From NCBI GenBank assembly GCA_017512905.1, contig JAFWEL010000013.1, positions 1-59,761 of the forward strand: DNA of 59,761 nt, written 5' to 3'. Each line of letters starts with the position of its first letter. Position 1 is the first letter of the stretch. This DNA is from Clostridia bacterium. Lineage in GTDB: Bacteria > Bacillota > Clostridia > Christensenellales > Aristaeellaceae. Made by a program: the position numbers and the translations under genes. Under the pieces are notes generated by a model that was not told the origin of the DNA, did no database searches, and worked only from the letters and a program-made list of their open reading frames with translations. Below are positions 1 to 59,761 of the stretch, one piece after another.

Positions 1-165
1 CAGGCTCCCTGCCGCAAAAAAGGCCCCGCCCGCGGCGTACACGCCGCCGCGTACGATTAAAGATCGGGGCGCTACCGCCCCCGATACCCCCGGTAAGTTA
101 GCCAAAGGGGAGTTCGTCATCAGCTCGACAAATCAGAATTTGCCTCTCTGAACATATACTCCCAT
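1..165. other. intergenic region with hairpins beyond the L,D-transpeptidase gene
   Basis: There is no gene here. It holds a GC-rich inverted repeat around 30-52 and a second at about 62-86 (ATCGGGGCG...CGCCCCCGAT), either of which could end transcription of the minus-strand gene that stops at 166. Positions 118-139 carry a copy of a 3'-end motif (reverse strand ATTCTGATTTGTCGAGC) that recurs after the kinase and dnaE genes. Confidence 0.5.
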
Positions 166-2031
166 TCAATAGATCACAATCGCCACCGAGCCCCGCTTGC
201 AGTGCTCGTACAGCCACTTGGCGTCCTCAACCTTCAGGCGGATGCAGCCGTGGGAGGCCGGGTTGCCCAGGGCGTACAGTGAGCCGCTGCGCAGGCTGTT
301 TTCGTTGTCGGAGCCATAGATCACCGAGTGGAACATGATGTCGCCGGTGACCTCGAAGGAATACTGGGCCCAGCAGTTGAACTTCTCAAAGTGGTGCCAG
401 CGGTTGACGGGGTGGCCGTCCAGGAACACGCCCCGGGGGGTGCTGTCATGCAGGCCGGTGGAGCAGGTGAAGGTCTGCTCCAGGTCGTAGCGGCCCTGGT
501 CGTTCAGGGCATAGACCCGCACCAGCTGCTCGTCGATGCTCACCTCCACCCGGTAGGGGAAGGGGTTCGACTTCGCTTCGGTGGTGAACAGCAGATCCAT
601 CGTGTCGCCGTCGGCCCGGCCGGTGGTCTTCAGCCCGTTGGCGGACTGGAAGGACCGCAGCGCGGCGCGGCTGTCGCTGCCCAGGTGGCCGTCCACGCCG
701 GTCTTGTCCAGGTAGAGCAGGGTGTAGAGGCGGCTCTGCACCCGGCGGGCGACCTCGCTGTCGTCCGCGTCGTCCGCCCGGTAGCTCAGCAGGCCGTCCA
801 CCAGCCGCTCCACCGCCTCGGCGCTCAGGGCTTTTGAGTCGGCGTACAATGGGGCGTTGGGGTCCTTCTGGGATACCAGGTAGGCGTAAAGTCGATCGAC
901 GGCCTTCTCCACCGCGTCGCCGTACTGGCCGGTGGGCATCTTCGTCATCATGCCGCCCCGCACCAGCGCTTCCTCCACGTCCCGCACCACCGATCCGCCG
1001 TCGCCCTTGGCGATGGCATGGGGGACACAAAACTCGGCCACGGGGGCGTCCTTGGCGAACAGCGCGTCGATGGTTGCCTTGTCAGCGACCTCCGGGGTGT
1101 CGAAGCCGGCCTCGCTCCTGAACAGCGCCAGCGCGGCCACGCTGTCCTCGTCCAGCACGTCGTCGGCGGGCAGCTCGGTGTAGCCCAGGGCCACCAGCCG
1201 CCGCTCGATGCGCAGGGCCTCGCTGTCGCTGACGCCGGGGGTCACGTCCCGCAGGTAGCTGGAATAGTCGTCGGCGTACAGGCAATACTGGGTCATCGGG
1301 CTGGCCGCGCCGTCGTCGGTGATCTCGTCGGCGGAATGGCCCTGTGCGATCAGGTGGCGCTGGAAGGCCGCCACGGCGTTCGCGGTGGACTGGCCGTAGC
1401 TCTCGTCGGCCTCGCCCTCGAAGAAGCCGAACTGGGCCAGCCTGCGCTGCAGCCGTCCCACGGACTCGCCCCGGCTGCCCTGGGACAGGGTGTCGGGCAG
1501 GGCGATGGCAGTGGCGGCGTACAGCGCCTCGAGGGTGTCCCGGCCCGCCTTGCCGTTGGGGGCCAGGCCGTTCAGGCTCTGGAACTGCTTCAGTGCCGTG
1601 ATGGATTTGGGGCCGATCACGCCGTCCGCCGTGCCCTGGAGATAGCCCAGGTCGATCAGCCGCTGCTGCACGTCCTTCGCGGTGAGCCCGTCCATGTCCA
1701 CATGGGTCAGCTTCTCCAGCGTGGCCGCGTCCAGGTGGCCGGTGGCCTCCAGGCCGTTCTGGGCCTGGTAGGCGGTGAGGGCGTCGCCGGTCATCGGGCC
1801 GAGCACGCCGTCGGCGCTGCCGGACAGCAGCCCCAGCTCGATCAGCCGCCGCTGGGCAGTGCGCACGGATTCACGCTCGCCGTCCAGCACGTTGGCCGCC
1901 GCCGGCGCTTCCGTGGCCTCGGGAATCGCCTCCGCCAGCGCCATGCAGGGCAGCGGCACCGCCAGCGCGCAGGCCATGGCCAGGGCGCGAAGGGCCTTTT
2001 TGTTTATGCGGGTGTATATCGCGGATTTCAA
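166..2031 (-). CDS. secreted L,D-transpeptidase with peptidoglycan-binding repeats
   Basis: A 621-aa cell-wall enzyme expected to make or remodel 3-3 peptide crosslinks outside the membrane. A Sec signal peptide occupies about residues 1-33. Several PG_binding_1 repeats follow, recognisable by the pattern LxxLGxLxGxADGxxGpxTxxA (about 54-110, 117-172, 186-235 and again 435-485). The C-terminal 120 residues are a YkuD catalytic domain with the hallmark SHGCIRL motif; the nucleophile is Cys about 596 and the protein ends 25 residues later. The middle (about 250-430) contains weaker repeat-like segments. It stands alone, divergent from the spore protein gene. Several binding repeats ahead of one YkuD domain is a common clostridial layout; target specificity cannot be read from the sequence. 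Confidence 0.92.
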   Translation of the reverse strand: MKSAIYTRINKKALRALAMACALAVPLPCMALAEAIPEATEAPAAANVLDGERESVRTAQRRLIELGLLSGSADGVLGPMTGDALTAYQAQNGLEATGHLDAATLEKLTHVDMDGLTAKDVQQRLIDLGYLQGTADGVIGPKSITALKQFQSLNGLAPNGKAGRDTLEALYAATAIALPDTLSQGSRGESVGRLQRRLAQFGFFEGEADESYGQSTANAVAAFQRHLIAQGHSADEITDDGAASPMTQYCLYADDYSSYLRDVTPGVSDSEALRIERRLVALGYTELPADDVLDEDSVAALALFRSEAGFDTPEVADKATIDALFAKDAPVAEFCVPHAIAKGDGGSVVRDVEEALVRGGMMTKMPTGQYGDAVEKAVDRLYAYLVSQKDPNAPLYADSKALSAEAVERLVDGLLSYRADDADDSEVARRVQSRLYTLLYLDKTGVDGHLGSDSRAALRSFQSANGLKTTGRADGDTMDLLFTTEAKSNPFPYRVEVSIDEQLVRVYALNDQGRYDLEQTFTCSTGLHDSTPRGVFLDGHPVNRWHHFEKFNCWAQYSFEVTGDIMFHSVIYGSDNENSLRSGSLYALGNPASHGCIRLKVEDAKWLYEHCKRGSVAIVIY

Positions 2032-2334
2032 TTTTTTATCCTCCGTTGAACGATTGCCTGGTGACGTGGATGGCGGCAGATCGCCGCCGCCGCGTTTATG
2101 GTCTGAACAGTGACCACACTATAATATACCACGGGAATATCGCCAAACGGGGACGACAACGTGACTTTATCCCGAAACCTCCGGGACAAAGCCGCCATAG
2201 ATGATTTTTCCATAACTTGAATTGTATGACAGTGACCAATTTCCAGCGTAAAACGCCCCGCTTCGGTCAAAATAGTTGCAGGCTGAACGGCAAAGCGCCG
2301 CGAGGTCGAAACGATTTGAAAGGAGTCATTCAAC
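2032..2334. other. divergent intergenic region between L,D-transpeptidase and SASP genes
   Basis: About 300 bp with promoter-like AT-rich sequence (TATATTATAG on the minus strand near 2119-2130) but no confident -35/-10 pair. The plus side ends in the ribosome binding site GAAAGGAG at 2317-2324 for the spore protein. No further gene is visible. Confidence 0.35.
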
Positions 2335-2607
2335 ATGGCGAGCAACAATTCCAACAACCAGATCAATGTTCCCGAGGCGCGCGAGGCGATGCGCAACATG
2401 AAGCACGAGGTGGCCAACGAGCTGGGCATCACCCTGAACCAGGGCTACAACGGCAACCTGTCCTCCAAGGACGCCGGCCACATCGGCGGCAACATGGTCA
2501 AGAACGTGTTACCCATACGAACCCGGGAACACAGCCTGGTGGTGGACAAGCGCTTCATCGGGCGGCGGCTGATGCCGGTCCATTACAGGATGCGGCTGGC
2601 TTTGTGA
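2335..2607 (+). CDS. alpha/beta-type small acid-soluble spore protein with replaced C-terminus
   Basis: Residues 1 to about 57 are a typical alpha/beta SASP: an Asn/Ser-rich start, the EARxAMxxMKxEVANELGI block with its GPR protease region, and the second block GNLSSKDAGHIGGNMVK. These proteins coat spore DNA and protect it from UV and heat. Family members normally end about ten residues later with an acidic and Gln-rich tail. Here the frame instead runs from NMVKNV into about 30 unrelated Arg-rich residues and stops at 2605-2607. The 3' end therefore appears replaced by foreign sequence. The start has a good ribosome binding site. The DNA-binding blocks are intact, so the product may still work. 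Confidence 0.85.
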   Translation: MASNNSNNQINVPEAREAMRNMKHEVANELGITLNQGYNGNLSSKDAGHIGGNMVKNVLPIRTREHSLVVDKRFIGRRLMPVHYRMRLAL

Positions 2608-2690
2608 TGGCTGTTCGATGCACATCATCGCCGCCAGCGCCTGGTGGACGATGCGGATGCGCTGGTGTCCTTGATCAGTATGGACTTCAT
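2530..2690 (-). pseudogene. possible decayed small conserved clostridial ORF
   Basis: Read on the minus strand from the ATG at 2690, the first nine residues are MKSILIKDT; after a frame change come residues reading IRIVHQALAAMMC. Together they resemble a small conserved clostridial protein beginning with M-x-x-x-x-I-K-D-T and continuing with R-I-x-I-V-x-x-A-L. The frame is broken, so this would be a remnant lying tail-to-tail with the altered SASP. The resemblance is from memory of the family and is weak. Confidence 0.2.
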
Positions 2691-2693
2691 GAC

Positions 2694-3293
2694 TCATTCC
2701 TCCCGCATCCGTCTGGCCTCTTCAAACACCCGCTTCATCCGCAGGTCCGGGACGATCCATGGCACCATCGCCACCACCAGCAGCGGGCAGGATGCATAGT
2801 GCGCACTGGGGATGAAACTCAAAATCAGCGCCAGTGCCTCTACAGCGATGGTCCACTGCTCCTTTCGGCTCTCGCTGACGGCGGTCTTGAGTATTTCACA
2901 GTCATTGGAATGGATGATCGCCTTCTCCAGCAGAATGTAGCTGAGCGCGCACAGCAGATTCATAATCACATAGACCCGCACCGGCAGCATGGCGAACTTG
3001 CTCTTGCCCACCCAGCCCGTGGTGACCGGCTGGAAGGACAGCAGGAACAGGTATAGGAGATTCGACCACAGGATCTTGCCGTCCACGCTTCCCGTCACCT
3101 GCAGCAGATGGTGGTGGTTTGCCCAGTTCGTGCCCACCATGAAAAAGCTGATCAGGTAGCAGATTGCCAGCGGCATCACGCCCATGAGCGCGGCCATGTC
3201 GTTTCCTTCCGGCAGGTCGATGATGAGTATGGTGATGGTGATGATGATGGCGATTATGCCGTCGCTGAATGCCTCCAGCCGTCCCTTGGTCAT
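2694..3293 (-). CDS. TMEM175/DUF1211-family membrane protein, putative potassium channel
   Basis: A 199-aa integral membrane protein. The first helix carries the TMEM175-family signature RLEAFSDGIIAIIITI (FSD motif, about residues 5-20); about six hydrophobic segments follow, with a NHHHLL element after helix 3 as in bacterial homologues. Bacterial TMEM175 proteins form tetrameric potassium-leak channels. It is the last gene of a three-gene minus-strand operon: its ATG overlaps the stop of the YaiI gene in an ATGA at 3290-3293, so the two are probably translationally coupled. Confidence 0.85.
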   Translation of the reverse strand: MTKGRLEAFSDGIIAIIITITILIIDLPEGNDMAALMGVMPLAICYLISFFMVGTNWANHHHLLQVTGSVDGKILWSNLLYLFLLSFQPVTTGWVGKSKFAMLPVRVYVIMNLLCALSYILLEKAIIHSNDCEILKTAVSESRKEQWTIAVEALALILSFIPSAHYASCPLLVVAMVPWIVPDLRMKRVFEEARRMREE

Positions 3294-3760
3294 GGTTTTA
3301 CTGCGTCCTTTCCTTTATCCGATTCACAGGTTTCGATCAACTTTCTGAGGCTTTCCTCAAACCGCCGGTCATCCTCGTCGGTCCGCTTCGCCGGACCTTT
3401 CAGGTGGTTCTTGCTCCTGCGCCGGGCGACCTTCGCCATGTGGCGCTCCATCAGCAGGCCGTCGATGTTCTCATCCGTATACCATAGTCCGCTCTGGTGG
3501 ATGGCCTTCGCACCCTTTCCAAGGGCGAGGGCAGCCACGCCGTAATCCTGCGTGACCACGATGTCTCCCCGCTGACAGAGATTGATCAGCGCAATGTCCA
3601 CCGCGTCTGCTCCTGCCCCGATCACCCGTATTTCACTGTAATTCGAGTACAGCACATGGTTCGTGTCGCACAGCAGCACCACGGGAATACTGTGTTCCTT
3701 TGCCACCCTCTCGGCAATCCGCGTCACCGGGCAGGCGTCCGCGTCAACGTAGACCTTCAT
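3290..3760 (-). CDS. YaiI/YqxD (UPF0178, DUF188) family protein
   Basis: A 156-aa cytoplasmic protein with the full UPF0178 pattern: MKVYVDADACPV at the N-terminus, GADAVDIALINLCQRGDIVVTQDYGVAALAL in the middle and the MERHMAKVARR segment later. The acidic residues around VDADACP and TQDYG suggest a PIN-like metal-dependent nuclease fold, but the function is unproven. The gene is coupled on both sides by ATGA overlaps, at 3757-3760 with the small upstream gene and at 3290-3293 with the channel gene. Length is normal for the family. Confidence 0.92.
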   Translation of the reverse strand: MKVYVDADACPVTRIAERVAKEHSIPVVLLCDTNHVLYSNYSEIRVIGAGADAVDIALINLCQRGDIVVTQDYGVAALALGKGAKAIHQSGLWYTDENIDGLLMERHMAKVARRRSKNHLKGPAKRTDEDDRRFEESLRKLIETCESDKGKDAVKP

Positions 3761-3924
3761 ATGATCTCATACTGAAGCATCTCATACTTCAGCTTCGTTC
3801 CTTCGTCAATTTCTTCTGGCAAAAGGGCCCGGGCGATGAACAATGGCTCTTCCTCTGCGTCCGTGCGGTTCAGCCAGGCGTAGTCCCCATCGATGCGGGC
3901 GACGATATAATACTTCGTCTCCAT
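3757..3924 (-). CDS. small conserved hypothetical protein, first gene of the yaiI operon
   Basis: A 55-aa ORF (57 aa if started at the ATG at 3930) beginning METKYYIVARIDGDYAWLNR and ending KLKYEMLQYEII. The start at 3924 sits six bases after an AAAGGGGG ribosome binding site; the upstream ATG would abut it. The stop overlaps the yaiI start in an ATGA, which supports real translation. The RIDGDYA..ALLPEEI-x-EG pattern recalls the small DUF3006-type beta-barrel proteins, but the match is only approximate. No function is assigned. Confidence 0.7.
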   Translation of the reverse strand: METKYYIVARIDGDYAWLNRTDAEEEPLFIARALLPEEIDEGTKLKYEMLQYEII

Positions 3925-4112
3925 GGTCATCCCCCTTTTATCACGCTTTCATCATGTCCCTTCCTTCAGCCCTATTTTACCATACCGCTCATCATACTGT
4001 CCACCTTCAAAGCTCCAAAACAGTTGCCGCTTTCACAGGCCTGTCTCTGTCCGCGGTGTCGCTGTTCGCGTCGTCGTACCGGGCGTTTTTTCCCATTTCG
4101 ATCAAAATGATA

Positions 4113-4141
4113 TGGACAGATGGGCCTGCATGTGTTATAAT
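4113..4141 (+). promoter_or_regulatory. sigma-A promoter for the GH32 gene
   Basis: The -35 TGGACA (4113-4118), a 17-bp spacer and the -10 TATAAT (4136-4141), preceded by an extended TG at 4133-4134. It lies about 120 bp ahead of the GH32 start. The rest of the 3931-4259 gap holds no other gene that can be supported. Confidence 0.7.
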
Positions 4142-4259
4142 TAACACAATCTTTATATCAAGGCGCGGCCTATACCGGCAGCGGTGCGACTGGCATCTCC
4201 GACGGCATCAGCGATTACCGCAATCTTTATTGCAGCAAACAGGATTGGAGGGAAACAGC

Positions 4260-5726
4260 ATGAAGGAATGGACACGGGAAGCGCGATACAGGGTATTGAA
4301 CAGCCCCGAGGAAATACGGCCGCTCTACGAGCGCATCAGGACCTCCGATTACCGCCTGCGTTATCATATCCAGCCGGTGACAGGGTTGCTGAACGACCCC
4401 AACGGCTTCCTTCGGCACCACGACGGCAGCTGGCACCTTTTCTATCAGTGGTGCCCCTGGGGCGCGGTGCACGGGTTGAAATACTGGTACCACGTCGCTT
4501 CCCGGGATCTGATTACATGGCGGAACCTGGGCGTATGCCTGAAGCCGGACACGTTTTTTGACAACAAGGGCGCTTATTCCGGTTCCGCGCTGGTGGCGGA
4601 GGACGGCATCTATCTGTTTTACACCGGCAACCATCGGGATGGCGACTGGGTGCGCAAGCCCTACACTTGCCTGGCGGAGCTGATGGACGACGGTAGCATC
4701 CGCAAATACGAAAAGCCGCTGTTCGGCCCCGTGCCGGGCTACACCGAGCACCAGAGGGACCCGAAGGCGGAGTACGTCGAAGGGACCGGCAAGTATTATA
4801 TCATGCTGGGCGCGCAGAACGACAAGAAGCAGGGCCGCGTGATCATGTTTGAATCCGAACAGCTGGATCGGGGCTGGCGCTTCGCGGGCGAGATCAAGGT
4901 GCCCGGCTTTGAGGACTTCGGCGACATGTGGGAGTGCCCCTCCATCGAGCACATCTCCGGGCGGGACGTGCTGATCTTCTGTCCCCAGCACATCACGCTG
5001 CCCGGGCGGGGCGGTTCGCAGCACCACAACGGCTACATCATCGGCCACATGGACTATGAAACGCTGACCTTTACGCCGGACGGCAGCTTCCATGTTCTGG
5101 ACTTCGGCTTTGACAGCTATGCCGCCGCCTGCACCACCAACATAGACGATCCGGATCACGCGCTGATCGTCGCATGGATGGGCCTGCCCGACGCTGGATA
5201 TCCCACCGATGAAGAGGACTGGCAGGGCGCGCTGACGCTGCCGCGGGAGCTAACCATCCGCAACCGCCGCCTGATCCAGCAGCCCCTGAGCGGATTAAAG
5301 CAGCTCCGGGGCGAAGAGATTCCCTTCAAATCCGGCGGCATACTGCCAAGGGTCGCTGAGCTCGAGCTGATCAGCCGCGGCGGCGACATGACGCTGAAGC
5401 TGTTCACCCGGCCAGACGGGCGCGGCGGGCTGTCCATCGCCTATGACGACGCCCGGCGCGAACTGACCGTGGACCGTTCCGGCATGGCCAGGCGGTTCAA
5501 TATCGAGCAGGGCGAAGCCAGGAGCCGACCCCTTCCCAAGGGCCTGCATCACCTGAGAATCTACATCGACCGCAGCAGTGTGGAGATTTTTGTCAACGAC
5601 GGAGACGCGGTGTTCACCACGCGCGTGTTCCCCACGGCCGGGGAGACGAATGGCGATTTCGATGGCGACGCGGCCATTCACATGTGGCAATTGAAGGACG
5701 CGGTCAGCGACACCTTCGAGGTGTGA
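4260..5726 (+). CDS. GH32 sucrose(-6-phosphate) hydrolase / beta-fructosidase
   Basis: A 488-aa glycoside hydrolase that cleaves beta-fructosides such as sucrose or sucrose-6-phosphate. All three catalytic motifs are present: LLNDPNG with nucleophile Asp46, QRDP (transition-state Asp) and MWECPS with the acid/base Glu. The C-terminal beta-sandwich ends with the usual YIDRSSVEIFVNDG segment. No signal peptide is seen, so it is cytoplasmic. The ATG at 4260 is preferred: it follows GGAGGGAAACAGC and starts where the family begins; the longer open frame upstream is non-coding. No PTS or sugar transporter gene is adjacent, so the imported substrate is uncertain. Confidence 0.93.
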   Translation: MKEWTREARYRVLNSPEEIRPLYERIRTSDYRLRYHIQPVTGLLNDPNGFLRHHDGSWHLFYQWCPWGAVHGLKYWYHVASRDLITWRNLGVCLKPDTFFDNKGAYSGSALVAEDGIYLFYTGNHRDGDWVRKPYTCLAELMDDGSIRKYEKPLFGPVPGYTEHQRDPKAEYVEGTGKYYIMLGAQNDKKQGRVIMFESEQLDRGWRFAGEIKVPGFEDFGDMWECPSIEHISGRDVLIFCPQHITLPGRGGSQHHNGYIIGHMDYETLTFTPDGSFHVLDFGFDSYAAACTTNIDDPDHALIVAWMGLPDAGYPTDEEDWQGALTLPRELTIRNRRLIQQPLSGLKQLRGEEIPFKSGGILPRVAELELISRGGDMTLKLFTRPDGRGGLSIAYDDARRELTVDRSGMARRFNIEQGEARSRPLPKGLHHLRIYIDRSSVEIFVNDGDAVFTTRVFPTAGETNGDFDGDAAIHMWQLKDAVSDTFEV

Positions 5727-5736
5727 CCATTCAATC

Positions 5737-5880
5737 GGGCGGGAGGGGTGACTAATCCCCGTCCTCCCACACCACCGCTCATGCGGTCCCGCGAGCGGCG
5801 GTTCAGCTTACAATTCCCGGTGTGGAGCGGTTCGGGCGTTCATGGGCTATTCCGGAGGATGCGATGAAGCCTGCCGATCC
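5737..5880 (-). mobile_element. group II intron 3'-end remnant (domains V and VI)
   Basis: On the minus strand, 5804-5771 folds as a 34-nt group II intron domain V: ten base pairs (ACCGCCGCTC with GAGCGGTGGT), a two-base AT bulge, a three-pair GCG/CGC stem and a GGAC tetraloop. Immediately 3' lies a domain VI hairpin (5768-5737, GGGAGGACGGGG / CCCCTCCCGCCC). The upstream part, to about 5880, may be decayed flank of the maturase region; no reverse transcriptase frame remains. The canonical AGC triad at the foot of domain V reads AAC here, as expected of a dead copy. Confidence 0.6.
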
Positions 5881-5909
5881 GAGATTTGCGCGAGACAGGA
5901 GCGAGAGCG

Positions 5910-6353
5910 ATGAAATATGAGGAGGCTTTGCAGGCCATCCAGCCCGGACGCTACCGCCACTTCAAGGGCAATGCGTATGAGGTAATTGGGGTTGCTCGTC
6001 ACAGCGAGACGGAAGAACCGATGGTCGTTTACCGTGCCCTTTATGGCGATGGCGGCTTGTGGGTTCGCCCTGCGTCCATGTGGAATGAGCAGATAACCAG
6101 AGACGGGAAGACCTATCATCGCTTCTATTGCCTGGATCGCATTGAACGGGTAGAAAAGTATGAACGGCTGTTTGATGAAACCGCTACATCCCACGACCTG
6201 GAGAAGCTCCGCCTCCTGGATGAATACTACACCTCCGGCGAATGGCGGGAGGACTACGAAGCGGATGAACGGGGTGAGCTGCCGCCTGAACTGAAACGTG
6301 GCGTGCTATCCCAGGATGCCCTGTATGATCTGCTGGAGGGCGCAGGACTATGA
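5910..6353 (+). CDS. DUF1653 domain protein
   Basis: A 147-aa cytoplasmic protein. The DUF1653 block is at the N-terminus: PGRYRHFKGNAYEVIGVARHSETEEPMVVYRALYG followed by GLWVRPASMW, which matches the family closely. The C-terminal 75 residues are charged and helical. The ATG at 5910 is chosen because AGGAG lies at 5897-5901; an upstream TTG has none. The stop overlaps the next start as ATGA (6350-6353), so the gene is coupled to the rhodanese gene. Molecular function of DUF1653 is unknown. Confidence 0.88.
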   Translation: MKYEEALQAIQPGRYRHFKGNAYEVIGVARHSETEEPMVVYRALYGDGGLWVRPASMWNEQITRDGKTYHRFYCLDRIERVEKYERLFDETATSHDLEKLRLLDEYYTSGEWREDYEADERGELPPELKRGVLSQDALYDLLEGAGL

Positions 6354-6643
6354 TCTTATTCGGAAATATCAATAGAGGCTTGGAGACGTACCGCGCTACC
6401 TCCGGCGCTATCCTTGTGGATGTCCGGGAAGCGGATGAGTTCGCTACGGGGCACATCCCCGGCGCAGTGAACGCGCCGCTGTCCACGATCAGCAATACAA
6501 CGCTTCCCAAGGACGCTCCGCTTTTCCTCTACTGCCTGCGTGGGAGCCGCAGCAAGCGGGCGGCGGGAATCCTGAAGAAGATGGGATATACTGTGAAGAG
6601 CATCGGCGGGATCAGCGGGTATAAAGGAACGATCGAGAGGTAG
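6350..6643 (+). CDS. rhodanese-like domain protein
   Basis: A single 97-aa rhodanese homology domain: ILVDVREADEFATGHIPGAVNAPL, then the active-site loop with Cys62 in LYCLRGSRSKRAA, then KKMGYTVKSIGGISGY. Such domains carry sulfur as a persulfide on the catalytic cysteine. The active-site loop (CLRGSR) is the right six-residue size for a sulfurtransferase. Translationally coupled to the DUF1653 gene. The sulfur acceptor is unknown. Confidence 0.92.
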   Translation: MILFGNINRGLETYRATSGAILVDVREADEFATGHIPGAVNAPLSTISNTTLPKDAPLFLYCLRGSRSKRAAGILKKMGYTVKSIGGISGYKGTIER

Positions 6644-6688
6644 AGAAATGCCCGGAAAAACCGTCTTTGAGATGGAGAAGGTGCTGCG

Positions 6689-7096
6689 ATGAATTGGAAA
6701 TGCCCAAAATGTGGTCGGGAGTTCGGCAGACAGGGACAGGATCATTACTGCGTCAAGCCGCAATCCATGGATGAATACATAGCAGCACAGGATGAAGCGG
6801 TGCAGCCGAGGCTGCGAGAAGTCCGTGAAATCCTCCACGCCGCCATCCCAGATGCTGAGGAGCGGATTTCCTGGTCGATGCCGACGTACTGGAAAGGCAG
6901 GAACATCATTCACTTCGCCGCGTCGAAAAAGCATCTGGGCCTGTACCCGGGAGGCGAGGCTACAACGGTATTTGCAGAGGCGCTGAAAGGCTTTGATGTG
7001 AGCAAGGGCACGATCCGCCTGCCGTGGAATAAAGAACTGCCAACGGAGCTGATTCAGACAATCGCCCGCTGGTGCTATGAGGCGTACAGAAAATGA
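6689..7096 (+). CDS. DUF1801 (YdhG-like) protein with N-terminal zinc ribbon
   Basis: A 135-aa protein. The first 25 residues form a small zinc ribbon (CPKCG ... HYC). The remainder is a DUF1801 domain: MDEYIAAQDEAVQPRLREVREILHAAIPDAEERISWSMPTYWKGRNIIHFAASKKHLGLYPG. The homologue YdhG (Fra) of Bacillus has been described as a frataxin-like protein, so a role in iron or Fe-S supply is possible but unproven. It follows the rhodanese gene by 45 bp on the same strand. The pairing of a sulfurtransferase with a possible iron chaperone is suggestive only. Confidence 0.85.
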   Translation: MNWKCPKCGREFGRQGQDHYCVKPQSMDEYIAAQDEAVQPRLREVREILHAAIPDAEERISWSMPTYWKGRNIIHFAASKKHLGLYPGGEATTVFAEALKGFDVSKGTIRLPWNKELPTELIQTIARWCYEAYRK

Positions 7097-7109
7097 TGGG
7101 GATGGAACT

Positions 7110-7514
7110 GTGATCCGCAGACACATGACCTTCTATGGCTGGGTTCAGGGTGTGGGCTTCCGCTACCGGGTGAGACACGCGGCTGACCTGTACGGCTGTA
7201 CCGGCTGGGTAAGGAACGAATGGGACGGCAGCGTGACCATGGAAATACAGGGGACGGAGGAAAACATAGATCGCGTGATCCTGGTGATAGAAGCCGGAAG
7301 GTATGTAAACATGGCCCGCTGCGAACAGGAAGCCAAAGCGGCAATAGAGGCGGGCATTCTCAAGGCTGGATCGGACGCCCATGAGCTGAGCATGGATGTC
7401 TGTACCATCGTAAAGGGCAGCGTGTTTGAATGGGCGTTGAGCGGTGGGAAGATGGAAATCCGCGAAACCATGCCGCGGATTTTGCAAAGGTATTTCGCCG
7501 GGATCATGATGTAA
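7110..7514 (+). CDS. acylphosphatase-like protein with unusual C-terminal extension
   Basis: The core (about residues 5-75) is an acylphosphatase: YGWVQGVGFRYRVRHAADLYGCTGWVRNEWDGSV, containing the catalytic Arg and Asn. Acylphosphatases hydrolyse acyl phosphates and usually span about 90 residues. After IEAGRYVNMARCE the usual ending is absent; instead there are about 60 residues unrelated to the family, giving 134 aa. This may be a frameshift or a join to another sequence. The GTG start at 7110 follows GATGGGGATGG; an ATG at 7125 is also possible. It follows the DUF1801 gene by 13 bp. Confidence 0.8.
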   Translation: MIRRHMTFYGWVQGVGFRYRVRHAADLYGCTGWVRNEWDGSVTMEIQGTEENIDRVILVIEAGRYVNMARCEQEAKAAIEAGILKAGSDAHELSMDVCTIVKGSVFEWALSGGKMEIRETMPRILQRYFAGIMM

Positions 7515-7534
7515 TGGCCGTGTTCTTCTTTCCG

Positions 7535-7588
7535 TACACGGATTACACGAATTACACGGATTACACGCCGTACACGCGGTACACGATA
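7535..7588 (+). repeat. six tandem copies of a 9-bp unit TACACGNNN
   Basis: Six successive nonamers, each TACACG plus three variable bases (GAT, AAT, GAT, CCG, CGG, ATA). They lie 20 bp after the acylphosphatase stop and are not inside a supported gene, although one frame would read a Tyr-Thr-x repeat. Confidence 0.85.
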
Positions 7589-7659
7589 AATCCGGGGAAA
7601 ACTGCCAGAAAGCGAATCCCGGTGTGGCTGATCCGAAAGATTTACAAACGAACCCGACC

Positions 7660-7975
7660 CATGTTTCAGGCCCGACCGTGTATTCCTGCCTGCGGCAGGG
7701 CCACCTCCCCCACTAGCTTCGCGTCGCAGGGGAGGCTGTATTGTGGCGGCATCTGGCTTTTAGCCTCCCCTGAAAGGCAATACCGTCAACTTTAGCGGCA
7801 CACTCCCCAAAAGCCTTCCCCGGCAGGCGAAGCCTGCGTTTCAGGGGAAGGCTTTTGGAGGCCGCTCGTCCACATTTCTGTTAAAACCGTGTTCAAAGTT
7901 GACGGTGTTGCCTGAAAGGGGGTGCCTCGCTGACGGCTTGCCGTCGTCAGCGAGGCGGAGGGGTTCCGAATAACC
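7660..7975. repeat. palindromic intergenic repeat interrupted by the 7778-7910 element
   Basis: Sequence such as ACTAGCTTCGCGTCGCA (7712-7728), CTCCCCTGAAAGG and the GCCTCGCTGACGGC / GCCGTCGTCAGCGAGGC hairpin (about 7924-7956) looks like an extragenic palindromic repeat. The 17-bp ACTAGCTTCGCGTCGCA string occurs again at 59716-59732 after dnaE, showing it is a dispersed family. The 600-bp gap 7515-8118 holds only repeats and a promoter. Confidence 0.55.
7778..7910. mobile_element. 133-bp MITE-like element with 16-bp inverted ends and 9-bp target duplication
   Basis: Ends are CAATACCGTCAACTTT (7778-7793) and AAAGTTGACGGTGTTG (7895-7910), inverted with one mismatch. Both sides are flanked by the same nine bases CCTGAAAGG (7769-7777 and 7911-7919), a target-site duplication. 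The interior carries a large hairpin (AAAAGCCTTCCCC...GGGGAAGGCTTTT). Removing the element restores a continuous repeat around it. There is no coding capacity, so it would need a transposase in trans. Confidence 0.7.
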
Positions 7976-8032
7976 AGGACTCTGAGCTGTAACAAACTGT
8001 CAGGTTAATTCCTTGCAGCTTACTGTTTAATA

Positions 8033-8061
8033 TTGCTTTTCCCACGTATTTTGCTTATAAT
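8033..8061 (+). promoter_or_regulatory. sigma-A promoter for the permease-GGDEF-EAL gene
   Basis: TTGCTT (8033-8038), a 17-bp spacer and TATAAT (8056-8061). The gene starts 57 bp further on. Confidence 0.6.
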
Positions 8062-8118
8062 GCATATTGATTTTTTTACACAAAAGCGACCGCCTTGAAA
8101 TAGATTGGAGGAATCATA

Positions 8119-11100
8119 GTGGAGAAACAGGCAGCCTCGGCTGGGAAAAGTAATGGCCTTCAACCCTATCTTTCCCCGCTTGCTGTGTGGGCACTGTCGG
8201 TGGGCAGCGCCATCGGCTGGGGTTCACTGGTCGTCACCAGTCAGACATACCTCTCTCAGGCGGGGCCAATGGGTTCCATCCTGGGCCTGCTGATCGGCTT
8301 TGTGATGATGCTGATGGTGGCCAACCACTATCACTTTCTGGCGAACCGATACCCCGGCACAGGCGGATTGTACAATTATGTGAAGTATATCTTCGGGTAC
8401 GACCGCGCCTTTCTGGTGTCCTGGTTCATGTTTCTTGTTTACATCGCCATATTCTGGGCGAACGCCACAAGCATCCCCCTGTTCACGCGCTACTTCCTGA
8501 AGGGCGTGCTGCGCTTTGGCTATCTATATACCGTCTTTGGGTATGAGGTCTACCTGGGCGAGGTCCTGGCGACGCTGGCGGTCATTTGGCTGGTTGGAAT
8601 ACTGTGCATGAAGAGCAAAAAGGCCACAGCCCGCTGCATGGAGGTGCTGGTGCTGGTCTTTACCGTGGGCATCACGGTCTGCTTCGTGGCGGCCATGGTG
8701 GGCCACCGGGCGACAGGTATGACGATGGAGCCCGCCTTTCTCCCTGACAAGAATGCCTTAAAACAAGTCATACGGATCGCGTTTATCTCCCCCTGGGCCT
8801 TCATAGGCTTCGAGAGCGTTTCCCACTCCGCGGCGGAGTACAAGTTCAAGCACAGCAATATGTTCAAGGTGCTGGCGATCTCCCTGGTCGTTACCACTGC
8901 GCTGTATATCTTCATACTGTTGATGAGTATTTCCGCGTACCCGGAGGGCTGCGCCAGCTGGCTGGATTACATCCGCCGCCTGGATGAATTTGAAGGCATC
9001 GCCGGGCTGCCGGCCTTTTATGCCGCCTATACCTATCTCGGCAACACCGGCGTCTATATTCTGATGGCATCTCTGGCGGCGCTGGTGCTCACCAGTCTGA
9101 TCGGCATGCTGCGCACGGTAAGCCGCCTGTGCTATGCCGTCGCCCAGGACGGCATCCTCCCGGAGCGCTTTGCCCACCTCAATGACAAGCAGATTCCGGT
9201 CAATACCATCCTTCTGGTTCTCATCATCTCAATACCCATCCCGTTTTTGGGAAGAACGCCCATTGGCTGGATCGTAGACACCACCACCATTGGCGCGATC
9301 ATTCTCTACGGCTTTGCTTCCGCAGCGGTTTTCAAGGCCTCCGGGCAGGAGGGAAGCAGACGAGACCGGCTGCTCAGTGGAATCTGCCTGGTCATTTTAG
9401 TCATTTTCCTGCTATACATGCTGTTCCCCAGCTTTTTCTCAGATCACACCATTGAGACGGAGACTTACGCACTGATGACCGTCTGGTCGCTGATTGGCCT
9501 GTTATTCTTTAATTCGGTTATCCGCAAGGATCACTCCCGTAATTTCGGCAAGGCCATCATCGTATGGATGGCATTGCTTGCTTTCATTGTACTGATGGCG
9601 ATGACTTGGACGGAGCGCGCCAGCGAGAGAAGAAGCAACGCAATTTTCGATGACGTCTATGCTTATATGGACGGCACGGCGAACGATGAGACCCTTGCAA
9701 TGGACAAGAAGGAATTCATCGAGATCCAGCGCGCCCGGATCCACAGCTCCGATAATTTCAGCGGTCTGCTCATCACGGGACTTTTTGGGCTGGCGCTCGG
9801 CGTTTTGCTTGCGAACTACCTGTCCCAGCAGAAGTGGGAGAAAAAGGCCCTTGACGAGCGCGACCACGCGACGACTGTGGCGTTCACCGATCCCATGACC
9901 GGGGTGAAGAGCAAGCACGCGTTCCTTTTGAGCGAGAAGGATTACGATACCAGCATAAAGGAGAACATGGTGGAATCGTTCGCCGTCGCGGTCTGCGACG
10001 TGAACGGATTGAAGAAGATCAACGATACCCTCGGCCACAAGGCCGGCGACGCGTACATCATCAAGGCCAGCCGGATGATCTGCGACATCTTCCAGCACAG
10101 CCCCGTATTCCGGACGGGTGGCGACGAGTTCGTCGTGATCCTGACAGGCCGGGATTATCTCATTCGCAAGGAGCTTGTGCTGGCGCTGCACGATCGGTCG
10201 GTGGCGCACATCAGCACGGATGACGTGGTCATCTCAGGCGGACTGTCGGATTATATCCCTGGGAAGGATACCAGCTTCCACGATGTGTTTGAACGGGCGG
10301 ATTCCCTGATGTACGAAGAAAAGCAACTGCTCAAGGGCATGGGCGCGGCCACGCGGGAGGATTTCGAGGCGGCTGCCAGGCCCGTGTTTGCCGTGAATGA
10401 AAACACGGACATCATGCGCCTCAAGCACCAGATCCTCATCGTGGAGGACGAGCAGGTCAATCAGATGATACTGGGCAACATGCTCTCCGATGGCTTTGAA
10501 GTGCTGTATGCCTCCGACGGCGTGGAGGCCCTGGAGCAGATCAAGGCCCACAGGGATGACCTGGCCATCGTGCTGCTCGATCTTCAGATGCCCCGATTGA
10601 GCGGCACAGAGGTTCTGAAGGTGATGAAGGAGGAGAAGGAACTCAAGGATATCCCGGTGATCGTGATGACCGCGGACCAGAGCGCGGAGGTGGAGTGCCT
10701 CAAATTCGGCGCGATGGACTTTATCCCCAAGCCCTATCCCACCGCGGAAATCGTCCAGGCGCGCGTGCACCGCTGCTTCGAGCTTTCCGAGAAGCGAAAT
10801 ATCATCGAAACCACCGAGCGCGACAGCCTGACCAACCTTTTCAACCTCGATTACTTCCTGCGCTATGTTCGGATGTACGACCAGCACTACACCGATATGC
10901 CCATGGATGCCATCGTGCTGGACGTCAACCACTTCCATGTGCTCAACGAGCGCTATGGCAAGCAGTATGGCGACAGCGTGCTGGCCAGGATTGGCGCAAG
11001 GGTACGGCAGATCAGTCGCGAGGTCGGCGGCGTGGGCTGCCGCAGGGGCGCGGACACCTTCCTCATCTACTGCCCCCACCGGGAGGACTATGAGGCCATA

Positions 11101-12492
11101 TTGGACAAGGCATCGGACGGGCTTGTAGGCGAGGATGTTTCCGAAAACCGTGTGCGCCTGCGCCTGGGCGTGTATGCCAATGTGGACAAGACGCTTGAGA
11201 TCGAGCGGCGCTTTGATTATGCCAAGACGGCCTCGAACACGGTCAAGACCGGTTACAGCAAAGCCATAGGCATCTACGATGCCAATATGCACGAGGCGGA
11301 GCTGCAAAGGGCCCGCCTGCTGGAGGACTTCAAGCCATCCCTGCAAAGCAGGCGATTCAAGGTTTACTTCCAGCCCAAGTTTGACATTCGCCAGGAAAAA
11401 CCCCTGCTGGCCAGCGCGGAGGCACTGGTGCGCTGGGATCACCCCGAGCTGGGTCTGATCAGCCCGGCGGTGTTCATCCCGCTGCTGGAGGACAACGGCC
11501 TTATCCTGGACCTGGATCAATTCGTGTGGCGCGAAGCCGCCGCGAGGATTCGGGACTGGAAGGATCGCCTGGGCTATTCGGTGCCGGTATCCGTCAACGT
11601 GTCCCGGATCGACATGCTGACGCCGAACCTGAAGGATGTGTTCAGGGACATCCTGGCGGAATATCGCCTCAGCGCCGACGACCTCGCCCTCGAGATCACG
11701 GAATCGGCCTATACCGGCGATTCCGAGCAGGTCATCTCTACCGCCAAGGAGCTGCGCGGCATGGGCATGGGCTTCCGCATCGAGATGGATGACTTCGGCA
11801 CAGGCTATTCCTCCCTGGGGATGCTGTCGCACCTGCCCATCGACGCCCTGAAGCTGGATATGAGCTTTGTGCGCAGCGCCTTTGGAGAGACCCGCGACGT
11901 GCGCATGATCGAGCTGATCATCGACATCGCGGACTATCTGCACGTGCCCGTCGTGGCCGAGGGCGTGGAGACCGAGGAGCAGTATCTGGTGCTGAAAACC
12001 ATGGGCTGCGACATGGTACAGGGCTACTACTTCTCCAGGCCTGTGCCGCCGGAGGACTTCGACCGCTTCCTGATCGAGCGGGCAAAGGAGAGGGATATAG
12101 CGGTGACGCCCGAAGTCCGCAAGACCTATATGAGCATCTCCAAGGCGCTCACAAGCGATTTTGAGAGTATCTTCTATGTGGACATGGTCACGCACTATTA
12201 TCTGGAGTTCTACACGGACAAGGATGGAAAGCTTGAAATCCGGCCCGGTGGAACCGACTTTTTCGCAGAGGCCCGAGAGAAGCTGCTCAGGGATGTGGCA
12301 GAGGAAGATAAAGAGAAGGTAAGAGACGCGACAGCCAAGCCCAATCTGATGCGCTGGATCGGTCAGGAGGAGACGGAGGCGCTGTCGTTTATGAAGACGG
12401 GAGACCGTGGTGAAACCGCATATATCCTGCAAACCATCAAGACGCGGGGAAGCGACGACCACCACATTGTGATTGGCGTGAGACAAGAATAA
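8119..12492 (+). CDS. APC-type amino-acid permease fused to GGDEF-REC-GGDEF-EAL c-di-GMP modules
   Basis: A 1457-aa membrane fusion. Residues 1 to about 490 are an APC-superfamily permease (GSAIGWGSLV in helix 1, twelve or so hydrophobic segments); a last helix lies near 550. Then come a diguanylate cyclase domain with intact GGDEF (about 668), a receiver domain (VEDE about 773, phospho-acceptor Asp about 820, Lys about 870), a second, degenerate GGDEF domain (RRGADTF about 975) and a phosphodiesterase domain with EAL about 1100, ITES, DDFGTGYSS and EGVE all present. The final 120 residues are a PAS-like sensor segment of the type repeated in the 1441-aa protein at 21139. Synthesis and breakdown of c-di-GMP may thus be tied to amino-acid transport or sensing. 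The GTG start follows TTGGAGGAA. Confidence 0.9.
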   Translation: MEKQAASAGKSNGLQPYLSPLAVWALSVGSAIGWGSLVVTSQTYLSQAGPMGSILGLLIGFVMMLMVANHYHFLANRYPGTGGLYNYVKYIFGYDRAFLVSWFMFLVYIAIFWANATSIPLFTRYFLKGVLRFGYLYTVFGYEVYLGEVLATLAVIWLVGILCMKSKKATARCMEVLVLVFTVGITVCFVAAMVGHRATGMTMEPAFLPDKNALKQVIRIAFISPWAFIGFESVSHSAAEYKFKHSNMFKVLAISLVVTTALYIFILLMSISAYPEGCASWLDYIRRLDEFEGIAGLPAFYAAYTYLGNTGVYILMASLAALVLTSLIGMLRTVSRLCYAVAQDGILPERFAHLNDKQIPVNTILLVLIISIPIPFLGRTPIGWIVDTTTIGAIILYGFASAAVFKASGQEGSRRDRLLSGICLVILVIFLLYMLFPSFFSDHTIETETYALMTVWSLIGLLFFNSVIRKDHSRNFGKAIIVWMALLAFIVLMAMTWTERASERRSNAIFDDVYAYMDGTANDETLAMDKKEFIEIQRARIHSSDNFSGLLITGLFGLALGVLLANYLSQQKWEKKALDERDHATTVAFTDPMTGVKSKHAFLLSEKDYDTSIKENMVESFAVAVCDVNGLKKINDTLGHKAGDAYIIKASRMICDIFQHSPVFRTGGDEFVVILTGRDYLIRKELVLALHDRSVAHISTDDVVISGGLSDYIPGKDTSFHDVFERADSLMYEEKQLLKGMGAATREDFEAAARPVFAVNENTDIMRLKHQILIVEDEQVNQMILGNMLSDGFEVLYASDGVEALEQIKAHRDDLAIVLLDLQMPRLSGTEVLKVMKEEKELKDIPVIVMTADQSAEVECLKFGAMDFIPKPYPTAEIVQARVHRCFELSEKRNIIETTERDSLTNLFNLDYFLRYVRMYDQHYTDMPMDAIVLDVNHFHVLNERYGKQYGDSVLARIGARVRQISREVGGVGCRRGADTFLIYCPHREDYEAILDKASDGLVGEDVSENRVRLRLGVYANVDKTLEIERRFDYAKTASNTVKTGYSKAIGIYDANMHEAELQRARLLEDFKPSLQSRRFKVYFQPKFDIRQEKPLLASAEALVRWDHPELGLISPAVFIPLLEDNGLILDLDQFVWREAAARIRDWKDRLGYSVPVSVNVSRIDMLTPNLKDVFRDILAEYRLSADDLALEITESAYTGDSEQVISTAKELRGMGMGFRIEMDDFGTGYSSLGMLSHLPIDALKLDMSFVRSAFGETRDVRMIELIIDIADYLHVPVVAEGVETEEQYLVLKTMGCDMVQGYYFSRPVPPEDFDRFLIERAKERDIAVTPEVRKTYMSISKALTSDFESIFYVDMVTHYYLEFYTDKDGKLEIRPGGTDFFAEAREKLLRDVAEEDKEKVRDATAKPNLMRWIGQEETEALSFMKTGDRGETAYILQTIKTRGSDDHHIVIGVRQE

Positions 12493-12577
12493 CAATCCAA
12501 TACTGCTGTTCACAGACCAAACGATACTTGTCCGTGGAAACAACTTTGAGACAGCCCCCCGGGGAACCATTCTATTG

Positions 12578-13192
12578 TCAGGCTTCGATGCCCTTCTCGG
12601 CGCACAGCCTCGCCAGATCCCGGTCGAGGTTGAAGGAAAACAGGAAGATCACGAAGATGATGGCGCACATGATCATGGGAATCCAGTTGTACATGAAGCG
12701 TATGGCGGTCTCCACCGCGGCGGGCTGGGGAATGCCCTGCACGTCGTACCCGCCCTTGAAGCCCGCGCCGGACATCACCCAGCCGAACACGGCGGTGCCC
12801 AGGCCGAGGCCCCGCTTCTGGGCGGCGGAGGTGCCGGCGTTGCCCATGCCCACGGCGTTGACGCCGGTCTTGACCTTGCCCCAGCTGGCCCGTTCGATGC
12901 TGAAGCCGACCTCGATCTGATTCTTCTCTGGATCGAAATCATAGGCTCCGATGGTTCCGATCATGCGTCCTTCGCACTCGATGGCCCAGCCATAGAAGCG
13001 TGGATCGATATAGCTGTCGATAAATCTCTGCACCGTCTCCCTGGCCTGCTCTTGCGTGGCATAGGGATTCCAGCCGGAATAGCGGATCATCGCCGCATCC
13101 GTTCCAAAGTTCTCATATAGAACCCCCGCGTCCTCAGACACATGCCTGCGCAGCAAGAGCCGCGGGGTCTGCAAAGATATCGTTCCCGCCAT
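12578..13192 (-). pseudogene. chimera: GNAT acetyltransferase N-terminus joined to GPH-type transporter C-terminus
   Basis: A 204-residue frame made of two unrelated parts. Residues 1 to about 106 are the first two thirds of a RimJ/RimL-like GNAT acetyltransferase (LQTPRLLLRRHVSEDA ... IGTIGAYDFDPEKNQIEVGFSIERASWGK), stopping where the acetyl-CoA loop should begin. From VKTGVNAVGMGNAG on, the sequence is the last membrane helices of an MFS transporter of the GPH (glycoside-pentoside-hexuronide) type, ending in LDRDLARLCAEKGIEA. The junction is near 12870-12880. Neither half is complete, so the acetyltransferase is presumably inactive. The ATG at 13192 is preceded by GAGGAACAGC. Confidence 0.75.
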
Positions 13193-13203
13193 GCTGTTCC
13201 TCC

Positions 13204-13614
13204 TCAACCTGTATAAGCGTCGTCCGCGGAATTGGAGAAGTCCTGCTTTGCCAGCCACTCGGCTTCCTCGTCGTTTTCCGGGATGTCGATGCGTTCGATC
13301 TTGTAGATGACCGGCCTTGTGCCGTCGTTGCAGCAGGCGATCATGACCCTGTCGTCGTTGGTCCAGCCCTTCATGATGGAACCGCCCTGGAGCGCCGTGT
13401 AGACATACCGACTGACGGCATCCCAGGCCTCGCCGCAGAACTTGCCGTCCATCAGGTGATAGAAATCGTCCTGCCGGGGCGTGCGCTTCAATAGGAATTC
13501 GTCGCCCACGTTGAAGAACGGACAGGGGCCGGACTTGGGGTCGGCCAGATATTTCTCCTGATAATCCGCAAAGCATTTCTTGTCGATGACCGTGATTTTG
13601 CATTCGTGCTGCAT
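13204..13614 (-). CDS. TIGR04076-like small protein
   Basis: A 136-aa protein reading ITVIDKKCFADYQEKYLADPKSGPCPFFNVGDEFLL early on, with Cys-rich spacing and a later GEAWDAVSRYVYTALQGGSIMKGWTNDDRVMIACCNDGTRPVIYKIER. This pattern fits the TIGR04076 family, whose function is unknown. The start overlaps the end of the radical SAM gene; ATG 13614 is used, with an in-frame GTG nine bases upstream as alternative. It ends 11 bp before the GNAT/transporter chimera starts. Confidence 0.75.
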   Translation of the reverse strand: MQHECKITVIDKKCFADYQEKYLADPKSGPCPFFNVGDEFLLKRTPRQDDFYHLMDGKFCGEAWDAVSRYVYTALQGGSIMKGWTNDDRVMIACCNDGTRPVIYKIERIDIPENDEEAEWLAKQDFSNSADDAYTG

Positions 13615-13615
13615 A

Positions 13616-14506
13616 TCATTCACACTTTTCCGTCTTTTTCTTTGCAGATTTCGTAATCTCTTCGTGATAGAAGTAGTTGCAAACGACAGGTGGCTCCCCG
13701 AACGGTGACCGGTGCTGGTCGTCATCGCGCAGGTACAGCATCCCTTCCCGTGCGGTGTATTCGCGGATCTCCCGATCCAGCGCCTCCCAGTAATCGCGCT
13801 TTTTCCCGGTGTAGATCTCGCGGTACAGCGCGTCCAGTTCCGGGCGATGGACATGGATCCAGTCGAGGATGCGCCCCTTGTAATCCCCGCGCAGGTTCAG
13901 GTTCTCCAGCCACACCAGGTTGCACTTGCCCTTCGCCCGCTCGATGATCGCCTTCACATCCGTGATGCCCGGGAAGATGGGGGAGATGAAGCAGGTGGTC
14001 TGGATGCCCGCATGGTAGAATTGCTCCATGGCCGCGAATCGTCGCTCGATGCTGACGGCCCGGTCCATTTCTCTGCGGAAGCTCTCGTCCAACGTGTTGA
14101 TCGACCAGGACACGTGAGCGCTGGGGAACTGTTTGATCAGGTCCAGGTCGCGCAGGATCAGATCGGACTTCGTAGAGATGCTGACGCTGATCCCGGTGGG
14201 CAGCAGCTGTGTAAGCAGCTCACGGGTGCGCCCGTACTTCTTTTCCAGCGGCTGATAGGGATCGGTCACCGAGCAGAAGAATGCCTCCTTTCCCGCATAC
14301 TTCCCAGGCTTGTTGATTTCCGGCCAGTGCTTCACATCCACAAATTCGCCCCAGGGCTTCGGATGATTGGTAAAACGCTTCATGAAGGAAGCATAGCAGT
14401 ATTTGCAGGCGTGTGTGCAGCCCACATAGGGATTCACGGCGAAATCCGAGACCGGCAAATTCGTCTTCGTCATGATGTCCTTGACTTCGATTTCTTTTAC
14501 AACCAT
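13616..14506 (-). CDS. SPL-family radical SAM protein
   Basis: A 296-aa radical SAM enzyme of the spore photoproduct lyase / Rv2578c-like group. The [4Fe-4S] motif is C30-x3-C34-x2-C37 in NPYVGCTHACKYCYA. Later segments FFCSVTDPYQPLEKKYGRTRELL, STKSDLILRDLDLI and SWSINTLD are typical. It lacks the extended features that would prove true spore photoproduct lyase, so it is called only at family level. It is the first gene of a minus-strand operon with the TIGR04076-like gene, which overlaps its end. Spore context makes DNA repair plausible but not shown. Confidence 0.88.
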   Translation of the reverse strand: MVVKEIEVKDIMTKTNLPVSDFAVNPYVGCTHACKYCYASFMKRFTNHPKPWGEFVDVKHWPEINKPGKYAGKEAFFCSVTDPYQPLEKKYGRTRELLTQLLPTGISVSISTKSDLILRDLDLIKQFPSAHVSWSINTLDESFRREMDRAVSIERRFAAMEQFYHAGIQTTCFISPIFPGITDVKAIIERAKGKCNLVWLENLNLRGDYKGRILDWIHVHRPELDALYREIYTGKKRDYWEALDREIREYTAREGMLYLRDDDQHRSPFGEPPVVCNYFYHEEITKSAKKKTEKCE

Positions 14507-14531
14507 CGTACCTCTCCCTACAGATACATAC

Positions 14532-14610
14532 TCATTTCTTTACCACGATCGACAGCATGACCAGATCTTCCTTACCAGTATTGATGATGGCGTGCTCCGA
14601 CCCTCCTCAT
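14532..14610 (-). pseudogene. 3' fragment of a cupin-domain gene
   Basis: On the minus strand the frame ending at 14532 reads GGSEHAIINTGKEDLVMLSIVVKK and stop, the typical last strands of a small cupin. Upstream of about 14610 the frame carries no cupin sequence. It is a decayed gene end. Confidence 0.45.
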
Positions 14611-14675
14611 GCTTTCAAGTCGGATATGAGCCTTATTAATCATTACTTCGACAAATCCCAATTTGGTGTTGTGTT

Positions 14676-14966
14676 TCATCGCACCAGCAGGTACGCACCA
14701 ACCGCCAGCAGGACAATCTGCACGACCAGCAGCACCGGGAAAAACACCTTGAAATACCAGTGTCGGGTCTTGTGGTGGAACACCTTCATGCCCAACACGC
14801 CGCCCAGTCCTCCAAAGCACGCCGTCATTAAGAACAGCCTTTTCTCAGGGACGCGCCACTTACCCTGACGGGCCATTTTTTTATCATGCCCCATCAGCAC
14901 AAAGGCGGCTATGTTCATGATCGCAATGATGGCCAACGCCACCAGAATAATCGTCTTCTTATCCAT
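14676..14966 (-). CDS. DUF1294 small membrane protein
   Basis: A 96-aa protein beginning MDKKTIILVALAIIAIMN. It has two or three hydrophobic helices around the conserved DUF1294 core GHDKKMARQGKWRVPEKRLF and FGGLGGVLGMKVFHHKT. The start at 14966 is chosen by homology with the paralogue at 20105-20380, which starts at the same MDKKTI; an ATG two codons earlier (14972) is possible. A TATAAT on the minus strand at 14978-14973 is too close to the start to serve it normally. Function unknown. Confidence 0.8.
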   Translation of the reverse strand: MDKKTIILVALAIIAIMNIAAFVLMGHDKKMARQGKWRVPEKRLFLMTACFGGLGGVLGMKVFHHKTRHWYFKVFFPVLLVVQIVLLAVGAYLLVR

Positions 14967-15149
14967 GCTCATATTATACCATGATTGTCGGCGTCTTTCC
15001 CTTCGGGAGCTGCCGCCCCGGCCAATCGCGCTTCGCGCCGGTTGCCTAATCATTATACCACAGTCGGGATTCTCTCGCATTATGTATTTTACAACAAAGC
15101 GCACTCCTCTGCAACGACGCCCGATCGTATCGGGAAATTTTTGGGTACC

Positions 15150-15320
15150 GCCGAGATTCAGACCGTCACCATGAAGGATAGGGAGGCAAACCCGGGGAAG
15201 CCCGGAATACCCATGCCGGATACGACCAAGACCGGCGACATGAACAACCTGCTTCTGTGAGGCGGCATCGGCGTGGTCACCCTGGCCTTTGTTCGTATCT
15301 TTGGCCCCTTGCCAGAGGAT
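15150..15320 (+). pseudogene. C-terminal remnant of an LPxTG-like surface protein
   Basis: The frame reads NPGKPGIPMPDTTKTGDMNNLLL, stop, GGIGVVTLAFVRIFG. That is a Pro-rich wall spacer, a sortase-like P-x-T-x-TGD motif and a hydrophobic anchor, with a TGA at 15258-15260 where Trp would be expected. No upstream body of the gene remains. Confidence 0.5.
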
Positions 15321-15370
15321 GATGTTTCTTAAGACGATGAAAGGCGCGTGCCCGCGCCTTTTAAGATACT

Positions 15371-15553
15371 TTTAGTGACTATATCAACGCAATCATAGAT
15401 GCAGGACTCTTAATTGAGGAGATTCGTGAACCGATGGCTCCCGAGAAGTGGAAAACAATGCAGCCGGATAGGTATGATAGTTTTATGGAAACACCGGTTT
15501 ATATGATCATCAAAATGAAAAAACCGGCAGCAAAACATATTCCTGTTTGTTGA
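15371..15553 (+). pseudogene. 3' fragment of a class I SAM-dependent methyltransferase
   Basis: An open frame of 60 codons without a start reads SDYINAIIDAGLLIEEIREPMAPEKWK ... FMETPVYMIIKMKKP and stop. It matches the last helix and strand of SAM methyltransferases, where the FxxxPxxMIIKxRK ending is common. The catalytic N-terminal part is missing. Confidence 0.6.
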
Positions 15554-15602
15554 GATGATTGACGATTATGCCGCCCATCCGGGCGGCGCTTCCATTTGCG
15601 GA

Positions 15603-15740
15603 TCAGTCGAGGTTCCATTTCACATAGTACAGGGTCCCGTCGCGATTCAAATAATCCGAGCCTGTTCAAATATCGGCGTTGATGCCCTGGGTTTTCAATT
15701 CCATCCGAAAGGATTCGGTGCGCTTCTTGCTGAAAAAAGG
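15603..15740 (-). pseudogene. decayed hypothetical gene end
   Basis: On the minus strand a frame reads KKRTESFRMELKTQGINADI, stop, TGSDYLNRDGTLYYVKWNLD, stop. The coding-like text on both sides of an in-frame stop suggests a dead gene. A GC hairpin (CGCCCATCCGGGCG, 15571-15584) lies just beyond it. The family is not recognised. Confidence 0.3.
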
Positions 15741-15792
15741 TCTTGCTAACTTGGCGATATGTAAATCCAACCTGTTAACCCTGACGAATAAT

Positions 15793-15824
15793 CCCTCCAG
15801 CCGCGTGGTAAAACGACTGGAGGG
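15793..15824 (-). terminator. hairpin after the peptidoglycan-binding protein gene
   Basis: Inverted repeat CCCTCCAG (15793-15800) and CTGGAGGG (15817-15824), 19 bp past the minus-strand stop. There is no strong T-run, so it is a weak terminator candidate. Confidence 0.4.
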
Positions 15825-15842
15825 ACAGGTTGTGGAGAAATA

Positions 15843-16565
15843 TTACTTCACAGTCACGCTGTCAGCGAGAATCATAGGAATCGTCACCTCAGCGCCCATG
15901 ACCGTCTCGTAAGTATAGAGACCTTTGCTGGTGCCATAGACGGTGACCTTGTCGTCCTCCAGAATACGGGCTTCGCCAGAACCGCGGTAGTATATTACAT
16001 ACACGACATCATCGTATCGTCCTTTGGAGGCAACGCGGAGAGCGACCAGTGTGGTTCCGTCCGTCTGACTCTGCTCCATGACCTGAACGACCTTTCCATC
16101 GAACTTGTAGAGGTTGCCTTCGTAGGTATCGGGGTCACGGGACATGGCCTTGTAGTCCAGAGACTGGTAGACCTTGGCCTTCGGCGCGTCATCGGCAAAC
16201 AGCGCGGTCTGTGTGTCTGCGTCCGCGATACCGGTGGCCGTCAGCCCGGCGGTGCTCTGGAACAGCTCCACGGCGGAGGCGGTCTTTCCGCCGTAGTCGC
16301 CGTCGGCGCTGCCGGACAGGTAGTTCAGCTCGATCAGGCGCTGCTGCAGGGCCTTGACTTCGTCGCCCTTGCTGCCCTTTTGCAGCGACCGATAGCCTTC
16401 CTCGACAGGTTCCTCCGCGGCGACACCGCGGCTTTCAAGCTCTGCCTGCGCTGCGGTGATCTCTGCGTTGATCTCATCATCCGTCATGGACGACCAGTCA
16501 ACGGTAGCGGCCATAGCCGAGCTGCAGAGCAACAGGACCAGCATCAGTGCGATCAGTTTCTTCAT
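15843..16565 (-). CDS. secreted peptidoglycan-binding protein
   Basis: A 240-aa exported protein. A Sec signal peptide (cleavage after AMA, about residue 19) precedes a short acidic helical segment (DDEINAEITAAQAELESRG), then one PG_binding_1 domain at about 62-120 (LQKGSKGDEVKALQQRLIELNYLSGSADGDYGGKT). The C-terminal 110 residues look like a beta-rich OB-type domain (YKFDGKVVQVMEQ ... VALRVASKGRYDDVVYVIY). It has no recognisable catalytic domain. The repeat resembles those of the L,D-transpeptidase at 166, so both probably bind the same wall polymer. Confidence 0.85.
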   Translation of the reverse strand: MKKLIALMLVLLLCSSAMAATVDWSSMTDDEINAEITAAQAELESRGVAAEEPVEEGYRSLQKGSKGDEVKALQQRLIELNYLSGSADGDYGGKTASAVELFQSTAGLTATGIADADTQTALFADDAPKAKVYQSLDYKAMSRDPDTYEGNLYKFDGKVVQVMEQSQTDGTTLVALRVASKGRYDDVVYVIYYRGSGEARILEDDKVTVYGTSKGLYTYETVMGAEVTIPMILADSVTVK

Positions 16566-16623
16566 GGTGAAAACCTCCTATATTATGATCCCAAACAGGG
16601 TTTTGATTTCTGACTGTAGCCCC

Positions 16624-16977
16624 CTATATGGCAATTTCATCGCTGTTGGCATGCTCGTGCGGAGGCCACCATAGCAGGTCCTTCTGCCGCACGGAGCAGA
16701 TCACACCCTTCGGCAGGATGTGCTTTACCTTCGCGACAGCCTTATTGCCGATCCGGTCATAGAGGCGGCCAGCGCTGAAGCACTCACCCAGTACGGTGTA
16801 TGTGCTGTTGGCGACATAGCCGATCTTGCCCAGACCTTCCATCTCCACGCTGATGGCTTCATGGTCATACTTGTTGTCGGGATCCTTGATCAGCGTGACG
16901 CGTGTGCCTTCCTTGAGGAAAGCGTCTCCCAGGTAGTGAACCGTGCCCGTGATGGTGATGTAAATCTTCTTTCCCAT
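16624..16977 (-). CDS. HIRAN-domain protein
   Basis: A 117-aa protein consisting of a HIRAN-like domain: ITGTVHYLGDAFLKEGTRVTLIKDPDNKYDHEAISVEM ... KIGYVANS. HIRAN domains bind DNA 3' ends or stalled forks in helicases; free-standing bacterial versions are of unknown role. The ATG at 16977 follows AAAGGGGG. An inverted pair CTGTAC/GTACAG lies just upstream (about 16994-17018) and could be an operator. The WYL regulator gene lies upstream on the same strand. Confidence 0.8.
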   Translation of the reverse strand: MGKKIYITITGTVHYLGDAFLKEGTRVTLIKDPDNKYDHEAISVEMEGLGKIGYVANSTYTVLGECFSAGRLYDRIGNKAVAKVKHILPKGVICSVRQKDLLWWPPHEHANSDEIAI

Positions 16978-17106
16978 TAAAATCCCCCTTTGATAGCCTG
17001 TACTTGTCGATTGCATGTACAGTATACCAAAGAGGGTGTCCAAAAATCACCACTTGCAGCGGCGTTGCTTTGCGAGTCCAATTTTTACCCCTTCAAAGGC
17101 TGCTCA

Positions 17107-18087
17107 TTATTTATACTGCTCGCTCAGCCGATGAATTTCTTCCCGCATGCGCTCGACCAGGGCGTCCGGGGCGACGATTCGTATGCTCTTCCCGAGGGCT
17201 ACGATCCAGCCGATGAACTGGGGACTGGCGATGACGTTGACCGTCGCCTGAAAGTGCGTGTCGCTCACCGGCGCGAGACTGATGTCCTTGCCGAATCGGT
17301 CGATGATGACGCCGACCATGTGGTTCTCTGCTTCCAGAGTGACGATGGTTTCCTCGCCGGTGAACATGCCGAAAACGCTCTTGCTGTAGAGCGCCATGTC
17401 GAAAGCCTCGAACGCTTTCTGACCCTGGCGAGGTTCGTCCAGCGCCTTGATGCGCAGCATCTTGTCCACGCGGTAGTGTTTGATCATGTTGGCGTTGGCG
17501 TCATAAGCCACGAGGTAGTACTTCTCGTCATCCCAGGTGAGCGCCCAGGGACTGACCTGATACCAGTCGCCGCCCCGACGCAGCTCCATCTCTTTGTTCA
17601 GGTTCCACTGGCCGTACTGAAACCGTATCTGTGAGCCCGCGTTGATGGCGCTGTGGAGACGGTCGATGTTGTAGTAGATGGATTCGTTCATCGCCTTGAC
17701 GCGGCCGGCGATGTAGACCTGTCGGTGGAGCTGAGCGGCTTGATAAACGCTGGTATAGTGTTCCAGCTTGCGGATCAGTTCCCGGGACTTCCGGGTGGTG
17801 ATGAACTTGGCCGCCTGCACGGAATCCACCAGCAGCTTCAGCTCAGGCAGCTCGAAATCCCGCTCACCGAGGTGATAGTAGGTGGTGCGGTCGCGCTGCT
17901 GGGCGATGATGTCGAAACCAAACTGTCGCAGATCCTCAAAGTCGTTGTAGAGGGTCTTTCTGTCAGCGGTGATATTCACGGCGGCCAATTTCGCGATGAT
18001 CTCCTGCAGCGTCAGCGCATGCTCGTCGTCGGTCTCCTGGCTGAATATTCGGATGAGGTGGAGCATCTTCATCTTGCCCTTCGCCAT
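17107..18087 (-). CDS. HTH-WYL domain transcriptional regulator
   Basis: A 326-aa regulator. An N-terminal helix-turn-helix of the DeoR type (about 15-65, LTLQEIIAKL...ADRKTLYNDFEDLRQFGFDI) is followed by a WYL domain (about 125-225, IRFQYGQWN ... YQVSPWALTWDDEKYYLVAYD, with the WYL-type PWALTW...YYLVAY core) and a C-terminal extension. WYL proteins often sense nucleic acids or nucleotides and control DNA-damage or defence genes. The ATG at 18087 follows TGGAGGGTTCACC; the longer frame lacks a site. The macro-domain operon is divergent from it, so WYL may control that operon. Confidence 0.9.
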   Translation of the reverse strand: MAKGKMKMLHLIRIFSQETDDEHALTLQEIIAKLAAVNITADRKTLYNDFEDLRQFGFDIIAQQRDRTTYYHLGERDFELPELKLLVDSVQAAKFITTRKSRELIRKLEHYTSVYQAAQLHRQVYIAGRVKAMNESIYYNIDRLHSAINAGSQIRFQYGQWNLNKEMELRRGGDWYQVSPWALTWDDEKYYLVAYDANANMIKHYRVDKMLRIKALDEPRQGQKAFEAFDMALYSKSVFGMFTGEETIVTLEAENHMVGVIIDRFGKDISLAPVSDTHFQATVNVIASPQFIGWIVALGKSIRIVAPDALVERMREEIHRLSEQYK

Positions 18088-18221
18088 GGTGAACCCTCCA
18101 AACTGTTGTTGTGCTTTGTTTATGCTTTCGCTCAGTATAGCACACAAATAATGAAAAATCTATGGACTGAAGTTTTTAAGGGAGAATTATTGGACTCGCA
18201 AATTGAAATGACATAAGGGGC

Positions 18222-18250
18222 TTTGCTTTGTAAAGAATATGTGATATAAT
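18222..18250 (+). promoter_or_regulatory. promoter of the macro-domain operon
   Basis: Extended -10 TGATATAAT (18242-18250) with a poor -35 TTTGCT (18222-18227) at 17 bp. The weak -35 fits an activated promoter. It lies between the divergent WYL gene and the macro-domain gene. Confidence 0.5.
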
Positions 18251-18298
18251 GATCTGAATCATGGTATTACAATCTTATGTGCGTTCAGAGGTGCCACA

Positions 18299-18952
18299 AT
18301 GCCATTCGAAATCGTCAGAAACGACATCACAAAAATGCAGGTTGACGCGATCGTCAACCCGACGAACCGCGGTCTGGTTCCGGGCGGCGGCCTGGATGCT
18401 GCCGTTCGTAAGGCCGCTGGGCCGGAGCTTGCCAAGGCATGCCACGCCATCGGCGGCTGCGGGACGGGCGACGCGATCATCACAGCGGGCTATAATCTTC
18501 CGGCCAGGTATGTCATCCACACGGTGGGGCCAGTCTGGCACGGCGGGCAGGGGGGAGAGAAGGCCCTGCTGACGTCCTGCTATCAAAAGTGCCTCGCGCT
18601 TGCCAAGACCCATGATTGCCGCAGCGTCGCCTTTCCCCTGATCTCCGCCGGTACCTTTGGATACCCGAAGGATGAGGCGATGGCGGTTGCGCTGGATGTG
18701 ATTTCAAAATTCCTCTTTGAAAACGACATGCTCATCTACCTGGTGGTCTTTGGCCGCACGGAATACCTCACGGGCCGGAAGCTGTTCAGCGACGTTCAGG
18801 AATATATCGACGATTCTCGGTTTTGCGTTGATGGAGGTACGCTCCATGCTCCGAAAGGTGGAAGATTAATATGGTCGGAAAGTATAAGGTCATCACCCTC
18901 TGCGGCAGCACCCGCTTCAAGGATGCCTTCATGGAAGCACAGAAGCGCCTGA
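18299..18952 (+). CDS. macro-domain protein (ADP-ribose binding/hydrolysis), altered C-terminus
   Basis: Residues 1-170 are a macro domain: IVRNDITKMQVDAIVNPTNRGLVPGGGLDAAVRKAAG, then GDAIITAGYNLPARYVIHTVGP and PLISAGTFGYP. The Asn and GGG loop used for ADP-ribose are present. Such enzymes remove ADP-ribose or process O-acetyl-ADP-ribose and ADP-ribose phosphates. After DVQEYIDDS the expected acidic tail is missing and the frame runs 82 bp into the next gene in another frame, so the 3' end is probably truncated. The ATG at 18299 starts exactly where the family starts. Confidence 0.88.
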   Translation: MPFEIVRNDITKMQVDAIVNPTNRGLVPGGGLDAAVRKAAGPELAKACHAIGGCGTGDAIITAGYNLPARYVIHTVGPVWHGGQGGEKALLTSCYQKCLALAKTHDCRSVAFPLISAGTFGYPKDEAMAVALDVISKFLFENDMLIYLVVFGRTEYLTGRKLFSDVQEYIDDSRFCVDGGTLHAPKGGRLIWSESIRSSPSAAAPASRMPSWKHRSA

Positions 18953-19182
18953 CGCTGGAGGGCAACATCGTGATCAGCGTTGGACTGTTCGGCCACTCCG
19001 GGGACGACGAGGTCTGGACGGAGGGGACGAAGGAAATGCTCGATGATATGCACAAGCGGAAAATCGACATGGCCGATGAGATATTCGTCATCAACGTCGG
19101 CGGCTACATAGGCTCCAGCACCCGCTCGGAGATCGAGTACGCCGCAGCGACCGGGAGGGCCGTCCGTTATCTGGAGCCTTAG
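18871..19182 (+). CDS. nucleoside 2-deoxyribosyltransferase-like protein
   Basis: A 103-aa Rossmann-like protein: KVITLCGSTRFKDAFMEAQKRLTLEGNIVISVGLFG, then MADEIFVINVGGYIGSSTRSEIEYAAATGR. The CGSTRF start and the SxxxEIEYA end match the nucleoside 2-deoxyribosyltransferase / DUF4406-like superfamily, in which the Glu of the final motif is catalytic. It has a strong site (AAAGGTGGAAG) and starts inside the 3' end of the macro-domain frame. Substrate unknown; context of a macro domain suggests nucleoside or ADP-ribose chemistry. Confidence 0.8.
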   Translation: MVGKYKVITLCGSTRFKDAFMEAQKRLTLEGNIVISVGLFGHSGDDEVWTEGTKEMLDDMHKRKIDMADEIFVINVGGYIGSSTRSEIEYAAATGRAVRYLEP

Positions 19183-19192
19183 GGAGAACACC

Positions 19193-19867
19193 ATGGCGAT
19201 CACGAAAACGGATTTCATGCGCGGCATGCAGTGCCGAAAAATGTTGTGGCTGGACAAGCACAAGCCCTCCCTGAAGATCATCCCGCCAGAGATTCAGGCT
19301 CGCCTGGACGCGGGGAACGACTTCGGCGATCGGGCTATGGGCATGTTCGGGCCCTACGAGGAAATGACCGTCTACCGGCCCGGCACCACCATCCCGGACA
19401 AGAAGGCGATGCTGGCCAAAACAGCGAAGCATATGGAGAAGGGAACGCCGGTCATTTGTGAAGCCGCTTTCTCCAACTACAACAACTACTGCGCGGTGGA
19501 CATTCTCAGGAAGCGCGGCCCTGTCTATGATATGTACGAGGTGAAGAACGCGCCGGAGCTCCATGAGCAGTTTGTGAAGGATGCGGGGTTTCAGTATTAC
19601 ATCCTCAAACGGTGCCGTGTCCCTGTGAGCCGGGTCTACATCGTGCTGCATGGGCCGGATGAAGCGAACCCGTTCCTGCCGGTGGAGGTCACCACCGAGG
19701 CAAAGGGCCTGTACAAGTGGATCAATGACAACATCTGGGATCTGAACCGAATGCAGAAGGAACGGGAAGAGGTGCAGGTGGAGCCGGGCGAGTGCTGCAC
19801 CAGGCCCTACGAATGCTGGTACTATGCGTATTGCCATGGCGGCATGCCCAGTGGAGGTGAATTATGA
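19193..19867 (+). CDS. Cas4/RecB-like PD-(D/E)XK nuclease with cysteine cluster
   Basis: A 224-aa protein. An N-terminal Cys (GMQCRKMLWLDKHKP) and three more near the end (ECCTRPYECWYYAYC) give the four-cysteine pattern of Fe-S Cas4/AddB-type nucleases. The PD-(D/E)XK core is visible as E in VICEAAFS, D in CAVDILRK and EVK in DMYEVKNA. Related DUF2779 proteins are much longer, continuing after the last cysteine; this one stops there. No CRISPR array or cas1/cas2 gene is present. Ten bases follow the preceding gene, and the stop overlaps the ferredoxin start (ATGA at 19864-19867). Confidence 0.75.
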   Translation: MAITKTDFMRGMQCRKMLWLDKHKPSLKIIPPEIQARLDAGNDFGDRAMGMFGPYEEMTVYRPGTTIPDKKAMLAKTAKHMEKGTPVICEAAFSNYNNYCAVDILRKRGPVYDMYEVKNAPELHEQFVKDAGFQYYILKRCRVPVSRVYIVLHGPDEANPFLPVEVTTEAKGLYKWINDNIWDLNRMQKEREEVQVEPGECCTRPYECWYYAYCHGGMPSGGEL

Positions 19868-20112
19868 TAATAGAATGTCCGGCCAATGTGCGCCTGCAGG
19901 ATTATTTACTCAGCCAGGATATCCATATCCTGACCGCATGCGGCGGTCGGGGGAACTGCGGTAAATGCAGGGTGAAGATACTCAAGGGGAAGACAGCGAT
20001 CAACACAATGGACAGGATTTGGTTCAGTGAAGGGCAATTGGCAGAAGGCTGGCGCCTTGGATGCCAGGTCTACACCAAGGAACCCACTACGGTTGAATTG
20101 ATTAATGGATAA
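19864..20112 (+). CDS. small [2Fe-2S] ferredoxin-domain protein
   Basis: An 82-aa plant-type ferredoxin fold with cysteines in CGGRGNCGKCRV (C-x5-C-x2-C) and the fourth in RLGCQV. This is the N-terminal domain seen in corrinoid-activation proteins, here free-standing. It is coupled by an ATGA overlap to the Cas4-like gene and overlaps the DUF1294 gene by 8 bp. An electron supply to the upstream Fe-S nuclease-like protein is a guess from context. Confidence 0.85.
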   Translation: MIIECPANVRLQDYLLSQDIHILTACGGRGNCGKCRVKILKGKTAINTMDRIWFSEGQLAEGWRLGCQVYTKEPTTVELING

Positions 20113-20380
20113 GAAGACGATTGTACTCGCATTTCTGGCCGTCATAGCGATTATGAATATCGTTTCCTTTGCACTGATGGGGCACGACAAGAAATGCGCT
20201 CGCCAAGGAAAGTGGCGCGTACCGGAGAAACGGCTGTTTCTGGTAACGGCGTGCTTTGGAGGACTGGGCGGCGTGCTGGGAATGAAGGTGTTTCATCACA
20301 AGACGAAGCACTGGCATTTCAGGGTGTTAATCCCCGTGCTGCTGGTTCTGCAAATTCTGGTGATAGCAGGCGGGATATAG
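20105..20380 (+). CDS. DUF1294 small membrane protein (paralogue)
   Basis: A 91-aa protein, about three quarters identical by eye to the DUF1294 protein at 14676-14966: MDKKTIVLAFLAVIAIMN, GHDKKCARQGKWRVPEKRLF and FGGLGGVLGMKVFHHKTKHW. The start overlaps the ferredoxin stop region by 8 bp. It closes the plus-strand operon. Confidence 0.85.
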   Translation: MDKKTIVLAFLAVIAIMNIVSFALMGHDKKCARQGKWRVPEKRLFLVTACFGGLGGVLGMKVFHHKTKHWHFRVLIPVLLVLQILVIAGGI

Positions 20381-20405
20381 TCGATCATATCGACCCCTCC
20401 TATTG

Positions 20406-20520
20406 AAAATAGTCACACTATCGTGTGCTATTCCCAATTATAAGGGGTGGGACTCTTCGCCGTAAGGGTGGGGCTAAAACTCCGTGACGGTGAGGCTATT
20501 TTGCCGTGCAAGTGCGGCTG
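20406..20520 (-). repeat. array of four degenerate 22-bp units, possible insertion-sequence end
   Basis: On the minus strand from about 20520 to 20432, four units of about 22 bp share the pattern CC-x-CACC-x-T-x-ACGG, followed by an inverted repeat AATAGTCACAC/GTGTGCTATT (about 20408-20432). Multiple short direct repeats at an end are a feature of IS21-type elements. No transposase gene is nearby. The remaining 20521-20820 stretch shows no gene. Confidence 0.4.
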
Positions 20521-20844
20521 GCAAGGCGATTTTTCCATCAAGTCGGAAAGACGGCCTATGGGCCATGAAGGATTCGAATGATTGTAGTATAGGGGCTGAG
20601 TCTTAAACACACTTCGAAGAAATCATACCTGGGCTATAGGAAATAGGAACACAGAAAACGGCTCTCCGCGATTCTACAGAAATACCGGAGATCACGCTCG
20701 TCAAATTCAGCAACTGCCTGAAATGGCTTACGACTCGACAGCCTGTGAGCCTTCCCGGACAGTTAATGAAATTAAACCACCAGGCTGAAACATAAATAAC
20801 ACACTTAGTATAATGAAGATTCATAAAAGCATATGTCAGGAGTG

Positions 20845-20873
20845 TGGACACAGATTTAACAATATGCTATAAT
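20845..20873 (+). promoter_or_regulatory. sigma-A promoter for the 1441-aa c-di-GMP gene
   Basis: TGGACA (20845-20850), 17-bp spacer, TATAAT (20868-20873) with extended TG at 20865-20866. Transcription would leave a leader of about 255 nt before the start codon, long enough for an RNA switch. Confidence 0.7.
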
Positions 20874-21138
20874 TTTCATAATCTGGCGAATGGATTAAAA
20901 TGGAAAGTGCCTTTTGCTTTCAATAATGGTGAACAACGGGGAATACGCACATCCATTCAAGTAGTTACTGTGCTGTCTGGTCTGCTTTGATGGTTGGAAC
21001 ATGGAAATGAAGTGCCGGGACATCGAAGTACGGAGTGATACCAGAAACAGATGATGACGAAGGCAACGGGACAACCATAGACGGACACGAAGCCGTAAAC
21101 CCCGGAAATGGCTTTTTCCTGGAGCAGGAGGATCAGAT

Positions 21139-24100
21139 ATGAGGGCAATACAGCGATATCGCTTTGATAAGAAAACGCAGGAAATGCTGGAACGCATGGC
21201 GATCCCATTCGCTATTTATCAGTTTGTCGAGAAACGGGTTGTGGCCATTGCGATTTCAGCCGGTTTCTGCAAGCTGTTCGGATATACTGATCCTTGCCAG
21301 GCCTATTACGACATGGATCATGATATGTACAGGGATGTGCATCCGGACGATGCCGGAAGAATAGCCGAAGCCGCGCTCAGGTTTGCGTCAGAGAACGGGG
21401 CGTATGAAGTCGTGTATCGCGCGAAACCCAAGGCGGCAGGAGAATATCATGTCATTCATGCCAAAGGCGAACATTCGCTGACCGAGGAAGGCATACGTCT
21501 TGCTTATGTCTGGTTTACGGACGAAGGCCCATATTCGGAGGATGCCGAAGGAACAGGCGTATCACGCATCATGACGAACACTTTGCATGAGGAAAGCATC
21601 CTGAGGGCAAATCGCTTCGATTATTTGACGGGGCTTCCCAGCATGACCTATTTTTTTGAATTGTCGGAGCTTGCAAGGGATTCGTACATGAAGGAAGGCC
21701 GTGTCCCCGTATTGCTGTACATGGATCTGTGCGGGATGAAGTTCTATAATACGAAAAACAGCTTTGCTGAGGGCGACCGGCTCTTGCAGGCGTTTTCCAG
21801 GATCCTGAGCCGCACATTTGGCAATGAGTGTTGCTGCCATATCGGGGCAGACCATTTTGCCGCATTTACGACTGAAGAGGGTCTTGAGGATACGCTGAAC
21901 AGGATATTGGAGGAGAGCCGTCATATCAATGACGGGAATTCTCTGCCCGTGCATATCGGTATTTATTCAAATCGAATGGGGACTGTGCCGGTCAGCACGG
22001 CATGTGACAGGGCCAAGCTTGCCTGTGACGGAATAAAAAGCAGCTATTCTTCCTGTTATAATTACTACAGCCCGGAGATCCAGAATGACACAGAAAGAAA
22101 ACAGTATATTCTGTCGAATCTTGACCGCGCCATTGAGGAGCGGTGGATCAACGTTTACTATCAGCCGATCATCAGAACGGTGAGCGGGCGCGTGTGCGAC
22201 GAGGAAGCCCTGGCCCGGTGGATCGATCCGGAGCTGGGATTTCTTCCGCCATCTGAATTTATCCCCTATCTTGAAGATGCGGGGCTGATCTATAAGCTGG
22301 ATCTGTATGTGCTGGAGCGGGTGCTGGAAAAGATGAAATATCAGAAGGATGCGGGACTTGCCGTCGTTCCGCATTCCGTAAACCTGTCCCGGTCAGACTT
22401 CGATGCCTGCAATATCGTTGAAGAGGTCAGAAGGCGCGTGGATGACTCGGGGTTTGACCGGAAAATGATCACCGTTGAGATTACGGAGAGTACGCTCAGC
22501 AGTGATTTTGAATTCATGAGCGAGCAGGTCAGGCGGTTCCAGAGCCTTGGGTTTCCGGTATGGATGGATGATTTCGGAAGCGGCTACGCATCCCTTGACG
22601 CGCTTCAAAGCATCAAATTCAATCTTCTGAAGTTCGATATGAGCTTCATGAGAAAGCTTGACGAAGGGGAAAACGGAAAAATCATCCTCACTGAGCTGAT
22701 GAGAATGGCCTATTCTCTCGGGATGGATACGGTCTGTGAGGGCGTTGAAAAAGAGGAGCAGGTCCAATTTCTGCATGAGATCGGTTGCTCAAAAATCCAG
22801 GGCTATTATTTCTGCAAGCCCATTCCTCTGGATACGATTATGGAAAGGTACCGGACCGGTCGTCAGATCGGTTATGAGAACCCGGAACAGACGGGCTATT
22901 TTGAAACCATCGGGCGGCTGAACCTGTACGATCTTTCCGTGATGAACAAGGGTGAAGGCGAGCTTCAAAACGCCTTCAATACCATTCCGATGGGGCTTGT
23001 GGAGGTCAAGGGAGAAGTCACGCGGTTTGCACGGAGCAATTCTTCATACCGCCGTTTTATCAAACGGTTCTTCCATTACGAACTCGGCTTTGAAGGCTCC
23101 ACCTTCGTCCCGTATGACAATTCCTTTATGGTGAACGTCGTACAGTCTTGCTGTGAGAGAGGCATTCCTTCTTTCTATGATGAGCAGATGCCAGACGGCT
23201 CTGTCGTGCATTCCTTTGCGCGGAGAGTCGGTATAGACCCGGTAACGGGAACCGTTGCGGTCGTCATTGCCGTGCTGTCGATCACGGCGCCGGATGAGGA
23301 GACGACCTATGCGGACATCGCCCGCGCTTTAGCGGCAGACTATTACAATATCTACTATGTTGATCTGGATACGGACAGGTTCATCGAATATACATCCCCT
23401 GTCGGCCGGGAAGAGCTGGCATTGGAACGTCACGGCGAGCATTTCTTTGACCAGGTTAAAAGGGACACGATGACCCGTATCTACGAGGAGGACAGAGAGA
23501 CGTTTCTGTCCGGATTCTCGAAGCAAAAGATCGTGGAGGAGCTGGACAGGCAGGGTGTGTATACGGCCACCTACCGGATCCTGGATACCGGCTCTCCCAC
23601 GTACGTCAACATGAAGATCACCCGTATGCAGGGCGGAAACAGAATCATACTGGGCGTCAGCATCATAGATTCCCAGATGAAGCAGCAGGAAGAAGAAAAG
23701 AAGCTGCTCCAGGAGAAGGTCTCCCTGGGCAGGATCGCGGCACTGTCTCCGAACTATCTTGTCTTGTATACGGTTGATCCTGTTACAGGACAGTATACAC
23801 AGTATAATCCGTCCAGCGAATACAAAAGCTTCGGGCTCGCAGGGCAGGGAGTGGATTTTTTCACAGATATGATTCTGGATGCGCCAAAGGCCATCGCGCA
23901 GGAGGATCTGGAGCATCACATGCGCGTCATGACCCGGGAAAACATGCTGGCTGTCATGCGCAGAAATGGCTTCTTTGTCCATAATTACCGGCTCATGCTG
24001 GAGGGAAAGCCCGTGCCGGTGAGTCTTAGGGCCACATTGGTTAAGGAAGCGGAGGGTGAAATGATCATCCTTGGAGTGGCTAAGGATGAAGAAGAATACA

Positions 24101-25464
24101 AACACTACCTGGAAAACGCCTATCAGGAGGCAAGCAATACCGCGATAATTTACAACCATATCGCCCATGCTTTGGCAAGAGGCTATACGGATTTGTTCTA
24201 TGTCAACATGGACACGAACGAGCTGATCGAGTTCCACACAGACGACGAACATGGCGTTCTCAGCGAAGTGCGGCACAGCGCGGATTTCTTCGAGGGCTGT
24301 GAACGGGACGCGAAGACAGGCGTCCACCCGGATGATCAGGAGAAATTCATTCAGGCCATGAACCGTGATTTCCTCAAAAAAGCCCTTGAGGGGAACAAGG
24401 TCTTTGAAATGACATACCGCAGGATAAAGGACGGAGACCCGTTCTACGTCCTGATGAAGGTTTCACGAATGGAGGACGATGAACGACTGATTGTGATCGC
24501 CGTGCAGGATATCGACGAACAGGTCAGACACCGCAAAGAGGAAGAGCGGATACAGGAGGAGCGCACGGTATATGCCCGCCTCCAGGCCATTACGGGGAAC
24601 TACATTGTCATCTATGTCGTGGACCCGGAAACAAGTCGCTATCGTGTGTTCAGCGCCACAAGCGGTTATGCGGAAGCCTTCGGCACGGAGAAGAAGGGCG
24701 ATGACTTCTTTGACTCTGTGCGGAAGGACGCGCGCATATTTGCCCATCCCGGTGATATTGACCGATTCCTTCAGGTCTTCACCAAAGAGAACGTGCTGTC
24801 TGAGGTCGAACGAAACGGCATCTTCACGTGGAGCTATCGCATCATGACGGAGGGGAAACCCGTTCATTGCCAATTGAAAGCCGCCATGGTAGAAGAGAAA
24901 GAAGGGCCGCGGTTGATTGTCGGCTTGAATAATATCGATACTCAGGTGCGTCAGGAAGAGGAGTACAACAGGCGTCTTGCACAGGCACAGACACAGGCCA
25001 ATATTGACGCTCTGACCGGAGTAAAAAACAAGCATGCCTATTTGGAAGAGGAAGTCCATATGGATCATCTGATCGATGAACACAGGCAGCCGCCGTTTTC
25101 TGTCGTGGTCTTTGATGTGAATGATTTGAAAAAGATCAACGACACAGAAGGTCACCAGGCCGGAGATCAATATCTGCAAGAGGCCTGCAGAGTCATCTGT
25201 GACATCTTTAAACATAGCCCTGTCTTCCGTGTCGGCGGAGATGAGTTTGTAGCAATCTCACAAGGCAGAGATTATGATCGAATTGAGGAGCTGCTTGACG
25301 TCATGGACAAGCGAAATCTGGAAGCGATGCGCGACGACGGAATCGTAATTGCCTGCGGCATGTCCAGGTTCAAAAACGATTCATGTGTCGCTGCTGTGTT
25401 CGAGCGTGCCGATCACAATATGTATGAGAATAAGAACAGGCTGAAGTCCTCAAAAAAATATTGA
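21139..25464 (+). CDS. large multidomain c-di-GMP protein: PAS, GGDEF-like, EAL, repeated sensor domains, GGDEF
   Basis: A 1441-aa protein with no clear membrane helices. Order: a PAS domain (about 15-145); a degenerate GGDEF domain (GADHF at about 240); a complete EAL phosphodiesterase domain (about 325-570: EEALARW, EITES, DDFGSGYAS, KFDMSF, EGVE); a further PAS-like region (about 600-715); then four related sensor domains of about 120-150 residues in an A-B-A-B order (A copies contain IYYVDLDTD / LFYVNMDTN, B copies contain YLVLYTVDP / YIVIYVVDP); and an active GGDEF domain near the C-terminus (RVGGDEF). It should both make and break c-di-GMP under control of several signals. AGGAGGATCAGAT precedes the ATG. 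The local base composition looks lower in GC than its neighbours. Confidence 0.9.
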   Translation: MRAIQRYRFDKKTQEMLERMAIPFAIYQFVEKRVVAIAISAGFCKLFGYTDPCQAYYDMDHDMYRDVHPDDAGRIAEAALRFASENGAYEVVYRAKPKAAGEYHVIHAKGEHSLTEEGIRLAYVWFTDEGPYSEDAEGTGVSRIMTNTLHEESILRANRFDYLTGLPSMTYFFELSELARDSYMKEGRVPVLLYMDLCGMKFYNTKNSFAEGDRLLQAFSRILSRTFGNECCCHIGADHFAAFTTEEGLEDTLNRILEESRHINDGNSLPVHIGIYSNRMGTVPVSTACDRAKLACDGIKSSYSSCYNYYSPEIQNDTERKQYILSNLDRAIEERWINVYYQPIIRTVSGRVCDEEALARWIDPELGFLPPSEFIPYLEDAGLIYKLDLYVLERVLEKMKYQKDAGLAVVPHSVNLSRSDFDACNIVEEVRRRVDDSGFDRKMITVEITESTLSSDFEFMSEQVRRFQSLGFPVWMDDFGSGYASLDALQSIKFNLLKFDMSFMRKLDEGENGKIILTELMRMAYSLGMDTVCEGVEKEEQVQFLHEIGCSKIQGYYFCKPIPLDTIMERYRTGRQIGYENPEQTGYFETIGRLNLYDLSVMNKGEGELQNAFNTIPMGLVEVKGEVTRFARSNSSYRRFIKRFFHYELGFEGSTFVPYDNSFMVNVVQSCCERGIPSFYDEQMPDGSVVHSFARRVGIDPVTGTVAVVIAVLSITAPDEETTYADIARALAADYYNIYYVDLDTDRFIEYTSPVGREELALERHGEHFFDQVKRDTMTRIYEEDRETFLSGFSKQKIVEELDRQGVYTATYRILDTGSPTYVNMKITRMQGGNRIILGVSIIDSQMKQQEEEKKLLQEKVSLGRIAALSPNYLVLYTVDPVTGQYTQYNPSSEYKSFGLAGQGVDFFTDMILDAPKAIAQEDLEHHMRVMTRENMLAVMRRNGFFVHNYRLMLEGKPVPVSLRATLVKEAEGEMIILGVAKDEEEYKHYLENAYQEASNTAIIYNHIAHALARGYTDLFYVNMDTNELIEFHTDDEHGVLSEVRHSADFFEGCERDAKTGVHPDDQEKFIQAMNRDFLKKALEGNKVFEMTYRRIKDGDPFYVLMKVSRMEDDERLIVIAVQDIDEQVRHRKEEERIQEERTVYARLQAITGNYIVIYVVDPETSRYRVFSATSGYAEAFGTEKKGDDFFDSVRKDARIFAHPGDIDRFLQVFTKENVLSEVERNGIFTWSYRIMTEGKPVHCQLKAAMVEEKEGPRLIVGLNNIDTQVRQEEEYNRRLAQAQTQANIDALTGVKNKHAYLEEEVHMDHLIDEHRQPPFSVVVFDVNDLKKINDTEGHQAGDQYLQEACRVICDIFKHSPVFRVGGDEFVAISQGRDYDRIEELLDVMDKRNLEAMRDDGIVIACGMSRFKNDSCVAAVFERADHNMYENKNRLKSSKKY

Positions 25465-25718
25465 ATACTGGGGAGACTGTGGGATTTGTGATGGAAAATG
25501 CGCTGCTGGTGCCCACCGTTGCGGAGGGCGTCGAGACCGCGGAACAGCTCAACGCGCTTCGGAGCATGGGCTGCGACATCGCCCAGGGCTACTACTTTTC
25601 AAAGCCCGTCCCGCCGGAGCAGTACGAGTTCTTTATCGAGCAGCGGATGCGCATTGAGGAGGAGATCGACCCCATGATAAAGAAGCTGGAAGACGCGGAA
25701 AGAATTGCGGGTATGTAA
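25461..25718 (+). pseudogene. C-terminal fragment of an EAL phosphodiesterase domain
   Basis: An 85-residue frame starting at a TTG that overlaps the upstream stop. It reads LLVPTVAEGVETAEQLNALRSMGCDIAQGYYFSKPVPPEQYEFF, the end of an EAL domain, then a short coiled tail. The catalytic EAL, DDFG and KLD parts are absent. It is the surviving end of a different phosphodiesterase gene whose front was lost where the large gene now ends. Confidence 0.8.
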
Positions 25719-25720
25719 GT

Positions 25721-26266
25721 ATGAATGTGACCCAAATCAGCAAGCTGATATCTCTGGTGCTGCGGCATCATCCGGAAAAGCTGGGATTGACGCTGGATGG
25801 CCATGGATGGGCAGACACAAAAGCTCTGGTCAAGGCAATCAACGCCATCCAACCCTTTGATATGGAACAGCTGGAAATCATAGTCCAGACTGACAACAAG
25901 CAGCGCTATGCCTTCAGCCCGGACAAGACGCGCATCCGTGCCAATCAGGGGCATTCCATTCCCGTGGATTTGGAATTGATGCCTCGCATACCGCCGGCCA
26001 TTCTGTGGCATGGGACGGGGGAGAGGTTTGCCAGTGCGATCATGCGGGAAGGGCTGAAGTCCATGGGCCGGCAGTATGTACACCTCTCCGCCGATCCGGA
26101 TACCGCCGTGAAGGTTGGGAGGCGGCACGGAAGGCCAGTCCTCTTCACTGTTGACGCGGTCCGGATGGCCGGTGACGGCCTGTTGTTCTATCGCTCTGAA
26201 AATGGCGTATGGCTGACGGATTCCGTGCCCCCACAATATCTGAAAAAAACGATCGACCCGACCTGA
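25721..26266 (+). CDS. kptA: RNA 2'-phosphotransferase (Tpt1/KptA)
   Basis: A 181-aa enzyme of the KptA/Tpt1 family, which moves a 2'-phosphate from RNA to NAD+, giving ADP-ribose 1'',2''-cyclic phosphate and nicotinamide. The diagnostic blocks are present: ISLVLRHHPEKLGLTLDGHGW, IRANQGHS, LWHGT and GLKSMGRQYVHLSAD; the RNA/NAD-binding Arg-His-Arg set can be seen in them. In bacteria the physiological substrate is unclear. A macro-domain protein able to act on ADP-ribose derivatives is encoded 7 kb upstream. Confidence 0.95.
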   Translation: MNVTQISKLISLVLRHHPEKLGLTLDGHGWADTKALVKAINAIQPFDMEQLEIIVQTDNKQRYAFSPDKTRIRANQGHSIPVDLELMPRIPPAILWHGTGERFASAIMREGLKSMGRQYVHLSADPDTAVKVGRRHGRPVLFTVDAVRMAGDGLLFYRSENGVWLTDSVPPQYLKKTIDPT

Positions 26267-26287
26267 CTTGGGGATGCAGGGCCATGA

Positions 26288-26460
26288 TTGACAAAACCGC
26301 TTCGGTATGTGCCCTTTCTGGGAAAAAGCTTGTCAGAAGGTGCCTTCAAACGTAGTGACAGGGCGTTCAGCTTTCCCTACGGCTTCAAGCATGGGACCAT
26401 CCTCCCGATCAATGAAGAAGAATATCTGCGCATGCTTCATCACGATTGGGAAACAGCGCC
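26288..26460 (+). pseudogene. unrecognised gene fragment next to the LysR remnant
   Basis: A frame from a TTG at 26288 reads PLRYVPFLGKSLSEGAFKRSD ... PYGFKHGTILPINEEEYLRMLHHDWE, which looks like real protein, then runs into the antisense of the LysR fragment. There is no good ribosome binding site and the sequence ends abruptly near 26450. I do not recognise the family. Confidence 0.35.
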
Positions 26461-26624
26461 GCGCCCTTGCTGCTGCGTTCAAATATGGCAAAGCCCACTT
26501 CATTCTCCATCAGTTTGATCTGGTAGGAGAAGGTGGGCTGGCTGACGAACATGTTTTCTGCCGCCCGGCTGAAATTGCGGGTGTGGGCCAGTTCGATGCA
26601 ATAGTCGATCTGTTTCGTGGTCAT
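26409..26624 (-). pseudogene. truncated LysR-type regulator (HTH only)
   Basis: Residues 1-58 are a LysR N-terminus (QIDYCIELAHTRNFSRAAENMFVSQPTFSYQIKLMENEVGFAIFERSSKGAALFP). The frame then leaves the family and stops after 71 residues, so the linker and effector domain are gone. It is divergent from the flavodoxin gene, the position of a former LysR regulator for that cluster. The DNA-binding domain alone could still bind. Confidence 0.8.
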
Positions 26625-26672
26625 GATGGCCTCCCGCTATTTAAAAATCAAATCGATTATACAGCATTTGAA

Positions 26673-26702
26673 TTGGACTTTGCAATAGTTTTGGCATATA
26701 AT
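26673..26702 (+). promoter_or_regulatory. promoter of the flavodoxin-AKR operon
   Basis: TTGGAC (26673-26678), 18-bp spacer, TATAAT (26697-26702), in the divergent LysR-flavodoxin space. Confidence 0.5.
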
Positions 26703-26736
26703 TAAACCATCAAGAACAGATTTGGAGGACAAAACC

Positions 26737-27258
26737 ATGGGCAAGACTTTGATCGCGTACTTCTCCCGTGCCGACGAGAACTATTACGGCGGCGCGATGC
26801 GCTATGTGAAGGTGGGCAACACCCAGATCGTCTGCAACCTCATGAAGGAGCTGATCGACGCGGACAGCTTCAAAATCGAAATGAAGGATCCCTATTCCCC
26901 GGTGTACATGACCTGCATCGAGGAGGCCAAGCGGGATCTGCGGGCCAAGGCGCGGCCGGAGCTGGTCTCGCTGCCGGAATCCATTGACAGCTATGACACC
27001 ATCGTGTTGGCCTATCCCAACTATTGGGGCACGATGCCGATGGCGGTGTTCACGTTCCTGGAGGCCTTCGACTTCACCGGCAAGACCATCCTGCCCCTGT
27101 GCACCAACGAGGGCAGCGGCATGGGCGGCAGCGAGAGGGACATCAAGCGCACCTGCCCTGGCGCTGAGGTGAAGAAGGGCCTGTCCATCACCGGTAGCCA
27201 GGCCGCCAATGCCAAGGGCGCTGTCCAGAAGTGGCTGTCCGCGAATGAATTGTTATAA
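26737..27258 (+). CDS. flavodoxin family protein (cytoplasmic)
   Basis: A 173-aa long-chain flavodoxin-like protein. The FMN phosphate loop region is IAYFSRADENYYGG (with the inserted loop typical of this group), followed by KVGNTQIVCNLMKELI, VLAYPNYWGTMPMAVFTFLE and LCTNEGSGMGGS. It should carry electrons with bound FMN. The ATG at 26737 has GGAGG nine bases upstream. It is first in an operon with an acetyltransferase and an aldo/keto reductase. Its exported relative lies at 32553. Confidence 0.9.
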   Translation: MGKTLIAYFSRADENYYGGAMRYVKVGNTQIVCNLMKELIDADSFKIEMKDPYSPVYMTCIEEAKRDLRAKARPELVSLPESIDSYDTIVLAYPNYWGTMPMAVFTFLEAFDFTGKTILPLCTNEGSGMGGSERDIKRTCPGAEVKKGLSITGSQAANAKGAVQKWLSANELL

Positions 27259-27268
27259 GGAGAAGCGC

Positions 27269-27853
27269 ATGGAATACGAAAAGGGCTATGTCTACAAGCT
27301 GATGGATCAGGGCGGCCCCACGGACAACCGGGAACCCTACTTTCGGGAAGCGGTGGAGGAGATGATGCGGGCGCGGGTGCTGTGCGCGAAGGCCAACGCC
27401 GCCCTGCCCGATGATCCCGGCTATGTATCTTATCTGGAAGAGCTGTTTGGCCGGAAGCTGGATGACGTGCGCATACTGACCCCGTTCATCTGCGATTTCG
27501 GCAACCGGGTGAAGTTCGGCAAGGGCGTGTTCATCAATCACTCCGCGATCCTCTCCGCCTCCGGCGGGATCGAGTTCGAGGACGGCGTGATGTCTGCGCC
27601 GGGCCTGCGCATCGCCACGATCAACCACGATATGAACCAGCGCCACACAAAATACACCTACGGCAGAGTACTGGTGAAGAAGAACGCCTGGCTGGGCATG
27701 AACGTCACGATCTGCCCGGGCGTGACCATCGGGGAATACGCGGTGGTGGCGGCGGGAGCCGTCGTCACGAAGGACGTTCCGGATTATGCCATCGTCGGCG
27801 GCGTGCCCGCGAAGGTCATCCGCTATCAGGACCCGTCGGAACAAAAGGAATGA
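27269..27853 (+). CDS. hexapeptide-repeat sugar O-acetyltransferase (maltose acetyltransferase type)
   Basis: A 194-aa left-handed beta-helix acetyltransferase. The N-terminus (NREPYFREAVEEMMRARVLCAKANAALP) is the maltose-acetyltransferase helical cap; repeats then run through ICDFGNRVKFGKGVFINHSAIL, the catalytic His is in ATINHDMNQR, and the end is NVTICPGVTIGEYAVVAAGAVVTKDVPDYAIVGGVPAKVIR. It would acetylate a sugar or similar hydroxyl using acetyl-CoA. Ribosome binding site ATAAGGAGAAGC; 10 bp after the flavodoxin stop. Acceptor unknown. Confidence 0.92.
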   Translation: MEYEKGYVYKLMDQGGPTDNREPYFREAVEEMMRARVLCAKANAALPDDPGYVSYLEELFGRKLDDVRILTPFICDFGNRVKFGKGVFINHSAILSASGGIEFEDGVMSAPGLRIATINHDMNQRHTKYTYGRVLVKKNAWLGMNVTICPGVTIGEYAVVAAGAVVTKDVPDYAIVGGVPAKVIRYQDPSEQKE

Positions 27854-27869
27854 TTGAAGGAGGATGAAC

Positions 27870-28712
27870 ATGGAATACATCGTTTTGAACAATGGCATCA
27901 AGTGCCCCGTAGTGGGCATCGGAACCTTCATGCTCTCCCCGGCGGACGCGGAAAACAGCGTGCGCGAAGCCCTGAAGATGGGCTACTCCCTGGTGGACAC
28001 GGCGAACGCCTACGTCAACGAGTGCGCGGTCGGCCGGGGCATGAAGGCAAGCGGCGTGAAGCGGGAAGACATCTTCCTGTCCACGAAGCTGTGGCCCAGC
28101 GAGTATGAGAACCCCAACGCCGTGGACGAGACGCTGGAGCGTCTGGGCGTGGATTATGTGGACCTGCTCTATATCCACCAGCCCGCGGGCAACTGGCTGG
28201 CAGGTTATCGGCAGCTTGAAAAGGCGTATAAGGACGGCAAAGCGAAGGCCATCGGCATCTCAAACTTCGAGGGCAAGTACATCGAGGCGCTGGAAAAGGA
28301 ATGGGAGATCGCGCCCCAGTTCATCCAGGTGGAGGCGCATCCGTATTACACCCAGAAGGAGCTGCGCGTCACGCTGAACAAGTACGACATCAAGCTGATG
28401 AGCTGGTATCCCTTGGGGCACGGCGACAAGTCCCTGATCAACGAGCCGGTCTTCGCCGAAATCGGAGCGAAGTATGGCAAGTCCCCGGCCCAGGTCATCC
28501 TGCGCTGGCACACCCAGATGGGCTTTGCGGTGATCCCCGGCAGCCGGAACGTGGATCACATCCGGGACAACCTGAACATTCTCGACTTCACGCTGACGGA
28601 CAATGAAATGGCCGACATCGCAAAGCTGGACAGGGACGTCCGCTATTACCACCGCACGGATGAACAGCTCGCACAGTTCGCGGCCTGGAAACCTGCTTTC
28701 GAGAAGGCATGA
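27870..28712 (+). CDS. aldo/keto reductase (cytoplasmic)
   Basis: A 280-aa NADPH-dependent aldo/keto reductase with the full tetrad: Asp and Tyr in VDTANAYVNE, Lys in LSTKLW, His in YIHQP. The cofactor loop IPGSRNVDHIRDN is typical. The start at 27870 is preferred because GGAGG abuts the earlier ATG at 27864. Its stop overlaps the NTF2-like gene as ATGA (28709-28712). The closest relatives within the window are the two exported reductases at 29333 and 33305. Substrate unknown. Confidence 0.93.
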   Translation: MEYIVLNNGIKCPVVGIGTFMLSPADAENSVREALKMGYSLVDTANAYVNECAVGRGMKASGVKREDIFLSTKLWPSEYENPNAVDETLERLGVDYVDLLYIHQPAGNWLAGYRQLEKAYKDGKAKAIGISNFEGKYIEALEKEWEIAPQFIQVEAHPYYTQKELRVTLNKYDIKLMSWYPLGHGDKSLINEPVFAEIGAKYGKSPAQVILRWHTQMGFAVIPGSRNVDHIRDNLNILDFTLTDNEMADIAKLDRDVRYYHRTDEQLAQFAAWKPAFEKA

Positions 28713-29197
28713 GACGAATTGCGATCATACTGCTGGCGCTGCTGTTCTGTACGGCGGCGCTGGCGGAGGAAACTGTTATGAAGTATGATTTCTCCACCTT
28801 CACCAATGTGACCCTGAAGGGCATTGAGACATCGACGCTCAATGAAGATGAGTTGTCCGCGCTGTACCAGGCCGCCCGCTACTGCCAGGCCATGACGGAG
28901 GCCGACATCGACACCATGCGCGAGATCGTCTCGGAGGACATGAAGTTCGTCCACATGAGCGGTATGACCCAGACCCGCGAGGAATACTTTGCGGACGTGG
29001 CGGACGGCAGCCTGACCTACTACGCCATCGGCATGGAGAATCCTGTGGTGGAGGTGGATGGCGACATGGCGATGGTGACCTATACCTCCGTGCTGACCGC
29101 CAACGCCTACGGGGCGCAGGGCACCTTTCGGATGAAGGGCACGCATTACTACCAGAGAATCGACGGGGAATGGATCGCCGTGAACCGGCCCGAATAG
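28709..29197 (+). CDS. exported NTF2/SnoaL-like (DUF4440-type) protein
   Basis: A 162-aa protein with a Sec signal peptide (MRRIAIILLALLFC..., cleavage after ALA) and one NTF2-like domain (YQAARYCQAMTEADIDTMREIVSEDMKFVHMSG ... REEYFADVADGSLTYY). The fold forms a small pocket used for catalysis or binding. It is translationally coupled to the reductase gene by an ATGA overlap, so a cytoplasmic enzyme and an exported partner are made together. Ligand unknown. Confidence 0.82.
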   Translation: MRRIAIILLALLFCTAALAEETVMKYDFSTFTNVTLKGIETSTLNEDELSALYQAARYCQAMTEADIDTMREIVSEDMKFVHMSGMTQTREEYFADVADGSLTYYAIGMENPVVEVDGDMAMVTYTSVLTANAYGAQGTFRMKGTHYYQRIDGEWIAVNRPE

Positions 29198-29219
29198 TAC
29201 CATTCTCCACAAAAAAACT

Positions 29220-29298
29220 GAAGGATCCTTCGCTTCGCTCAGGAAGACACCGCTATATATGTCATCCTGAGCGGAGCGAAGCGGAGGCGAAGGATCTT
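29220..29298. repeat. intergenic palindromic repeat
   Basis: Arms GAAGGATCCTTCGCTTCGC and GCGAAGCGGAGGCGAAGGATC form an imperfect inverted repeat of about 78 bp with TCAGGA/TCCTGA in the middle. It separates the NTF2-like gene from the exported reductase gene and may act as a processing or stop site. Confidence 0.6.
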
Positions 29299-29332
29299 TT
29301 CTCTTTTTTAAAATAATATGAGGAGAAGAATC

Positions 29333-30232
29333 ATGAAAAAGATCATCCTGATTGCGCTTGTTTGCCTGTGCTTCGCTGTGCCCGCGCTGGCGGAGTATCC
29401 GGTGTTCGACCTTGAGAATGTGACCGTCACCCTGAACAACGATGTGGAAATGCCCATCTTCGGCATCGGCACCTTTGCCCTGTCATCCGAACAGGCGGAA
29501 AACTCCGTCTATTGGGCACTGCGCGATGGCTATCACCTGATCGATACCGCCCGCATCTACGGCAACGAGGACGGCGTGGGCCGGGGCATCCGCCGCGCCA
29601 TCGAGGAGGGCTATGTCACCCGCGAGGAAATCTTCGTGACCACCAAGATGTGGACCAGCGACTTCGGCAACGGCGACGCGGCCATCGACGCCTCTTTGCA
29701 GCGCCTGGGTTTGGACTACATCGACCTGATGATCCTGCACCACTCCCAGCCCAGCAACGATGTGGACGCCTACCAGGCCATGGAGCGCGCCGTGGCGGAC
29801 GGCAAGCTGCGGTGCATCGGCCTGTCCAACTACTACGAGCCAGAGGACTTCGACCGGCTGGTGAACGCCACGACGATCGTTCCGGCGCTTTTGCAGAACG
29901 AGACCCATCCCTACCACCAGAGCACCGGGATGAAGGCACACATCGCCCAATACGGCACGGTGATGGAATCCTGGTTCCCGTTGGGTGGGCGCGGCAACAC
30001 GCAGATCCTGTTCAATGACCCGACCATCGCGGCCATCGCCGAGGCCCACGGCAAGACCTCCGCGCAGGTCATCCTCCGCTGGCATCTCCAAGCGGGCAAC
30101 ATCGCCATCCCCGGTTCAAGCAACCCGGACCACATTCTGGAAAACATCTCCATCTTCGACTTTGAGTTAACTGACGACGAGATGGCGCAGATGACCGCGC
30201 TGGACAGGAACGACCGCTTTGCGGATTATTGA
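29333..30232 (+). CDS. aldo/keto reductase with Sec signal peptide
   Basis: A 299-aa protein whose first 21 residues are a clear Sec signal (MKKIILIALVCLCF..., cleavage after ALA). The rest is a complete aldo/keto reductase: tetrad in LIDTARIYGNE, VTTKMW and LHHSQ; cofactor end IPGSSNPDHILEN. The family is normally cytoplasmic and uses NADPH, so export is unusual; there is no twin-arginine motif. The ATG at 29333 follows ATGAGGAGAAGAATC; an upstream ATG at 29318 is inside the ribosome binding site. The next gene (MBL-fold) starts 4 bp after its stop. Confidence 0.88.
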   Translation: MKKIILIALVCLCFAVPALAEYPVFDLENVTVTLNNDVEMPIFGIGTFALSSEQAENSVYWALRDGYHLIDTARIYGNEDGVGRGIRRAIEEGYVTREEIFVTTKMWTSDFGNGDAAIDASLQRLGLDYIDLMILHHSQPSNDVDAYQAMERAVADGKLRCIGLSNYYEPEDFDRLVNATTIVPALLQNETHPYHQSTGMKAHIAQYGTVMESWFPLGGRGNTQILFNDPTIAAIAEAHGKTSAQVILRWHLQAGNIAIPGSSNPDHILENISIFDFELTDDEMAQMTALDRNDRFADY

Positions 30233-30236
30233 TGCC

Positions 30237-30917
30237 ATGAAACGGATTATTGGACTTATTATCGCACTGCTGATAGTGGTACTGCCTGCATTGGGAGAAA
30301 GTGACAGCCCGACCCTTTTGTACTTGGGACAGGCAAGCTTGCGCATCGTCACGCCCGAGAATAAAGTGATCTACATCGACCCATATGCGGGTGACGACTA
30401 CGACCTGCTTGCCGACCTCATCCTCGTGACGCACGGCCATTTTGACCATTGTGCGGTGGACAAGGTGCAAGACCGGAATGAGGATTGCATGGTCATCACC
30501 CACAGGGAGGCGGTGGTGGACGGCGTTCATCAGACCTTCGATCTGGGCTATGTCACCATCGTGGCGGTGGAAGCGGGTTATAATCAATGGCACGATGTAA
30601 GCGAGTGCGCCGGTTATGTGCTGACGTTTTCCAATGGGAAGTCCGTATATGTGACCGGAGACACCTCGACCACGGAACAGATGGCCCACATGGCGGACAT
30701 GCACATCGACTACGCCTTCTGGTGCACGGACGGTGTGTTCAACATGGGGAATGAAGAGGCAACCCGCTGCGCGGACCTGGTTCAGGCGAAGTACAACATT
30801 CCCTATCACAATGACACCTCGAACAGCGGCATGATGTTTGACCCGGATGCTGCGGAAGCCTTTGATGCGCCAAACAAGCTGATACTACTGCCCGGCAAGG
30901 AACTGAGCATCGAGTAA
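30237..30917 (+). CDS. exported MBL-fold hydrolase, UlaG/YtnP-like
   Basis: A 226-aa protein with a Sec signal peptide (MKRIIGLIIALLIVV..., cleavage near ALG). The metallo-beta-lactamase fold shows THGHFDHC (HxHxDH metal motif), ITHREAVVDG, YVTGDTS and a final HNDTSN. It resembles cytoplasmic UlaG-type lactone hydrolases but is exported. It starts 4 bp after the exported reductase stop, so the two are probably coupled. Substrate unknown. Confidence 0.85.
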   Translation: MKRIIGLIIALLIVVLPALGESDSPTLLYLGQASLRIVTPENKVIYIDPYAGDDYDLLADLILVTHGHFDHCAVDKVQDRNEDCMVITHREAVVDGVHQTFDLGYVTIVAVEAGYNQWHDVSECAGYVLTFSNGKSVYVTGDTSTTEQMAHMADMHIDYAFWCTDGVFNMGNEEATRCADLVQAKYNIPYHNDTSNSGMMFDPDAAEAFDAPNKLILLPGKELSIE

Positions 30918-31021
30918 AGATTTCGTTAGTTTGGAAACCCTTTTTTGGCTCTTCACGGAAAGTTGAGGGATTCAAGCCAAGCAACAGGAAGGGCGAGATA
31001 GCGAACGAGGGTAAAGAAATA

Positions 31022-31564
31022 CTCATCATCCCTATAGCCATCACCGGCATCAAGACTGCCTTTGAAGCGCTGATCTGCGAAAAGGAATACGACCGAATCA
31101 CCGTCAAGGAGCTCTGCGACCGGGCGCAGGTAAACAAAAAGACTTTCTATCACTACTATGAGACGCTGGACGCGCTGCTGGCTGAATTGCAGCTGGAGCT
31201 GTCCTCGGCATACCTGGAGCGCATCAAGCACTTCAAGCTGCCGGAGGAGCTGGACAAGGTGAACCGGGAGTTCTTCCTCTACTCCGCGGAGCAGGGGACG
31301 GCCTACGAGAAGATCACCATTAGCGGCCTGTATCACGCCATCCGGGACGAGATGATCGCAGACGTGAACGACGCGGGGTGGGGGAAGTCAGAGGACTTCA
31401 ACAGGCTCACTGATTATCAGAAGCGTATGCTTATGACGTTCATCAACAATGCCTGTCTTGGCGCTTATCGTCAGTGGATCGAGGATGGCAAGCAGATGCC
31501 CCTGGAGGACGTGATCGATATGACCAACTGCCTGGTATTGGGCGGAGTGAGGAGCTTTTTTCAA
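31022..31564 (+). pseudogene. TetR-type regulator lacking a start and fused in frame to the downstream reductase
   Basis: The frame reads IKTAFEALICEKEYDRITVKELCDRAQVNKKTFYHYYETLDALL, a TetR helix-turn-helix, then a helical C-terminal domain ending near CLVLGGVRSFFQ. No ATG, GTG or TTG exists in frame until 31187, which lies after the helix-turn-helix, although the frame is open back to about 30911. At the 3' end there is no stop: the frame continues directly into the reductase Met at 31565. The 5' end therefore seems truncated, and the stop codon is missing. A frameshift in the first codons is an alternative. Confidence 0.65.
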
Positions 31565-32527
31565 ATGAAGACGCGCAAGCTGCACAACCTGACCGTCTCC
31601 GAAGTGGGCATGGGCTGCATGGCCTTTTCCCACGGCTACGGGCAAATCCCATCTGAACAATACAGCATCGAGGCCATCCGCAACGGCTATGACCACGGCT
31701 GCACCTTCTTCGACACGGCGGAGGTCTACAGCCCCGGCCTGTCCGGCATCGGCCACAACGAGCTGATCGTCGGCAAGGCATTGAAGGACGTACGGGAGAA
31801 CGTGGTCATCGCCACCAAGCTGATGCTGCACGGGTTCAGCTCTGGGAGCGTTTACCAGACGATCCGCAAGCACCTTGAGGCTTCCATGAAGCGCCTGCAA
31901 ACGGATCATGTCGATCTGTACTACCTGCACCGCATGGGCGGCACATCCGTGGAAAAGGTGGCCGAGGCCATGGGGAGGCTGATCGACGAGGGCCTGATCG
32001 GCGGGTGGGGACTCTCCCAGGTGGATGTGGACATCATCGACCGTGCCCAGCGGGTGACGCCGCTGACCGCCATCCAGAACATCTACTCCATGGTGGAACG
32101 CGACAGCGAAGCAGCTATCATCCCTTACTGCATGGCCCATGACATCGGCTTCGTGCCGTTTTCGCCCATCGCAAGCGGTTTGCTCTCGGGTAAGATCACA
32201 CCGCAGACGCAGTTTGAAAGCTACGACGACGTGCGCAACTGGGTGCCGCAGCTGTCCAGGGCGAACATCAAGGGGAACCAGCCCATCGTCGATCTGTTGA
32301 AGCAGTATGCCGAGATGAAGCAGGCGACGCCCGCGCAGATCTCCCTGGCCTGGATGCTCCACAAGTACCCGAACGTTGTGCCCATCCCCGGCTCCAAGAA
32401 CAAGGAGCGCATCGTGGAGAACCTGAGCGCCGCCAATGTGGAACTGGCGGAAGGGGAGTTCAACGCCCTGGAAGCGTCCCTCAACCAGTGCCGGGTATAC
32501 GGACACCGCGGCCTGGGTGGATTCTGA
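31565..32527 (+). CDS. aldo/keto reductase (AKR, cytoplasmic), in frame with TetR-like sequence
   Basis: A 320-aa reductase: MKTRKLHNLTVSEVGMGCMAFSHGYG at the start, tetrad in FFDTAEVYSPG, IATKLM and YYLHRMG, and the cofactor end VPIPGSKNKERIVEN. This is the YakC/Gcy-like branch, different from the shorter reductases nearby. The ATG at 31565 has TGAGGAG ten bases upstream, so it could be translated alone even though the frame is open through the TetR-like sequence. It ends 25 bp before the exported flavodoxin gene. Confidence 0.88.
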   Translation: MKTRKLHNLTVSEVGMGCMAFSHGYGQIPSEQYSIEAIRNGYDHGCTFFDTAEVYSPGLSGIGHNELIVGKALKDVRENVVIATKLMLHGFSSGSVYQTIRKHLEASMKRLQTDHVDLYYLHRMGGTSVEKVAEAMGRLIDEGLIGGWGLSQVDVDIIDRAQRVTPLTAIQNIYSMVERDSEAAIIPYCMAHDIGFVPFSPIASGLLSGKITPQTQFESYDDVRNWVPQLSRANIKGNQPIVDLLKQYAEMKQATPAQISLAWMLHKYPNVVPIPGSKNKERIVENLSAANVELAEGEFNALEASLNQCRVYGHRGLGGF

Positions 32528-32552
32528 CAAATATTGAAAGGAGTAAATGATT

Positions 32553-33197
32553 ATGAAGAAACTGTTTGCTTTTGTACTGACCCTGTGCCTGCTGAGCGGC
32601 GCTGCGATGGCGGAGTCCGCGCCTCGAATCCTGATCGCCTATGTCTCCCGCGTCGGAGAAAATTACAACGTAGGCGTCACCGATCCCAATTCCGCCAGCG
32701 CCGCCTATGCTGGTTATGTGGAAAAGGGCAACACGGAAATCGTCGCGGAAACCATCGCCGAGCTGACCGGCGGCGACCTGTACCACATTACGACGGTGGA
32801 GCCCTATCCCGACGACTACGCCTCCATGCTGACCCGCGCACAGGAAGAACTGGACAACAACGCCAGGCCGGAGCTGGCAGGCGAGCTGCCGAACCTGGAG
32901 GATTACGACATCATCATGATCGGCTATCCCATCTGGCACGCCGCGACGCCCCGCCCGGTGCTCACCTTCCTGGAGAGCTATGACCTGTCCGGCAAGAAGC
33001 TGGTTCCTTTCAATACCCACGAGGGCAGCGGCCAGAGCGGCACGGCCTCTGAAATCGCGGCCTCCGCGCCGAATGCTGAGATACTGGAAGGCATCGCCAT
33101 CCAGGGCAAGGTTGCTCAGGAGGATGACAGCCTCACGCGTGAATTGTTGACCGAGTGGCTTGGAGAGCTCAAGTTGATCGTTTCAACAAAGCTGTGA
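32553..33197 (+). CDS. exported flavodoxin-like protein
   Basis: A 214-aa protein with a Sec signal peptide (MKKLFAFVLTLCLL..., cleavage after AMA) followed by a flavodoxin domain: ILIAYVSRVGENYNVG, KGNTEIVAETIAELTGGDLY, IIMIGYPIWHAATPRPVLTFLESYDLSGKKLVPFNTHEGSG. FMN-binding loops are retained. Exported flavodoxins of this kind occur in clostridia, but their electron partner is unknown. Start 32553 is nine bases after AAAGGAG. With the exported reductases it forms an apparent extracytoplasmic redox set. Confidence 0.88.
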   Translation: MKKLFAFVLTLCLLSGAAMAESAPRILIAYVSRVGENYNVGVTDPNSASAAYAGYVEKGNTEIVAETIAELTGGDLYHITTVEPYPDDYASMLTRAQEELDNNARPELAGELPNLEDYDIIMIGYPIWHAATPRPVLTFLESYDLSGKKLVPFNTHEGSGQSGTASEIAASAPNAEILEGIAIQGKVAQEDDSLTRELLTEWLGELKLIVSTKL

Positions 33198-33242
33198 TTT
33201 GAGAAGTGGCTCAGAGAGCTGCACAGTGATTGCTTATAATAG

Positions 33243-33293
33243 GCGACACCCTTTTATAGCCCGGCACGATGCCGCTGCGTGAAAGGGTGTCGC
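33243..33293 (-). terminator. hairpin element, copy 1
   Basis: Arms GCGACACCCTTT (33243-33254) and AAAGGGTGTCGC (33282-33293) enclose a small hairpin CGGCA-CGA-TGCCG. It lies between the convergent exported flavodoxin and exported reductase genes and may stop both. A second copy is at 36559-36610. Confidence 0.65.
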
Positions 33294-33304
33294 TTTATCT
33301 GTTT

Positions 33305-34210
33305 TCAGTACCAGTCGTGTTTCTCTCCGCGATCCAGAGCGGCGATTTGCTCCATCTCCTCATCGCTGAGTTCGAAACCAAACAGGTCAAGATTCTCCCG
33401 GATATGCTCCGGGTTGGAGGAGCCGGGGATTGCAACAATGCTGCGCTGGAGATCCCAGCGGAGGATGACCTGTGCCGCGGACACGCCATGCGCCTTAGCA
33501 ATCGCTTGGATTGTTTCATTCCCAAGCAGATCGGCAGTATAGCCCCGGCCGCCCAGAGGATACCAGCACTGGACGACGATGCCCTTGCCCTGGATGAACG
33601 GCACCACGTCTTGCTCCTGATAGTAAGGATGGATCTCGTTCTGCACCAATGCGGGCATGATTGAAACCTGCGGCAGGAATTCCGTCAATTCCTCCACATA
33701 CCAGTTGGACAGACCCAGGGAGTGAATCATTCCCGCCTCGACGTACTGCTCCATGACTTTGTAGGCATTCACGTCGCCTGTGCCGGGGTGGTGCAGCAGC
33801 AGCATATCGATATACCCGATGTCCAGCTTTTCAAGCGCCATGTCGATGGCTGCCTCGGGATCGCTGAACTGGTTGGGGTATATCTTCGTGATGACGAAAA
33901 TGTCCTCCCGGGGGATGCCATATTCCTCCATGCCCCGGCGGACGCCCTCGCCGACCGCCTCTTCATTTCCATACATGTAGGCTGTGTCGATGAGCCTGCC
34001 GCCGTTTTCCAGCAGCGCCATCACGGAATTGACGCAGGCATCATGGTCGAGGGCATAGGTCCCCAGCCCCAGGATGGGCATGGTATAGCCACTGTTCAAC
34101 AGTACAGTCCTGTTTTCAAAATCGAAAACACCCACCTGAGGCGATTCCGCATGGGCGGTCAAGGCAAACAGCAGCAAGAATGCCTTCAGGAGAGCCGCCA
34201 CCCTTTTCAT
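33305..34210 (-). CDS. aldo/keto reductase with Sec signal peptide (minus strand)
   Basis: A 301-aa protein with a Sec signal (MKRVAALLKAFLLLF..., cleavage after AHA) and a complete reductase domain: LIDTAYMYGNE, VITKIYPNQF, LLLHHPG, and IPGSSNPEHIREN. It is the second exported reductase and is a clear paralogue of that at 29333 (shared WYPLGGRG / WFPLGGRG segment). It ends 12 bp before the convergent hairpin at 33243-33293, and lies 12 bp after the Fe-S reductase gene in the same operon. Confidence 0.88.
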   Translation of the reverse strand: MKRVAALLKAFLLLFALTAHAESPQVGVFDFENRTVLLNSGYTMPILGLGTYALDHDACVNSVMALLENGGRLIDTAYMYGNEEAVGEGVRRGMEEYGIPREDIFVITKIYPNQFSDPEAAIDMALEKLDIGYIDMLLLHHPGTGDVNAYKVMEQYVEAGMIHSLGLSNWYVEELTEFLPQVSIMPALVQNEIHPYYQEQDVVPFIQGKGIVVQCWYPLGGRGYTADLLGNETIQAIAKAHGVSAAQVILRWDLQRSIVAIPGSSNPEHIRENLDLFGFELSDEEMEQIAALDRGEKHDWY

Positions 34211-34222
34211 CCCATCAGCCTC

Positions 34223-35356
34223 CTATCCCAGCTTTGCCGAGAAATCAGCCATCACCTCGGAGATTTTGATCTGCTGAGGACATACCTGCTCACAGGAACG
34301 GCATTGCAGGCAGGCGGACGGCTGCTTTTCAGGCGGCAGGGCGCTCAGGGCCATCGGAGCGATGAATCCGCCGCCGGTGTAGGCGTGCTCGTTGTAGAGT
34401 GCGATCAGATGAGGGATGTCCAGCCCCTGGGGACAGTGGCTGACGCAGTAATGGCAGGCCGTGCAGGGCACCGTGCCGACGGAGAGCATCTTTTCCGCAA
34501 TGCCCAGCAGGGTTTGCATTTCTCCCTCGTTCAGCTTTCGGTCCTCCGCGAACGTAGCGAGGTTCTCCTCAAGCTGCTCCTGGTTCGACATACCGGACAG
34601 AATCATCGTCACGCCGGGGGTGCTCCGCAGAAAACGGAAGGCCCAGGCGGGGATCTCCTCGTCGGGACGCAGCGCTTTCAACTCCGCTTCGTACTGCGGG
34701 GCCAGATGGGCCAGCTTGCCGCCGCGCAGGGGCTCCATCACCCAAACCGGAATGCCCAGCTCATTCAGCAGGTCGACCTTTTCCCTGCCGTGCTGGAAGG
34801 TCCAGTCCAGATAATTCAGCTGAAGCTGACAGAATTCCATATCCTTGCCGTAGGCATCCAGAAAGCGCTTGAGCACAGGCATGCTCCCGTGGCATGAAAA
34901 GCCCAGATGCCGGATGCGGCCAGTGCGCTTCTGTTCCATCAGATAGCTGTAGATGTGATAGCGTTCATCGTCCAGGTAAGCGTCGATGTTCATTTCGCAT
35001 ACATTGTGGAACAGGTAAAAATCAAAGAACTCAACGTTCAGTTTTTTCAGCTGCGTCTCGAAGATTTCCTCCACCTTGCTCCAGTTGGCCGGATCATAGC
35101 CGGGGAACTTGGTGGCCAAATAGAAGCTTTCCCGGGGATAGCGCGCAAGGGCTTTGCCCATGACAAGCTCGGAGTTCTCTCCGTGATATCCCCAGGCGGT
35201 ATCATAGTAGTTGATGCCGCTTTTCATGGCGGTGTCCACCATGCGCAGCGCAGCAGCCTCGTCGATCCGGCTGTCATCCCCGCCGATCACCGGCAGGCGC
35301 ATGGCGCCGAATCCCAGCGCGGAAAGACGGATGTCCTGATAGTGGTTGTAAATCAT
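34223..35356 (-). CDS. aldo/keto reductase with C-terminal 2x[4Fe-4S] ferredoxin domain
   Basis: A 377-aa protein. Residues 1-280 are an aldo/keto reductase (YYDTAWGYHGE, LATKFPGYDP, YLFHNVC, MILSGMSNQEQ). The last 90 residues hold two ferredoxin motifs, CTACHYCVSHCP and CLQCRSCEQVCP. This two-part enzyme is common in anaerobes and couples carbonyl reduction to an Fe-S electron chain. No signal peptide. It heads a two-gene minus-strand operon with the exported reductase 12 bp downstream. ATTGATATTCCTCC upstream gives AGGAGG. Confidence 0.93.
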   Translation of the reverse strand: MIYNHYQDIRLSALGFGAMRLPVIGGDDSRIDEAAALRMVDTAMKSGINYYDTAWGYHGENSELVMGKALARYPRESFYLATKFPGYDPANWSKVEEIFETQLKKLNVEFFDFYLFHNVCEMNIDAYLDDERYHIYSYLMEQKRTGRIRHLGFSCHGSMPVLKRFLDAYGKDMEFCQLQLNYLDWTFQHGREKVDLLNELGIPVWVMEPLRGGKLAHLAPQYEAELKALRPDEEIPAWAFRFLRSTPGVTMILSGMSNQEQLEENLATFAEDRKLNEGEMQTLLGIAEKMLSVGTVPCTACHYCVSHCPQGLDIPHLIALYNEHAYTGGGFIAPMALSALPPEKQPSACLQCRSCEQVCPQQIKISEVMADFSAKLG

Positions 35357-35458
35357 TGATATTCCTCCTTCATGTCAACAGATTGACGACCATGCCCGTT
35401 CCCTAGGCAAAGGCCATGGTGAGCAGTATGTGAATTGCCCCTCGGCGCAGCCGTTCGA

Positions 35459-35572
35459 TCATAACTGCTGCAAAACATTCGCACCCATAACGGGAAGCGG
35501 AAACTGAAGAAGTAAAAGCCACGGCGCTCCTTCCAGCATACTTCTCCTGTTTTTTTCAACCGCCTGGCTCAT
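35459..35572 (-). pseudogene. N-terminal remnant of a MATE-family efflux pump
   Basis: The 37 residues MSQAVEKNRRSMLEGAPWLLL ... PVMGANVLQQL match the first helix of NorM/DinF-like MATE pumps, which continue QQLYNTxDxxVVGR. A TGA follows immediately and no further pump sequence is seen before the next gene. It lies 15 bp after the TetR gene on the same strand, the usual regulator-pump order. Confidence 0.6.
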
Positions 35573-35587
35573 ATACGGCCCTTCTCC

Positions 35588-36211
35588 TCATCGCCAAATC
35601 ATGTACTGGGCAAGCGCCGGCTTCATGATGGTTTCGCAGAACGCATCCGTTTTCTCCGACCCGACCACCGCTGCGTCGGACATGCACCAGGCTACCATCA
35701 GCCCGTAGAGCTGCGCATTTAGAAAAAGGGCCAGTTCAGCCACAGGCGTGTCGCCAGCGAGCTCGCCTCTGCGGACGCCTTCTTCAAGGATCGATTCCAT
35801 GGCACGGACATCATGGTCATACTTCGTGGACTCTTTATCCGAAATAGCCATGCTGACCGGCGTGATATTGTTCCGGATCCACTGCCTGCAGATCTCGATT
35901 CCGACCCGCTCGATCTCAGCCAGAAATTCATGGCAGTAATACTTCAGTCGGTCATTCAGGTCTTTGTCTTTTATCTCATTGGTGATCTCTGCGAGACGGT
36001 AAAAGTTTAATTGATTCAGTTCCTCAATAATGTCTTCCTTCCGTTTGAAATATGTATAGAACGACCCCGTGGAAACTGCGGCTTCCCTGGCAATCTCTTC
36101 AATGGATACATTCTCAAATCCGTTGTCGGTAATCAGCTTTTTGGCGGCCGCGACGATCCGCTTTCTTGTTTCCACAGCCCGAATCTGCCGGATCTTTCCT
36201 TTTTTCTCCAT
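35588..36211 (-). CDS. TetR-family transcriptional regulator
   Basis: A 207-aa regulator with an N-terminal helix-turn-helix (RKRIVAAAKKLITDNGFENVSIEEIAREAAVSTGSFYTYFKRKEDII) and a helical ligand domain with the LNAQLYGLMVAWCMSD segment near the end. The ATG at 36211 is chosen because GAGGAG lies 8 bases upstream; the GTG at 36220 abuts it. The operator-like palindrome over its own promoter suggests autorepression. Its former target was probably the MATE pump whose remnant follows. Confidence 0.9.
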   Translation of the reverse strand: MEKKGKIRQIRAVETRKRIVAAAKKLITDNGFENVSIEEIAREAAVSTGSFYTYFKRKEDIIEELNQLNFYRLAEITNEIKDKDLNDRLKYYCHEFLAEIERVGIEICRQWIRNNITPVSMAISDKESTKYDHDVRAMESILEEGVRRGELAGDTPVAELALFLNAQLYGLMVAWCMSDAAVVGSEKTDAFCETIMKPALAQYMIWR

Positions 36212-36246
36212 TGCAGCCACTCCTCGCTTAGACCTCCCTAAATATC

Positions 36247-36290
36247 ATCATAGCACAAAATTGAATGAAAGTCAATGAATATAATTCAAT
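36247..36290 (-). promoter_or_regulatory. promoter with overlapping operator for the TetR gene
   Basis: On the minus strand TTGACT (36275-36270), 17-bp spacer, TATGAT (36252-36247). The inverted repeat ATTGAAT (36260-36266) / ATTCAAT (36284-36290) overlaps the spacer and -35, as expected for a self-controlling TetR. Confidence 0.6.
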
Positions 36291-36399
36291 ATATAGTATC
36301 TTTCTCTGCGCCGTATATAGAGGCTGCAGCCAGAAGAGTATTCCCGTTACACGATTGCCCAGAGCTTTCGTGTAATAGTGGGAGACGGATTTTGGGGTT

Positions 36400-36550
36400 G
36401 TTTCCTTCTTGGAGAAGGAAACAAAACAGTTTGAAAAGGGCTCTTGGCCACTGTCGCTCACGTTGGCCCCTGTCATGGCCGGACAAGGAAACCGCCCACT
36501 TTCGCCTGGGGCGGCTGAGCCGGCGACAGGGGCGAATGTGGGCGGCATGC
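36400..36550. repeat. large imperfect palindromic region
   Basis: Between the TetR promoter and the 42-aa gene, sequence such as CGCCCACTTTCGCCTG and CAGGGGCGAATGTGGGCG forms an imperfect inverted repeat, preceded by TTTCCTTCTTGGAGAAGGAAA. No gene can be supported. Confidence 0.45.
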
Positions 36551-36558
36551 ATTTGGAT

Positions 36559-36610
36559 GCGACACCCCTGTTAAACCTCGGCACGATGCCGAAGCGTGAA
36601 GGGGTGTTGC
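36559..36610 (-). terminator. hairpin element, copy 2
   Basis: Arms GCGACACCCCT (36559-36569) and AGGGGTGTTGC (36600-36610) around CGGCACGATGCCG. It matches the element at 33243-33293 in nearly every position and, like it, follows the stop of a minus-strand gene. Confidence 0.65.
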
Positions 36611-36621
36611 TTTATTTATAT

Positions 36622-36750
36622 TCAGGATGCCTGTATGATCCTGCTCTCCATTAGGAGATTCAGATAATCATCCTTGTCCATATTGGCGACTTCTTCCTTA
36701 TCTTCGCTGAAACGGTCTTCCCACTTTGTGATGCTTTCATTCTCGTTCAT
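36622..36750 (-). CDS. 42-aa acidic hypothetical protein
   Basis: A small ORF, MNENESITKWEDRFSEDKEE and on to ESRIIQAS, too short for most gene callers. It has a good ribosome binding site (GGAGG, ten bases before the ATG at 36750), its own sigma-A promoter at 36789-36817 and a hairpin 12 bp after the stop. These surroundings argue that it is expressed. No family recognised; composition is strongly acidic. Confidence 0.6.
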   Translation of the reverse strand: MNENESITKWEDRFSEDKEEVANMDKDDYLNLLMESRIIQAS

Positions 36751-36788
36751 AGGTCGATCCTCCGTTGCCGGTAATTTCCAACGGCCTT

Positions 36789-36817
36789 ATTATACCTGGT
36801 GAGGCCGTCGAAGTCCA
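36789..36817 (-). promoter_or_regulatory. sigma-A promoter for the 42-aa gene
   Basis: Minus strand TGGACT (36817-36812), 17-bp spacer, TATAAT (36794-36789). Confidence 0.65.
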
Positions 36818-36963
36818 TTTATAGGGGCGCATTGAAACACTTTTGTAATGCCGTAGCAGGAGAGGTTATCCAGACGGATCGAGTATCCGATAGACATCAG
36901 AGAAAAACTGAGGGAGATATTGAGGTGAAACCAATACGGGGCATCGAAAGGTGCCCCTCAGTC

Positions 36964-36998
36964 AAAAAGACCCGCAGCCTGAATAACCAAGCTGCGGG
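36964..36998 (-). terminator. Rho-independent terminator of the beta-helix protein gene
   Basis: Minus strand stem CCCGCAGC / GCTGCGGG (36998-36971) followed by TCTTTTTG. It lies 12 bp past the stop. Confidence 0.8.
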
Positions 36999-37009
36999 GA
37001 AATCAATGT

Positions 37010-38419
37010 TTACTTCGTCTTCGCCACACCATTCACATACAGCGTATGCCCGTTCAGATCCACATTATCCATGCTTCCGCTGAAGGATGTGACATAGCTG
37101 TCGCCGGTCAGCTTCCACTTGGAATCGGAGGAGAGCTTGACGGCGCAGGTTCCCTTGTTGGAGATGGCGCCGGTGAAGGTGGAGCCCTTCTTGAGGTTCA
37201 TGGTCAGGGTGGAAACGCTGTCCACCACGATCTTGCCGGATATGGCCTGCTTGCTCATATTCAGCGTGACCTTTCCGCCGTTCTTGCCGCTGGTACCCCA
37301 AGCGTCGGCGGTGGCGGTGAGAAAGGTCTTGTTTCCGTTGACGAACTTCACACCGCTGAGGTTGATCGTCGTGGTGGCGTTGGTGACGTGGAACATGACC
37401 CCAGTCTTGGCCGTCATCGTTCCGCCGGTCATCGTGAATTTGGATGCGCCGTCGCTGGCGTCGCCGGACATGCTCTGGTAGATCAGCACATTGGTCTTCA
37501 CCGTGGACTGGCCGTTCAGCTTGCTGTTGTTGCCCGTGATCTTCACGTTTTTCAGCGTCACGCGGTTGCCGCCTTCAATGACCACGGCTTCGGACTTTGA
37601 GGAGGAGAGCGTCGCCTTGGAGACGGTGATATCCGCGGTCGAGTAGATCGCGGGGGAACCGACGCCGGAGGCCTTATAGGTGCCGCCCGTGACGGTGACG
37701 GTGCCGCCGCCCCGGTCCGAGCGGATGGGCGCGGAGGAATTGCCGGAGGTGGTGACCTTCAGATTCGTGGCCTTCAAGGTGGCTCCGCCCGTGGTCATGA
37801 TGCCGCCGGAGTTATTGCCCTTGGTTGTGATGGTCGAATTGGAAATCTTCACCGTCGTGCCGCTGCCATAGCTGAATACGCCGTTGGCGTGGGAACCGTT
37901 GCTGGTGATCTTCGAGTTTTTGATGGTCAGCGTCGCGCCTCCCTTGGCCAGCACGGCTGCGTTGGTGCCGTAGAAATCGGCGCTCTCACTGCTGCTGTCG
38001 CCGGTCTTCTTCACGGTGGCCTTGGTCACTTTGACCTTGGAGCCGTTCACCAGCACGGCGTTCTCACCGCCTGTGGTGGATTTGTAGGTCTTGCCGGAGC
38101 TGTCCTGGGTCAGCGTTGTCGCGGCGTTGTCTGTACCGGACTGCTCATCGGCGCTTCCGCCGGGCTGCCCACCGTCGCCAGGCGGTGTCTGTCCCTCGCC
38201 ACCTTCGGGCTGATCCGGGGGCGTTTGTCCGTCTCCGGGCGCATTCGAGGACAGCTCGCTTTCCTGGACAAGCGACAGATCCTCTATCTGGACGGAATCT
38301 GTGAGATCGGGCAAAAGACTGTCCTCCATCACAATATCGACCATGGAAACGATATCCTCAGCCAGTCCGGCGGGAACGAGCATCAGGAGGCATAACAGCC
38401 ACAGTACACTTCTTTTCAT
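37010..38419 (-). CDS. secreted right-handed beta-helix-like surface protein
   Basis: A 469-aa protein. A signal peptide (MKRSVLWLLCLLML..., cleavage after GLA) precedes an acidic stretch, a Pro/Gly/Gln-rich linker (about 65-95) and then a long body of Thr/Ser/Gly-rich repeats such as TLTIKNSKITSNGSHANGVF, TVKISNSTITTKGNNSGGI and TVTVTGGTYKASG. Each is a turn of a likely parallel beta-helix. Such proteins act as adhesins or polysaccharide-binding scaffolds. No sortase motif is visible. It is the last gene in the minus-strand group below rsgI and resembles the two plus-strand proteins at 42081 and 43909. Confidence 0.85.
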   Translation of the reverse strand: MKRSVLWLLCLLMLVPAGLAEDIVSMVDIVMEDSLLPDLTDSVQIEDLSLVQESELSSNAPGDGQTPPDQPEGGEGQTPPGDGGQPGGSADEQSGTDNAATTLTQDSSGKTYKSTTGGENAVLVNGSKVKVTKATVKKTGDSSSESADFYGTNAAVLAKGGATLTIKNSKITSNGSHANGVFSYGSGTTVKISNSTITTKGNNSGGIMTTGGATLKATNLKVTTSGNSSAPIRSDRGGGTVTVTGGTYKASGVGSPAIYSTADITVSKATLSSSKSEAVVIEGGNRVTLKNVKITGNNSKLNGQSTVKTNVLIYQSMSGDASDGASKFTMTGGTMTAKTGVMFHVTNATTTINLSGVKFVNGNKTFLTATADAWGTSGKNGGKVTLNMSKQAISGKIVVDSVSTLTMNLKKGSTFTGAISNKGTCAVKLSSDSKWKLTGDSYVTSFSGSMDNVDLNGHTLYVNGVAKTK

Positions 38420-38434
38420 TGGAGATACCACCTT

Positions 38435-38617
38435 TCAATTATTATCTGCTTTCTCATCAAGCCATTTCAAGACCAGCGCTCTGTCTCTGTCAACTACTCT
38501 GGATAGGAGCACAGTATCTTTTATTCCATAGGAGTCTCTGACGTAAATGACAAAAGCCCTTGCTTCGGCATCCGTCTTTTCAGGCTTGATGAGATAATCC
38601 ATCCAAGCATTCTCCAT
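38435..38617 (-). CDS. 60-aa hypothetical protein
   Basis: A small protein, MENAWMDYLIKPEKTDAEAR and on to LKWLDEKADNN, 15 bp upstream of the beta-helix gene on the same strand. The amino-acid composition is protein-like, but the ribosome binding site (GAGG, 12 bases away) is weak. No family recognised. Confidence 0.5.
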   Translation of the reverse strand: MENAWMDYLIKPEKTDAEARAFVIYVRDSYGIKDTVLLSRVVDRDRALVLKWLDEKADNN

Positions 38618-38646
38618 GATAAAGTGAAAACCTCAGCACGGGATAA

Positions 38647-38674
38647 CCCGAGGGAGCATGCTGCTCACCTCGGG
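38647..38674 (-). terminator. hairpin after the proline-rich repeat protein gene
   Basis: CCCGAGG...CCTCGGG enclosing GAGCATGCTGCTC, 18 bp past the stop of the repeat protein. No T-run. Confidence 0.55.
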
Positions 38675-38691
38675 AACACGGGATACCATTA

Positions 38692-39678
38692 TTATGCTGC
38701 AGCACTCATAGCGTCGTATTCGGCTTGAGTGATGATCCCGGCTTTTAGCAGGTCATTCAGAAGATTTGGCTCACCTTCACCGGGCGCTTCGCCCTCGGCA
38801 GGTGCTTCGCCTTCAGCGGGCACGGTGGGCATCTCGCCATCCGGCTTGTGCTCATCCATGTAAGCCTGGATGGCGTCCCTGGTTTCCTGGGAGATGACCC
38901 CGCTGGCAACCATCGCGTCAAAGTCGATCATCTTCGGCGCCTGCTGGCCGTCAGTGGGCTGCTGGCCGGTCGGAGCCTGACTCTGGGGAGCCTGGCCCTG
39001 GGGGGCCTGGCTCTGCTCACCAGAGGGCATTTCGGGAGCGTCAGCGGGCTTCTCACCGGTCGGGGCTTGGCGCTGTTCGCCAGAGGGCATTTCGGGAGCG
39101 TCAGCGGGCTTCTCACCGGTCGGGGCTTGGCGCTGTTCGCCTGAGGGCATTTCGGGCTTCTCGCCGGTCGGGGCCTGGCCCTGCTCACCAGAAGACATCT
39201 CGGGGGCGTCAGCGGGCTTCTCACCGGTCGGGGCCTGGCTCTGTTTTTCGTAGGGCATTTCCGGCCGCTCGCCGGTCAGGTCTTCGGGCTCTGCGGGAGC
39301 ATCAGCAGGCTTCTCGCCAGTGGGCTTCTCTGGAGCCTCGGAGGGCTTTTCGGGGGCCTTCTGGTTATCGCCGGTGCCGGACTGCTTCTCACTGCCGGGC
39401 ATCTCGGGAGCGTCAGCAGGCTTCTCACCAGTGGGCATCTCCGGCCGCTCGCCGGTCAGGTCTTCGGGCTCTGCGGGAGCATCAGCAGGCTTCTCGCCAG
39501 TGGGCTTTTCCGGTGCGGCATCGGGCTTCTCGGGGGCTTGCTGGCCTTGCTCCATCCTCGGGGTTTGGCCACCCATGGGGTCTCCCATAGGGCCGCCCTG
39601 CGGGCCACCGTCAGCGAACGCGGCCACAGCTGAAGTCATCATTGCAACAGTCAGGATCGTAACAAGAATCTTTTTCAT
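38692..39678 (-). CDS. secreted proline-rich repeat protein
   Basis: A 328-aa exported protein: signal peptide (MKKILVTILTVAMM..., cleavage after AFA), a Gly/Pro/Met start (GGPQGGPMGDPMGG), then about 200 residues of repeats built on PTGEKPADAPEMPSGEQ, and a C-terminal part with two short SHOCT-like helices (MVASGVISQETRDAIQAYM and LLKAGIITQAEYDAM). The repeats are also nearly identical at DNA level. Extended Pro-rich regions usually span the wall. The start has AGGAGG. A two-box motif shared with the sigI promoter region lies 130 bp upstream (39808-39842), pointing to SigI control. Confidence 0.8.
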   Translation of the reverse strand: MKKILVTILTVAMMTSAVAAFADGGPQGGPMGDPMGGQTPRMEQGQQAPEKPDAAPEKPTGEKPADAPAEPEDLTGERPEMPTGEKPADAPEMPGSEKQSGTGDNQKAPEKPSEAPEKPTGEKPADAPAEPEDLTGERPEMPYEKQSQAPTGEKPADAPEMSSGEQGQAPTGEKPEMPSGEQRQAPTGEKPADAPEMPSGEQRQAPTGEKPADAPEMPSGEQSQAPQGQAPQSQAPTGQQPTDGQQAPKMIDFDAMVASGVISQETRDAIQAYMDEHKPDGEMPTVPAEGEAPAEGEAPGEGEPNLLNDLLKAGIITQAEYDAMSAAA

Positions 39679-39807
39679 GGGGATAACCTCCTTAATCATT
39701 TGGCTCTGTCGGTATGCCGGACTAGCTCTGCCGGCCTGTCGTGTTAACCTTTCAAAATTAACTGTATTGTCTGCAGGGAATGTGCACGGTTCTCTGCCGA
39801 TGGTGAA

Positions 39808-39842
39808 ATGATAACAGCTGATTCTGAAAGGAACCTTGAAGG
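39808..39842 (-). promoter_or_regulatory. candidate SigI-type promoter, site 1
   Basis: Minus strand CCTTCAAGGTTCC (39842-39830), 13-bp spacer, TGTTATCAT (39816-39808), upstream of the proline-rich repeat gene. The same two boxes with the same spacing occur at 41920-41954 before sigI. Confidence 0.5.
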
Positions 39843-39898
39843 TTTTTCGCCTTCACCATTGTTTTCGGTTGGTTGTATGGGAAAAATGGGGTGGGGGA

Positions 39899-39935
39899 GA
39901 AAAAAACCGCCCATCCTTGGAATAAAAATGGGCGG
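39899..39935 (-). terminator. Rho-independent terminator of the sigI-rsgI operon
   Basis: Minus strand CCGCCCAT / ATGGGCGG stem (39935-39907) followed by TTTTTTTC. It lies 10 bp past the rsgI stop. Confidence 0.88.
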
Positions 39936-39944
39936 AGAGTGAGA

Positions 39945-41171
39945 TTATCGCTTAGAACCTGGATCTGCTTCACGCGAAGTGGATTTCTCTGAGCCGCGTG
40001 ATTTGGATGGGTTGGCACCGTTATTTGTCTTGTCAGGTTGCCCGCTTCCAGGTGTGGATTTATCGGATCTCTTATCCCCATCGGAAGATGAATCCTGTTT
40101 CGGGTTGGATTCGCTCCTTTCCTTGGACGGAGCATCTTCGGGGCCTGACTGCTCCGGGGATACTCTGTCCGATTCCACCGGTTCCTGTGTGCTGGGATGA
40201 CTGTCAGTAGCTTGTTTCTCCGTTGGGCCCTGTGTGTCGGGAGAAGCGTCTGAAGGTTCGCCAGCGGCTGGTTTATCCGTTGGATTTTTTCCGCTGGAAG
40301 GAGCGTCACCAGCAGGGTTTTCCACAGGCGTTTGTACATCGGAAGGCGTATCAGCGGGTTTATCTTCCTGCATCGAACTGGATGGGAGCCGGTCGTTGAC
40401 ATCATCGGAAGGTGGTGCCTGTGGATCATCTGCCGGTGCGACGTCTGACTTTGCCTCCGAACCCCGCTGATCTTCATCAGGATTGCCTTCCACAAGCTCA
40501 CGAACGGGTTTATTCCCATAATCCTTGACGTCGGAAGTGCCTTCATCCCGCTGCCAGGCAGCGTAACGTCCTATGCTCATATCCGCTTCATCGGCTTCCT
40601 TTGCCGTTTTCCTGTCGGAATGGTCAATCCTGTATTCGATGGTGTGATTCTGTTCCAGCGTCGCCGTCATGGCCGTTTCGACCTCGTCGGAGAGGCGCTT
40701 TTGGCGGCCCTCGTTATCCGCGGACACATTGATCAACACATAGTCGTCCGTGGACTCGTCCATGTAGCCCTGGTTGTCCAGTATGCTCATCGTCTTTTCA
40801 ACAGCCTCTGACAGGGGGGTAAAGCGGACGCCTTCCTGTTCCAACACTTTCACAATGCTCTCCGCGTCATCATTGACAGCCCGTACATCCAGAACCCTGT
40901 CGCGCTTATTGAGGCTGTAAATAATGGAAGGATTCACATCCAGGCTTACTTCTGCATACGTAACGTAATTGCGGTCTATCCACATCGCCGTGCTGCCGCC
41001 AACCAGAATCAACATTGCCGCGGCAGCTGCGATCCACTGGACGAATCGCGGCCTGAGCCTGTAATCAATGATTTCCCCGACATTGTAAACGCCCCGGACA
41101 ATTCGCACGGTGCCGTCGTTCACCAGAACGGCAGCCTCCCCATTCCGCGTTTCCAAAACTACCGCTTTCAT
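39945..41171 (-). CDS. rsgI: RsgI-like anti-sigma factor
   Basis: A 408-aa membrane-spanning anti-sigma factor. Residues 1-50 form the cytoplasmic RsgI_N domain (VLETRNGEAAVLVNDGTVRIVRG); one transmembrane helix is at about 46-66; the next segment (AEVSLDVNPSIIYSLNKRDRVLDVRAVNDDAESIV) is the conserved periplasmic RsgI domain. The last 190 residues are a Pro/Ser/Asp-rich disordered tail rather than a carbohydrate-binding domain. RsgI proteins sense extracellular polysaccharide or stress and release SigI. Its ATG overlaps the sigI stop (ATGA at 41168-41171). Confidence 0.92.
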   Translation of the reverse strand: MKAVVLETRNGEAAVLVNDGTVRIVRGVYNVGEIIDYRLRPRFVQWIAAAAAMLILVGGSTAMWIDRNYVTYAEVSLDVNPSIIYSLNKRDRVLDVRAVNDDAESIVKVLEQEGVRFTPLSEAVEKTMSILDNQGYMDESTDDYVLINVSADNEGRQKRLSDEVETAMTATLEQNHTIEYRIDHSDRKTAKEADEADMSIGRYAAWQRDEGTSDVKDYGNKPVRELVEGNPDEDQRGSEAKSDVAPADDPQAPPSDDVNDRLPSSSMQEDKPADTPSDVQTPVENPAGDAPSSGKNPTDKPAAGEPSDASPDTQGPTEKQATDSHPSTQEPVESDRVSPEQSGPEDAPSKERSESNPKQDSSSDGDKRSDKSTPGSGQPDKTNNGANPSKSRGSEKSTSREADPGSKR

Positions 41172-41887
41172 AATGATCTTTCCTTTTTGATATAATCCAT
41201 GTATTCTGCCAGATATGGGTAGTCGCCGTCCAGTATCTCGGTTGCCGCGATGATATAGCGTCTGTGCCTTTCGATGATCTTCCGAGCAATTTCCAGCGCT
41301 TTCGATATGGCGGCGACGGGAAGGCTGTGCGTTTTTCGCATGTTCAGGATGCGCTCAACCAGAGCCAGCATCCAGTTGACTGCGCGGGCGCAGCAGTGCT
41401 TCGTCTTTGACGCCTTGGGCGAGGCTTCCGCGAGGTCAAAGAAGGAGAAGCCGTACTCTGACAATACGGCACCGAGCGCCTCTATCTCATCCCGGATCGC
41501 GTGGCCGGTGCTTTCGTTAGCCTGTACGAGCTTTTGCTGAACCTCGGCAACGACCCCGGTTGAATCATCCTCATCCCAGCACATGGCGCTGCCGGCACTG
41601 ATCTCGTTGGAACGCCGCGACTGTTTGTCGAAATAGTCCATGAGCCGCCGCCGGATGACCAGCGCCGCGAAGCCCATAAAACCGCCCGCGTCGGCGTCAA
41701 AGGCGCGCACGGCCTCGCAGAAGGCGACCAGCGCAACCTCATATTCATCGTCGCTCTGCGTGATGTACCGCCTGCAGGTCTTCGACGCGCAGCGCAGTAT
41801 AAAGCTGTTGTTTTCACGCACCAGCTCGTTCAGGGCGCTTTCGTCTGTTCTGGCGGCAACGGCCTTCTCATCGTAAGTATCGTGCAA
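41168..41887 (-). CDS. sigI: RNA polymerase sigma factor SigI
   Basis: A 239-aa sigma factor of the SigI group. Region 2 is visible in FILRCASKTCRRYITQSDDEYEVALVAFCEAVRAFD...FMGFAALVIRRRLMDYFDKQ. The C-terminal SigI-specific helix-turn-helix is LNMRKTHSLPVAAISKALEIARKIIERHRRYIIAA. It directs transcription of genes controlled by its paired RsgI. The pair is coupled by an ATGA overlap. The candidate autoregulated promoter is at 41920-41954. Confidence 0.93.
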   Translation of the reverse strand: MHDTYDEKAVAARTDESALNELVRENNSFILRCASKTCRRYITQSDDEYEVALVAFCEAVRAFDADAGGFMGFAALVIRRRLMDYFDKQSRRSNEISAGSAMCWDEDDSTGVVAEVQQKLVQANESTGHAIRDEIEALGAVLSEYGFSFFDLAEASPKASKTKHCCARAVNWMLALVERILNMRKTHSLPVAAISKALEIARKIIERHRRYIIAATEILDGDYPYLAEYMDYIKKERSL

Positions 41888-41919
41888 AACTATCTCTCCC
41901 TGGTTGTTTTGGTGAGAGG

Positions 41920-41954
41920 ATCATAGCAGGGCTTCCTTAAGGGAACCTTGAAGG
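41920..41954 (-). promoter_or_regulatory. candidate SigI-type promoter, site 2 (sigI)
   Basis: Minus strand CCTTCAAGGTTCC (41954-41942), 13-bp spacer, TGCTATGAT (41928-41920), 33 bp before the sigI start. It is identical in the first box to site 1 and has the same spacing. Confidence 0.55.
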
Positions 41955-42080
41955 ATCAATACAGTATTCGGAAATAGAATAAGAAAAAAAGGGGGAAGGC
42001 TCATTTCTTTCAATATAGTTTTAAGGTTCGGGTGGATAATGGCAGCATCGAAAGGGAAAACCCTAAGGAGGTCGATTGTC

Positions 42081-43895
42081 GTGAAACGAATTGTATGTTT
42101 GATTCTGTCATTGATGCTTGCGACGTGCATGACAATGAGTTGCCTTGCTGAGAGCAGTGCGCCACAAGGGGGCATTGACGAGCAGAGAGAGAATCCTCCT
42201 GCCGGCATGGATGAGCCGCCGCAAGGCGGTCCCGGTGGAGATAGGGGCAATCCTCCTGACGGCATGGGTGGCCCCGGTGGCATGGCAGAAGGTGACGTGG
42301 CCAGCACGGGCAACGCCACGAATGCCAACGGTACCATTGATGTGACGGATGGTATTGTGACTGCGAATGAAAGTCTGGCTGGATCTGTCGAGGAAACGGA
42401 TGGCACGATCACCATTTCCGGGGTTTCCTATGAAAGCGGCGACTACAGCGACACATTGCTGAGTGCCAGCAATTCCGACGTAACTTTGACCGGAGCGAAC
42501 ATCACCATGAATGTGATAGAAACCGTTTCCGGCAATGAATCCGCCGGAACTGCGGCCTATGTGGATTCCGGCACGCTGACGATCTCCGATTCCAACATAG
42601 TAGTAGACGGCGCAGGGCGCTATACCGTCGCGGCCACGGGCACGGCTACGATGGTCGTGGAGGACTCCGTGATCGTCGCGGGTGGCGACGCCGGAGCAAT
42701 CGGCAACACTGCCGCCGTCAGCGAACCCGCCTCCAACGCGGGCCTGCTGATCTCCGGCAACTCCCGCGCCAACTTCTCCGTGGGTCAGACCCACACCTTC
42801 TACTACGATTCCCTGTGCGTGACCGACGGCTGGGCGGCGCTGTCCACCGACTCGGCTACCGGCAGCGGGCTGGAATTCGTGGGCGTGAACACCGAGGCGC
42901 TGGCGCTCCACGGCGGCTATGGCATCTACGCGGATACCAACTGCCGGGACTACCTGTATGGCTCTACGCTCATTTCCGCGGAGGTCGGCGCGATCATCTC
43001 TAACAATGGGGCGATCACCGTTGGTTCCACAGCAGACGCAGAGACAGCCACGACCCAGGATGGGCACAGCGCGCTGGAATACCATGATGGTGAGACCGGT
43101 GAGGACGAGCGCACGACCATCATCGCGGGCCGGAACGACTTTCAGCTGCATTCTCCCGACATGATGGGCGAGGGCAATTCGGACTACACCGCGAGCATGT
43201 CTCTGAGCCATACTACCCTGATCACCGACGACGCCATCAACGGGGATGGGTACGAGTATACCTCTGATGTAAATGGGGAAACCTACACCATCCGGGCTAC
43301 GGAGGATTATGCCGACAAATATGGCGATGCCGTGGGCGCGTACATCGACTATGTGACCGGCGCGGCGATCCTGGTGAAGTCCACCTCGGCGGACATCAGC
43401 CTGAACGATGTGGAGATCCAGTCTTCCACGGGCGTAGCGCTGCTGACAGCGCTGAACTCCGATTCCATGTCCCGGTATCTCAAGCAGGATGTGGGCGGTG
43501 GGGTGAATGTGACCATCACGGATTCCACTATAGACGGCGACTTCATCCATGACGATTACCAGCGGGATATGGCCGTTACCTTGGACGGCTCCACGCTGAA
43601 CGGCGACATCACCTTCTCCACCGCAGACGAGTGGAACGAAAAGTGGTCTGGCTATGCGGATGACGAAACCGCCTGCTGGGTGAATCTGGACGCTGACACC
43701 TATATCACGGAAACCCAGGCAACCACTGTGACGCTGACCAACGGCGCGGTGTGGAATGTCAAGGAGGCATCTGAGTTGACCATGCTGACCATCTCCACCG
43801 ATTCCGTGGTGAACGGCAGCATCGAAGCAGAATCGACTGAAACGCTGGATGACGGCACGGTGATTTACACCAACGCTACCGTCACCGCGGCATAA
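42081..43895 (+). CDS. secreted beta-helix-like surface protein with Pro/Gly linker
   Basis: A 604-aa exported protein. The GTG at 42081, seven bases after AAGGAGG, starts a signal peptide (about 25 residues; a Cys in MSCLAE could be a lipobox). A linker of PPAGMDEPPQGGPGGDRGNP type follows (about 30-70). The rest is rich in Thr/Ser/Asp repeats (VTLTGANITMNVIETVSG, TLTISDSNIVVDGAG, VTITDSTIDGDFIHD), fitting a right-handed beta-helix. It is the first gene of a plus-strand pair divergent from sigI-rsgI. An AAGGTTCG at 42022 partly resembles the SigI box. Confidence 0.85.
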   Translation: MKRIVCLILSLMLATCMTMSCLAESSAPQGGIDEQRENPPAGMDEPPQGGPGGDRGNPPDGMGGPGGMAEGDVASTGNATNANGTIDVTDGIVTANESLAGSVEETDGTITISGVSYESGDYSDTLLSASNSDVTLTGANITMNVIETVSGNESAGTAAYVDSGTLTISDSNIVVDGAGRYTVAATGTATMVVEDSVIVAGGDAGAIGNTAAVSEPASNAGLLISGNSRANFSVGQTHTFYYDSLCVTDGWAALSTDSATGSGLEFVGVNTEALALHGGYGIYADTNCRDYLYGSTLISAEVGAIISNNGAITVGSTADAETATTQDGHSALEYHDGETGEDERTTIIAGRNDFQLHSPDMMGEGNSDYTASMSLSHTTLITDDAINGDGYEYTSDVNGETYTIRATEDYADKYGDAVGAYIDYVTGAAILVKSTSADISLNDVEIQSSTGVALLTALNSDSMSRYLKQDVGGGVNVTITDSTIDGDFIHDDYQRDMAVTLDGSTLNGDITFSTADEWNEKWSGYADDETACWVNLDADTYITETQATTVTLTNGAVWNVKEASELTMLTISTDSVVNGSIEAESTETLDDGTVIYTNATVTAA

Positions 43896-43908
43896 GGAGG
43901 TAATGAAG

Positions 43909-45903
43909 ATGAAACGCATACTGGCTGTGATCCTTGCGATGCTGCTGCTGGTCGGCTGCATCGGTTCATATGCAGAAACCAACGGAAATCCGCCGGAAAA
44001 GCCCAGCGGCGAGATGGGGCAGCCGCCCGAGGGCATGGGCGAACCGCCGCAGGGCGGTCCCGGTGGAGATATGGGCAATCCTCCGGATGGCATGGGCGGC
44101 CCTGGCGGAGGGTCCGCTCCCAGCGATAATGCCGAAAAGCCCGAAGGCATGATCGGCTCCTGGTCCTCAGGCGGCAGCGAGGATTACGAATACGACGCGG
44201 CGCTGTACATTACAGGGGAGGGCATCGACGGGGAGAAGTCCTCCACGGACCGCATCGCCTCCGGCGAGTACGACGCAAGCGGCGTGGACGGCATCGTCAT
44301 CGAGGATACCCAGTCCGGCGACAACGGCGTCATCGTGGTGGATGCGGACTACACCATCTCCAATGCAAATATCAACCTGCTCACCGACGCGAACGGCTCC
44401 GACACCTGCGACTTCTCCGGCCGGGGCAGCGCCATCGCGGTCTATGGCCAGGAGGCCAGTGTGACCATAGAGGATTCCGCGATTCACACCTCCGGCGTGG
44501 CCACCATGCCCGTGTTCGCGGATGACGGCGCGACGGTGACGATCCGAAACAGTACCCTGCAGTCGGATGGCGGGACGCTTTCCGCCGACTACATGAATAC
44601 CCCCGACCAGGCGCTGATGGTGGCCCCGCCGTGGATCCTGGGGATCATGGGCACCTCCCGCTGCACCAACATGATGGGCGACAATACCACCACCAACGTG
44701 ATCGACAGCGAGACCTCCGCCGGCGCGTGGGCAGTGTTGTCCACTGATGCGGGCACCGACATGGCGCTGAACGTCTACAACACCACCCTCACTCTGAACA
44801 ACGCCGACGAGAGCGCAGCGGCGCCCCTGCAGGCGGAAGGCGAGGAGATCAGCGAAACGCTGGACAACCCCTACACCGTGAACTACGGCTCCGGCTACGG
44901 CACCTACGCCATCGGCGACGCCGTAGAGACCTTCGCAGGCGCGACGATCAACGCAGGCACCTATGCCACCATCTTCACCGGCGGCAGCGCCACCTACACC
45001 GCGCTGGAGGCGGGGGAGACCTACGCGCTGACCAACGCGGCGGGCGAAACCACGGCCACCTATACGGCCGTGGAGGACAAGGCCACCGAGATCCACTCGG
45101 ACACCTTCGGCTTCATGGCCCACCAGGGCAGCAATGCCATCGCCATCGAAAAGGGCACCGTGGTGGACAGCGGCTACGCCACTTTCCTGGTGAAGTCCGG
45201 CTCATCTAACGAGACCCTGACCGCGACCGTGGACGACGCGACGATCACCAACGGCGGCGTGCTGATCCAGGTGATGGACAACGACGATACGACCAACGGC
45301 GGCATGATGGACGCGGACGACCCGGAAAACACCAACGGCGGCAGCCAGAACTTCAAGCCGTACCACACCGAGGCCGATGGCTTCAACACCGACGCGGCCT
45401 CCGCGGGCATCACCGTCCAGACCTTCACCTTCACGGGCGGCAGCTATACCGGCAACATCTACAACGCCTCCGGCTCCGACGGTCTGGAGGGCACGGCTCT
45501 GAACGTGACCTTCGGCGAGGGTGTGGAATACAGCGGCGCGATCGCCGCCACCTCCGCCATCCATGTGACCTATGAAGGTTCTGTGGCGGTGAAGGAAAAC
45601 GGCGGTTATGCCTTCGACGACGCGGAAGAGGCCGCGGCCTTCGCGGAACAGTATCAGAATACCAGCTTCACCATCGAGGAATACTGGTCCATCGGTCAGG
45701 TGGCGAACCTGGTGAACGACAACGGCGCGAATGCCGTGAACGTCATCCTGACGGATGACGCCGTGTGGAATGTGACCGCTACCTCCGTGATCTCTGCTCT
45801 GACCATCGAAGGCGGCGCGCAGGTCGCCGTTCCCGAGGACGTGACCCTGACGGTGAACGGTGTGGAATATACAAATTGTACACTGACTGCACGGGATTTA
45901 TAA
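43909..45903 (+). CDS. beta-helix-like surface lipoprotein with Pro/Gly linker
   Basis: A 664-aa paralogue of the preceding protein. The N-terminus has a lipobox (LLLVGC), so it is likely anchored to the membrane by lipid. The linker PPEGMGEPPQGGPGGDMGNP and following GGPGGGS match the neighbour. The body carries beta-helix turns (VTIEDSAIHTSGVATMPVF, VTIRNSTLQSDGG) and ends AVPEDVTLTVNGVEYTNCTL. The start at 43909 is eight bases after AAGGAGG. Ligand unknown; polysaccharide binding is a reasonable guess from the SigI/RsgI context. Confidence 0.85.
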   Translation: MKRILAVILAMLLLVGCIGSYAETNGNPPEKPSGEMGQPPEGMGEPPQGGPGGDMGNPPDGMGGPGGGSAPSDNAEKPEGMIGSWSSGGSEDYEYDAALYITGEGIDGEKSSTDRIASGEYDASGVDGIVIEDTQSGDNGVIVVDADYTISNANINLLTDANGSDTCDFSGRGSAIAVYGQEASVTIEDSAIHTSGVATMPVFADDGATVTIRNSTLQSDGGTLSADYMNTPDQALMVAPPWILGIMGTSRCTNMMGDNTTTNVIDSETSAGAWAVLSTDAGTDMALNVYNTTLTLNNADESAAAPLQAEGEEISETLDNPYTVNYGSGYGTYAIGDAVETFAGATINAGTYATIFTGGSATYTALEAGETYALTNAAGETTATYTAVEDKATEIHSDTFGFMAHQGSNAIAIEKGTVVDSGYATFLVKSGSSNETLTATVDDATITNGGVLIQVMDNDDTTNGGMMDADDPENTNGGSQNFKPYHTEADGFNTDAASAGITVQTFTFTGGSYTGNIYNASGSDGLEGTALNVTFGEGVEYSGAIAATSAIHVTYEGSVAVKENGGYAFDDAEEAAAFAEQYQNTSFTIEEYWSIGQVANLVNDNGANAVNVILTDDAVWNVTATSVISALTIEGGAQVAVPEDVTLTVNGVEYTNCTLTARDL

Positions 45904-45913
45904 GAATAACAAC

Positions 45914-45948
45914 CCCGCCGATGGCATGGAAGCTGTCGGCGGGTTTTA
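45914..45948 (+). terminator. Rho-independent terminator of the surface-protein pair
   Basis: Stem CCCGCCGA (45914-45921) / TCGGCGGG (45936-45943) followed by TTTTA, 10 bp past the stop. Confidence 0.85.
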
Positions 45949-46007
45949 GATCATTAAAGTACAGCTCACTTGGATTTGTCGTTTGGATAGAGAGCAGAGC
46001 CCATCAA

Positions 46008-46125
46008 TCAAACCTCCACCGTAAAGCTGATCGTATCGCCGGAATAATTCACTCAGAGCTTACCCTTCATGCGCTCCGTGATTTCCTTCGCCATGGACAG
46101 ACCGATGCCGAAGCCGGATTGTTCA
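46008..46125 (-). pseudogene. C-terminal remnant of a sensor histidine kinase
   Basis: The minus-strand frame reads SEQSGFGIGLSMAKEITERMKGKL, stop, VNYSGDTISFTVEV, stop. That is the G-box and last strands of a histidine kinase ATPase domain, with a TGA inside. No upstream kinase sequence remains. Confidence 0.6.
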
Positions 46126-46202
46126 GAATTGTGGGATTCATCCTGACGAAAGAATGGCCAACCTCACCCCGGCAGGCGTCATAGGCTCTCCATTGGTATG
46201 TG

Positions 46203-46991
46203 TCACTTCATATGCACGTCCATCTGTGGGTAAGGGATTTCTATGCCCTCCCTGTCCAACAAACGCTTTCCATTCTCGATCAGTCCCCAGTTGACATCCC
46301 AATAATCCGAGGCTTTACACCAAACCCGAATCATGAATACCAGACTGCTGTCGCCGCATTCGGTCAGCTTTATGACGGGCACCGGATTATCAAGGATACC
46401 CCCCGTCATGTTCACGGCCTCCCGGAGCGTGCTGACCGTGTGGTCAATATCCGCGTCATAGCTGACGCCGAAGTTCACGTCCAGTCTTCTCGTCCCTTCC
46501 CGCGAATAGTTCACAATCGCCGTATTCGTCAGGCTGCTGTTGGGGAGGGAGATATGCCGGTTGTCCGGCGTGGTAAACTCCGTGAAGAAAGTGCCGATGC
46601 TTTGAACCGTTCCCTCTGTTTCTCCGATTTTGACGTATTCATCGACCTTGAAGGGTTTCAACAGCAATATCGTCAATCCGCCGACCAGGTTGCTCAGCGC
46701 CCCCTGCATTGCCAGGGAAATCGCCACGCCGGCAGAGCCCAGCAACGTGATAAAGCTTGTAAGGGGAATGCCCATCACGTTTGCAGCAGTCAGTACAACG
46801 ATGATGTAAAGGACAACCTTGGTCAGGTTTACAAGGAAGCCTTTGATTGTGGGTTCGAGCTTTGTGAGATGATCATTGCGGGTCAGGAACTTCATGATCC
46901 AGCGGACAAGGAAGAATCCGACGGCGAGCACGATGATGCCGCCAAGAAGCTTCATGCCCTGTTCTTCAGCAATTTTGATGATGGTGTCCAC
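46203..46991 (-). CDS. small-conductance mechanosensitive channel (MscS family)
   Basis: A 262-aa membrane channel. Three N-terminal helices lead into the pore-lining segment GSAGVAISLAMQGALSNLVGGLTILLLKPFKVDEYVKI and the beta domain with FTEFTTPDNRHISLPNSSL. MscS channels release solutes on osmotic down-shock. Starts at a GTG with AAGGAG eight bases upstream. It follows the 44-aa ORF by 12 bp. Confidence 0.94.
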   Translation of the reverse strand: MDTIIKIAEEQGMKLLGGIIVLAVGFFLVRWIMKFLTRNDHLTKLEPTIKGFLVNLTKVVLYIIVVLTAANVMGIPLTSFITLLGSAGVAISLAMQGALSNLVGGLTILLLKPFKVDEYVKIGETEGTVQSIGTFFTEFTTPDNRHISLPNSSLTNTAIVNYSREGTRRLDVNFGVSYDADIDHTVSTLREAVNMTGGILDNPVPVIKLTECGDSSLVFMIRVWCKASDYWDVNWGLIENGKRLLDREGIEIPYPQMDVHMK

Positions 46992-47003
46992 AGTATCAAC
47001 TCC

Positions 47004-47138
47004 TTATTCCTTGCTCATTCTCTCTGTCATGATCGTCAGCTGCTCATAGTCATTATTCCTCCGGTCTTTTTCCAATTCAGATCCGTAGGCGAGGTCACCC
47101 TTCTTAATACCGTAGGCGGCGAGGATGGCCATAGTCAT
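47004..47138 (-). CDS. 44-aa hypothetical protein
   Basis: A small ORF, MTMAILAAYGIKKGDLAYGS and on to TIMTERMSKE, between the chimeric LysR and MscS genes. AAGGGGG lies nine bases before the ATG. It could be a true small protein or the tail of a lost gene. No family recognised. Confidence 0.45.
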   Translation of the reverse strand: MTMAILAAYGIKKGDLAYGSELEKDRRNNDYEQLTIMTERMSKE

Positions 47139-47141
47139 GGC

Positions 47142-47765
47142 CTATTCCCCCTTACTGATGAGCTGTTCCTTGACATTAATTAACACCTGGCGCACTTCAT
47201 TGATACGCATTTTGTCACCGTTGCACCGGCTTAAGCGCAGGCGTTTTGCAACCTGGGCGACGCGCCTTTCCAGAATTGTCTGGTAAGCGATCTCCCGACT
47301 GATCTTTTCATCAAAAACGCCCAGCCGTGCAGAAATCTGGTCAAAGTAATCATGACTCACAATATCCGGGATCTCGCCGATGTTGATGCCCCACTGCTTA
47401 TATCGCAGGGCTTCGAACAACTGGAAAATCTCCACGGAAGAATAAACGCGATAGTTCCCATCTCCGCTTCTCCTGAGACTGATGCGCAGCACCCCATGCA
47501 GGCCGCTTTTGACGCGCTCGACGGTCTCCAGCACACTGTCGTACTGGTTGATGATCTTGCGGAAGCCTTCGTACACGATGAGACCCGGCTCGGTCGCTTC
47601 GACCCTGTGCTTGGTGCGCACCAGCAGCTGGCATCCCGGTTCCTTCTCGATGTCCATCATATGCTTGCTCAGGGAGGGCTGGGCGATGCAGCAACGCTCC
47701 GCCGCGCGGGTGAAGTTGTGGTTCTCTACCACGCTTACATATTCGCGCATGTACTGGATCTTCAC
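47142..47765 (-). CDS. chimeric LysR-type protein: HTH joined to an unrelated C-terminus
   Basis: Residues 1 to about 95 are a LysR DNA-binding domain and linker (MREYVSVVENHNFTRAAERCCIAQPSLSKHMMDIEKEPGCQLLVRT ... SGLHGVLRISL). From about residue 97 the sequence (RRSGDGNYRVYSSVEIFQLF ... QVLINVKEQLISKGE) does not look like a LysR effector domain and I do not recognise it. The join is near 47465-47480. The protein may bind DNA without the usual ligand response. Confidence 0.65.
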   Translation of the reverse strand: MKIQYMREYVSVVENHNFTRAAERCCIAQPSLSKHMMDIEKEPGCQLLVRTKHRVEATEPGLIVYEGFRKIINQYDSVLETVERVKSGLHGVLRISLRRSGDGNYRVYSSVEIFQLFEALRYKQWGINIGEIPDIVSHDYFDQISARLGVFDEKISREIAYQTILERRVAQVAKRLRLSRCNGDKMRINEVRQVLINVKEQLISKGE

Positions 47766-47904
47766 GGCAACCCCTCCTTCATGATTCCCATTGTACCACC
47801 GATTTGTCTGTAATTCAATATTGGAATAGTTGAATCCTGAATTGCTATTTCACTTATTTCGCATGGCTTGCGGATTTTTCCCTGCCCACAACAAACAACA
47901 TCGC

Positions 47905-48111
47905 GGAACGTTCTTTGCGGGGTATAAAAACAAAGGAAAAGGTTTCGGGGCAATTCCTCACTGAGGAAAGCGCTGAGCACTTTGCATGCATTCGTACTTA
48001 TGCGGAAACCTGTTCCAGAAATGGAATCAACCCATATCATGCGTTCATTCGCCTGCTTCTGGGTACGCCGTACACTTTATCTGAAATCCTTTCTTCTCCC
48101 ACCCATCCATG
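47905..48111 (+). pseudogene. C-terminal remnant of an IS66-like transposase
   Basis: The frame reads RGIKTKEKVSGQFLTEESAEHFACIRTYAETCSRNGINPYHAFIRLLLGTPYTL. It matches the end of IS66-type transposases (K-x-KVSG-x-F, then IR-Y-x-x-T-x-x-x-NG-x-N). Only the last 65 residues remain. Confidence 0.6.
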
Positions 48112-48128
48112 ACAGGGTGGGAGTTTTT
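48096..48128 (+). terminator. Rho-independent terminator after the transposase remnant
   Basis: CTCCCACCC (48096-48104) / GGGTGGGAG (48115-48123) followed by TTTTT. Confidence 0.85.
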
Positions 48129-48240
48129 CTGTAACTATGCGTCATTTTGAATATTCAATAATCCGGATAATTCATTTTGCCATGGCTGTGAATAGTAAAT
48201 ATGACATTTATGCGTCGCTTCGAGGCCCAAAAAAGGTACA

Positions 48241-48276
48241 CCCCGATGCCGGATGAGAGCATCGGGGGCGTTTTAT
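48241..48276 (+). terminator. second terminator-like hairpin
   Basis: CCCCGATGC (48241-48249) / GCATCGGGG (48259-48267), then GGCGTTTTATT. Together with the previous hairpin it isolates the downstream small genes. Confidence 0.65.
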
Positions 48277-48356
48277 TGGACACATCCCGGGGTATACTTT
48301 CACCATGGAGCGCGGCCGTGAACCGCCGCGAAGGCAAATGGGGGAGGTACAGCGAT

Positions 48357-48524
48357 ATGTATAAGATCACTTATATGGTGCTCATCTGGAAGCGGAGCGT
48401 GTTTGGCTTCTGGTACCGGGCACCGAAGCTCAGGACGGCCCACGTGGACCGCGCCGCGGCCGGGCGGCTGGGACGGCTGTTCACCTTTGAGGACCTGATG
48501 GGCGTGTCCCGGGCGGCCCGGTGA
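48357..48524 (+). CDS. 55-aa hypothetical protein
   Basis: A small basic protein beginning MYKITYMVLIWKRSVFGFWY and ending EDLMGVSRAAR. The ATG at 48357 follows GGGGGAGG by nine bases. It is 10 bp ahead of a second small ORF. No family recognised. Confidence 0.55.
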   Translation: MYKITYMVLIWKRSVFGFWYRAPKLRTAHVDRAAAGRLGRLFTFEDLMGVSRAAR

Positions 48525-48534
48525 GGTGCGCACC

Positions 48535-48723
48535 ATGGACAAGCTTCAGGCATGGCTGCGCCGCATCCAGCAGCCCCCGCGCCGGGAGGTGGCGAACCTG
48601 GATTACTGGTTCCTGCTCGCCGAGACCCGCATCGCCCAGGAGGCGGGGATGCCGCCCGAGGGCCTCGCCGAGGGCGGCCGGTGGGATCAGGACGACAAAA
48701 CCCCGCACCGGAATGCGGGGTGA
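48535..48723 (+). CDS. 62-aa hypothetical protein
   Basis: A small protein, MDKLQAWLRRIQQPPRREVANLDYWFLLAETRIAQEAGMPPEGLAEGGRW..., with GAGG eight bases before the ATG. It forms an apparent two-gene unit with the preceding ORF. The protein-like composition supports coding; no family recognised. Confidence 0.5.
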   Translation: MDKLQAWLRRIQQPPRREVANLDYWFLLAETRIAQEAGMPPEGLAEGGRWDQDDKTPHRNAG

Positions 48724-48728
48724 ACATA

Positions 48729-48758
48729 TGGGGCTGCCCCTTTGAGGGCAGCCCCGTT
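48729..48758. terminator. bidirectional terminator between small genes and pot operon
   Basis: GGGGCTGCCC / GGGCAGCCCC stem (48733-48758) with GTTT on the plus side, between the 62-aa ORF and the convergent potD gene. Confidence 0.75.
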
Positions 48759-48767
48759 TGAGCAGTA

Positions 48768-49826
48768 TTACATCAGCACGTCCATCCAGATGTCGTCGTA
48801 CATATAGGCCACGTCGGAGATGTCCACGTAGTATTCGCAGCGGGCGACCATCTCGTCGGTGGGGTTCATGGCGGTGGAGGCCAGCTCCTCCTCGCTCAGG
48901 CCCTCGACCACCTGCTTGATGGGGGAGGAATAGTAGATGTATTCCATGTTTTTCTGGGCGATGTCGGGGCGGCACAAGAAGTTGATGAAGCACTCCGCCG
49001 CTTCCTTGTTCTGGCAGACCTTGGGGATGCACATGCCGTCCACCCAGATGTTGCTGCCCTCATCGGGAATGACGTAGGCCAGCTTGTCGTTCTTCTCCAT
49101 GGCGTACAGCGCGTCGCCGGAGTACATCACGGCCATGCCGGCCTCGTTGCCGGCCATCATGTCCTTGGCCTGGTCCAGGATGTAGCCGGCCACCACGCCG
49201 GAATCCTTCTGGGCCATCAGCCATTCGCCGGCGGCGGCCAGTTCGTCCTGGTCGTGGCTGTTCATGGAATAGCCCAGGGTCTTCAGCGCCAGGCCCACGG
49301 TGTCGCGCACGGAGTCCATCATGTAGATCTTCTTGTCGGCGTACTTCGCGTCCAGCAGGGCGGTCCAGCTGGTGATGGGCTCGTCGATCATGTCGGTGTT
49401 GTACAGGATGCCCAGGGTGCCCCACATGTAGGGGATGGAGTGGGCGTTGCCGGGATCATAGACGGGGTCCAGCAGGTTGTCCAGTACATTGGCCATGTTG
49501 GGGATGTTGTCCAGGTTCAGCTCGGCCAGCAGGTCCTCCTTGATCAGGCGCTCGATCATATATTCGGAGGGAAAGACCACGTCATAGACCTCCGCGCCGG
49601 TGGACAGGCGGGTGTACATGTCCTCGTTCTGGGAGAAGTTCACATAGTTCACGTGGATGCCGGTCTCTTCCTCAAAGATGCCCAGCACGGAGGGATCGAT
49701 GTAGTCATACCAGTTGTAGACCTTGATCTCGGTGCCCGCGAAGGGCTTCTCCGACTCGGCCAGGGCGGCGACGGGCAGCGCGCCGATCAGCAGCGCGACC
49801 AGCAGAACGATGGCGATTTTCTTCAT
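48768..49826 (-). CDS. potD: spermidine/putrescine ABC transporter, substrate-binding protein
   Basis: A 352-aa exported binding protein (signal peptide MKKIAIVLLVALLIG..., cleavage after ALA). Hallmarks are the YNWYDYIDPSVLGIFEEETGI start of the mature part, YDVVFPSEYMIERL and PYMWGTLGILYNTDMI, with acidic and aromatic residues used to bind polyamines. It is the last gene of a five-gene minus-strand operon with its permeases, ATPase and regulator. It lacks an obvious lipobox, although Gram-positive relatives are often lipoproteins. Confidence 0.95.
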   Translation of the reverse strand: MKKIAIVLLVALLIGALPVAALAESEKPFAGTEIKVYNWYDYIDPSVLGIFEEETGIHVNYVNFSQNEDMYTRLSTGAEVYDVVFPSEYMIERLIKEDLLAELNLDNIPNMANVLDNLLDPVYDPGNAHSIPYMWGTLGILYNTDMIDEPITSWTALLDAKYADKKIYMMDSVRDTVGLALKTLGYSMNSHDQDELAAAGEWLMAQKDSGVVAGYILDQAKDMMAGNEAGMAVMYSGDALYAMEKNDKLAYVIPDEGSNIWVDGMCIPKVCQNKEAAECFINFLCRPDIAQKNMEYIYYSSPIKQVVEGLSEEELASTAMNPTDEMVARCEYYVDISDVAYMYDDIWMDVLM

Positions 49827-49868
49827 GTGCTTTTCCTCCAGTATGGTTGTGGTATCTATGGCAAACCC

Positions 49869-50675
49869 TTACAGGTTTTCCAGCTCTGTGCGCCGGTTGA
49901 TCAGCACCAACAGCACCAGGATCGTCCCGAACATCAGCGTGGACAGCGCGTACATCGTGGGCTTGACGCCCAGCTTGGTGGAGCTGTAAACGATGCGCGA
50001 CAGGTTCGGGTACATGTCCGAGGACGTGAAGTAGGAGATCACGAAGTCGTCCAGCGACATGGTGAAGGCCAGCAGCGCGCCGGTGAATATGCCGGGCATG
50101 ATCTCCGGGACGATCACCTTGTACAGGGCCTTGATCGGGTGGCAGCCCAGGTCCAGCGCCGCTTCATAAAGGTTCGGGTTCATCTGCCTGAGCTTCGGCA
50201 TCACCGAGAACAGCACGTAGGGGATGTCGAAGGCGATGTGGGCCATGATCATCGTCCACTTGCCCAGGGGGACGTGGGCGAATATGAACATCAGCATCAG
50301 CGATACGCCGGTGACGATGTCCGGGGTGGTCATGGGCAGGTAGGACACGTTGATCAGGGCGTTGGCCATGCCGGTGTTCATGCTGTGCATGCCGATGGCC
50401 CCCAGTGTGCCGATGACGGTGGAGACCACCGTGGCGATCACGGCCACCTCCAGCGTGGTCTTCAGCGCGCCGAGGATGGTGGGATCGTGGAACAGCTGCA
50501 CGTACCAGTTGAACGTGAAGCCGGTCCACTGGCTTCGGGACACCGAGGCGTTGAAGCTCAGCGCGATCATCACCAGGATCGGCGCGTACAGGAAGATCAG
50601 CACCAGCGTCATCCAGACGACGCGAAACACCCGGGTGCTCTTTCGGATGTTCTCCATATGCGTTTTCTTCACCAC
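49869..50675 (-). CDS. potC: spermidine/putrescine ABC transporter permease
   Basis: A 268-aa inner-membrane permease with six predicted helices and the EAA loop EAALDLGCHPIKALYKVIVPEIMPGIFTG, then DDFVISYFTS. This pattern is typical of PotC. Its start overlaps the potB stop by 7 bp. The gene order is potA-potB-potC-potD. Confidence 0.94.
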   Translation of the reverse strand: MVKKTHMENIRKSTRVFRVVWMTLVLIFLYAPILVMIALSFNASVSRSQWTGFTFNWYVQLFHDPTILGALKTTLEVAVIATVVSTVIGTLGAIGMHSMNTGMANALINVSYLPMTTPDIVTGVSLMLMFIFAHVPLGKWTMIMAHIAFDIPYVLFSVMPKLRQMNPNLYEAALDLGCHPIKALYKVIVPEIMPGIFTGALLAFTMSLDDFVISYFTSSDMYPNLSRIVYSSTKLGVKPTMYALSTLMFGTILVLLVLINRRTELENL

Positions 50676-51493
50676 ATCCCGCCTCCTTCGCTGTCCGGGT
50701 CCACCTTGCGCAAAAAGCCGATGGAGATCAGGATCAGCACCAGCATCATCAGCGAGAACGAGCTGCCGATGTTCCAGCGGTTGGGGTTGGAGGACTGGTT
50801 GAAGATGTAGTCGATCAAATCGCCCGCCAGGCGCAGCTTGCCGTTGGACAGCAGCGTGGAGATGGCGAAGGATGTGACCGCCGGCATGAACACCATCGTT
50901 ACGCCGGACACGATGCCCGGCACCGACATGGGAATCACCACCCGGGTCATCACCCGCAGGGGATTGCAGCCCAGGTCCTCGGCGGCCTCGATTACGGAGT
51001 AATCCATCTTCTTGAGCACCGTGTAGATGGGCAGCACCATGAAGGGCAGGTAGTTGTACACCAGGCCCATCAGCACCGCGCCCTCGGTGCCGATCACCTT
51101 GACGGGACCCAGGCCGATGGCCTGCAGCGCGGCGTTCAGCACGCCGTTGTCATCCAGCAGGGTCATCATGGCGTAGGTGCGCAGCAGCAGGTTCATCCAC
51201 ATGGGCAGCAGGATCAGCACCACCAGGCTCTGGGCGTGGTTGAACCCCCGGCCCGAGAGGAACCAGGCGGTGGGGTAGCCGATGATCAGGCATACCGCTG
51301 TGCAGTACAGCGCCAGTTTCAGGCTGCGCAGTATGATGCCCAGGTAGCGGGGCTTGGAGAATTCCTGGAAGTTGGCCAGGGTAAAGTGGCCCTCGGGGGT
51401 GGTGAAGGCGTACCAGCACACGAACAGCAGCGGCACCACCGCGAACAGCAGCATCCACAGCGCGTAGGGCGTGGCATACCAGGAGCGCTTCAT
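50669..51493 (-). CDS. potB: spermidine/putrescine ABC transporter permease
   Basis: A 274-aa permease with six helices and the EAA loop [52 protein letters not shown] is characteristic of PotB. The ATG at 51493 overlaps the potA stop by 4 bp; the longer open frame upstream is antisense to nothing useful and lies inside potA. Confidence 0.94.
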
Positions 51494-52626
51494 GGCCTCG
51501 CCTCCTCGCTTTGCGCCGGGGTCACCCGCTCGTTGTAGGGGATATGGTCCATCTCGGCCCGGTGCATGATGTGGATGTTGTAGGGCACGATGGTCATGCC
51601 CACCCGGGTGCCCGCGGGCTGCATCGTGGTGGACTGGACCTTCCATTTATAATCGCCGGAGACGATCATCATCTCGTAGTGGACGCCCTTGAAGATCACG
51701 CTCTCCACCACGCCGGTGAGCATGCCCACGTCCTCGCCCACCAGCATGATGTCCTCGGGGCGGATGACCACGTCCACGGGCTCGTTCCTTCCGAAGCCCT
51801 CGTCCACGCACTGGAAATCGGTGTCGGAGATGCGCACCAGGTCGTCCTCCAGCATCACGCCGGGGATGATGTTGCTCTCGCCGATGAAGTCGGCCACGAA
51901 GGCGTTCTTCGGCTCGTCATAGATGCCCTTGGGGTCGCCGATCTGCTGGATGCGCCCGCCGTTCATCACGGCGATGGTATCCGACATGGTCAGGGCCTCC
52001 TCCTGGTCGTGGGTGACGTAGATGAAGGTGATGCCCAGCTGCTGCTGCATGGCCTTCAGTTCAAGCTGCATCTCCTTGCGCAGCTTCAAATCCAGCGCGC
52101 CCAGGGGCTCGTCCAGCAGCAGGACCTCGGGCTCGTTCACCAGGGCCCGGGCGATGGCGATGCGCTGCTGCTGGCCGCCGGACAGGGCGTCGATGGAGCG
52201 CTTCTCGTAGCCTTCCATCTTCACCAGCTTCAGCATCCGGTTGACCCGGCGGCCGATCTCAGCCTTCATTTCCTTCTTCGTGGTCACCCCCAGCTGCTCC
52301 GGCGTCTTCAGATTCAGGCCGAAGGCGATGTTGTCGTACACGTTCAGGTGGTTGAACAGGGCGTACTTCTGGAACACCGTGTTGATGCGGCGCTTGTAGG
52401 GGGGGATGCCCGTCATGTCCTTGCCCTCGAACAGCACCTCGCCGGAGGAGGGCATTTCAAACCCGCCGATGATGCGCAGCAGCGTGGTCTTGCCGCAGCC
52501 GGAGGGCCCCAGCAGCGTGATAAATTCGCACTTGCGGATGTACAGGTCGACGTCGTGCAGCACCTCGGTATCGCCGAACTGCTTGCAGACCCCTTTCAAT
52601 TCAATCAGGCGCATATCCTGAATCAT
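51490..52626 (-). CDS. potA: spermidine/putrescine ABC transporter ATP-binding protein
   Basis: A 378-aa ATPase. Walker A is GPSGCGKTT, the signature is [15 protein letters not shown], Walker B is [12 protein letters not shown], and the switch His is in [10 protein letters not shown]-terminal TOBE-like regulatory domain (about 285-365) follows. It energises polyamine uptake by PotB and PotC. The ATG at 52626 has GAGGG seven bases upstream; a start at MRL (52614) is an alternative. It follows the regulator gene by 15 bp. Confidence 0.95.
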
Positions 52627-52641
52627 GGCTCATCCCTCGCT

Positions 52642-53181
52642 TCAAAATGACGGCGGTGTCGATATCCACAGCACCCGGCACACGCTCTTGCCGGCGTTGA
52701 CCAGCTTGTGGGGGGCGTTGGAGCGGAAGTAGAAGCTCTCGTCCTTGCGCACCCGCTCGGTCCGGTCGCCCAGCACGATGCGAATCGTGCCCGCCAGCAC
52801 GTAGCCGAATTCCTCGCCCTCGTGGGGGTCGTCCTCGGCGGTCTCGCCGCCGGGGGCCATCTCCACCAGTATGGGCTCCATCTGGTTCTTCTGGGACGAA
52901 GGTATCAGCCAGCGGATCATGCCCTTCAGCCCCTCCGGGTCCTCCTTGACGAAGATGTCATCGGCCCCGAACACCAGCTTTTCATCCGTCTCCCGGAAGA
53001 AGGTGGGCAGGTCGCTGCCCAGGGTTTCCAGCAGGTCGGACAGGGTATCCAGCGAGGGGGAGGTCAGGTCGCGCTCGAGCAGCGATATGAAGCTCTTGGA
53101 CAGCTCGCAGCGCCCCGCCAGCTCCTCCTGGGTCAGGCCCCGTTGCAGGCGCAGCCTGCGTATTTTATTGCCAATCTTCAC
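52642..53181 (-). CDS. XRE-cupin transcriptional regulator of the pot operon (PuuR-like)
   Basis: A 179-aa regulator: an XRE helix-turn-helix (IRRLRLQRGLTQEELAGRCELSKSFISLLERDLTSPSLDTLSDLLETLG) and a C-terminal cupin (EFGYVLAGTIRIVLGDRTERVRKDESFYFRSNAPHKLVN). This PuuR-type form commonly heads polyamine transport operons and senses putrescine or spermidine. The GTG at 53181 has GGAGG eight bases upstream and matches where homologues begin; an ATG at 53196 is possible. First gene of the operon. Confidence 0.9.
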   Translation of the reverse strand: MKIGNKIRRLRLQRGLTQEELAGRCELSKSFISLLERDLTSPSLDTLSDLLETLGSDLPTFFRETDEKLVFGADDIFVKEDPEGLKGMIRWLIPSSQKNQMEPILVEMAPGGETAEDDPHEGEEFGYVLAGTIRIVLGDRTERVRKDESFYFRSNAPHKLVNAGKSVCRVLWISTPPSF

Positions 53182-53420
53182 GCTTTTCACCTCCATGGCA
53201 CCTCTAAAAACTCTCATCACCGGCAGGCGGCTGAATTTCACCCATCTTCAATCTGCAAAAACCTTGACCGCCATCCAGGCAGCCTGCGTCTTTTGCAGGT
53301 CGAATCTGGGAAAAATTCATCTCGCCGGCCGCTGCGATCGTTTTTTAGGTACCCTCCATGAAATCAGGGACGCCTGGACGCGAACGGAGTTTAAGATTAC
53401 TGAACTTTTGGGCGACTATT

Positions 53421-53449
53421 ATTAAACCACCTTTCGCCGCCCGTGTCAA
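53421..53449 (-). promoter_or_regulatory. sigma-A promoter of the regulator-potABCD operon
   Basis: Minus strand TTGACA (53449-53444), 17-bp spacer, TTTAAT (53426-53421). It leaves a leader of about 230 nt. The space 53182-53634 holds no gene. Confidence 0.65.
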
Positions 53450-53571
53450 CATATACCGCGCCTGTGGCGCGTTAAATGTATGTGATTAAATTATAGATTC
53501 AAAAGTTGAGTCACGGTGAACCGGCGCGCGGCGCCATGACGGCGGCCGGGCGCGTAAAAATTGACCCGCGC

Positions 53572-53600
53572 TTGCAATGGGGCGATAAAGATGCTATAAT
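53572..53600 (+). promoter_or_regulatory. sigma-A promoter of the nucleoside kinase gene
   Basis: TTGCAA (53572-53577), 17-bp spacer, TATAAT (53595-53600) with extended TG. Confidence 0.7.
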
Positions 53601-53640
53601 CCTGATATAATAGGTATGTCTGTGCACTGGAGGGATGAGT

Positions 53641-55287
53641 GTGTATTTAAAGCTGAACGGCGTCGAGATCGAATGCACAGGGCAGGAGCGGTGGATCGAC
53701 CTGCTGGACCGGCTGCCGGACGCCGGCGCGGGGGCGCTGGGCGTGCTGGTGCGGGGGCGCACGCAGTCGCTGAACGACGGGGTGGAGGAGTATGCCTTTG
53801 CCCGGACGCTGACCTATGCCGACGAGGAGGGGCGGCGCATCTACGAGCGCTCGCTGCAATTCGTGTTCCTCACGGCGGCCCACCGGCTGTATCCCGGAAA
53901 GCGGGTGCGCATCCGCCATTCCTTCGCCCAGGGCCTTTACATCGACCTGCCCAACGTGGCCGTGACCGGGGCGATCGTGGCGGCACTGAAGGCGGAGATG
54001 GGGCGCATCGTGGCGGCGGACCTGCCCATCCAGCGCTTCAGCGTGTCCACGGAGGACGCCAGGGATTATTTCACCCGCACCGGGCAGACCGACCGGCTGC
54101 GGATACTGGGCTACCGCCGCTTCAGCCACTTCACGCTGTACCGCATCGACGGCCTTGAGGACTACTTCTACGGCGAGATGGCGCCGTCCACCGGCTGTGT
54201 GGAGGTGTTCGACCTGAGGACCTGCGGCGAGGGCATACTGCTGCAGATGCCCGATGTGAACAATCCAAAGAAGCCTGCCCGGCCGGCGAAGCTGCCCCAC
54301 CTGCTGCACACCTACGATGAAGCGGCCCAGTGGCACGCCATACTGAACTGTGAAAACGCGGCGGACCTGAACGACCTGGTGGTGAATCGCCGCCTCAGGG
54401 AGTTCATCCGCGTGAACGAGGCCTTGCAGGAGCGCCGGATCCAGCAGATCGCGGACCAGTTCGTCGCCAGCGGCGCTCTGCTGCTGCTGATCGCGGGCCC
54501 GTCGTCCTCGGGCAAGACCACCTTTTCCCACCGGATGTCCATCGCCCTGCGGGTACAGGGCCTGCGGCCGGTGAAGGTGTCGCTGGACGACTATTACCTG
54601 GACCGGGACAGCATCCCCCGGGAGCCGGACGGTTCGCTGGACCTGGAGCGCATCGATACATTAGACCTCGATTTGCTGTGCGACCACCTGCCCCGACTGG
54701 TGCGGGGCGAGACGGTGGACGTGCCGGAGTTCGACTTCAAGGCCGGCAAGCGCAGGGCGCAGACCCATCCCTTCTCGGTGGAGCCGGGCCAGCCGATCAT
54801 CATCGAGGGCATCCATGGCCTGAACGATCAGCTGACCTCCACGATCCCCGCCCATCTGAAATTCAAGGTGTACATCAGCCCGCTGACGATGCTGAACCTG
54901 GATGACCACAACCGCATCCGCACCACCGACGCCCGGTTGCTGCGCCGCATCGTGCGGGACAACCTGTTCCGGGGCACGCCGCCCGAGGAGACCATGGCCA
55001 TGTGGGCCTCGGTGCGCCGGGGCGAGGAGAAGTACATATTCCCCTTCCAGGAGCAGGCCGACGCCATGTTCAATTCGGCGCTGACCTATGAGCTGGCGAT
55101 CATGAAGAAGTACGCCTATCCCCAGCTGCTCTCCATCACCGAGGACAGCCCCTGCTATACCATGGCCCGCCGGCTGGTGAAGTTCCTGAACTACATCCAG
55201 TCCGCCGACGTGGAGGACGAAATCCCGGTCAATTCGATATTGAGGGAGTTCATCGGAGGGTGTTGCTTCTATAAGGATGAGGATTGA
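53641..55287 (+). CDS. uridine kinase-like protein with ThrRS-like N-terminal domains
   Basis: A 548-aa cytoplasmic protein. The N-terminus has TGS-like and threonyl-tRNA-synthetase-like second domains (HRLYPGKRVRIRHSFAQGLYIDLPN), then a uridine/phosphoribulokinase domain with P-loop AGPSSSGKTTFSHR (about 285-300), the VSLDDYYLDRD motif and IIEGIHGLND. This is the common firmicute nucleoside-kinase type. It may phosphorylate a nucleoside with ATP or GTP; the substrate is not known. GTG 53641 is chosen since GGAGG lies seven bases upstream; the ATG at 53635 abuts that site. Confidence 0.9.
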   Translation: MYLKLNGVEIECTGQERWIDLLDRLPDAGAGALGVLVRGRTQSLNDGVEEYAFARTLTYADEEGRRIYERSLQFVFLTAAHRLYPGKRVRIRHSFAQGLYIDLPNVAVTGAIVAALKAEMGRIVAADLPIQRFSVSTEDARDYFTRTGQTDRLRILGYRRFSHFTLYRIDGLEDYFYGEMAPSTGCVEVFDLRTCGEGILLQMPDVNNPKKPARPAKLPHLLHTYDEAAQWHAILNCENAADLNDLVVNRRLREFIRVNEALQERRIQQIADQFVASGALLLLIAGPSSSGKTTFSHRMSIALRVQGLRPVKVSLDDYYLDRDSIPREPDGSLDLERIDTLDLDLLCDHLPRLVRGETVDVPEFDFKAGKRRAQTHPFSVEPGQPIIIEGIHGLNDQLTSTIPAHLKFKVYISPLTMLNLDDHNRIRTTDARLLRRIVRDNLFRGTPPEETMAMWASVRRGEEKYIFPFQEQADAMFNSALTYELAIMKKYAYPQLLSITEDSPCYTMARRLVKFLNYIQSADVEDEIPVNSILREFIGGCCFYKDED

Positions 55288-55288
55288 G

Positions 55289-55326
55289 ATTCTGATTTAT
55301 CGAGCTGATGCTCGATAAATCAGAAT
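55289..55326 (+). terminator. perfect inverted repeat after the kinase gene
   Basis: A 17-bp perfect stem ATTCTGATTTATCGAGC (55289-55305) / its complement (55310-55326) around TGAT, starting one base past the kinase stop codon. A single-arm version of the same sequence follows the genes at 166 and 59622. Confidence 0.75.
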
Positions 55327-55384
55327 TTACCGGTATGATTCCCTCCCCTTGCGTCAAGACTATGGGCGCAAGGAGGTATGCAAC

Positions 55385-55996
55385 ATGAATCGCAAGATCA
55401 TTCCGGTCATCCTGATCGTCGCCGCGGCGTGTATGGCGCTGGCGGCGTGCATGAACAACGGCGGCACCACGACGCGGCCCGCGCCCACGGCCAACTACGC
55501 GCCCAACGCCACCGACGGCGCCGGGAACAACGCCCAGAACGGCAACGGCGCGGCGGGTCTGACCAACAACGGCGCCGCGAACGACGGCACGAACGGCGCG
55601 ACCGGCACGAACGGTACGACCGGCAACACCGCCGCCACCACCGACGGCGCGCTGAACCCCTTCGACTGGGCCAACGGCGCGGCGGACATCGAGAAGGCCA
55701 TCGCCCGGATCTCCGAGGTCTCCGACGCCCGGGTGGTGGTGACCAACAGCACGGCGCTGGTGGGCGTGAAGTTTGACAACGCCTACAAGGGCGAGATCAC
55801 CGAGCGCATCCGCGAGATGGTGGCCGCCGAGGTGCTGCGGGCCGACCCCAACATCCAGACCGTGGCCGTCACCGCCAGCGAGGACGACGTGAACAAGGTC
55901 TACGAGCTGTCCGAGCAGATCCGCTCCGGCCGCACCGCCGACGAGCTGTCGGCGGAGATCAACGCCATCGTTCGCAACGCGACGACGCTGAGGTAA
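55385..55996 (+). CDS. YhcN/YlaJ-family sporulation lipoprotein
   Basis: A 203-aa lipoprotein: signal with lipobox LAAC, an Asn/Gly/Thr-rich spacer of about 80 residues with repeated NGA/NGT units, and a C-terminal YhcN_YlaJ domain (DIEKAIARISEVSDARVVVTNSTALVGVKF ... ITERIREMVAAEVLRADPNIQTVAVTASEDDVNKV). Family members are spore membrane or germination proteins. The ATG at 55385 has AAGGAGG eight bases upstream. It supports a spore-forming host. Confidence 0.9.
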   Translation: MNRKIIPVILIVAAACMALAACMNNGGTTTRPAPTANYAPNATDGAGNNAQNGNGAAGLTNNGAANDGTNGATGTNGTTGNTAATTDGALNPFDWANGAADIEKAIARISEVSDARVVVTNSTALVGVKFDNAYKGEITERIREMVAAEVLRADPNIQTVAVTASEDDVNKVYELSEQIRSGRTADELSAEINAIVRNATTLR

Positions 55997-56007
55997 TGAA
56001 ATATTTA

Positions 56008-56047
56008 TTGATTGGGAATGGGAAACGCATTTCCCATTCCCAATCAA
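56008..56047. repeat. perfect 18-bp inverted repeat before dnaE
   Basis: TTGATTGGGAATGGGAAA (56008-56025), loop CGCA, and its exact complement (56030-56047). It lacks a T-run and lies just before the dnaE ribosome binding site, so it may act as a spacer, attenuator or REP-like element. Confidence 0.75.
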
Positions 56048-56061
56048 CAATGAGGTATACA

Positions 56062-59000
56062 ATGTTCGCCCATCTCCACCTACATACCGAATACAGCCTC
56101 CTGGACGGGGCCTGCAAGATCAAGCCGCTGATGGAGCGGCTGAAGGCGCTGGGGATGACCTCCTGCGCGGTGACGGACCACGGCGTGATGTACGGCGTGG
56201 TGGATTTTTATCGCGCCGCGAAGGAGGCGGGCATCCACCCGGTGATCGGCTGCGAGGTCTACGTCTGCCCGGACATGATGAACAAGACCAGCACCACCCG
56301 GGACTACAGTCACCTGATCCTGCTGTGCGAGAACCAGAAGGGCTATGAAAACCTGTCCCGGCTGGTCAGCGAGGGCTTTATCCGGGGCTATTACTATCGC
56401 CCCCGGGTGGACTACGCGCTGTTGGAAAAGCATAGCGAGGGCCTTATCGCCCTGTCGGCTTGCCTGTCCGGCGACCTGCCCAAGCTGCTGCTGGACGGCC
56501 GGGAGAACGACGCCAGGGCCATGGCTCGGCGCTACCTGGACATCTTCGGCGAGGGCAACTTCTTCATCGAGCTGCAGGACCACGGCCTGCCGGACCAGCG
56601 GGCAGTGAACCCCCGGCTGGTGCGCCTGGCCCGGGAGCTGGACATTCCTCTGGTGGTGACCAACGACTGCCACTACCTCACCAGCGAGGACGCCGCCGCC
56701 CAGGAGGTGCTCATGTGCATCCAGACGGGTAAGACCCTGTCCGACGAGCACCGCATGCGCATGGACACCGACCAGATGTACGTCAAGTCGGAGGAGGAGA
56801 TGCGAAAGCTTTTTCCCCACTTCGACGACGCCATACAGCGCACCGGGGAAATCGCCCGGCGCTGCAACGTGGAGTTCGACTTCTCCACCACCCACCTGCC
56901 CGCCTTCCCGCTGCCCGAGGGCAAGACCGACAAGGGCTACCTGCGTGAGCTGTGCGAGGATGGCCTGATGCGCAAGTACGGCCCCAACCGGCAGGACGCC
57001 CGGGACCGCATGGAATACGAGCTGGGCGTGATCGAGTCCATGGGCTATGTGGATTATTTCCTGATCGTCTGGGACTTTATACACTACGCCAAGACCCACG
57101 GCGTGGGCGTGGGCCCGGGCCGGGGCAGTGGCGCGGGGTCCATCGTGGCCTACGCGCTGGACATCACCGAAATCGACCCGCTGAAGTACGCGCTGGTGTT
57201 CGAGCGCTTTCTGAACCCGGAGCGGGTGTCCATGCCCGATATCGACTGCGACTTCGACTATGAGCGCCGCGGGAAGGTCATCGACTACGTGCGCCGCCGC
57301 TACGGCGCGGACCACGTGGCCCAGATCATCACCTTTGGCACCATGGCGGCCCGGGCCGTGATCCGGGACGTGGGCCGGGTGATGGACATGAGCTATCAGC
57401 AGGTGGACGCCATCGCCAAGATGGTACCCTTCGAGCTGAACATGACGCTGGACAAGGCGCTGAAGATGAACGCCGAGCTGCGCGCGTCCTATGAAAACGA
57501 CGAGGGCATCCACAAATTGATCGAGATGGCCCGGAAGCTGGAGGGCATGCCCCGCAACGCCTCGACCCACGCGGCAGGCGTACTGATCACGGCAAAGCCG
57601 GTGGTGGACTACTGCCCGCTGCAGACCAACGACGACGTGATCACCACCCAGTTTCCCATGGGCACGGTGGAGGCGCTGGGCCTTTTGAAGATGGACTTCC
57701 TCGGCCTGCGGACGCTGAACGTCATCATGGACACCATCGAGATGGCCCGGGATCGGCTGGGGGCGGACTTTAAAAGCGAGGACATCCCCCTGGACGAGCC
57801 GGGGGTCTATAAGATGATCTCAGACGGCGACACCACCGGCATCTTCCAGCTGGAATCCTCGGGCATGACCCAGTTCCTGACCCAGATGAAGCCCTCCAAT
57901 TTCGAGGACATCATCGCCGCGATATCGCTGTACCGCCCCGGCCCGATGGAGTCGATTCCCCGGTACGTGGCCGGCAAGCAGAACCCGGAGACGGTGCAGT
58001 ACCTGACGCCTCAGCTCAAGCCGATACTGGACGTCACCTACGGCTGCATGGTGTACCAGGAGCAGGTCATGCAGATCGTGCGGGACCTGGCGGGCTATTC
58101 CATGGGCCGCAGCGACCTGGTGCGCCGGGCGATGGCCAAGAAGAAGCACGACGTGATGGCCCGGGAAAAAGAGGTGTTCATCCACGGCCAGGCGGACGGG
58201 GACGGAAACGTGGTGGTGCCGGGCTGTGTGCGCAACGGCATCTCCGAGGACATCGCCACCCGGCTGTTCGACGAGATGACGGCCTTCGCCTCCTACGCCT
58301 TCAACAAGAGCCACGCGGCGGCCTACGCCCTGGTGGCTGTGCAGACGGCCTGGCTGAAGCTGAAATTCCCCGCTGAGTTCATGGCGGCGATGATGAATTC
58401 CATGCTGGGCCACACCGAGAAGATCGCCTTTTACATTCAGTACTGTCGCAGGGAGGGCATACCGGTGCTGCCGCCGGACGTGAACCGCTCCCGGGCCCGC
58501 TTTACCGTGGACGACGCCGGCGGTACAAAGGGCATACGCTTCGGCCTGGGGGCGGTGAAGAACCTGGGCCTGAAGGCGGTGGAGGCGCTGGTGGCCGAGC
58601 GCCAGGCCGCGGGGCCCTACCGGGACCTGTACGACTTCGTGGGCCGGGTGACCGGCGGCGAGCTGAACAAGAAGGGCGTGGAGAGCCTGATCCGCTGCGG
58701 CGCGCTGGACGAGCTGCCCGGCAGCCGCGCTCAGAAGCTGAATGTGTTCGAAAGAGCCATGGACAGCATTGCCCGGAGGCAGAAGAGCATGGTCGTCGGG
58801 CAGATTTCGCTGTTCGGCATGGCAGACAGCCCCGTGGAGGTCGCGCCGCCGCCCATGCCCGACCTGCCGCCCTTCGACAAGAACCAACGGCTGCAGATGG
58901 AGAAGGAGACCACCGGCGTGTATATCTCTGGCCATCCGCTGGACGCCTACGCCGAAAAGCTTTCCAAATTGCAGGTAAATGCCCGGTTCCTGGAATCGCT

Positions 59001-59622
59001 GGCCGAGGAGGCCCCGGACCACGGCATGAGCTGGGACCAGAAGCCGGTGCTCATGGGCGGCATCATCGCCGAAAAGAAGCTGAAGGCCGCCCGCAGCGGC
59101 AATATGATGGCCTTCGTACAGCTGGAGGACATGTACGGCACCACCGAGGTGCTGGTGTTCCCGAAGGTGTACGAGCGGGTGTCCGGGCTGCTGGTGGACG
59201 ACGCGCCGGTGGTGATGGCCGGCAAGCTGTCCGTGCGGGAGGACGAGGGCCCGAAGCTGCTGCTGGACCGGGTCGCGCCGCTGGAAGAGCTGGAGTCCTT
59301 CGAGGCCGCGCCGAGGCGGCGAAGAAACGATTACGGCGCGCCGCCGCCGGTGAACGACGGAAGTGTCCCCCCTCCGGACAGCGGCTACGGGCGCAGGCCC
59401 GCGAGGGGCGGCCGGAAGCTGTATTTGAAGCTAACCGCCGACACCCGGCAGGAGGCCCTGCGCATCCTCGCCGAGACCCCCGGCAGCATCTGCGTGATGC
59501 TGTATATGGCCGACGAGAAAAAGACCTACCAGGCCCCCCGGGAATACTGGGTGGACGAGGGCTACGATTTCGGCGCCCTGGCCAATTTGATCGGCGCGGA
59601 CAATGTGGTGCTGAAGGGGTAA
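56062..59622 (+). CDS. dnaE: DNA polymerase III alpha subunit
   Basis: An 1186-aa replicative polymerase. The PHP domain begins FAHLHLHTEYSLLDG; the polymerase core has GPGRGSGAGSIVAYAL and the catalytic aspartates of MPDIDCDFDYERRGKVIDYV; later come YRPGPMESIPRYV, MVYQEQVMQI, FNKSHAAAYALV and a C-terminal OB domain (PVLMGGIIAEKKLKAARSGNMMAFVQLEDMYG). The ATG at 56062 is chosen since TGAGGT lies five bases upstream; earlier in-frame ATGs are in the palindrome. The length is normal. Confidence 0.96.
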   Translation: MFAHLHLHTEYSLLDGACKIKPLMERLKALGMTSCAVTDHGVMYGVVDFYRAAKEAGIHPVIGCEVYVCPDMMNKTSTTRDYSHLILLCENQKGYENLSRLVSEGFIRGYYYRPRVDYALLEKHSEGLIALSACLSGDLPKLLLDGRENDARAMARRYLDIFGEGNFFIELQDHGLPDQRAVNPRLVRLARELDIPLVVTNDCHYLTSEDAAAQEVLMCIQTGKTLSDEHRMRMDTDQMYVKSEEEMRKLFPHFDDAIQRTGEIARRCNVEFDFSTTHLPAFPLPEGKTDKGYLRELCEDGLMRKYGPNRQDARDRMEYELGVIESMGYVDYFLIVWDFIHYAKTHGVGVGPGRGSGAGSIVAYALDITEIDPLKYALVFERFLNPERVSMPDIDCDFDYERRGKVIDYVRRRYGADHVAQIITFGTMAARAVIRDVGRVMDMSYQQVDAIAKMVPFELNMTLDKALKMNAELRASYENDEGIHKLIEMARKLEGMPRNASTHAAGVLITAKPVVDYCPLQTNDDVITTQFPMGTVEALGLLKMDFLGLRTLNVIMDTIEMARDRLGADFKSEDIPLDEPGVYKMISDGDTTGIFQLESSGMTQFLTQMKPSNFEDIIAAISLYRPGPMESIPRYVAGKQNPETVQYLTPQLKPILDVTYGCMVYQEQVMQIVRDLAGYSMGRSDLVRRAMAKKKHDVMAREKEVFIHGQADGDGNVVVPGCVRNGISEDIATRLFDEMTAFASYAFNKSHAAAYALVAVQTAWLKLKFPAEFMAAMMNSMLGHTEKIAFYIQYCRREGIPVLPPDVNRSRARFTVDDAGGTKGIRFGLGAVKNLGLKAVEALVAERQAAGPYRDLYDFVGRVTGGELNKKGVESLIRCGALDELPGSRAQKLNVFERAMDSIARRQKSMVVGQISLFGMADSPVEVAPPPMPDLPPFDKNQRLQMEKETTGVYISGHPLDAYAEKLSKLQVNARFLESLAEEAPDHGMSWDQKPVLMGGIIAEKKLKAARSGNMMAFVQLEDMYGTTEVLVFPKVYERVSGLLVDDAPVVMAGKLSVREDEGPKLLLDRVAPLEELESFEAAPRRRRNDYGAPPPVNDGSVPPPDSGYGRRPARGGRKLYLKLTADTRQEALRILAETPGSICVMLYMADEKKTYQAPREYWVDEGYDFGALANLIGADNVVLKG

Positions 59623-59761
59623 ATTCTGATTTGTCGCGGGCTTACGCCCGCTTGAAGGGGGACAGGTCCCCCTTCAATACATCCTCCTCAGATTTGCCTG
59701 AAATCGTCCTAAAGGACTAGCTTCGCGTCGCAAGCGATTTCCGGGCGGCAAATCTGAAAGG
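59621..59761 (+). repeat. repeat-rich 3' region after dnaE
   Basis: It starts with AAATTCTGATTTGTCG overlapping the dnaE stop, followed by the hairpins GCGGGCTTACGCCCGC and GAAGGGGGAC/GTCCCCCTTC, and then ACTAGCTTCGCGTCGCA, also found at 7712. No gene is visible to the window end. Confidence 0.6.

Follow-up and report, generated by a model that had tools for sequence, protein, structure and literature searches.

Predicted tandem SigI-type and CiaR-like promoters at sigI-rsgI and a secreted proline-rich protein gene in a genus of uncultured Clostridia

The DNA analysed here, which we call the window, is a stretch of 59,761 nucleotides that forms contig 205 of assembly G000 (3.53 Mb, 92% complete) of a bacterium of the Clostridia, and its minus strand carries a sigma factor gene, sigI, the anti-sigma factor gene rsgI and a gene for a secreted proline-rich repeat protein (Table 1). 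The sigI product matched ten NCBIfam SigI models, the best with an E value of 4.4e-49, as well as Pfam Sigma70_r2 above its cut-off; because all ten SigI matches lie below the models' own curated cut-offs, we classify it as a divergent member of the SigI family. Translation of the RsgI-like protein revealed an RsgI_M domain followed by a long Pro/Ser-rich tail. The proline-rich protein held no Pfam domain above cut-off, and proteins with N termini that look similar by eye are encoded behind the same regulatory box, described below, in genomes G010, G008, G016, G018, G023, G024 and G027.

Table 1. Genes and predicted promoter elements at the sigI-rsgI-proline-rich locus, in positions of the window.
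Feature	Position	Strand	Details
sigI (SigI-family sigma factor)	41168..41887	(-)	TTG start at 41887; NCBIfam SigI and Pfam Sigma70_r2
rsgI (anti-sigma factor)	39945..41171	(-)	Pfam PF23750, E 1.6e-24; translation
Secreted Pro-rich repeat protein, 328 aa	38692..39678	(-)	Signal-peptide-like N terminus; ATG at 39678
P1 of sigI-rsgI: C tract, T tract, CGAATA	41965..41995	(-)	First C to CGAA, 25 bases; predicted start ~41956
P1 of Pro-rich gene: ACCCC, T tract, CGAAAA	39862..39892	(-)	A to CGAA, 25 bases; predicted start ~39853
Direct-repeat regulator box at sigI, TTCAAG-N5-CTTAAG	41936..41952	(-)	PWM score 40.2, site within training set
SigA-like -10 TATGAT of sigI P2	41920..41925	(-)	10 bp after repeat; predicted start ~41913
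Direct-repeat regulator box at Pro-rich gene, TTCAAG-N5-TTTCAG	39824..39840	(-)	PWM score 38.5, site within training set
SigA-like -10 TATCAT of Pro-rich gene P2	39808..39813	(-)	Predicted start ~39801

A preliminary description of this DNA had drawn attention to a two-box motif before both sigI and the proline-rich gene and had judged its 13-base identity and fixed spacing at the two sites unlikely by chance, which our searches bear out. The pattern CCTTCAAGGTTCC-N13-TGYTATSAT occurs exactly at 41920-41954 and at 39808-39842 (minus strand), and the distances given for it, 33 bp to the TTG of sigI (41887) and 130 bp to the ATG of the proline-rich gene (39678), are both right. No match appeared in 100 dinucleotide shuffles of the window, and the two sites are its only matches in the whole 3.53-Mb assembly (0 with the reversed pattern), such that the random genome-wide scatter named beforehand as counter-evidence did not occur. 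Dissecting the motif revealed two 6-bp direct repeats with an 11-bp period (TTCAAG-N5-TTTMAG), a further 10 bp and TATNAT, with neither the C tract nor the CGAA of a SigI-type promoter at either site. The -35 hexamer at 16-18 bp in promoters with this box matched TTGACA more poorly than random hexamers did. The motif is, as predicted from these features, a second promoter (P2) with the geometry of an activator-dependent SigA promoter and no SigA -35. A weaker box-like site at 20586-20618 of the window (minus strand, score 14.5) has no clear gene directly downstream, and the reversed window gave nothing above 9.

Overlooked in the preliminary description was a SigI-type promoter (P1) just upstream of each motif, where a C tract at -35 is joined to CGAA at -10 at an offset of 25 and the gap from CGAA to the first repeat is 14 nt at sigI and 23 nt at the proline-rich gene. 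The Bacillales SigI promoter consensus is ACCCCC--AA-N15-CGAA with 25 bases from A to CGAA (PMC4711584), CGAA or CGWA has been described as the SigI -10 element (PMC6056542, PMC10575876), and the -14 position of CGWA (PMC10575876) was used for our predicted SigI starts. The adjoining promoters fit this published consensus and spacing, which speaks against the earlier view of a promoter distinct from it: P1 shares the C tract, CGAA and the offset of 25 with the SigI promoters of Bacillales and C. thermocellum (PMC4711584). It differs in the tract after CCCC, which is T-rich at both window sites, whereas the published sets are A-rich (AA or AAA), as are three loci from MAGs titled Oscillospiraceae (L039, L040 and L042).

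A strict SigI promoter pattern (MCCCCNNTTTTN13-14CGAAWA) gave 10 matches in 5 of the 28 genomes of the genus, with 3 in the reversed control, and those in G000 were solely the two window sites. In seven of the ten a box follows after 12-37 nt, two boxless matches in G001 precede surface-type genes, and one in G007, followed by neither a box nor a reading-frame start, is probably a chance match. Among the genomes with strict matches, G000, G001, G007 and G008 have a close sigI, and none was found in G010. Because both genes have a SigI-type promoter and the strict pattern finds no other in the assembly, SigI probably controls both sigI-rsgI and the proline-rich gene through a known type of promoter. 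The earlier proposal that SigI controls itself and this secreted protein is thereby retained in substance, with P1 in place of the flagged motif as the SigI promoter.

Comparing sigI loci revealed that the tandem arrangement recurs both within the genus and in the MAGs titled Oscillospiraceae. Six of the 28 genus genomes proved to have a close sigI (E below 1e-90), namely G000, G001, G007, G008, G009 and G012, and at all six a SigI-like promoter and a box stand together, the box being weaker in G012, the -35 less T-rich in G007, and the G001 box, identified by eye, one base nearer the -10 (9 bp) with a PWM score of only 0.4. The second sigI of G007 (L038) has neither a SigI-type promoter nor a box. 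In the three Oscillospiraceae-titled MAGs, sigI is 46-49% identical, the boxes score 19.2 (L039), 20.9 (L040) and 13.4 (L042), and the CGAA-box gap is 14 nt, the same as at sigI in the window. Across 22 loci (L054 not included), compared by means of a loose SigI pattern with no control, 7 had both elements, 8 had the SigI-like promoter without a box (L035, L037, L041, L044, L046, L049, L050 and L052) and 7 had neither; four more distant loci (L009-L012) had no box. A looser pattern, run with no control, also placed SigI-type promoters at sigI and at the secreted-protein gene directly downstream of rsgI in L035 and L037, and a second SigI-type promoter facing a divergent secreted-protein gene in L039, L040 and L042. 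The divergent promoters of the latter three lie between sigI and a secreted Gln/Pro-rich gene (L039 5835-5995). At L035 a weak box-like site (score 10.2) stands ~100 bp before a third SigI-type promoter (11647 and 11754).

The box itself is spread more widely across the genus than sigI. The exact pattern TTCAAGGTTN16-19TATNNT gave 30 matches in 17 of the 28 genomes (control, 3), of which 21 possess the second repeat and the nine others look like chance or coding sequence. When the second repeat was included and up to 3 mismatches were allowed (TTCAAGGTTNNTTTMAGGN9TATNAT), we obtained 83 matches in 26 of the 28 genomes and 0 in the reversed-pattern control, with no box at this threshold in G001 and G006. 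For 21 of the 26 box-bearing genomes no close sigI was found in their incomplete assemblies. In the wider order the signal is weaker than in the genus: a similar pattern matched 64 times, in 43 of 297 genomes, with 7 control matches.

Alignment of 63 distinct fetched sites yielded TTCAAG-N5-TTT(A/C)AG-N10-TATNAT, a shape selected by the search pattern, and revealed two features outside that pattern, a C at -1 (55/63) and a purine at +1 (57/63). At its third position the first repeat has C in 50 sites and T in 11, a ratio biased by a search pattern that asked for C, and the final G is present in 55 of the 63 first repeats and in all 63 second repeats. The four boxes of G009 include no TTCAAG; two begin TTTAAG, one CTTAAG and one ATAAAG. 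A 5' mRNA hairpin at the predicted +1 (mean z -1.03, with 27 of 62 below -1) is strong in some sites and absent in others, and so forms no part of our proposal. Within the proline-rich family the mRNA 5' ends may open with a hairpin whose loop holds CCGTGCACA (window 39768-39801, minus strand; L059, L068, L080 and others), and other members have short unrelated hairpins at that position or, in some cases, none.

Three further identities for the box were considered and rejected. LytTR/AgrA-type sites have a period of ~22 and the period here is 11, an argument by reasoning only. An ECF promoter with CGTC downstream was set aside on the ground that TATNAT is better conserved than the GGAA-like stretch, in sites gathered with a search pattern that favoured TATNAT. 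For WalR, the YycF-like regulator L144 (below the model's cut-off) has a different helix.

To describe the genes behind the box, we used 86 distinct sites with flanks, mostly from the genus and some from the wider-order scan, and a simple home-made signal-peptide rule. The first reading frame looked secreted at 55 of the 86 sites as compared with 87 of 666 random positions in the same loci, and at 3 sites no reading frame was found downstream. Enrichment before secreted genes had been proposed as a check on the motif and is indeed seen, but as a property of another regulator's promoter. The downstream genes, classified by eye with Pfam searches for nine proteins, encode proline-rich proteins, NPPEGMG-repeat proteins (one with a weak beta-helix match), an esterase-like protein, VTC-DUF4956 operons and membrane-fusion-like proteins. 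G000 itself has a box with 3 mismatches before an operon of VTC-domain, DUF4956 and Cthe_2159-family genes (L262 6066-9520, contig 67), and another on contig C164 before an NPPEGMG-type secreted protein without a Pfam match. Our literature search found nothing on the regulation of VTC/DUF4956/CotH. P2 would be part of a genus-wide regulon of mostly secreted proteins, comprising Pro/Gly-rich and beta-helix proteins and the VTC-DUF4956-Cthe_2159 operon.

We then evaluated candidate regulators of the box. Every one of the 28 genus genomes has an OmpR-family regulator close to the CiaR kind (E up to 1e-50 against that of G000). The CiaR recognition helix is VVEVYVSKVRKKL (PMC3091779); 9 of its 13 residues are identical in the helix of group B, NLEVYVSFLRKKL, and 8 of 13 in that of group A, VVWVNISQLRKKL, which is present in G000 on contig C151. 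Group B, with this helix or one close to it, occurs in 25 of the 28 genomes, the helix having been read in 24 and G003 placed by score alone, with the gene in two pieces in G004 and G022. The order box, proline-rich gene, group B regulator, kinase is found in G021 and G013, that is 2 of 19 group B regions, and in the other 17 no box was found near the regulator. Of the 6 loci fetched from family f16, 4 have a box placed 46-51 nt ahead of the gene for an OmpR-family regulator. Group A regulators of relatives are preceded by a variant box with identical geometry at 12 of 14 loci (one weak). These variants (L184-L188 and L190-L196) read mostly (C/T)TTTAG-N5-NTTAGG, then GATAAT and GTCC, which suggests paralogues with their own box spelling. 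The f16 boxes (L160, L162, L163 and L164) read TTTAAG-N5-TTTAAG-N10-TATAAT, and the regulator gene is followed by a reading frame whose start resembles a Pro-rich ectodomain. A repetitive, Pro-rich ectodomain marks the group B histidine kinase of G010 (P0002, L215 3614-5002), which in this respect resembles the secreted targets and the RsgI tail.

Neither the group B regulator nor its kinase turned up in G000, its sister G009 or G006, and yet G000 and G009 keep boxes, whereas G006 is boxless within 3 mismatches. At E up to 1e-50 the only matches are to group A in G000 and to group C in G009, and G006 has both groups A and C. The rotamase gene that usually neighbours group B is present without the pair in G009, where another gene follows it directly, and in G006, and no close copy of it was found in G000. 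As G000 is 92% complete, a gap in the assembly is possible and another regulator may act there; none of its 11 OmpR-type regulators has a box scoring >9 in the fetched flanks. Because two box-bearing genomes, G000 and G009, yielded no group B regulator or kinase, we assign the box, from its sequence, to a CiaR-like class of regulator and to no named protein in the window's species.

It is possible, if on the unlikely side, that in the window's species a paralogue (group A, on C151) or a group C-like regulator took over the boxes after the loss of group B, a reading compatible with our preferred one. Such a takeover would accord with the boxes kept by G000 and G009 beside a group A or a group C regulator alone, and with the G009 boxes being free of TTCAAG, as TTTAAG-type boxes stand before the f16 regulator genes. 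However, the group A boxes of relatives are mostly spelt differently, as given above, and G006 combines groups A and C with no box within 3 mismatches. In the 8 kb around the group A regulator of G000, a group A-type box is absent bar one weak site.

Clearly less probable is that SigA reads P2 with an activator other than an OmpR-family response regulator. The box fixes only the DNA and not the protein, and the failure to find group B in G000 and G009 would fit such an activator, but CiaR promoters have this very arrangement, with 11-bp-period direct repeats 10 bp upstream of the -10 (PMC3091779). In four genomes of another family the box immediately precedes an OmpR-type regulator gene, and a variant with the same geometry lies upstream of group A regulators in relatives. 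That the motif is itself the SigI promoter, the new promoter class of the preliminary description, is very improbable even though it occurs exactly twice in the assembly, at sigI and a neighbouring secreted gene, as its -10 is a SigA-like TATNAT with no CGAA or C tract, known-type SigI promoters adjoin it, a close sigI match is lacking in 21 of the 26 box-bearing genomes of the genus, and at L035, L037 and L041 sigI has a SigI-type promoter but no box.

The reading we prefer, at a probability of about 0.78, is that both genes possess tandem promoters, a SigI-type P1 and a SigA-dependent P2 activated by a CiaR-like regulator, within a genus-wide regulon; the two promoter types, their conservation, and the regulon with its enrichment are what the sequences themselves supply. 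Through P1, SigI would exert feedback on sigI-rsgI as well as driving the secreted proline-rich gene. P2 would be a SigA promoter without a -35, activated by a phosphorylated CiaR-like OmpR-family response regulator that binds the 11-bp-period direct repeat, which would occupy the -35 region; here we infer the sigma factor, the activation by a response regulator and the start sites. Because the predicted SigI starts precede the boxes by 4 bp at sigI and 13 bp at the proline-rich gene, polymerase at P1 and the regulator with polymerase at P2 would likely compete for the same DNA. More speculatively, since the regulator box overlaps the region just past the SigI start, an envelope-sensing two-component system and SigI-RsgI might exclude each other at sigI and a SigI target as a two-way switch, which we regard as doubtful. 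If this were true, proline-rich sensors (the ectodomains of RsgI and of the group B kinase) together with proline-rich targets would fit sensing across the cell wall.

For the box, the closest parallels are streptococcal CiaR promoters, which read NTTAAG-N5-TTTAAG with ten bases to the -10 (TATAAT) and a preferred C before the start (PMC3091779), and some of whose targets are envelope genes (PMC3091779, PMC8317062). Both window sites likewise have two 6-bp direct repeats 5 bp apart and 10 bp to a TATAAT-like -10, and a C before the predicted start is shared by most of the aligned sites. The window sites differ in their target genes and in the first repeat, which is TTCAAG and not TTTAAG. In the CiaR consensus each repeat has an invariant third T, second A and final G, and it is the third T of the first repeat that is replaced by C at both window sites. 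Because TTCAAG replaces TTTAAG, we describe the element as working like a CiaR box and not as one. CiaRH is, according to a 2010 account (PMC3091779), apparently not found outside streptococci, and a CiaR-like regulator outside them has been described in Bacillus, where BAS0540-BAS0541 binds NTTAAG-N5-TTTAAG at sites that include its own promoter and a membrane-fusion-protein gene (PMC4938410). Membrane-fusion-like genes, judged by eye, follow the box here as well (L101, L138 and L139). Unlike the present case, BAS0540-BAS0541 shows no SigI link in the excerpts of its published description and has another predicted regulon (PMC4938410).

For the pairing of promoters, the nearest known arrangement is that of B. 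subtilis lytE, where a SigI promoter is paired with a SigA promoter dependent on phosphorylated WalR and each promoter influences the other (PMC7299342). As at lytE, a SigI promoter and a SigA promoter would meet at one cell-envelope gene, here by sequence only; unlike at lytE, the box is CiaR-like and downstream of the SigI promoter, and the pair stands at sigI itself plus another gene. Our literature search found no published link between CiaR-like boxes and SigI. For a large group of secreted, repetitive proteins in uncultured Clostridia, whose named relatives are largely rumen and gut MAGs, the proposal offers a control signal that can be tested. Judged from its promoters, the present case would combine dual control of the lytE type with a CiaR-like regulator outside streptococci, which suggests that SigI and a response regulator are coupled at shared genes not just in B. 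subtilis, at lytE, but also in another lineage, where the regulator is a different one.
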